Virus record (IMG/VR): IMGVR_UViG_3300048026_001045
Coordinates: 1-24,111 of that record
Source of the DNA: a virus
Length of the DNA stretch: 24,111 nt
Strand: one strand, 5' to 3'
Under the pieces are notes generated by a model. The model was given only the letters and a program-made list of their open reading frames with translations. It made no database searches and had not been told where the DNA came from. Position 1 is the first letter of the stretch. Every line of letters starts with the position of its first letter. This document shows, one piece after another, positions 1 through 24,111 of this stretch. The position numbers were made by a program, and so were the translations under genes.

Positions 1-3000
1 AATTAACAGCTGATTTACAAATTACTGATCCAGTTACTGGTATCGATAGATTTAAAAATGGATTCATTACAGATCAATTTACAGGTCATTCTCTTGGTGA
101 TGTTAAAAGAGATGATTATCGAGCAGCTGTAGATCCATTAAATAAAATATTAAGGCCTATGCACTTTACGTCTTCTTTAGATATTATTGAAGATGTATCT
201 TCTCAAGCTGAAAGAGCATCTGCTGGTTATCAAAAAACTGGAGATGTAATTACTTTACCTTATACAGAAGAATCGCTGATATTTAATCCATATGGATCAA
301 GAGATATTGATGTAAATCCGTATAAGATTGGTGCATTTAAAGGCGAAATTACTTTGAATCCAGAAGGAGATAATTGGAAAGAAGTAGATAGAAGACCCGA
401 TTTAACTGTAACTGATGATAATGGCTATGACGCAATTAAATTTATTGCTGATGAATTAGGTATTACCGGTACTCAATGGAATGAATGGACCACTAATTGG
501 ACTGGCTCTTCCTCTACAACAAGAACTTGGCAGACAGGTGATCCAAACCGTCGCCGTCAAACAGTTACAGGTTATGAAGAAACAATTACTACTCTTGATG
601 GAGTTAGTTCTAGAACAGGTGTTCAGACTAATGTTTCTAGCGCAGTTAATACTCAAGATTATGGAGATAGAGTTGTAGATCTTTCATATATTCCTTATAT
701 GAGAGCTCGCCCTGTAGTATTTACTGCTGTGAATTTAAAAGCTGATACTAAATTCTTCCCTTTCTTTGATAATAAGTCAGTTAATGATTATGTTATTCCA
801 GCTCAAATATTTAAAGTACAAAACTCAGCAGGATCATCATATATGGATTTTGATCCAGTAAGCATACAACAGGGAGTAATTTCTGATCAATATGAGAGAA
901 TGCAAAATGGTAAAGTAGAACCAGCTTATTCTGTAGGTGACGTTGTAACTAATTCTAGCCATAATGCAGTAAATATTAGTTCAATTACTCATTTAACATC
1001 TACTGGAAGTTCATTTACACTTGATGTTGCAGATCCTTCAGGTATACTGCCTGGTCACCATGTAATGCTTTATAATTTAGCAGCTAATGCTTCAATAACT
1101 GCTACTCTATCTGGAGATAATATTAGTATTCCAGAATCTACGATTACTGATTATTCTAAAAATACTTCTTCTGAGTTAAATCTAAAGAAATTTAAAGTTT
1201 TAGCTGTAAATGGCAATAGTGTTATTTTATCAAATATTGACAATAGTGATATTTCAGCTTTTTCAGCATATGATTTAGCTGCTTATACGGCTGATGCTGG
1301 TAAACTCTTAAGACTTACTGCTTCTGGTGTTGTAGCATTTCAAGGAGTCTTAGATGATGAAACTGCTCCAAATACTACACCTAGAGAAATTCATTTAGTT
1401 AATATTAAGAACGGATTTGGTGTTGGAGAAACTATTACTGGTAATATTACAACTGCTGGAGGGCAAGTTAATTCAGTAGATATTGTATCAATTAATGGTC
1501 AAACTGACACTACATTACCAGCAACAATGAAAACCTCCGCAGATGATCTTAGAACTGATAATTGGGGTTCTGTCGTTGGTGTATTTAATATTCCAAATAG
1601 CGATCAACTAGCCTTTAGAACAGGTGAGCGCAAATTTAAACTAACAGATAATAGAACAAACGATGATACAGATTTTGATTCAAAAGGATCCGCTGTTTAT
1701 TATTCTACTGGTATTCAATTATCAAAAGAAGCAACAGTTGTAAATTCTCGTGATGTTCGCTTTGTTGAAGATAGATTATATGAATCGCTTCCAGTGCGGC
1801 GTACTTCTACTTCTCAACGTGTACTTTATAGTTATTGGACTGGACATGATCCCGTTGCTCAAACATTTACGGTAAATGCTGATGGCGGAGCAATGGTAAC
1901 TTCAGTTGATTTATATTTCTCTGAAGCGGGCAATCGTCCAGTAACAGTTGAATTAAGAACTACTAATCAAGGTGTTCCATCAACTAAAATTATTCCGTTC
2001 TCTTCTGTAACAAAAACACCACAGCAGATTTCAACATCTATTAATGGTTCTGTTGCAACTACTTTTACTTTTGAAGCTCCTTTGTATTTAATGGAAGGTG
2101 AAACATACGCTCTAATTGTAAAAACCGATGAACCAGGATGTAAGTTCTTTATTTCTGAAATTGGAAAAACAGACGTTGTAACTGGTAATATTATTACCTC
2201 TCAACCTTTAACAGGATCACTATACTTATCACAAAATAGTTTAGAATTTGAAATTAATCCTTTATATGATATGAAGTTTAATTTGAAAAAAGCAACATAT
2301 ACTATAAATCCTGTCACAGTTGATTTAAAAACTTCATTGCCTGAAGCTATGACACTTCAAAATAATCCTTTTACAATAGCAACGGGAACAAATAAAGTTC
2401 GTGTAAATGCCCGTAATCATGGATTTAGAGCAAATGATATTGTTATAATTTCAAATGTTGCTGAAGGTATATATGGAGCTGATGGTGTAAATGGTATTCC
2501 TTCTTCAGTATTAAACTCACAACATACCGTTGCTGCATTAGGCTTAGATAAAGATTCTTTTGTCATTGAAATTCCAACTGCAGATAGTTCAGGGCAATCA
2601 TTAATTTCAGGGTCTCTTTCTGATTTAATACGTGGTGATTATGGTGGGTCAGATATTATTATGTCTAGACAATTGAATATGGACATGATGTATTTAAAAT
2701 CTGGTTCAGTTGCTGTAAAGGGAACAAATATAGATTACTCAGTTAATCATGAATCATTTGGAGTTAATACATTCCGTCCTATTGTTGGCGACTCAAACTA
2801 TATGTTTGATTCTAGAGAAACTATTTTATCTTATGAAAATCAAACAGTTATATCATCTTCTCCATTAATTAAAAGAAGTTCATTAAGAGTTCAAGCTACA
2901 CTAACTAGTGATAATCCTAATGTTTCTCCAGTACTTGATCTTCAAAAGGGAGCGGCATATATTGTATCTAATCTAGTTAATAACGCGCAACAAAATGATG

Positions 3001-4208
3001 TAAATGTTGTAGAACTAGATGCTACAGATCTTTATACTCCTGCTTTAGAAAGTATTACAGTTACTGATACTATTGGTGCTGGTGAAGGAACTGCAACTGT
3101 GACTTCTGGAAATAGTACAGTAACAATTTCTGCATCAGGCGATGATATTACTTGGATGGCCGATGGTGGAGATTATTTACTAGATAGTTCTGGAACATTT
3201 GTTGGTGAGATTTGGGATATACTTAGTGCTACTCAAGTTACCTTAAGAGGTGGTGCCGCGATACCGTTATCTGCTGCTGCTTTCCAAATTCAAAATAACA
3301 ATCACATTAAATTTTATGATCTTGGTGGAAAAGGTATTATTGAAACAAGTTTTGATACTGCAGATAATTTACTTGGAAATGCCTCTATTGGCAAACACCT
3401 TTATATTAGTAATATATCAGATAGAGTAAATGGTACTCATCAGATAGAAGATATTACTATTGAAGCTGCTGAACCAGGACGTCCAGGAAATACTGATGGA
3501 GATAGAATTACAATTACTTTAGCTGCTCCATTCGGAGCTAATTCAGTTATGAGATTAAATATTGTTGATGATACATTCAGCTTTTTTGGATCTGGAGATC
3601 TTACCGCTAGTACTTCAACAACTTTACTTTTAGGTGGTGGCAGTGCTGATTTTATTAATGAAGTATCAGTTGGAGATATAATAACTCATTCTGATGGAAC
3701 AGTAATTGGAGAAGTTGCTTCTATAACTTCAGGCAATGAGCTTGAGCTTACTAGTAATTCACCAATTAATTTCAACAGCGATCCATATACAGTTAAAACA
3801 AATCTTGGACCGAGTCCAACATATGCAATCCAGCAATTAGATAAGTATGTAGAAGATTATGCTCCTTCTGGATCTTATAACTATGCAAACTATATTACTA
3901 GACCACTATATCTAAATGAACCAGCAGATTCAATTAAAATTCTATTTGATGCAGAAATTTTAACATCATCAACCATAAAGGTATATTATAGAATTGGATC
4001 TGGGACTGAAGATATTTACAGTAAAACATTCACTGATACCGGATTTATAAATACTATTATAAACCCGATTGGTGAATTCACTCAAAGAGAAATTGACGTT
4101 GCGGATATTGATCCATATACTAAAATTAGTATAAAAATAGTAATGAAATCAACTAATCCAGTTAACGTTCCAAAAATTAAAAACTTAAGACTTATAGCGT
4201 ATTCATAA
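1..4208 (+). CDS. Large virion structural protein, 5' end outside the window (baseplate/fiber-associated, DUF4815-like)
   Basis: The frame is open from base 3 to the TAA at 4206-4208, and the ATG at 159 is an internal methionine. About 52 codons precede it without a stop and read as normal protein (for example RDDYRAAVDPLNKILRP), so the true start lies upstream and more than 1400 residues are visible. The text is Gly/Ser/Thr/Asn-rich and beta-strand-like, with no signal peptide or membrane segment. The segment around the DDYRAAVDP and LRPMHF motifs resembles the very large DUF4815-type virion proteins of marine T4-like phages (recalled, not searched). A middle part with DPVAQTFTV and GETYALIVKTDEPG looks like a jelly-roll, possibly carbohydrate-binding, module. 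By position it is a baseplate or tail-fiber component. The stop overlaps the next ATG by one base (TAATG), which suggests coupled translation. Structural role is likely; exact identity is uncertain. Confidence 0.8.
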   Translation, partial: LTADLQITDPVTGIDRFKNGFITDQFTGHSLGDVKRDDYRAAVDPLNKILRPMHFTSSLDIIEDVSSQAERASAGYQKTGDVITLPYTEESLIFNPYGSRDIDVNPYKIGAFKGEITLNPEGDNWKEVDRRPDLTVTDDNGYDAIKFIADELGITGTQWNEWTTNWTGSSSTTRTWQTGDPNRRRQTVTGYEETITTLDGVSSRTGVQTNVSSAVNTQDYGDRVVDLSYIPYMRARPVVFTAVNLKADTKFFPFFDNKSVNDYVIPAQIFKVQNSAGSSYMDFDPVSIQQGVISDQYERMQNGKVEPAYSVGDVVTNSSHNAVNISSITHLTSTGSSFTLDVADPSGILPGHHVMLYNLAANASITATLSGDNISIPESTITDYSKNTSSELNLKKFKVLAVNGNSVILSNIDNSDISAFSAYDLAAYTADAGKLLRLTASGVVAFQGVLDDETAPNTTPREIHLVNIKNGFGVGETITGNITTAGGQVNSVDIVSINGQTDTTLPATMKTSADDLRTDNWGSVVGVFNIPNSDQLAFRTGERKFKLTDNRTNDDTDFDSKGSAVYYSTGIQLSKEATVVNSRDVRFVEDRLYESLPVRRTSTSQRVLYSYWTGHDPVAQTFTVNADGGAMVTSVDLYFSEAGNRPVTVELRTTNQGVPSTKIIPFSSVTKTPQQISTSINGSVATTFTFEAPLYLMEGETYALIVKTDEPGCKFFISEIGKTDVVTGNIITSQPLTGSLYLSQNSLEFEINPLYDMKFNLKKATYTINPVTVDLKTSLPEAMTLQNNPFTIATGTNKVRVNARNHGFRANDIVIISNVAEGIYGADGVNGIPSSVLNSQHTVAALGLDKDSFVIEIPTADSSGQSLISGSLSDLIRGDYGGSDIIMSRQLNMDMMYLKSGSVAVKGTNIDYSVNHESFGVNTFRPIVGDSNYMFDSRETILSYENQTVISSSPLIKRSSLRVQATLTSDNPNVSPVLDLQKGAAYIVSNLVNNAQQNDVNVVELDATDLYTPALESITVTDTIGAGEGTATVTSGNSTVTISASGDDITWMADGGDYLLDSSGTFVGEIWDILSATQVTLRGGAAIPLSAAAFQIQNNNHIKFYDLGGKGIIETSFDTADNLLGNASIGKHLYISNISDRVNGTHQIEDITIEAAEPGRPGNTDGDRITITLAAPFGANSVMRLNIVDDTFSFFGSGDLTASTSTTLLLGGGSADFINEVSVGDIITHSDGTVIGEVASITSGNELELTSNSPINFNSDPYTVKTNLGPSPTYAIQQLDKYVEDYAPSGSYNYANYITRPLYLNEPADSIKILFDAEILTSSTIKVYYRIGSGTEDIYSKTFTDTGFINTIINPIGEFTQREIDVADIDPYTKISIKIVMKSTNPVNVPKIKNLRLIAYS

Positions 4209-4456
4209 TGTCAAAAATTCAAGTAAAAGGATATTCTAATCTAGTTAAAGACCCTACCTCTGGTGGAGTTGTTAATAACGATTCTCAAGCTTTTCTAGAC
4301 TACAAAAGAAAAAGACAAGCAGAGCTACTTAGAATAAATGATAAAAAAGTAACTGATATTCGTCTATCTGAGATAGAAAATGATATAAATAAACTAAAGT
4401 CAGATACTGATTATATAAAAAATGCGCTAAATACTATTATTAGCAAATTAACTTAG
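4208..4456 (+). CDS. Small coiled-coil protein coupled to the large virion protein
   Basis: This gene encodes 82 residues starting at the ATG inside TAATG, so its translation probably depends on ribosomes finishing the upstream gene. The N-terminal third (KGYSNLVKDPTSGGVVNND) looks extended and flexible. From about residue 27 to the end it is charged and strongly helix-forming, with heptad-like spacing of I and L (IRLSEIENDINKLKSD), which suggests a coiled coil that could trimerise. I recognise no named family. The gene sits inside a late structural cluster with no gaps, so a small virion or fiber-connector protein is the likeliest role. Its stop codon TAG at 4454-4456 forms part of the TAGGA ribosome-binding site of the next gene. 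Confidence 0.7.
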   Translation: MSKIQVKGYSNLVKDPTSGGVVNNDSQAFLDYKRKRQAELLRINDKKVTDIRLSEIENDINKLKSDTDYIKNALNTIISKLT

Positions 4457-4467
4457 GAATATTATAA

Positions 4468-5214
4468 ATGGCTGCAACATTAACATTAAGATCTGTAAAG
4501 GGCACTCCTCTTACAAATAACGAGGTAGACGCTAACTTTACTAATTTAAATTCGGAAATTTCCACACTGGAATCAGATGTTAGCACTGCACAATCCGATA
4601 TTGTTGCATTAGAAGGATCAGTAGGTCCATCAGCAATTGGAGAAACAGTAGCTGACATTGTTGGAAATATGGTAACAAGCAATACAGAATCTGGAATTTC
4701 TGTTTCATATGATGATAATGATAACACTTTAGATTTTGATGTAGCTGATTTTACATTAACTATTGATGGAGATGCATCTGGTAACGCAACGATTTCTAAT
4801 CTTGCAAATGCTACTTTAACTCTAGATATTTCTTCTATTATTGGATCATTAAATGTGGGCGGAGGTATTAGTACTTCTGATTTATCTATGACAGGGTCTA
4901 TTACTAACGGCGTAGATGCTACTTTTACTGGCGACGTTAACGCAGCTAATTTTAATACAACGTCAGATATAGCTCTTAAAGATAATGTTGAGTTGATTGA
5001 ATCTCCATTAGATAAACTTTTGCAATTATCAGGTTATACCTTTGATTGGAAAAACAACGGAAAGTCCTCTGTTGGTGTTATGGCACAAGAAGTTGAAAAA
5101 GTATTTCCTCAAATTGTGTCTACTGATAATAACGGTGTAAAAAGAGTTTCTTATGATTCTCTTATTCCACTATTGATTGAGGCAATTAAAGAATTATCAA
5201 ATCTTAAAAAATAA
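4468..5214 (+). CDS. Short tail fiber protein with C-terminal S74 intramolecular chaperone/autoprotease domain
   Basis: The protein has 248 residues. The N-terminus (LTLRSVKGTPLTNNEVDANF) is a common start of phage fibers, followed by a short coiled coil (about residues 25-50) and beta-rich repeats. Residues 166-248 are a peptidase S74 domain: SDIALKDNV at 166-174, then FDWK, GVMAQEVEKVFPQIV and a helical LLIEAIKELSNL end. In the endosialidase family this domain trimerises the fiber and cuts itself off with a Ser-Lys pair spaced five residues apart. Ser166 and Lys171 have that spacing, so cleavage just before Ser166 is expected. TAGGA at 4454-4458 is the ribosome-binding site. The segment VADIVGNMVTSNTESGI and the S74 domain are paralogous to the end of the 727-residue fiber at 14039-16222. 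Confidence 0.85.
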   Translation: MAATLTLRSVKGTPLTNNEVDANFTNLNSEISTLESDVSTAQSDIVALEGSVGPSAIGETVADIVGNMVTSNTESGISVSYDDNDNTLDFDVADFTLTIDGDASGNATISNLANATLTLDISSIIGSLNVGGGISTSDLSMTGSITNGVDATFTGDVNAANFNTTSDIALKDNVELIESPLDKLLQLSGYTFDWKNNGKSSVGVMAQEVEKVFPQIVSTDNNGVKRVSYDSLIPLLIEAIKELSNLKK

Positions 5215-5227
5215 ACTAAGCTTAGTT
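5214..5227. repeat. Perfect 14-bp palindrome in the intergenic gap
   Basis: AACTAAGCTTAGTT reads the same on both strands. It begins at the last base of the stop codon of the S74 fiber gene and ends shortly before the AAGGAG ribosome-binding site of the glycine-rich fiber gene. No T-run follows, so it is not a standard terminator. It could form a small hairpin in mRNA or serve as a binding or recombination site; nothing in the sequence decides between these. Confidence 0.5.
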
Positions 5228-5243
5228 CATAAGGAGAACGATC

Positions 5244-6950
5244 ATGGCAATTAAAGTATCGGGTACTACCGTTGTTGATAACAGTAGGAACCTAACAAAT
5301 GTCGAGTCAGTCTCGGTATCAGGTACAGGGTTTTTAGCCCTACCTGCAGGTACTACAGCTGAACGACCAAGCTCACCTTCTAATGGTATGGTGCGCTATA
5401 ATACAACAACAAACCAAACAGAAGTATATGCTAATGGAGCATGGGGTGGATTAGGTGCAGATCTAATTGCATTTAACAATACTGTACAAAGTAGCTATAC
5501 AATAAATGAAAATGCTTCATTTGACGAATATATGAATGCTACTTCAGCATTTACTGGAACATCAGGCATTACTTACTCAATTTCGTCTGGGTCTCTTCCA
5601 GCAAATATGTCGTTGAATACAAGCAATGGTCGCGTTTCAGGTAATGCTCCTGATTTAACTGCAACTACAACTTATACAGTTACATTTGAAGCTGATGATG
5701 GCATTAATACTACTTTAAAAACAATAGACTTTGTTATTAATGCTGATAACGATGCTCCTATATGGAATACTGGTGCGGATCTAGGTACAGCAACCGGTGG
5801 CTCTTTTTCAAGAACACTTCAAGCAACTGATCCTGAAGGCCAAACAATAACATATGCACTGGCTAGTGGATCTTCTTTGCCTCCTAACACTACATTGAAT
5901 TCTTCAAGTGGTATTCTTTCAGGCACTTCTACTACAACAGGAACATCATATAGCTTTACAATTAATGCATCTGATGGTACTAATACTGTTGGACGTACGT
6001 TTACTCTTCTTTATGGATATCCAACTGTTGGATCAGATGGCCAATCATATGCCGGTGGTACAGTTATTAGCTCTGGTACTGGTGTACAATGGTTTAATAA
6101 TTCGACGAACAATCAATCGCATACATTTACAGTTCCAAATACTTCTTCAGTTAACGTAGTAGTAGTTGGTGGTGGCGGCGGTGGCGGTCCAAACGGTGAT
6201 ACACAACATGGTGGTGCTGGTGGTGCTGGTGCACACGGAAACTATTCAGTTAGTTCTGGTCAAAGCTATACAGTAAATGTAGGTAAAAAAGGAGAAGCTA
6301 CAACAAGTTCTAGTAATTCTACAGGCGGAACTTCTTCTTTTGGTCCATTTATTTCAGCTGGTGGTGGTATTGGATCTTACCAAATTCAATATCTTCCTCT
6401 TGGAGGAAGCGCATCAGGCGGAAATAGTGTAAACAGTAATGGTGGCCGTGGTGGTTTTGGTACTTCAGTACCTACCGATATGGGTTGGTATAATCAGTAT
6501 CCAAGTTATCCACAACAAGCTACTTCAGGTTATGCCGGTGGTGGCGGTGGTGGTACACCTTGGTCATCTTCATCTGCTTCTGGTGCTAGAAATGGCGCAT
6601 CTGCTAGTGGTAAATTTGGCGGTGGTGGCGGTGGTGCTGCTCGTCAAGCTTACTCAGGTAGTGGTGGTTCACCAGCAGGTAGTGCAGGCGGCGGCGGTAG
6701 CGATGGATACGCTGGTGGCGCAGGTGCTTCTACATTTAACTCTGGTTCTGCAGGTGGTGGTCCAGTTGGTGGTAGCGCAGGCCACGGTAGCTGTGATCCA
6801 CGTGGTTGTAACCACGCTTGTACATCTCAAGGCGGTGGCGGAGGTGGATCCTTCGGCGGCGGTGGTGGTGCTTCAGGTGGCTGGGGCGGAGGCGGCGGCC
6901 AAGGTGCCGGCGGTCTTGTCATTGTCAACTGGGGTAACGTATCCCACTAA
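5244..6950 (+). CDS. Glycine-rich tail fiber/adhesin with two Ig-like domains
   Basis: The protein has 568 residues. Residues 1-70 are a typical fiber N-terminus (LPAGTTAERP, GMVRYNTTTNQTEVYANG). Two putative Ig-like beta-sandwich domains of the cadherin/He_PIG type follow at about 72-167 and 168-256, with paired signatures LPANMSLNTSNGRVSG and LPPNTTLNSSSGILSG. Residues 305-568 are extremely glycine-rich with runs of five to seven Gly, separated by short variable loops rich in Tyr, Trp and Ser. Gly-rich domains of this kind occur at tips of phage adhesins such as gp38 of T4-like phages, where the loops contact the receptor. Only three cysteines exist, clustered with two histidines at 514-526 (HGSCDPRGCNHAC), perhaps a metal site or disulfide. 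A strong AAGGAG site precedes the start. The halogenase gene follows after 30 bp. Receptor binding is inferred. Confidence 0.85.
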   Translation: MAIKVSGTTVVDNSRNLTNVESVSVSGTGFLALPAGTTAERPSSPSNGMVRYNTTTNQTEVYANGAWGGLGADLIAFNNTVQSSYTINENASFDEYMNATSAFTGTSGITYSISSGSLPANMSLNTSNGRVSGNAPDLTATTTYTVTFEADDGINTTLKTIDFVINADNDAPIWNTGADLGTATGGSFSRTLQATDPEGQTITYALASGSSLPPNTTLNSSSGILSGTSTTTGTSYSFTINASDGTNTVGRTFTLLYGYPTVGSDGQSYAGGTVISSGTGVQWFNNSTNNQSHTFTVPNTSSVNVVVVGGGGGGGPNGDTQHGGAGGAGAHGNYSVSSGQSYTVNVGKKGEATTSSSNSTGGTSSFGPFISAGGGIGSYQIQYLPLGGSASGGNSVNSNGGRGGFGTSVPTDMGWYNQYPSYPQQATSGYAGGGGGGTPWSSSSASGARNGASASGKFGGGGGGAARQAYSGSGGSPAGSAGGGGSDGYAGGAGASTFNSGSAGGGPVGGSAGHGSCDPRGCNHACTSQGGGGGGSFGGGGGASGGWGGGGGQGAGGLVIVNWGNVSH

Positions 6951-6980
6951 TTTATTATAAAAATTATGAGTTTTAATTGA

Positions 6981-8474
6981 ATGAAAAAAATTAACAATAT
7001 TTGTATTGTTGGCGGAGGATCGGCAGGTTGGATGACTGCCGGTCTTCTCGCTAAAAATCTTCCCTCATTTATAAAAGTAACTTTAGTTGAATCTCCAAAT
7101 ATTCCTACAGTAGGAGTTGGAGAAGCAACTTTAGTTTCGTTTAGAAATTTTATGAATGATTGCGGATTCGATGAAGATAAGTGGATAGATGAAGTTGATG
7201 GACTTTATAAATGTGGAATTAAATTTATAGATTGGATAGAAAAAGGACATATTATATGGCATCCTTTTACTTCACTAGCCCAACCAACACATGATTTAAC
7301 CTCAGCACATTTATATAAAAATAGTGTTAACAATAATTTTGAAGAATTTTCTAAGTATTGTATTCCAAATTATACCTCTACAGTTGAGCACGAAAAAATT
7401 GATGAATCAAATGTTGGCTATCATGTAGATGCTGCTAAATTAGCAAGATTTTTTATTAATAACAACGAATCTGTAAATCATATTTTAGCACATGTAGAAA
7501 AAGTCAATACTGAAAACAACCAAATTTCTTCTATTGTTTTGGATAATGGTAATATAATTGAAGCTGATATATTTGTAGATTGTACAGGTTTTAAGAATCT
7601 TGTTTCTTCTAATATTGATGGAGCAAAATGGATAAATAAATCAGAGTATTTAGGAGCTAACGCAGCTGTCGCAGCTCCAGTAAAATATGATGATCCATCT
7701 ATTGAAATGAAGCCATTTACAACCGCAAAATGCTTAGATATTGGATGGATGTGGATAACTCCAGTCCAAAGTAGAATTGGATCAGGAATAGTATTTAATA
7801 AAGATATTACTCCAGTAGAAGAAGCTATGGAAACCTATGATAGTATATGGAATAAAGACCGTAGATTAAAAGATTTTAATGTTATTTCATTTGAGCCAAA
7901 ATATAATAAAAGATCTTGGAGAAGTAATGTTGTTTCTATTGGTTTATCTTCTGGATTTGTAGAGCCCTTAGAATCTTCTGGTTTAGAATTTATTATACAA
8001 GGAGCTTCTGTGCTATTAAGTAGAATTCGCAAAGGTTATTTTATAGAATCAGATGCGGATTTTTATAATGCTAGAATGTCATTCCAATACGAAGAAACTT
8101 TTAATTTTATTCAACTTCATTATTTGAATAGTAAAAGAGAATCTAAATATTGGGATTTTATACGCAATAAGCCTATTCAAAACGAACTTCTACAAAAAAT
8201 AGAATATTATAAAGATCATGGTTTACAGTTTAGAGAAATGCCCGGTGATTCTATTTTTGCGCATCATAGTTGGATCATCTTAATGGAAGGTGCTGGAATT
8301 GATGGAGGATTTTCTTCGTACATTCCAAAAGAATCTGCTATAGAATTGCTAAATGATAGATACCGTTTACACGAAATGCAAACTCACCAGAATAGATTTA
8401 CAAACTTTGAAGTTATGAATAGAAGAAAAGCTGTAAATAATTTTAAAGGTTTAATAGAAAATGGAAAACAGTAA
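6981..8474 (+). CDS. Flavin-dependent halogenase (tryptophan-halogenase family, PF04820; VirX1-like)
   Basis: The protein has 497 residues (PrnA has 538). FAD-dependent halogenases use FADH2, O2 and halide to make hypohalous acid, which is guided by a lysine to an aromatic or other electron-rich substrate. Visible features: the FAD-binding GGGSAGW at 11-17; GVGEAT at 45-50; Lys77 in YKCGIKF, aligned with catalytic Lys79 of PrnA (FKAAIKF); the family motif FxxPxxSxG at 326-334; and Glu331, aligned with PrnA Glu346. The WxWxIP motif that marks these enzymes is altered to WMWITP at 256-261. No flavin reductase gene is visible, so FADH2 would come from the host. Viral members are known: VirX1 of cyanophage Syn10 is an iodide-preferring halogenase. 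The stop overlaps the next gene by 14 nt. Family assignment is firm; substrate and halide preference are unknown. Confidence 0.93.
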   Translation: MKKINNICIVGGGSAGWMTAGLLAKNLPSFIKVTLVESPNIPTVGVGEATLVSFRNFMNDCGFDEDKWIDEVDGLYKCGIKFIDWIEKGHIIWHPFTSLAQPTHDLTSAHLYKNSVNNNFEEFSKYCIPNYTSTVEHEKIDESNVGYHVDAAKLARFFINNNESVNHILAHVEKVNTENNQISSIVLDNGNIIEADIFVDCTGFKNLVSSNIDGAKWINKSEYLGANAAVAAPVKYDDPSIEMKPFTTAKCLDIGWMWITPVQSRIGSGIVFNKDITPVEEAMETYDSIWNKDRRLKDFNVISFEPKYNKRSWRSNVVSIGLSSGFVEPLESSGLEFIIQGASVLLSRIRKGYFIESDADFYNARMSFQYEETFNFIQLHYLNSKRESKYWDFIRNKPIQNELLQKIEYYKDHGLQFREMPGDSIFAHHSWIILMEGAGIDGGFSSYIPKESAIELLNDRYRLHEMQTHQNRFTNFEVMNRRKAVNNFKGLIENGKQ

Positions 8475-9180
8475 GTTAACTATAATTATTATTTACAAAG
8501 ATACTCCCTTTGACCCTAATAATCATATGATTAGATCAATATATGATTTACAAGAAGCAATCAATATAATTCAAGAGTATTGTAGTCAAAGAGATTTCAA
8601 AGTTGAAGAAAAAATAATTTTACAATATGATGGTTCTAATATTCTGGAAATAGATTCAGATATTATTTGTCCTGATCTTTTCAAAGATGAATTTCAACTT
8701 TTTGCTTTATTTAATTCTAAAGAATTAATTGAAAAATCTCATGGGTATTATAACTTTCCTCAAGATGGGTGGAAAGAAGATATAAAAGTAAAGAGGTATC
8801 CTCACTATTTTAAAATACTATTAAAAAGTGATATTTCAGATGATATTGAGGATAAAGAAGTTAAAAGAAGAATTTTAGCAATATTTAAAGATTATTGTAA
8901 TAGATCCTTGAATCAATACATTGCTATTGAACCTGGAGTAATGGTAGACTATAATAAACTTAAAGATGTACGTCATCTTTCACAAGATCAATCAACAAAA
9001 ATTGCTAAAATAATAAGAGAAGTTAGAAAAAAAGAATCCGAATATGAAGATATTATAAATAACATTGAGGATCCAAAAGTAATATACGATTATTATGTTG
9101 AGGGCCCTGATGAATTATTTGTTATATTAGATAAATATCAAATTACTCGACCTACAGAGTTTAAAGGAGAAAATATATGA
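8461..9180 (+). CDS. Unknown protein, middle gene of the halogenase cassette
   Basis: This gene encodes 239 residues and I recognise no family. The N-terminus (KLTIIIIYKDTPFDPNNH) looks like a first beta-strand of a mixed alpha/beta fold rather than a signal peptide. The protein is soluble-looking, rich in Lys, Asp, Glu and Ile, with an aromatic stretch GYYNFPQDGW near residue 95 and a charged helical region at about 165-205 (IAKIIREVRKKESEYEDIINNIED). I see no Walker, HxD or nucleotide-binding motif, and no flavin reductase signature. The start ATG lies inside the 3' end of the halogenase gene (14-nt overlap) and the stop overlaps the following ATG (ATGA). The three products are therefore very likely made together, and a function connected with the halogenase or with fiber maturation is possible but unproven. 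Confidence 0.75.
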   Translation: MENSKLTIIIIYKDTPFDPNNHMIRSIYDLQEAINIIQEYCSQRDFKVEEKIILQYDGSNILEIDSDIICPDLFKDEFQLFALFNSKELIEKSHGYYNFPQDGWKEDIKVKRYPHYFKILLKSDISDDIEDKEVKRRILAIFKDYCNRSLNQYIAIEPGVMVDYNKLKDVRHLSQDQSTKIAKIIREVRKKESEYEDIINNIEDPKVIYDYYVEGPDELFVILDKYQITRPTEFKGENI

Positions 9181-9803
9181 CATACGCAGTAATCCAACAC
9201 GGTGTTGTTAATAGCTTACACGCGGAAGATCCTTCCGACAATTACCATCCAGACGTTGAAATTATAGAAATCACAGGAGCGCTTGATGGCGTTATTGATG
9301 ATTTACTAATTGAAAATGTACCAGTTGACTGGAATGGTAGTAATTTTAGTATGAATTTAGATTCACTTAAAAAATATATGAGACATCAAGTAAAAGAAGC
9401 TCGTAAATATAAAGAAGCTGATGGAATTTGGGTAGATGGAAAAAGATACCACTCAGATAGAGAATCAATTGTCTTAATCCAAGGCTCAAAGGTTTTATTT
9501 GACTCGGATTCTTCGTTAGTTATTTCATTTAAAGCAGATCCAGAGCCATTAAGAACACCATTAGATCCAGAATCTGCAGAAGGAAATCTGTCTATCAGTG
9601 AAGACATTGATAAAAATGCAGATTGGGTAGAAGTTGATGCAACTGCGTTTGCAGCAATTCATGATGCAATGTTAAACCATGTTTCAAAATGCTTTAAAGC
9701 TGAAAAAGCTGTTAATGACCAACTCACTGCAGCTTCTAGTCAAGCGGCATTAGTAGCTATGAAACCTTCAACATTATTTGATACAGCATTTGATGCACTT
9801 TAA
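9177..9803 (+). CDS. DUF4376-type protein, possible tail fiber assembly factor
   Basis: The protein has 208 residues. The C-terminal two thirds match the DUF4376 pattern as I recall it: a helix with KEARKYKEADGIWVDGKRYHSD near residues 73-95, an IVLIQG segment, then DWVEVDATAFAAIHDAMLNHVSKCFKAEKAVND near 150-185. This family is common in tailed phages next to tail fiber genes, often annotated as tail fiber assembly or chaperone proteins. The N-terminus (MTYAVIQHGVV) is the usual short beta-hairpin start of such proteins. It overlaps the upstream gene by four bases (ATGA) and is the last gene before a strong terminator. The placement behind a glycine-rich fiber and the halogenase suggests that it helps to fold, assemble or modify fibers; that role is inferred. 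Confidence 0.75.
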   Translation: MTYAVIQHGVVNSLHAEDPSDNYHPDVEIIEITGALDGVIDDLLIENVPVDWNGSNFSMNLDSLKKYMRHQVKEARKYKEADGIWVDGKRYHSDRESIVLIQGSKVLFDSDSSLVISFKADPEPLRTPLDPESAEGNLSISEDIDKNADWVEVDATAFAAIHDAMLNHVSKCFKAEKAVNDQLTAASSQAALVAMKPSTLFDTAFDAL

Positions 9804-9828
9804 TTTTTTTTATTAAAAGTTAAAAATA

Positions 9829-9858
9829 AAGGGAGAATTTAGGTTCTCCCTTTTTATT
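9829..9858 (+). terminator. Intrinsic terminator closing the halogenase cassette
   Basis: A perfect 10-bp stem (AAAGGGAGAA at 9829-9838 with TTCTCCCTTT at 9845-9854) encloses a 6-nt loop and runs into a T-rich tract (TTTTTATTTTAT). It lies 25 bp after the stop of the DUF4376-type gene and directly before two late promoters, so it separates two transcription units. Confidence 0.9.
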
Positions 9859-9862
9859 TTAT

Positions 9863-9870
9863 ATAAATAA
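9863..9870 (+). promoter_or_regulatory. T4-type late promoter (distal of a tandem pair)
   Basis: Exact match to the T4 late promoter box TATAAATA, which is recognised by the phage sigma factor gp55 with gp33 and the gp45 clamp. It sits in the gap between a terminator and the start of the next gene. Transcription should start roughly 6 nt downstream of the box. Confidence 0.75.
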
Positions 9871-9890
9871 TGGTAAGAAGTGTTTTTCTT

Positions 9891-9898
9891 ATAAATAA
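9891..9898 (+). promoter_or_regulatory. T4-type late promoter (proximal of a tandem pair)
   Basis: Second exact TATAAATA box, 28 bp downstream of the first and 24 bp before the ATG at 9922. It gives a short leader that keeps the TAGGA ribosome-binding site at 9906-9910. Confidence 0.75.
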
Positions 9899-9921
9899 AA
9901 CCAAATAGGAATATTCTAATT

Positions 9922-10257
9922 ATGGCCGTATATGCTAATCTAGTCGTTGATCAAGGTTCTGATTTTAACGTAGTAATTGACGTTGTAAATAATGCTGGTT
10001 CAATAGACATTAGTACTTATACGTATAGAGGTCAAGTTAGAAAAACATATTCTTCTTCCACGGCCGTAGACTTTTATACGTCTTCAAATGATCCGGCCAA
10101 TGGGAAGTTAGAAGTATCTCTAAGCTCAGCGCAAACTAGCGTGATGAAGGCGGGACGATATGTATATGATGTAGAAGTTGTTGACACTATTGGTAATGTT
10201 ACTCGTGTTGTGGAAGGTCAACTAGAAGTTACACCTAGAGTCACAAGGAGTTCATAA
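9922..10257 (+). CDS. Small beta-sandwich virion protein
   Basis: The protein has 111 residues. The whole sequence looks like one compact Ig-like or BppU-N-like beta-sandwich: LVVDQGSDFNVVIDV, then YRGQVRKTYSS, a VSLSSAQTSVMKAGRYVYDVEVVD core and a terminal VVEGQLEVTPRV strand. The last strands strongly resemble small structural proteins that attach fibers or decorate baseplates in marine T4-like phages. There is no signal peptide, membrane segment or cysteine. It is the first gene behind two tandem late promoters, with a TAGGA ribosome-binding site 11 nt before the ATG. The next gene follows after 3 bp. A structural role is likely from fold pattern and position; its exact place in the virion is unknown. 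Confidence 0.75.
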   Translation: MAVYANLVVDQGSDFNVVIDVVNNAGSIDISTYTYRGQVRKTYSSSTAVDFYTSSNDPANGKLEVSLSSAQTSVMKAGRYVYDVEVVDTIGNVTRVVEGQLEVTPRVTRSS

Positions 10258-10260
10258 CAT

Positions 10261-10506
10261 ATGGCTATTACGGCTAAAATAATTCCAAGCAGTACTGATC
10301 CTGTTACTGGAACAGTTACTCCTGGTAGAACAGTTAAAGCCAGAACCGTAGCCGTCGGTTCTGCAGGTAGACTTAACGAGCTTTCAGATGTAGATTCAAC
10401 CTTACTAGACCAAGGTTCAATCTTAATCTGGGATAATACAAATCAGAAATGGGTTGCCAAGTCTGATGCGGCTGATGGTACCAGTCTTAATGGTGGTACA
10501 TATTAA
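10261..10506 (+). CDS. Small fiber-associated structural protein
   Basis: The protein has 81 residues. The N-terminal half is Thr/Val-rich and beta-like (PSSTDPVTGTVTPGRTVKAR). The second half carries a motif frequent in marine phage fibers, LNELSDVDSTLLDQGSILIW followed by DNTNQKWVAKS, and the protein ends in DGTSLNGGTY. That ending matches the C-terminus of the neighbouring 671-residue protein (LDGGSY), which suggests a shared terminal interaction motif. The AAGGAG ribosome-binding site lies within the last codons of the previous gene, so the two are probably translated together. Likely a connector or minor component of the fiber complex; this is inferred from composition and location. Confidence 0.7.
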   Translation: MAITAKIIPSSTDPVTGTVTPGRTVKARTVAVGSAGRLNELSDVDSTLLDQGSILIWDNTNQKWVAKSDAADGTSLNGGTY

Positions 10507-10520
10507 TCTATATAATAGTG

Positions 10521-10548
10521 AATTTGCAAATTATAATATCTTAAGATA
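10521..10548. repeat. Two adjacent perfect 12-bp palindromes
   Basis: AATTTGCAAATT (10521-10532) and TATCTTAAGATA (10537-10548) are separated by 4 bp in the 70-bp gap before the 671-residue fiber gene. No GC-rich stem or T-run is present, so these are not normal terminators. No exact TATAAATA box is present in this gap. Confidence 0.45.
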
Positions 10549-10576
10549 AATTTAACCTTAATAGGAGAAGACACTA

Positions 10577-12592
10577 ATGTCAACTATTATTAGAATTAAA
10601 CGATCCACCACAGCTGGCGATCCGTCCACGCTCGGAGCAGGCGAATTAGCTTACTCGGCCGCGGATTATGCGTCAGTATCTGGCGGTGGACGACTATATA
10701 TCGGTATCGGAGCAGAAACATCTGGCGACGCTGCCTCCCACCTCGTTATTGGTGGTCAATATTTTACAGATAAACTAGACCATGCTGCTGGTACACTAAC
10801 AGCAAGTTCTGCGATTATCACAGATGCTAACAGCAAGATTGACAACCTAAAAGTTGATAATCTTGATCTAAATGGCAATACACTTTCAACTACAGATACA
10901 AACGGTAATCTTGTTCTTGCACCAAATGGTACAGGCAAAATTTCTGTTTCTAACACAGCAATCATTAACTTATCTGATCCAACAAATGCACAAGATGCTT
11001 CAACAAAAGCTTATGTTGACGCTCAAATTGCTGCGGTTGGTTCAACAGGTGCTTCATCTCTATTCACAAATGCTACACATGCTGGTCTTACAGCAACATA
11101 TGACAGCTCAGCGAATACAGTTACACTTGATGTAAATGATCCAACAATTACTCTTGCTGGTGATGTTGCTGGTTCAGCTACAATGACAGATCTTGGTAAT
11201 GTAACAATTACTGTTGCACAACAAGCTGACTCAGTTGATCTAGGTACACATACAACTGGTGACTATGTTGAATCACTTGTTGGCGGTACTGGTGTTACTG
11301 TTGGCGCAGCTGGCGAAAGTGCTACACCAACAATTGCAATCGGCCAAGATGTTTCAACAACTGCAAACGTTACGTTTAACGACGTAAGTGTTGATGGTAC
11401 ACTAAGTTCAGATGACATTACAGCTGCTACAATGACAGCATCTGGTAACGTTGTTGTTCAAGGTAACTTAACAGTTAACGGTACAACTACAACAGTTAAT
11501 TCAAATGAAGTAAATATCGGCGATGCCGTTCTGTTACTTAACTCTGATGAAACTGGTGCAGCATCTCAAAACGCTGGTATTGAAATCGAGCGTGGAACAG
11601 ATACAAATGTTTCATTCTTATGGGACGAAGCTACTGACAAATGGTCAATTGGTACTGGTACATTTGTAGCTGGTACAGTTGAAGCAGATGTAACTGGTGA
11701 CTTAACTGGTGACGTTCTTGACAGCACAGGTGCAGTACTTGTAGACCACACAAACAAAGAGTTTGAAGGTAATGCAAATACAGCTGATGCTTTATCAACA
11801 GCGCGTTCCATTGCTATTGCTGGCGACCAAGCTGGTACAGTATCGTTTGACGGTTCAGCCGATGTAACAATCAACGTTACAACACAAGCTGATTCTGTTG
11901 ATCTTGGTGCTCACACAACTGGCGACTATATTGAATCTGTTTCTGCAACAACAGGCCACATCACCGTAACAGGTGGTACAGGTGAAGGTTCAACTCCAGT
12001 TCTATCGTTACCAAATTCTGGCGTAACTGCAGCTTCTTATGGCTCAGCTACAGCAATCCCAGTAATTACAGTAGATGCTCAAGGTCGTGTAACTGCAGCT
12101 TCAACAGCAGCTGTTGCAACAGAACTTACAATTACTGATGGTTCCAACAACAATACTGTTGACCTATTAAATGACACCTTAACATTCACAGGTGGCACAG
12201 GTCTAACAGCAACTGTTGGTACAGATGAAGTAACAATGGATCTTGACGATACCGCAGTAACAGCTGGTGCTTATGGAGCAGCTGGTTCTGTAGGAACATT
12301 TACTGTAGATGCTCAAGGTCGCTTAACTGCGGCTGCGACATTAGCAATTGCAATTACTGCTTCACAAGTCACAGACTTTGACGAAGCGGCTCAAGACGCA
12401 ATTGGTGCAGCTGTAGGAGCTGGTGCACAAACAAACATGACAGCTACTTATGATGATGCTGCGAACGCGATTGACTTTGCTGTTCCAACATCTTCAACAA
12501 GTCAGCTTGGTGTTGCACAGTTCAGCTCAGATAACTTTGCAGTAGCATCTGGTGTTGTTACAGTAATTGATCTAGACGGTGGTTCTTACTAA
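10577..12592 (+). CDS. Tail fiber-like structural protein with Mtd_N-type N-terminus
   Basis: The protein has 671 residues. The N-terminus (IIRIKRSTTAGDPSTLGAGE) has the short beta-hairpin pattern seen at the start of many phage fibers and of the major tropism determinant. SDPTNAQDASTKAYVDAQI near residue 133-151 is a classic fiber motif followed by a coiled turn. The rest is low-complexity, Thr/Ala/Gly/Val-rich beta structure with internal repeats: QADSVDLG(T/A)HTTGDY at 216 and 437, and TVDAQGR(V/L)TAA at 498 and 576. Residues 298-347 (LTVNGTTTTVN, SQNAGIEIERG) form a module also present in the 727-residue fiber. It ends in LDGGSY and has no S74 domain. The first 170 bp are visibly richer in G and C than the rest. 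The ribosome-binding site is AGGAG after TAGGA, and a terminator hairpin follows the stop. Confidence 0.85.
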   Translation: MSTIIRIKRSTTAGDPSTLGAGELAYSAADYASVSGGGRLYIGIGAETSGDAASHLVIGGQYFTDKLDHAAGTLTASSAIITDANSKIDNLKVDNLDLNGNTLSTTDTNGNLVLAPNGTGKISVSNTAIINLSDPTNAQDASTKAYVDAQIAAVGSTGASSLFTNATHAGLTATYDSSANTVTLDVNDPTITLAGDVAGSATMTDLGNVTITVAQQADSVDLGTHTTGDYVESLVGGTGVTVGAAGESATPTIAIGQDVSTTANVTFNDVSVDGTLSSDDITAATMTASGNVVVQGNLTVNGTTTTVNSNEVNIGDAVLLLNSDETGAASQNAGIEIERGTDTNVSFLWDEATDKWSIGTGTFVAGTVEADVTGDLTGDVLDSTGAVLVDHTNKEFEGNANTADALSTARSIAIAGDQAGTVSFDGSADVTINVTTQADSVDLGAHTTGDYIESVSATTGHITVTGGTGEGSTPVLSLPNSGVTAASYGSATAIPVITVDAQGRVTAASTAAVATELTITDGSNNNTVDLLNDTLTFTGGTGLTATVGTDEVTMDLDDTAVTAGAYGAAGSVGTFTVDAQGRLTAAATLAIAITASQVTDFDEAAQDAIGAAVGAGAQTNMTATYDDAANAIDFAVPTSSTSQLGVAQFSSDNFAVASGVVTVIDLDGGSY

Positions 12593-12636
12593 TTAGTTAT
12601 AACGGAGGGGGTATATACCCCCTCTAACTAATTTTT
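12593..12636 (+). terminator. Bipartite hairpin terminator after the 671-residue fiber gene
   Basis: A strong inner stem GAGGGGG/CCCCCTC (12605-12611 with 12618-12624) closes a 6-nt loop. An outer stem TTAGTTA/TAACTAA (12593-12599 with 12625-12631) extends it past a 5-nt left bulge. The T-run at 12632-12636 follows the outer stem directly, as in an intrinsic terminator. Confidence 0.85.
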
Positions 12637-12666
12637 AAATACATTATAATTTATCGCATATATTTT

Positions 12667-12682
12667 ATCTGTATATACAGAT
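12667..12682. repeat. Perfect 16-bp palindrome upstream of the triple-repeat fiber gene
   Basis: ATCTGTATATACAGAT is a perfect inverted repeat with no spacer, 36 bp before the ATG at 12719. It lies between the terminator and the ribosome-binding site TAGGA (12708-12712). No exact late-promoter box is present in this gap, so the palindrome may mark an operator, a hairpin in the leader or a recombination site. The function is not known. Confidence 0.5.
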
Positions 12683-12718
12683 TGATAATTTATAACTCTT
12701 AGCTTAATAGGAATCGAT

Positions 12719-14023
12719 ATGAGTTCTAATATTAAACTAAAACGCAGTGCCGTCGAGAGCAAGATACCTACAGTCTCTAATTTATCGTTAGGCGAACTGG
12801 CTATCAATACCTTCGATGGTAAGGTTTTTTTAAAGAAAGATGTTTCTGGTACAGAGTCTATTGTTACTCTGCAAGAAATTACAGAAGATAACTTAGGTAT
12901 TGATACTTCTGCTATCAATGCTTCTTCAGCTACTGTATTGTCTGATGTTTTAGCGGATATAGATACAGCAATCACAGCGCGTGCAACAAGAGAATACGTT
13001 CAAAATCTAATCAATGCCTTAGGCAATGATGATGTTTATTCAGTATATCTAGATGCTGCCGAAGAAAGAATTTTAGCAACAGCTAAAGTTGAAAAATCAA
13101 TTAAATTTTATATTCAGGCCGTAAATCCTACATCCGGAGATGTATATGCATCTGAGGTAAACGTTCTTTATGATGGAACAGATATGCATTTGGTTGAGCA
13201 CTCTATTATTGATACTTACATGGATAGTAATGGAACTGCCCTAATTGACATTAGCGGGATTGAGCCTCATACAACAATTACTGATGCAAGTGGAGATACT
13301 TATACTACAGAAAATGAACTTGCATTGACAGTAACAAGAAACTCAAATGTTTCTAACGATCTAATTATAAAATATATTCGTAACTTAGTTGATGATTTCC
13401 CAGAAGTCGGAGTTACTGATGGTACTAGTGCTACAACAATCTCTTCAATTAATTCTGCTGGTAATAACTTTATGCATTATGAGGTCATTGGTTTAGATAC
13501 TAGTGGTGGAGAATTAGAAAGAACTAATGTTATTGTGCTAAATGATGGAACTGATGTTCACTTTACTGAAAGAAACTTAATTCATTCATCTAGTACAGAC
13601 TTATCTTCTTATGGTATTCAACAAGCGAATGGATATATTAACTTAAGAGTTACTCCTGCAAGCACAGAATACAGAGTTTTTAGAGTAACAAGACTATACA
13701 AAGATACAATTTGGGCTGATACAACTACATCAAGTACTGCACAAACTGCAATTGCAGAAGAAGCTTATGGTACATACAGAACAATGTTCTATACTGTACG
13801 TATTACTGATTCTACAGCTACTGAATATCAACAAAGCCAGTTGGTAGTTACACACGATGGTACTGATGTATATGTAACAGAACATTCTATTATACATACT
13901 GGAACGTCTCCATTAGCCACATTTACTGCTGGATTTAGTGGAAACAATATTGAATTATTAGCAACACCTGCTTCATCAAACTCAATGAGATTTGATGTTT
14001 CACGTAAAATTTTAGACGCCTAA
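12719..14023 (+). CDS. Structural/fiber protein with three tandem beta-repeats
   Basis: The protein has 434 residues. The N-terminus (NIKLKRSAVESKIPTVSNLS followed by LGELAINTFDGKVFLKK) is the standard short attachment domain of many phage fibers. Residues 55-105 are helical. Three related units then follow, at about 129-219, 252-328 and 356-432. Each has a Y/F-rich strand, a DGTD(M/V)(H/Y) motif (starting at 152, 277 and 380), an E(H/R)xxI(I/H)x turn and a final strand ending in a basic patch (VTRN, VTRLYKD, VSRKIL). Units 2 and 3 also share TPAS. The unit resembles no named domain that I recall. The protein lacks cysteine and has no enzymatic motif. It is preceded by a terminator and a palindrome, and followed after 15 bp by the S74 fiber. 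It is likely a trimeric fiber or whisker-like component; function inferred. Confidence 0.82.
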   Translation: MSSNIKLKRSAVESKIPTVSNLSLGELAINTFDGKVFLKKDVSGTESIVTLQEITEDNLGIDTSAINASSATVLSDVLADIDTAITARATREYVQNLINALGNDDVYSVYLDAAEERILATAKVEKSIKFYIQAVNPTSGDVYASEVNVLYDGTDMHLVEHSIIDTYMDSNGTALIDISGIEPHTTITDASGDTYTTENELALTVTRNSNVSNDLIIKYIRNLVDDFPEVGVTDGTSATTISSINSAGNNFMHYEVIGLDTSGGELERTNVIVLNDGTDVHFTERNLIHSSSTDLSSYGIQQANGYINLRVTPASTEYRVFRVTRLYKDTIWADTTTSSTAQTAIAEEAYGTYRTMFYTVRITDSTATEYQQSQLVVTHDGTDVYVTEHSIIHTGTSPLATFTAGFSGNNIELLATPASSNSMRFDVSRKILDA

Positions 14024-14038
14024 AGGGAGAGTGAACTC

Positions 14039-16222
14039 ATGGCAACTTATTCAAAAGACTTTATCGTTAAAAATGGCCTACAAGTTGGTGGTCATATTAT
14101 TCCAGACGGAGACGAAACATGTGACTTAGGTTCATCTTCGAAAAAATTTAGAGACCTATATCTAAGTGCTGGTACAATTTATCTTGGGGACCTAGTTCTT
14201 AAAGATAACGGTGACGGCACAATGGCAACATTTGAATCAGATGGTGTTACTGCAGCGTCTGTTCAAGCTAATGCTGTAGATATCGACTATGATAATACTA
14301 CATCAGGTATGACTGCTGTTAATGTTAAAGCAGCTCTTGATGAACTTATGACTGCTGTTGAAGCAATTGATACATCAGCTGAATTGGGATATGATAATTC
14401 AACATCTGGTCTTACAGCAACTACTGTTAAAGGCGCGATTGATGAAGTAGTAGCAGAGCAAGAAGGTAATACTAAAACACTTCTAGCTAATTACGATGGA
14501 CACATTATTCCATCAGCAGATATTACGTATGACCTTGGTTCATCAACAAAGCAATGGCGCGATGTTTATGTTGGTCCTGGCTCACTTTATCTAAACGGAA
14601 CTAAAGTTCTTGAAGATGATTCAGGCACACTAAAATTTACAGCTGATCCTAACCAAGCAATGACCATTGCTACGTCAGGTAATGCCGCAACTACTGTTAC
14701 AGGGGGCGCGTCTTTAAATTTAACAACTGCAACTGCAAATGCTGATATTTCTCTTAACCCAACAGGTGATATTGAGTTAAATGCTGATGTTGTTGTTGGT
14801 GCAGGCAATGCTCTTACGACTTCAAATGGTTCTGCTCTTACAGTTAATTCAAACCTAGCATTAGGCTCAAATACTATTACAGCCGCAACATTCTTTGGTA
14901 ACTTAACTGGTAACATTAGTGCTTCATCTGGTACAACTACTATGAACAATCTTGTTGTTGATGGTAACTTAACAGTTGGAGGCACAACAACTACAGTTAA
15001 TACTGAAACAATTAACCTTGCAGATAATATTATTACTCTTAATAGTAATGCAACTGGTTCTGCTTCGCAAAATGCTGGTATTGAAATCGAGCGTGGTGAT
15101 GATACAAATGTTACTCTACGTTGGAACGAAACAAATGATGAGTGGGAAGCAACCGCAGATGGCTTAAACTATAAAACTATTCTTTTCGAAGGTGATGTTC
15201 CAGCAACAGCTGCTGAAGCAACAAAGTTAGCAACTGCTAGAACAATTGGTGGTGTATCATTTGATGGTACTGCAAATATTGACCTTGCTGGTGTAAATAC
15301 TGCTGGTAACCAAGATACTTCAGGCAATGCCGCTACAGCCACTGCACTAGCAACTGCTAGAACAATTGGTGGAGTTTCTTTCAACGGAACCGCAAATATT
15401 GATCTTCCTGGTGTTAACACATCTGGTAACCAAAATACTTCAGGTAATGCTGCTACAGCTACTGCTCTTGCAACATCAAGAACAATTGGTTTAAGTGGCG
15501 ATGTATCTGGTTCTGGTTCTTTTGATGGTACTGGTAACTTGACAATTACTGCAACAATTGCTGATGATTCACACAATCATACGATTGCAAATGTTGATGG
15601 TCTACAAACTGCACTAGATGCAGGATTTGTTTCTGCTTCTGCAAGTAATGATACAATCACATTTACAACTGCTGGTGGTACAACATCCTCAGTAAGCATT
15701 TCTGATGCTGTTCTTTCAACAGAGCAAGTTCAAGATATTATCGGTGGAATGGTATCGTCAAACACTGAAACAGGTATTGGTGTTGCATATGATGATACAA
15801 GTGGTAAACTTAACTTTACTGTTACTGCGGCCGGAGTTGTTACTGCAGGTACTAACTTATCATATAGTGGCTCAACTCTAAGTGTTGATGCATCTCCAAC
15901 ATTCTCAGGAACAGTCACAGCTGCTGACTTTAACTCAACTTCAGACGAACGTCTAAAAGAAAATGTTGAAACAATTGCTGATGCCGGTTCTAAAGTTGCT
16001 GCGCTACGTGGTGTAAACTTTGACTGGAAAGAATCTGGTGCAAAAACAATGGGTGTTATCGCTCAAGAAGTTGAAGCAGTTATTCCAGAAGTCGTTGCAA
16101 CTGATAACGAAGGTATGAAGTCAGTTAACTATCAAGCAATGGTTGGTCTACTAATTGAAGCAGTTAAAGAACTTCAAGAAAAAGTTGATGCTCACGAAGC
16201 AAAATGTGAATGTGGAAAGTAA
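14039..16222 (+). CDS. Long tail fiber with C-terminal S74 intramolecular chaperone/autoprotease domain
   Basis: The protein has 727 residues. It begins with two related units around GGHIIPDGDETCDLGSSSKKF (residue 18) and GHIIPSADITYDLGSSTKQW (residue 154), a common fiber motif. Residues 309-357 hold the LTVGGTTTTVN...SQNAGIEIERG module shared with the 671-residue protein. Residues 398-477 are two 40-residue tandem repeats (ARTIGGVSF(D/N)GTANIDL), with a partial third. Residues 635-727 are a peptidase S74 domain: SDERLKENVET, FDWKESG, GVIAQEVEAVIPEVV and a helical end. The Ser635-Lys640 pair has the spacing of the self-cleaving endosialidase chaperones, so release of about 93 residues is expected after trimerisation. 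The tail ends in CECGK, with a nearby His719. The ribosome-binding site AAGGGAG precedes the start, and a late promoter for gp13 follows the stop directly. Confidence 0.9.
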   Translation: MATYSKDFIVKNGLQVGGHIIPDGDETCDLGSSSKKFRDLYLSAGTIYLGDLVLKDNGDGTMATFESDGVTAASVQANAVDIDYDNTTSGMTAVNVKAALDELMTAVEAIDTSAELGYDNSTSGLTATTVKGAIDEVVAEQEGNTKTLLANYDGHIIPSADITYDLGSSTKQWRDVYVGPGSLYLNGTKVLEDDSGTLKFTADPNQAMTIATSGNAATTVTGGASLNLTTATANADISLNPTGDIELNADVVVGAGNALTTSNGSALTVNSNLALGSNTITAATFFGNLTGNISASSGTTTMNNLVVDGNLTVGGTTTTVNTETINLADNIITLNSNATGSASQNAGIEIERGDDTNVTLRWNETNDEWEATADGLNYKTILFEGDVPATAAEATKLATARTIGGVSFDGTANIDLAGVNTAGNQDTSGNAATATALATARTIGGVSFNGTANIDLPGVNTSGNQNTSGNAATATALATSRTIGLSGDVSGSGSFDGTGNLTITATIADDSHNHTIANVDGLQTALDAGFVSASASNDTITFTTAGGTTSSVSISDAVLSTEQVQDIIGGMVSSNTETGIGVAYDDTSGKLNFTVTAAGVVTAGTNLSYSGSTLSVDASPTFSGTVTAADFNSTSDERLKENVETIADAGSKVAALRGVNFDWKESGAKTMGVIAQEVEAVIPEVVATDNEGMKSVNYQAMVGLLIEAVKELQEKVDAHEAKCECGK
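15230..15469 (+). repeat. Two tandem 120-bp repeats in the long fiber gene
   Basis: Copies at 15230-15349 and 15350-15469 encode two 40-residue units (ATARTIGGVSF...ATATAL), with a partial third starting at 15470. The protein copies are almost the same, while many third codon positions differ (for example GGTGGTGTATCA against GGTGGAGTTTCT). The duplication is therefore not recent, or is kept by selection on the protein. Confidence 0.85.
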
Positions 16223-16230
16223 TATAAATA
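16223..16230 (+). promoter_or_regulatory. T4-type late promoter for the neck-terminase operon
   Basis: Exact TATAAATA, starting directly after the fiber stop codon and 33 bp before the ATG of gp13. The box lies within an inverted repeat GTAATAT-AA-ATATTAC (16219-16234). It is likely to drive gp13 to gp17, which are spaced by a few bases or overlap. Confidence 0.75.
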
Positions 16231-16263
16231 TTACAAACCACTAAAAAATTAGGATGATAAAAC

Positions 16264-17013
16264 ATGGCGAATCCAAGTACAAGACAAGAATTAATAGATT
16301 ATGCATTAAGGCGCTTGGGTTCGCCTGTCATCGAAATTAATGTAGATGATGACCAAATAGAAGATCGTGTGGATGATGCTCTTCAATTCTACCAAGAGTA
16401 TCATTCAGACGCTACTATGAGAGTCTATTTGAAACATCAAATAACAGCATCTGATGTTTCAAATGGATATGTTACTCTAAATGACAATATACTTTATGTC
16501 AAAAGAGTATTTCCTATCGGTGATTCACAATCATCAATAAATATGTTTTCTGTAAAATATCAAATGAATTTAAATGATATATATGATTTGTCATATATTG
16601 GCGATCTAATGTATTATGAAATGGTCCAATCATATATTTCTTTATTAGATACGAAATTAAATGGAAATGGCGAATTTGTAAGATTTAATCGACATATGAA
16701 TGAATTGCATCTAGATGTTGATTGGGGAGCGGATATAAAGGAAAATGACTACATTATTGTTGAATGTATGAGAATAGTAGATCCCTCTACTTATTCTGAT
16801 GTTTATAACGATATGTTTTTAAAGCAGTATTTAACAGCGCTTATTAAGCAGCAATGGGGCGCCAATCTCATTAAATTTGAAGGTATGCAACTTCCTGGTG
16901 GAGTTACATTAAATGGCAGACAAATATTTGATGATGCAACTGAAGAACTTTCTCAAATTAGAGAGCAGATGCAGCTTAATTATGAAATGCCAGTTGATTT
17001 TTATGTAGGATAA
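16264..17013 (+). CDS. 13: Neck protein gp13 (head completion)
   Basis: The protein has 249 residues (T4 gp13 has 309). The N-terminal segment, STRQELIDYALRRLGSPVIE followed by INVDDDQIEDRVDDALQFYQ, is characteristic of gp13 of T4-like phages. The middle contains a beta-rich body and the C-terminus is helical (EELSQIREQMQL). In T4, gp13 and gp14 form the neck that closes the filled head below the portal and makes the docking surface for the tail. The ribosome-binding site is TAGGA at 16250-16254. The gene opens an operon with gp14 (4-bp gap), gp15, gp16 and gp17, as in T4. Assignment rests on sequence pattern and gene order; both agree. Confidence 0.92.
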   Translation: MANPSTRQELIDYALRRLGSPVIEINVDDDQIEDRVDDALQFYQEYHSDATMRVYLKHQITASDVSNGYVTLNDNILYVKRVFPIGDSQSSINMFSVKYQMNLNDIYDLSYIGDLMYYEMVQSYISLLDTKLNGNGEFVRFNRHMNELHLDVDWGADIKENDYIIVECMRIVDPSTYSDVYNDMFLKQYLTALIKQQWGANLIKFEGMQLPGGVTLNGRQIFDDATEELSQIREQMQLNYEMPVDFYVG

Positions 17014-17017
17014 TGGT

Positions 17018-17941
17018 ATGGCAACAAATGTATATTTTAGCCAAAAAGTAAGAACAGAACAAAATCTTTATGAAGATATAGTAATAGAATCTCTAAAGAT
17101 GTATGGGCAAGATGTATATTACTTGCCTCGTACAATCGTTTCAGAAGATAGAATATTAAATGAAGATATTGAATCTAATTTCGATGATGCTTATATTATT
17201 GAAATGTATATTGCTAATATTGATGGATTTGAAGGTGATGGTAATCTATTATCAAAATTTGGCGTAGAAATTAGAGATCAAGCTAATTTTATTGTTTCTA
17301 GAAGACGTTGGGAAAATTATATTCAGCGGTTAGAAGATACCTATAAAGTTAGACCAATGGAAGGTGATTTAATTTATTTACCTTTGTCTGGTTCTTTATT
17401 TGAAATTAGATTTGTAGAACATGAGAATCCATTTTATCAATTATCAAATCTTCCTACATACACGCTGCAATGCGAATTATTTGAATACTCAGGCGAATCA
17501 ATTAATACTGGAATTACAGAACTAGATAATATTAATAAAGCTATTTCTCAGCAAACTACTATTATTGTTAACAATACTAATGGTACTAATTTTATTGAAA
17601 ACGAAAATATTCGTCAAGAAATTGCTGCTGAACCTGGTGAATATATCACTGGAAGAGTAACAGATTTTACTATTGTCGATTCTACTACTTCAAGAGTAAT
17701 TATTACCGATTGGGCTACGACTAATGGTAAAGTTGTAGATTTTCAAGTAGATGGTAATAAACTAACTGGTTTAGAATCAGGAGCTGAATGGGATATTGTA
17801 AATGTGCATGGCATTGAAGACGATCCTTCTAAAAATCAATTTGTAAATGATTATCAAGCAAGAAACCAAGATTTTGAAGTTGAAGGTGATGGAATTATTG
17901 ACTTTACTGAATCTAACCCATTCGGTGAAATTGGAGATTAA
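17018..17941 (+). CDS. 14: Neck protein gp14 (head completion)
   Basis: The protein has 307 residues (T4 gp14 has 256). The N-terminus MATNVYFSQKVRTEQNLYED, then MYGQDVYYLPR and EDRILNEDIESNFDDAY, matches the gp14 pattern of T4-like phages. RRRWENYI and RPMEGDLIYLPLSGSLFEI are further landmarks, and LPTYTLQCELFEYSGESI lies near residue 145. The C-terminal part (from about 180) is an added Asn/Thr-rich and beta-like extension, which explains the greater length compared with T4. Together with gp13 it completes the head before tail attachment. Its ATG lies 4 bp after the gp13 stop, and gp15 follows after 2 bp. Identity is secure from sequence and order. Confidence 0.93.
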   Translation: MATNVYFSQKVRTEQNLYEDIVIESLKMYGQDVYYLPRTIVSEDRILNEDIESNFDDAYIIEMYIANIDGFEGDGNLLSKFGVEIRDQANFIVSRRRWENYIQRLEDTYKVRPMEGDLIYLPLSGSLFEIRFVEHENPFYQLSNLPTYTLQCELFEYSGESINTGITELDNINKAISQQTTIIVNNTNGTNFIENENIRQEIAAEPGEYITGRVTDFTIVDSTTSRVIITDWATTNGKVVDFQVDGNKLTGLESGAEWDIVNVHGIEDDPSKNQFVNDYQARNQDFEVEGDGIIDFTESNPFGEIGD

Positions 17942-17943
17942 TT

Positions 17944-18714
17944 ATGCTAAATGAACATTTCTATCACGCATCTATTCGTCGAACAATTGCTGCTTTTGGA
18001 ACAATATTTAATAATATTAACGTGGTTCGCAAAGATTCTAATGATGAAGTTAAAAGTATTTTAAGAGTTCCATTAGCATATGGACCAAAACAAAAATTTC
18101 TTGCAAGAATAGAAGGTCAAACTGATTTTGAAGATCCAAAAGTAGGAATTAAATTACCAAGAATGTCTTTTGAGATTGCTGGATTAACCTATGATGCTGC
18201 ATCTAAACTACCTAAAATGAATAAAGTAGTTCAAAATAATTCTATTGCTGATTACACAAAAAGAAATACTCTTTATACTTATAGTCCATATACAATGAGT
18301 ATTGAATTGGCTATTATGGCTAAAAACCAAGACGATGCTTTACAAATTGTAGAACAAATTATTCCATATTTCCAACCTGATTACACAATAACTATAAATG
18401 AAATTCCTTCAATGGGAATTAAAAACGATATTCCTATTGTACTAAGTGGTGTTAACTTATCTGAAGATTATGAAGGTGACTTTTTATCTAGGCGAGCAAT
18501 TGTTTATACCTTAAGTTTTGATCTTCGTGTTCGTTTTTATGGGCCAGTAAAAGAACAAAAAGTTATTCAAATTGCTGATGTCGATATGATTAATACAAGT
18601 CAAGATCCATTTGGATTTTTAGAAGAATATGTTGCTGATGGGTCAGCTGCTGATGGTAATTTTGATAATGTAATTACTGGAAAAGACGAGACTGATGATG
18701 GAGCAATTACATAA
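17944..18714 (+). CDS. 15: Tail completion/sheath stabiliser gp15
   Basis: The protein has 256 residues (T4 gp15 has 272). The sequence FYHASIRRTIAAFGTIFNNI, followed by LRVPLAYGPKQKFLAR and PRMSFEIAGLTYDAASKLPK, is typical of gp15. In T4, gp15 forms a hexameric ring at the end of the finished tail, stabilises sheath and tube, and connects to the neck. The late part (DFLSRRAIVYTLSFDLRVRF) forms the conserved beta core, while the C-terminus is acidic (GKDETDDGAIT). Its stop overlaps the ATG of gp16 by one base (TAATG). Identity is supported by motif and by position between gp14 and the terminase genes. Confidence 0.95.
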   Translation: MLNEHFYHASIRRTIAAFGTIFNNINVVRKDSNDEVKSILRVPLAYGPKQKFLARIEGQTDFEDPKVGIKLPRMSFEIAGLTYDAASKLPKMNKVVQNNSIADYTKRNTLYTYSPYTMSIELAIMAKNQDDALQIVEQIIPYFQPDYTITINEIPSMGIKNDIPIVLSGVNLSEDYEGDFLSRRAIVYTLSFDLRVRFYGPVKEQKVIQIADVDMINTSQDPFGFLEEYVADGSAADGNFDNVITGKDETDDGAIT

Positions 18715-19064
18715 TGAAGAGTGATAAAGACGATATTGATGACGATTATGACTTTGCTAGAGCAAAGTATTATAATTTGTCTGAAAAAGGCGATGAAGCA
18801 ATAGATCTTATGATGGAATTAGCGAGGGAATCCGAACATCCTCGTGCTTTTGAAGTATTATCGAATATGATGAAACAAAACGCAGAAATTACTGATAGAC
18901 TAATGGAACTTCAAAATAAAAAGAAAGAAGTTCGTTTAAAAGACGCAAAAGCACTTCCAAATAAAATGACACAAAATAATGTATATGTAGGTTCTTCAAC
19001 TGACCTGCAAAGAATGCTATTGAAAAAAATGGAAGAAACAGATGTCATCGACTCTGAAGAATAA
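18714..19064 (+). CDS. 16: Terminase small subunit gp16
   Basis: The protein has 116 residues (T4 gp16 has 164). It is acidic at the N-terminus (SDKDDIDDDYDFARAKYYNL) and mostly helical, with a central coiled-coil-like stretch (MKQNAEITDRLMELQNKKKE). The C-terminal MTQNNVYVGSSTDLQRML motif is shared with other T4-like small terminase subunits. gp16 forms a ring that recognises the concatemeric DNA and controls the large subunit gp17 during packaging initiation. It starts in the TAATG overlap with gp15 and its end overlaps the gp17 start by 23 nt, which keeps the two terminase subunits in fixed proportion. The assignment rests mainly on position and the C-terminal motif. Confidence 0.92.
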   Translation: MKSDKDDIDDDYDFARAKYYNLSEKGDEAIDLMMELARESEHPRAFEVLSNMMKQNAEITDRLMELQNKKKEVRLKDAKALPNKMTQNNVYVGSSTDLQRMLLKKMEETDVIDSEE

Positions 19065-20643
19065 TGAACTTGGCTATCTTGGCAATCCAAACGTTAAACG
19101 CGATGGTGTAGAACAAGAATGGACTCAGGAAGAAATTAAAGAATACGCAAAATGTATGAAGAATCCTTCATATTTTGCTAGAACATATTTAAAAGTTATT
19201 TCTCTTGATAAAGGATTAGTTCCATTTGATCTATATCCATACCAAGAAGAAATGTTTAAGCATTTCAACGATAATAGATTTTCAGTAGTTTTAGCATGTA
19301 GGCAATCAGGTAAATCTATTAGCTCTGTTGCATATCTTCTATGGTATGCTATTTTCAATCCAGAAAAAACAATTGCAATTCTTGCTAACAAAGGGTCTAC
19401 TGCTAGAGAAATGCTAGCAAGAATTACTCTTATGTTAGAAAATATGCCATTCTTTTTACAGCCTGGAGCTAAAGCTTTAAATAAAAGCTCTATTGAATTT
19501 TCCAACAACTCTAGAATTATAGCTGCTGCAACCTCGGGTTCTTCTATTCGCGGCATGTCTGTGAATTTATTATTTTTAGACGAATTTGCTTTTGTTGAAA
19601 ACGACTCAGAATTTTATACTTCAACTTACCCCGTTGTATCTTCTGGTGATTCTACACGAGTCATTATTACTAGTACTGCAAATGGAGTTGGTAATGTATA
19701 TCATAAAATTTGGGAGGGTGCAGTTCAATCAACTAATGAATATAAGCCTTTTAGAGTAGATTGGTGGGATGTTCCAGGCCGAGATGAAGCTTGGAGACAA
19801 ACAACAATTAATAACACATCTGAATTACAATTCCAACAAGAATTCGGTAATACCTTTCATGGAACCGGTAATACTCTTATTGCCCCAGAAATTCTTCTTA
19901 AATTACAAGCCAAAGAACCTATTGGCAGAGTTGATAATTTAAGAATTTATAAAGAGCCAGAAGAAGCCCATGAATATATGATATTTGTAGATGTTGCAAA
20001 GGGAAGAGGCCAAGACTATTCTGTTTTTAACATTATAGATATGTCTGTAAGACCTTTTGAACAAGTAGCAGTTTATCAAGACAATACTATATCTCCATTG
20101 CTACTTCCCGATATAATATATAAGTATGCAAATAGATATAATCATGCGTATGTTGTTGTTGAAAATAATGACCAAGGTTCAGTTGTTTGTAATGGTTTAT
20201 ATTATGATTTAGAATATGAGAATGTGTTTGTTGAGTCTGCAGTTAAGGCCAATGCTATTGGTGTTACAATGACTCGTAAAGTAAAAAGAATTGGTTGCTC
20301 AAATATGAAAGATTTAATAGAGCAGCAAAAATTAGTAATTAATGATGCAGAAACTATTTTAGAATTATCTACATTTGAAGCCAGAGGAAATTCTTTTGAA
20401 GCTTCTTCAGGCAATCATGACGATATTGTTATGAGTTTAGTTTTATTTGGTTGGTTTTCAACCAATGCATTTTTCGCCGAGCTTACGGATATTGATATGA
20501 AATCTTTGTTATATTCAGAAAGAATTAAAGCTATGGAAGAAGATATAGTTCCAGTTGGCTTTTTTGATGATGGTAGAGAAGATAAGTATGAAACAGACAG
20601 CGATGGAGTTGTCTGGGAAGCAGTAAATACTGGAATTTATTAA
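19042..20643 (+). CDS. 17: Terminase large subunit gp17 (ATPase-nuclease packaging motor)
   Basis: The protein has 533 residues (T4 gp17 has 610). N-terminal ATPase: Walker A CRQSGKS at 86-92, Walker B LLFLDE with catalytic Glu181, and the coupling motif ITSTANG at 209-215. C-terminal RNase H-like nuclease: Asp317 in FVDVAKGRGQD, Glu374 in VVVENND and the NHDDIVMS motif at 458-465 provide the three metal-binding acids that correspond to T4 D401, E458 and D542. The protein cuts concatemeric DNA and pumps it through the portal by ATP hydrolysis. All catalytic residues are present and no frameshift is visible. It starts inside the gp16 gene (23-nt overlap) after a GGAAG site. The shorter length comes mainly from the N-terminus. 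Confidence 0.98.
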   Translation: MSSTLKNNELGYLGNPNVKRDGVEQEWTQEEIKEYAKCMKNPSYFARTYLKVISLDKGLVPFDLYPYQEEMFKHFNDNRFSVVLACRQSGKSISSVAYLLWYAIFNPEKTIAILANKGSTAREMLARITLMLENMPFFLQPGAKALNKSSIEFSNNSRIIAAATSGSSIRGMSVNLLFLDEFAFVENDSEFYTSTYPVVSSGDSTRVIITSTANGVGNVYHKIWEGAVQSTNEYKPFRVDWWDVPGRDEAWRQTTINNTSELQFQQEFGNTFHGTGNTLIAPEILLKLQAKEPIGRVDNLRIYKEPEEAHEYMIFVDVAKGRGQDYSVFNIIDMSVRPFEQVAVYQDNTISPLLLPDIIYKYANRYNHAYVVVENNDQGSVVCNGLYYDLEYENVFVESAVKANAIGVTMTRKVKRIGCSNMKDLIEQQKLVINDAETILELSTFEARGNSFEASSGNHDDIVMSLVLFGWFSTNAFFAELTDIDMKSLLYSERIKAMEEDIVPVGFFDDGREDKYETDSDGVVWEAVNTGIY

Positions 20644-20646
20644 TAT

Positions 20647-20654
20647 TATAAATA
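20647..20654 (+). promoter_or_regulatory. T4-type late promoter for gp18-gp19
   Basis: Exact TATAAATA, starting 4 bp after the gp17 stop and 79 bp before the gp18 ATG. The leader holds a weak hairpin (ATACGA at 20656-20661 with TCGTAT at 20674-20679) and ends in a strong GGAGAGG ribosome-binding site. This fits the high output needed for sheath and tube. Confidence 0.75.
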
Positions 20655-20733
20655 TATACGAGTGACAAACAATTCGTATTATGAAATCATATAATTATCC
20701 CGAGCTTATAATCTTTTTTGGAGAGGAATAAAA

Positions 20734-22413
20734 ATGGCTTTTCAAGTATCACCAGGAGTTCAGGTCAAAGAAATTGACCTAACGAATGTTGTTCCAGCTG
20801 TATCATCATCTATTGGTGGTTTTGCTGGCGCATTCAACTGGGGGCCAGTAGAAGAAATGCGCACAGTTGGTTCAGAAAAAGAACTTGCTGCAATTTTCGG
20901 TACCCCAGACAGCGTAACTGCGTCTTACTTTTTAACAGCTGCTAGCTTCTTAAACTATGCGAACGCATTAAAAGTTGTACGTGTTGCAACTGATAATCTT
21001 AATGCTTCAACTGGTTCAGCTGGCCAGCTAATTAAAAATCGTGACGCTTACGATTCAGCAGTAATCCCACACGAGTGGGTTGCTAAATATCCAGGAACAT
21101 TAGGTAATGCACTAACAGTTTCAATGTGTCCAGCAGACTCAGCAGCGTTTAGTGCATGGGCTTATGCCGGTCAATTCGATGCAGCACCTGCAACATCTGA
21201 TTGGGCTTCTGAAAGAAGTTCTTCTAATGATGAAATGCATATTGCAGTTATCGATAGAACAGGAGCATGGACAGGCACCCCAAACACAGTTTTGGAAGTT
21301 TGGCCTTTTGTGTCTCAAGCGGCAGAAGCTAAAACTCCACAAGGAGTTTCTAACTACTATGCAGATGTTTTAAACGACAATTCAGCATATGTATGGTTTG
21401 GCGTGGCGCACTCATCATTAGTGCATTCCGGTAAAGATAGTGGCGATTATGCCGGAGACTATCTTGACACTATTACACCAGCTATTATCGAAGAAAATAT
21501 GGCACATGGTACTGATGATAACGTACCTACAGTTGGAGAATTGCAAACCGGATATGACATGTTCGAAGATGCAGAAACTGTAGATGTTAATTTAATATTC
21601 TCAGTTCCAGGAATAAATAGTGGTGACGACGTTACTTTAGCTAATGACTTGCTAAGCATTGCAACAAATCGTAAAGATGCTGTTGCGTTTATTTCGCCTC
21701 CAATCGAGGACACCGTAGGAACGGCCACACCGGCAGCTGATGTAAAAGCATTTGCTGATCAATTAACATCAACTTCATATGGTATGATCGATTCCACTGC
21801 ACTTAAAGTATATGACAAATATAATGACACATATCGCTGGATTCCAGCATGTGGTCATATGGCTGGCTTATGTGCAAATACAGATAATGTAGCTGACACA
21901 TGGTTCTCACCAGCTGGTTTAAACCGTGGTCAACTATTAGGTATTACAAAAGTTGCTTTTAATCCAAAGCAAGCTGATCGTGATACACTTTATAAAGCAC
22001 GTATTAATCCAATCGTATCTTTCCCTGGACAGGGTACTGTATTATATGGCGATAAGACGGCTCAATCTAAGCCATCTGCATTTGACCGTATTAATGTACG
22101 TAGATTGTTCATTGTTTTAGAAAAAGCGATTGCGACTGCTGCTAAATATCAACTCTTTGAATTCAACGACGAATTTACCCGTGCAATGTTCCGTAATATG
22201 GTAGAACCATTCTTACGTGATGTTAAGGGTCGTCGTGGGCTTACAGACTTTGCGGTTGTTTGTGATGCAACAAATAACACAGGTGAAATTGTAGATTCAA
22301 ACCGCTTTGTGGCTGATATCTATATTAAACCTGCCCGTTCAATTAACTTCATCACATTGAACTTCATCGCGACTCGTACTGGCGTTGAATTCTCTGAAAT
22401 TATTGGTCAATAA
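20734..22413 (+). CDS. 18: Tail sheath protein gp18
   Basis: The protein has 559 residues (T4 gp18 has 659). The N-terminus FQVSPGVQVKEIDLTNVVPA and SSIGGFAGAFNWGPVEE is typical of T4-type contractile sheath proteins. The C-terminal conserved domain is present: TKVAFNPKQADRDTLYKARI, then INVRRLFIVLEKAIATAAKY, FEFNDEFTRAMFRNMVEPFL and DIYIKPARSINFITLNFIAT. Sheath subunits form hexameric rings around the tube and contract to drive it through the cell envelope. The shorter length probably reflects reduced surface domains in the middle (about 130-350). A late promoter and a strong ribosome-binding site precede it, and gp19 follows after 12 bp with its own AAGGAG. Codon use looks more C-ending than in the neck genes, as expected for high expression. 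Confidence 0.97.
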   Translation: MAFQVSPGVQVKEIDLTNVVPAVSSSIGGFAGAFNWGPVEEMRTVGSEKELAAIFGTPDSVTASYFLTAASFLNYANALKVVRVATDNLNASTGSAGQLIKNRDAYDSAVIPHEWVAKYPGTLGNALTVSMCPADSAAFSAWAYAGQFDAAPATSDWASERSSSNDEMHIAVIDRTGAWTGTPNTVLEVWPFVSQAAEAKTPQGVSNYYADVLNDNSAYVWFGVAHSSLVHSGKDSGDYAGDYLDTITPAIIEENMAHGTDDNVPTVGELQTGYDMFEDAETVDVNLIFSVPGINSGDDVTLANDLLSIATNRKDAVAFISPPIEDTVGTATPAADVKAFADQLTSTSYGMIDSTALKVYDKYNDTYRWIPACGHMAGLCANTDNVADTWFSPAGLNRGQLLGITKVAFNPKQADRDTLYKARINPIVSFPGQGTVLYGDKTAQSKPSAFDRINVRRLFIVLEKAIATAAKYQLFEFNDEFTRAMFRNMVEPFLRDVKGRRGLTDFAVVCDATNNTGEIVDSNRFVADIYIKPARSINFITLNFIATRTGVEFSEIIGQ

Positions 22414-22425
22414 GGAGAATAAACA

Positions 22426-22959
22426 ATGGCTATCTTAGGCGTAGATGATTTCAAATCAAAACTAGTCGGTGGTGGTGCACGTTCCAACTTATTTAAAGTT
22501 GAAATGGGTTTCCCAGCCGGTATCGCAGGTGCGGCCGAGTCTGAAATTGGTGGCTTTTTAATTAAAGCAGCACAGCTCCCAGCTTCCGTTATTGCACCTA
22601 TCACAGTCCCATTCCGTGGACGCCAACTTCAAATTGCGGGTGACCGTACATTTGAACCTTGGACAATCACAATCTTAAATGATACAAACTTCATTCTTCG
22701 GAATGCATTCGAGCGTTGGATGAACTATATCAACTCTCACAATGCAAACACAGGTGAAGTTACGCCATCTAACTATTTTGCTGATGCAGCAGTTTATCAG
22801 CTAGATAAAGATGGAAATTCAGTCAAAGGTTATACTTTCCGCGGCATGTGGCCAACGAATGTTGCAGCAATTGACGTATCATTTGATAACGAAAATGCTA
22901 TTGAGGAGTTTACAGTTGAACTTCAAGTACAGTATTGGGAATCAAACACCACTACTTAA
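22426..22959 (+). CDS. 19: Tail tube protein gp19
   Basis: The protein has 177 residues (T4 gp19 has 163). The segments DFKSKLVGGGARSNLFKVEM, LIKAAQLPASVIAPITVPFR and GRQLQIAGDRTFEPWTITIL are the characteristic tail tube pattern. A helical FERWMNYINSHN and a final beta-strand EFTVELQVQYWES complete the T4-type tube fold. The protein stacks as hexameric rings that form the inner conduit for DNA. It directly follows gp18 with a strong AAGGAG site, so sheath and tube come from the same message. A hairpin terminator that also touches the gp20 promoter follows 17 bp after the stop. Identity is secure. Confidence 0.97.
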   Translation: MAILGVDDFKSKLVGGGARSNLFKVEMGFPAGIAGAAESEIGGFLIKAAQLPASVIAPITVPFRGRQLQIAGDRTFEPWTITILNDTNFILRNAFERWMNYINSHNANTGEVTPSNYFADAAVYQLDKDGNSVKGYTFRGMWPTNVAAIDVSFDNENAIEEFTVELQVQYWESNTTT

Positions 22960-22964
22960 TGGCA

Positions 22965-22972
22965 TATAAATA
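22965..22972 (+). promoter_or_regulatory. T4-type late promoter for gp20, next to a terminator hairpin
   Basis: Exact TATAAATA, starting 5 bp after the gp19 stop. Given the T4 late start distance, initiation falls near 22978, at the left arm of the hairpin at 22977-22998. Confidence 0.7.
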
Positions 22973-22976
22973 ATAG

Positions 22977-23004
22977 CAGAGGGGTTTTATCCCCTCTGTT
23001 TATT
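22977..23004 (+). terminator. Intrinsic terminator after gp19
   Basis: An 8-bp perfect stem CAGAGGGG (22977-22984) with CCCCTCTG (22991-22998) encloses a 6-nt loop TTTTAT and is followed by TTTATT. It should stop much of the gp18-gp19 transcription before gp20. The late promoter box ends 4 bp before it. Confidence 0.85.
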
Positions 23005-23023
23005 ATAACGTAGGAAAAATTAA

Positions 23024-24111
23024 ATGGCGGAAATATTTGGGTTTGAGATTAAGCGAAAAGAGCAAGAACAAGAAGATAAGAAAAAACAGTCTTTTGTTGC
23101 TCCTTTAGAAGATGATGGTTCTAGTTATATTCAGGCCGGAGGTTACTTTGGTCAATATGTTGATATGTCTGGAACAGAAGGCGCTAAATCTGAAGCTGAT
23201 TTAATTCGTAGATACCGCGATATTGCACAGCATCCAGAGTGTGATGCAGCAATTGAAGATATTGTAAATGAATCTATTGTTTCTGATTACACATCAGCAC
23301 CTATAGAACTACTTACTGATGAGTTAAAACAACCAAATAATGTTAAAAAACTAATTAGAGAAGAATTCGAAAACGTAATTTCTCTTTTACAATTTAATCA
23401 TTATGGTCATGAAACATTTCGTAAGTGGTATGTAGACGGTAGATTGTTTTACCATATTATTATTGATGAAAGCAGTCCAAAAAAAGGAATTTTAGAATTA
23501 AGACCAGTTGATCCAACTAGAATTCGTAAAGTAAAAGAAATTGATTCTCAAAAAGATCCAAAAACTGGTGCAGATATTATTAAAAGTATTGACGAATACT
23601 ATCTTTATCAAGATAGCTCCATGAGCAAATCCAATCAAGGATTAAAAATCTCAAAAGATGCAATTCAATATACAACATCAGGTCTACTAGATTCTTCTCG
23701 TAAAAAAGTTCTTTCATATTTGCATAAGGCAATTAAACCAGTCAATCAACTACGAATGATGGAAGACTCTTTGGTAATTTATAGATTATCAAGAGCTCCA
23801 GAACGTAGAATTTTTTATATTGACGTGGGAAATCTTCCAAAAGGTAAATCGGAAGAATACTTGCGTGGCATTATGAACCAATATCGTAATAAATTAGTAT
23901 ACGACGCGTCAACTGGCGAAATTAAAGATGACCGTAAACATATGTCAATGCTAGAAGATTTTTGGCTACCACGTCGTGAAGGAGGTAGAGGTACAGAAAT
24001 TTCGACTCTTCCTGGTGGTGAAAATTTAGGCCAAATTGATGACATTATTTATTTTCAAAAGAAATTATATAAATCATTAAATGTTCCAGTGAATAGATTA
24101 GAACAAGAAGC
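23024..24111 (+). CDS. 20: Portal vertex protein gp20, 3' end outside the window
   Basis: The ATG at 23024 follows TAGGA (23011-23015) with an 8-nt spacer. The frame stays open for 362 codons to the window end, so the gene is cut (T4 gp20 has 524 residues). The translation starts MAEIFGFEIKRKEQEQEDKK, an acidic and basic N-terminal tail, then AGGYFGQYVDMSG, RRYRDIAQHPECDAAIEDIV and NESIVSD. The hallmark RLSRAPERRIFYIDVGNLPK is present near residue 260, followed by EYLRGIMNQYRNKLVYD, a MLEDFWLPRREGGRGTEIST segment and LPGGENLGQIDDI. gp20 makes the dodecameric portal ring through which gp17 packages DNA and to which the neck binds. Identity is certain; the C-terminal third cannot be seen. Confidence 0.97.
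   Translation, partial: MAEIFGFEIKRKEQEQEDKKKQSFVAPLEDDGSSYIQAGGYFGQYVDMSGTEGAKSEADLIRRYRDIAQHPECDAAIEDIVNESIVSDYTSAPIELLTDELKQPNNVKKLIREEFENVISLLQFNHYGHETFRKWYVDGRLFYHIIIDESSPKKGILELRPVDPTRIRKVKEIDSQKDPKTGADIIKSIDEYYLYQDSSMSKSNQGLKISKDAIQYTTSGLLDSSRKKVLSYLHKAIKPVNQLRMMEDSLVIYRLSRAPERRIFYIDVGNLPKGKSEEYLRGIMNQYRNKLVYDASTGEIKDDRKHMSMLEDFWLPRREGGRGTEISTLPGGENLGQIDDIIYFQKKLYKSLNVPVNRLEQE

Follow-up and report, generated by a model that had tools for sequence, protein, structure and literature searches.

Gene content and transcription signals of the window

The window, that is, the whole stretch of DNA analysed (24,111 nucleotides), is an IMG/VR fragment of a T4-like marine myovirus. Its 3' part follows the T4 order gp13-gp14-gp15-gp16-gp17-gp18-gp19-gp20, and a run of fibre genes lies 5' of gp13, an arrangement that fits the 'host recognition cluster' described for pelagi- and cyanomyophages (PMC7029224). 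Within this run, a Gly-rich fibre gene precedes the gene of a flavin-dependent halogenase (Table 1). The gene arrangement given in a preliminary description of the locus was confirmed: the fibre gene (5244-6950) and the halogenase gene (6981-8474) are separated by 30 bp, the halogenase gene overlaps the next one by 14 nt (8461-8474), the orphan and DUF4376 genes overlap by 4 nt (9177-9180), and a terminator closes the unit. The terminator hairpin (9828-9853; -15.2 kcal/mol, z -3.1) was equalled by 0/200 shuffled sequences.

Table 1. Features of the fibre-halogenase unit and its borders
Feature	Position	Strand	Evidence or remark
Late promoter core TATAAATA, T4-type, likely unit start	4384..4391	+	77 bp before the start at 4468
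Short fibre protein, C-terminal Peptidase_S74 (endosialidase chaperone) domain	4468..5214	+	PF13884, E 1.8e-14
Receptor-binding-type Gly-rich fibre, 568 aa	5244..6950	+	PF05345 (He_PIG), E 3.8e-16; PF21722 (Gly_rich_2), E 1.2e-7; phrog_863
Flavin-dependent halogenase, intact, 497 aa	6981..8474	+	PF04820, E 5e-100
Orphan protein, 239 aa	8461..9180	+	Without credible family match
DUF4376-domain protein, tail-fibre accessory type	9177..9803	+	PF14301, E 5.4e-9; phrog_10508 tail fiber protein, E 1.6e-14
Intrinsic terminator closing the unit	9828..9853	+	11 pairs and T tract
Two late promoter cores for the next unit (from 9922)	9862-9869 and 9890-9897	+	Sequence match

The late promoter core TATAAATA occurs eight times in the window, always on the + strand, for a both-strand expectation of 4.2, and five of the eight cores (4384, 9890, 16223, 20647 and 22965) are located 25-80 bp 5' of a gene start. 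The scan of the window detected no core from the start of the S74 gene (4468) to 9053; since a core is present at 4384, the unit probably takes in the S74 fibre gene. Judging from these promoters and the terminator, which are sequence matches, positions 4384-9853 probably form a late transcription unit composed of the S74 fibre, Gly-rich fibre, halogenase, orphan and DUF4376 genes.

The window fibre carries Ig-like He_PIG stretches (59.7 bits) and a C-terminal Gly_rich_2 domain (PF21722; 32.4 bits, cut-off 24.3), and its match in PHROGs is phrog_863, tail fibre assembly. Its N-terminal module, which matches L014, L017, L019, L027 and L080, is common to other halogenase-linked fibres. The preliminary description had also proposed the two genes downstream of the halogenase as its partners, a proposal that our searches did not support, as one is an orphan and the other resembles fibre-accessory genes. 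The orphan product gave no credible match in Pfam, PHROGs, NCBIfam, phage records or IMG/VR, and its AF2 model has a pLDDT of 42. The DUF4376 domain of the last product scores 36.9 bits (cut-off 25); a search for relatives of this protein found none, and homology to the phrog_1787 protein of cyanophage cassettes (see below) was not detectable.

The halogenase and its nearest characterized relatives

The window halogenase matches PF04820 (Trp_halogenase) over residues 6-440 with 336 bits (cut-off 21) and contains the FAD motif GxGxxG (GGGSAG, residues 11-16). Lys77 and Glu331, the counterparts of K79 and E346 of PrnA, are invariant in a seven-sequence alignment. We read the product as an intact flavin-dependent halogenase, with a predicted activity. 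Its sole close relative in viral contigs is that of locus L001 (49%), and no substantial close relative was detected in the genome contigs.

Among solved structures, Thal and PyrH are the best relatives. The window enzyme has the family profile, the flavin motif and the catalytic Lys/Glu in common with the bacterial tryptophan halogenases Thal, PyrH, RebH and PrnA. However, it is devoid of their free-tryptophan lid motif Trp4 (YYHGF..YS or YYGNFEAEFRNFW..), which defines the tryptophan-specific halogenase groups (PMC8269204 Table 1): the YYHGFETYS stretch of PyrH aligns with the SIFAHHS region of the window protein, and the similarity to Thal stops ahead of the motif. MibH, BrvH and VirX1 likewise lack it. 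The absence of this motif argues against the view, found in published annotations (PMC2984593; PMC9964418), of an ordinary auxiliary metabolic gene, that is, a PrnA-like halogenase of free tryptophan parked in a hypervariable hot spot. The region is hypervariable, as this view would have it, but the fibre-halogenase pairing at two separate genomic addresses and the late promoters predicted to drive the halogenase (see below) also speak against it, and we regard it as very improbable.

The closest viral counterpart among characterized enzymes is VirX1, the flavin-dependent halogenase of cyanophage Syn10 (PDB 6qgm), which like the window enzyme is a viral PF04820 protein without the free-Trp motif. 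In Syn9, the gene corresponding to VirX1 (L006:10511-12103), whose product has the STLGHF and YPFGP motifs, is part of a cassette with a Gly-rich fibre. By this counterpart, the characterized viral iodinase VirX1 is assigned to the Gly-rich fibre cassette type. The window halogenase, however, belongs to a different clade (27-29% identity to the syn9 copies), and its cassette differs from the VirX1 type in having its own fibre type and, after the halogenase, the orphan and DUF4376 genes instead of oxygenases.

Two further enzymes would, by analogy, provide precedents for a fibre-acting halogenase. MibH, a lanthipeptide tryptophan halogenase of the PF04820 family, has no free-Trp motif and uses a peptide and not free Trp as substrate (PMC8269204), although in lantibiotic biosynthesis and not in a phage. 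QhpG is a halogenase-related flavoenzyme that modifies a Trp side chain within a protein (PMC7876137), but by dihydroxylation, and its sequence similarity to the window enzyme is weak. The latter case raises the alternative of a halogenase-fold flavin monooxygenase that would hydroxylate or oxidize a fibre residue in a QhpG-like manner, without halogenation. The NCBIfam matches of the window protein to QhpG and LodB, together with the reading WMWITP of its WxWxIP motif, point that way. Yet these matches are weak and far under the cut-offs, L001 has WMWVIP, Lys77 and Glu331 are invariant, and halogenation has been proven for VirX1 (PMC8407142), which has its Syn9 counterpart in the fibre-linked clade. 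Such a monooxygenase is, in our view, improbable.

Association of halogenases with Gly-rich fibres in related phages

We compared 28 complete T4-like marine phage genomes chosen by halogenase status, 18 with and 10 without the gene. The preliminary description had suggested testing whether halogenase and Gly-rich fibre co-occur: PF21722 exceeded its cut-off in 14 of the 18 halogenase-positive genomes versus 3 of the 10 negative ones (Fisher p 0.02; the genomes are related). In 10 of the 14 complete genomes having both, a halogenase is at most 2 kb from a PF21722 fibre, whereas random placement gave such proximity in 0.87 genomes on average and in 6 at most (20,000 placements). The usual spacing in the paired complete genomes is ∼0.5 kb, and the interval holds a single small gene (phrog_1787); the four-gene order of the window was found in the window only. 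At the level of genes, 14 of the 27 halogenases of the 18 genomes have a PF21722 gene at a distance of about 2.3 kb or less, and one further copy, in S-SRM01, adjoins a gene whose annotation is gp37-gp38 adhesin tip. Thirteen of the 27 are away from PF21722 fibres, among them that of S-PM2, located beside tRNA genes, and that of S-SSM7, which is part of a sugar cluster. About half of the halogenase genes are thus fibre-linked, and the gene is not one that occurs mostly away from fibres.

Among 40 halogenase loci of IMG/VR with at least 4 kb on either side of the gene, a Gly-rich protein is encoded at most 3 kb away in 15, window included, and a 2OG oxygenase in 24. The PF21722 profile alone matched 17 of 50 halogenase-bearing versus 6 of 41 gp13-anchored contigs, a difference that is only suggestive because the contigs are fragments. 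Conversely, PF21722 fibres are present without halogenase in 3 of 10 complete genomes and in these 6 of 41 contigs, and no halogenase was found in a gp13-anchored sample of 80 contigs, mostly short fragments.

In the cassettes of the relatives, Gly_rich_2 fibres are accompanied by a fibre-accessory gene, by one or two halogenases and by several 2OG-Fe(II)/JmjC oxygenases, of which L001 has three. The JmjC_2/Cupin_8 and 2OG oxygenase families found among these neighbours include known protein hydroxylases. Neither the phrog_1787 gene nor the 2OG oxygenases of the cyanophage cassette type are present in the window. A collagen-like fibre was also considered as the general partner of the halogenase; this holds for L001, yet Gly_rich_2 is commoner and the idea was discarded.

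In most cyanophage cassettes, NATAAATA, the cyanomyovirus form of the T4-type core and a published late promoter (PMC2984593), lies no more than about 60 bp from the first fibre gene or the phrog_1787 gene. None was found between phrog_1787 and the halogenase in the cassettes examined, and the coding strand of the L001 stretch contains no late promoter motif. The position of the motifs before the fibre or phrog_1787 gene leads us to predict that the halogenase is made late, alongside the structural proteins.

Adjacency alone is weak evidence, because fibre regions attract foreign genes. However, the cassette is found at two addresses: beside gp13-gp17 in S-RIM44, Sf-FP1, Sf-FR1 and Sf-CH11, and tens of kb from the terminase gene in syn9, P-TIM40, S-WAM1, P-RSM6, S-CREM1 and S-SZBM1. 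In the best-sampled group, a single cyanophage group of nine genomes, halogenase distances correlate with those of the fibre (r 0.91) better than with those of the terminase (r 0.57), and the halogenase-fibre partial correlation is 0.86 (Mantel p 0.0002). Physical linkage accounts for part of this co-inheritance. The same cyanophage group shows the block differing within one species: S-RIM44 isolate Np_42_0711 has three Gly-rich fibres, a phrog_1787 gene, two halogenases and oxygenases, whereas W2_10_0709 has at the same site one fibre-like protein that is not Gly-rich, accompanied by a 121-aa gene and a single 2OG oxygenase. The gp13-side flank of the two isolates is 96.6% identical, while the large fibre gene preceding the block is only 71-79% similar, in patches. 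Another halogenase, at ∼170 kb, is kept by S-RIM44 isolates of both types. In a tree of 147 halogenase rows, the Gly-rich neighbour label is clustered, yet occurs across several clades; it requires 15 changes, at least 12 of them forced by starred branches, so the Gly-rich neighbourhood is not one ancestral accident. Taken together, recurring adjacency, predicted late co-transcription, co-inheritance and a block that differs within one species show that the halogenase-fibre link put forward initially is genuine. These comparisons indicate that in many related phages the halogenase is inherited along with its Gly-rich fibre and that the two are exchanged jointly.

The main alternative is that the halogenase and its neighbours modify a surface glycan of the host or make a halogenated small molecule, such as an antibiotic or a superinfection-exclusion factor; the gene would then be found next to fibres because genes for host recognition are exchanged together, as one region. 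The fibre region is indeed known to be a host-recognition cluster in which LPS genes occur (PMC7029224). Moreover, in the cluster of S-SSM6a and S-SSM7, a halogenase and 2OG oxygenases are located downstream of Gly-rich fibres, as in the cassettes, but occur with sugar-activating enzymes: the S-SSM7 halogenase sits with a carbamoyltransferase, nucleotidyltransferases, a carbohydrate kinase and a phosphoheptose isomerase, and Iyer et al. (2021) predicted that the related S-SSM6a cluster makes a halogenated metabolite or decorates the capsule (PMC7824862). However, the window and the L001 cassette are devoid of sugar or metabolite enzymes, even S-SSM7 has three PF21722 fibres 7 kb upstream, and the predicted late expression suits virion assembly more than host metabolism. 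We consider a glycan or small-molecule substrate unlikely.

The Gly-rich fibre as a candidate substrate

As the fibre and the halogenase are inherited and swapped together, the Gly-rich fibre is the best candidate natural target of viral halogenases. We take the window unit for a fibre cassette of the host-recognition region with predicted late expression, and the explanation that we favour, to which we give slightly less than an even chance, is that a fibre-dedicated halogenase acts on the newly made Gly-rich fibre. A host reductase would supply FADH2 and sea water the halide; HOX would be formed in the flavin site and, via Lys77 and Glu331, aromatic side chains of the new fibre would be halogenated, with Tyr or His a likelier target than Trp. 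Such a modification might alter how the fibre binds its receptor, how stable it is or how it is cross-linked, and the DUF4376 protein, perhaps the orphan too, may serve in fibre folding or presentation and not in catalysis. We know of no halogenated fibre.

A broader and more tentative proposal is that marine T4-like phages halogenate (Br, Cl or I) the aromatic residues of their own receptor-binding fibre late in infection, using an enzyme that travels with it; viral structural proteins would then include a halogenated one, which would be the substrate that VirX1-type enzymes use in nature. If so, phages would tune their adhesins by covalent halogenation, probably complemented by hydroxylation through the adjoining oxygenases. 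Phage halogenases as such are already known, with VirX1 characterized, and have been detected in 20 of 153 cyanophage genomes (PMC10452541). They are usually explained as host-metabolism genes; a swappable, late host-recognition fibre offers a concrete and testable substrate. Within the literature searched, which did not include the VirX1 primary paper, we found no link of phage halogenases to tail fibres.

The published text of the S-SZBM1 virion proteome, as far as it was available, lists SSZBM1_52, the neighbouring large fibre just upstream, and in that text we did not find the homologous Gly-rich fibres SSZBM1_48 and SSZBM1_49 or the halogenase (PMC9146016). The missing SSZBM1_48 and SSZBM1_49 might have been modified, might be poorly covered after digestion with trypsin, which yields few usable fibre peptides, or might not be part of the virion.

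Concerning the residues involved, the preliminary description had pointed to exposed Trp and Tyr loops of the window fibre. The stretch MGWYNQYPSYPQ is indeed found at residues 413-424, but exposed loops could not be substantiated: residues 379-549 of the fibre model have a pLDDT of roughly 20-45, and the halogenase-linked Gly-rich domains do not differ from the others in their share of Trp (p 0.71; related rows). The same comparison of related rows gave a borderline difference for Tyr (p 0.045) and a His content of 3.5% in halogenase-linked versus 1.4% in other domains. Finally, in phrog_1787-type cassettes, whose fibres are of another subtype than that of the window, two positions (syn9 fibre numbering, L006:6376-7176) distinguish the halogenase-linked fibres, a related group, from a distant unlinked set: Tyr149, present in 19/19 linked and 1/8 unlinked fibres, and His179, present in 19/19 and 0/8, respectively. 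We retain these conserved residues only as a lead to possible targets.

Enlarged and related fibre-halogenase cassettes

Among the numbered loci from viral contigs and phage genomes compared with the window, L017 and L027 (whole loci), L065 and L079 each carry 3 to 5 halogenase genes together with 2OG oxygenases. At two of these loci, L017 and L027, the enzyme genes lie next to an S74 gene and a trio of Gly-rich fibres, which is the fibre-halogenase arrangement in a much enlarged form. In L001, the genes downstream of a fibre that is both collagen-like and Gly-rich are one of 125 aa, the nearest relative of the window halogenase and three 2OG-Fe(II) oxygenases; proline hydroxylation of this collagen-like phage fibre is possible. 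In many loci, the oxygenase run of the cassettes is repeatedly closed by a gene annotated as ferrochelatase-like.

Halogenases in other settings

The separate halogenase lineage of Syn1, S-PM2 and S-RIM44 (~172 kb) probably has a different role. It lies away from fibres, in the company of hli genes, a glycine tRNA and small genes for hypothetical proteins. Non-fibre settings were also observed for the halogenases of S-H38, S-B64 and P-SSM2 (L169, L170 and L179), whose neighbours are annotated as endonuclease V, recombination endonuclease or NAD synthetase. The halogenase of S-SRM01 is flanked on one side by a tail-protein-like gene and on the other by one whose annotation reads gp37-gp38 adhesin tip complex. 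The short second copies of S-SSM7 and P-TIM40 (reading frames of ~370-390 aa) match the halogenase profile in two separate parts only, without the intervening stretch.

Late promoter cores within genes

Two T4-type late promoter cores of the window are intragenic. The one within the orphan gene may allow separate late expression of DUF4376.

Coordinates of features in the window and in the compared loci and phages
Feature	Position	Remark
Separate-lineage halogenase	L176:4995-6431 and L178:4995-6470	Syn1, S-PM2
Separate-lineage halogenase, third example	~172 kb	S-RIM44
Ferrochelatase-like gene (annotation), example	L004:11120-11701	
Collagen-like (GPT repeats) and Gly-rich fibre	L001:8181-9572	
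Halogenase between tail-protein-like and adhesin-tip (annotation) genes	L180:2974-7582	S-SRM01, freshwater phage
Short second halogenase copy	168252-169244	S-SSM7, record coordinates
Short second halogenase copy	183737-184705	P-TIM40, record coordinates
Late promoter core inside gene	window 4046-4053	
Late promoter core inside orphan 239-aa gene	window 9054-9061	116 bp upstream of DUF4376 start

Follow-up and report, generated by a model that had tools for sequence, protein, structure and literature searches.

The window, as we call the whole stretch of 24,111 nucleotides analysed here (positions 1 to 24,111 of IMG/VR virus record IMGVR_UViG_3300048026_001045), contains a phage gene for a full-length variant-A flavin-dependent halogenase with all catalytic residues, placed just downstream of a gene for a glycine-rich tail protein. 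Its location, the co-occurrence of both types of genes in other phages, and the precedents of peptide halogenases and glycine-rich tail tips tentatively suggest that the target of the enzyme is the phage's own tail-tip protein, the single best reading of the locus, which we hold at somewhat less than even confidence. The features of the halogenase gene are the following:

6981 to 8474, plus strand: flavin-dependent halogenase (PF04820) of 497 aa, assigned by ORF, Pfam, PHROG, PDB and predicted structure
7011 to 7031, plus strand: GGGSAGW (residues 11-17), with the FAD-binding GxGxxG motif at residues 11-16
7209 to 7211, plus strand: Lys77, at the position of the catalytic Lys in alignments with Thal and VirX1
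7746 to 7763, plus strand: WMWITP, a variant of WxWxIP, residues 256-261
7956 to 7982, plus strand: FVEPLESSG, residues 326-334, which fits FxxPxxSxG and holds Glu331

The ORF begins with ATG and is not interrupted by internal stop codons. The encoded protein matches the Pfam profile Trp_halogenase (PF04820) from position 1 to 444 of 458 with an E-value of 4.7e-100 and 336 bits at a cut-off of 21, and PHROG 2928 'tryptophan halogenase' with an E-value of 2e-106. Moreover, it matches 31 distinct PDB sequences, with Thal and related tryptophan halogenases yielding the best matches (228 bits, over residues 3-411) and VirX1 scoring 180 bits. In a pairwise alignment Lys77 and Glu331 fall on the catalytic Lys and Glu of Thal, and both residues are invariant across a 34-row alignment. 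Correspondingly, position 77 is Lys in 83/83 viral and 80/80 bacterial relatives, and position 331 is Glu in 84/84 and 80/80, respectively. An AlphaFold (AF2) model built from 34 viral homologues reached a pLDDT of 91 and a pTM of 0.91, and a Foldseek comparison placed it at TM 0.82-0.89 to PyrH, Thal, PrnA and BrvH. The protein thus combines the full-length profile match above the cut-off, the flavin, Lys, Glu and tunnel motifs and the two-domain fold of variant A of PF04820. These results bear out the first-pass annotation with regard to the position of the gene and of each motif and to the retention of the catalytic residues.

In this family, a reductase provides FADH2, and O2 and halide are converted at the flavin to hypohalous acid, which passes through a tunnel to the Lys, while the Glu assists the attack on the aromatic ring. 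The window protein is likely to be active as a halogenase.

The first-pass annotation had further suggested kinship with VirX1 of cyanophage Syn10 (PDB 6QGM). Both proteins are viral variant-A halogenases of the same superfamily with the same catalytic residues, and both genes lie closely downstream of genes for glycine-rich tail proteins. However, the two proteins share only 27% identity, and the window protein is placed in a well-supported, exclusively viral clade of 45 sequences (support 0.989) that contains neither VirX1 nor any sampled bacterial sequence, and hence does not group with the VirX1 clade. Membership in the superfamily therefore stands, but tree and identity rule out a close relationship. 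In addition, VirX1 carries WVWNVP in place of WMWITP, and it belongs to a tandem halogenase pair with 2OG oxygenases nearby, whereas the window encodes a single copy. The closest relative found is a halogenase of record IMGVR_UViG_3300020444_000010 (L001), with 49% identity over residues 1-488 and a support of 0.996. With the bacterial enzymes PyrH, Thal, PrnA and RebH the window protein shares the fold (TM 0.82-0.89), the FAD motif, the catalytic Lys and Glu and a WxWxxP motif, but the identity is about 25-31%, the Trp4 motif is missing and Trp1 differs. The fold is likewise shared with BrvH and Xcc4156 (TM 0.84-0.89 to the model), and BrvH is reported to lack Trp4 as well (PMC8269204). A close bacterial origin was also considered and rejected: a single-sequence scan of genome contigs yielded no match, and a profile scan returned only relatives with 29-35% identity. 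Judged by sequence, the window halogenase is a further divergent member of the known viral halogenase family.

The WMWITP motif had been described in the first-pass annotation as a modified WxWxIP motif. The exchange of Ile for Thr is real, and the window protein thus deviates from the strict motif, but it is not unusual. Among 84 viral relatives position 5 is Ile in 61, Thr in 16, Ala in 4 and Val in 3, whereas 80 bacterial relatives carry Ile (77) or Val (3) and Thr in none. Among the relatives, the two Trp residues are conserved, and so is nearly every Pro. Since VirX1 has Val at this position and 16 of the 84 viral relatives have Thr, the strict motif is not truly defining; together with the WMWVIP motif of the nearest relative, this makes WMWITP a common kind of viral variation, and the counts in both sets of relatives rule out its novelty. 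The sampled bacterial relatives mostly carry WQWRIP, unlike the viral clade. A sub-group of viral halogenases (L025, L043, L053 and L065) has a bacterial-like WRWRIP and S-SSM7-like neighbourhoods.

With regard to the substrate, we followed the Trp1/Trp4 scheme that defines groups A and B of free-tryptophan halogenases (PMC8269204). Trp1 of the window protein reads ATLVSF, as opposed to ATIP, ATVP or ATFS in free-tryptophan enzymes, and a search for Trp4 patterns, for which the set compared included no positive control, found none in the protein. The window protein thus fits neither group, and because Trp4 is lacking and Trp1 is atypical, free tryptophan is an unlikely substrate as far as these motifs indicate. 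The statement of the first-pass annotation that the substrate is not predictable from the sequence holds.

The record is a 24-kb fragment, in which the halogenase gene is surrounded by the following genes:

4468 to 5214, plus strand: tail-fibre protein with Peptidase_S74 intramolecular chaperone (Pfam, PHROG)
5244 to 6950, plus strand: tail protein of 568 aa with a phage structural N-terminus, two He_PIG Ig-like domains and a Gly_rich_2 C-terminal domain (Pfam, PHROG)
8461 to 9180, plus strand: orphan ORF of 239 aa, which overlaps the end of the halogenase gene by 14 bp
9177 to 9803, plus strand: DUF4376 protein, PHROG 'tail fiber protein' (Pfam, PHROG)
9922 to 10257, plus strand: tail protein of 111 aa, PHROG 'L-shaped tail fiber protein assembly', the synteny anchor in relatives
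16264 to 24109, plus strand: T4-like block of gp13, gp14, gp15, gp16, gp17, gp18, gp19 and portal, some of the names being based on gene order and homology

As the T4-like block from gp13, which starts at 16264, to the portal gene follows downstream, the halogenase gene lies within the structural module, in agreement with the earlier claim of a phage-encoded enzyme. The tail sheath is matched best by Methylophilales phage Melnitz and Pelagibacter phage HTVC008M and not by cyanophages, which makes a marine heterotroph the likely host. None of 44 gp13-related contigs with at least 2.5 kb upstream of gp13 has a halogenase gene in that region, and none is annotated in the stretch of Melnitz-2 that was examined; hence, the halogenase is accessory in this lineage.

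The stop codon of the gene for the 568-aa tail protein is located 30 bp upstream of the halogenase start. This protein also matches PHROG 863 'tail fiber assembly' (E 3e-7), and its likeness to the Syn10 type is in part due to low complexity. The AT-rich 239-aa ORF (25% GC) has no relatives in the phages, IMG/VR and the other collections searched; Pfam yielded only a sub-threshold Rad60-SLD match, and a single-sequence model reached a pLDDT of 42. We grouped loci of this kind as tail-module halogenase cassettes. The window shows the halogenase next to a glycine-rich tail gene in the region between the tail genes and gp13, but it lacks nearby 2OG-Fe(II) oxygenases, a label that does not occur anywhere in the 24 kb.

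In other phages such oxygenases are found at this position. A gp13 relative (L203) has the order S74-like protein, glycine-rich protein, small protein, two 2OG-Fe(II) oxygenases, 301-aa protein, 111-aa protein and gp13, the two oxygenases thus occupying the slot of the halogenase in the window phage. In the closest relative L001 a collagen-like glycine-rich tail gene likewise precedes the halogenase gene, and three 2OG-Fe(II) oxygenases follow in place of the 239-aa orphan. In L183, a relative of the window phage with 72% by gp13, a heme oxygenase and a ferredoxin-dependent bilin reductase adjoin a 2OG oxygenase just upstream of the 111-aa tail gene (423-1650), and the halogenases of L010 and L012 are flanked by genes resembling this set.

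Cyanophage halogenases of the VirX1 type occur in the same setting. In Syn10 two Gly_rich_2 tail proteins are followed by a 164-aa protein, VirX1, a second halogenase and several 2OG oxygenases, and a similar order is present in P-TIM40, S-WAM1, Sf-FP1, S-RIM44, S-CREM1 and P-RSM6. The Syn10 gene after VirX1 (HQ634191.1, 16511-18103) is annotated as 'hypothetical protein' and encodes a full-length halogenase (PF04820, E 5e-105); VirX1 and its neighbour therefore form a tandem. Such pairs, or runs of three halogenases, are common in viral loci. In S-CREM1 (L178, 7302-16781) one glycine-rich 'collagen-like' gene and a halogenase gene precede eight annotated 2OG-Fe(II) oxygenases and a JmjC protein, an unusually long oxygenase run for a tail module. 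When phage records were searched with the glycine-rich protein of Sf-FP1 (E<=1e-3), the family was found in 20 cyanophage records, 20/20 of which are halogenase-positive, with a halogenase nearby, although these correspond to perhaps nine independent phages and the record counts therefore overstate the case. For the 164-aa protein, strong matches fall in these 20 records as well. By comparison, any halogenase is present in 70 records and a cyanophage-type gp13 in 512. A search for solved structures resembling the glycine-rich proteins returned nothing significant.

The S-RIM44 records provide a contrast, as the cassette of glycine-rich genes, halogenases and 2OG oxygenases is either there as a whole or missing altogether. 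In five records the glycine-rich genes, the small gene and the tail halogenases are present; four records have none of these, their sole halogenase lying far away, near 167 kb. In the one pair compared (KX349297, L176, without the cassette, and KX349294, L177, with it), the flanks are 94-95% identical, whereas the tail genes between them reach at most about 70%, and a 294-aa protein, which is not glycine-rich, and proteins of 121 and 199 aa take the place of the cassette. As the cassette is replaced together with the tail block, it moves with the tail genes.

The linkage was further assessed by permutation, with labels shuffled 2000 times within each of 67 dereplicated viral loci on the basis of approximate gene calls. 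In this test, which was chosen after the pattern had been seen and for which several radii were tried, 2OG genes adjoined the halogenase in 34 cases versus 21.4 expected (2/2000 shuffles), and glycine-rich genes were present within three genes in 29 versus 20.2 expected (8/2000) and within five genes in 41/48 versus 29.7 expected (0/2000). At a distance of one gene glycine-rich genes were rarer than expected (3 versus 8.1), a pattern that fits an intervening small gene or oxygenases, and at a distance of two genes no difference was observed.

We therefore considered what the enzyme might modify. By the established mechanism of the family, a reductase, probably that of the host, would supply FADH2, hypohalous acid formed from O2 and halide at the flavin would travel through the tunnel to Lys77, and Glu331 would assist the attack on an aromatic ring. 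Because the gene lies inside the tail-fibre block, the enzyme is probably made late, together with the tail proteins. It would then act as a post-translational tail-modifying enzyme, most likely on aromatic side chains of the 568-aa glycine-rich protein encoded upstream, and the same may hold for the 2OG-Fe(II) oxygenases that other phages encode at this position. Halogenases acting on ribosomal peptides exist, as exemplified by MibH and SrpI (PMC12615548), and in gp38 tail tips of the T2 type glycine-rich motifs carry the receptor-binding loops (PMC12892980). The more general proposition, that flavin-dependent halogenases of marine T4-like phages, acting by themselves or together with 2OG-Fe(II) hydroxylases, halogenate aromatic residues on the glycine-rich tail-tip proteins of the phages themselves, is put forward more guardedly still, as a possibility.

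Several observations run counter to the tail as the target. The region between the tail genes and gp13 is a variable site that also gathers heme oxygenase, bilin reductase and sugar genes; cargo at this site need not act on tails, and the neighbourhood is no proof of the substrate. Many glycine-rich tail proteins lack an adjoining halogenase, and a folded tail protein must present the ring to a buried active site. Such cargo could represent an auxiliary metabolic gene, the product of which would act during infection inside the host by halogenating a small molecule such as indole, a quorum signal or some other secondary metabolite. Antibiotic protection has been proposed in this regard, though called speculative there (PMC2984593), as have a halogenated amino-acid or sugar metabolite for S-SSM6a (PMC7824862) and altered host metabolites (PMC10452541), and in vitro numerous small aromatic compounds serve as substrates of VirX1 (PMC8407142). 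Outside the tail block, the halogenases of P-SSM2, S-PM2, Syn1 and S-MbCM6 lie in auxiliary metabolic gene islands (photosynthesis or tRNA islands), that of S-SSM7 sits with carbamoyltransferase and sugar-nucleotide genes, and that of S-B64 is found among replication genes. The window, however, contains no metabolic partner gene, and its enzyme has no Trp4 motif for free tryptophan. Moreover, neither the strict co-occurrence of VirX1-type halogenases with one family of glycine-rich tail genes nor their joint presence or absence in S-RIM44 is expected for free cargo. We regard a metabolic role of the window enzyme as less likely than tail modification, though as one of its two main rivals. A single role for all phage halogenases is unlikely.

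The link to the tail module could alternatively arise because it is the receptor, and not the tail, to which the enzyme is matched, as expected if the enzyme, elsewhere together with 2OG oxygenases, altered the host surface or host proteins, for instance to block adsorption of competitors or to counter defence. Capsule decoration has been suggested (PMC7824862), and the S-SSM7 type lies with sugar-nucleotide genes. Nevertheless, in the 497-aa sequence, read without a dedicated predictor, nothing was noted that would point to a signal or to secretion, the modelled fold is that of a plain soluble halogenase, and the window is devoid of surface-biosynthesis genes. We regard a host-directed function, the other main rival, as less probable than a metabolic role. 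Least probable, and by a wide measure doubtful, is a non-working halogenase, that is, conversion by the WMWITP change into a monooxygenase or an inactive protein. WxWxIP, from which the window protein deviates at position 5, has been suggested to keep the substrate away from the flavin and to block monooxygenation; several active halogenases, however, lack the motif or its variants (PMC8407142). Against this reading stand the unaltered catalytic Lys and Glu, the preserved FxxPxxSxG tunnel motif, the wide variation of position 5 among viral relatives, including the active VirX1 with Val, the retention of both Trp and nearly all Pro, and an intact ORF with a confidently modelled fold.

None of the papers found in our search of the literature proposes that halogenases modify phage tails, and the published proposals for the natural role of phage halogenases, VirX1 included, are metabolic guesses. 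To our knowledge, no halogenated virion protein has been described so far. Halogenation of tail-tip proteins by enzymes of marine T4-like phages, if true, would yield the first one, would give receptor binding a chemistry that the 20 amino acids do not offer, and would imply that some 'auxiliary metabolic' halogenases are virion-modification enzymes. As a divergent viral halogenase, the enzyme is also of moderate biocatalytic interest.
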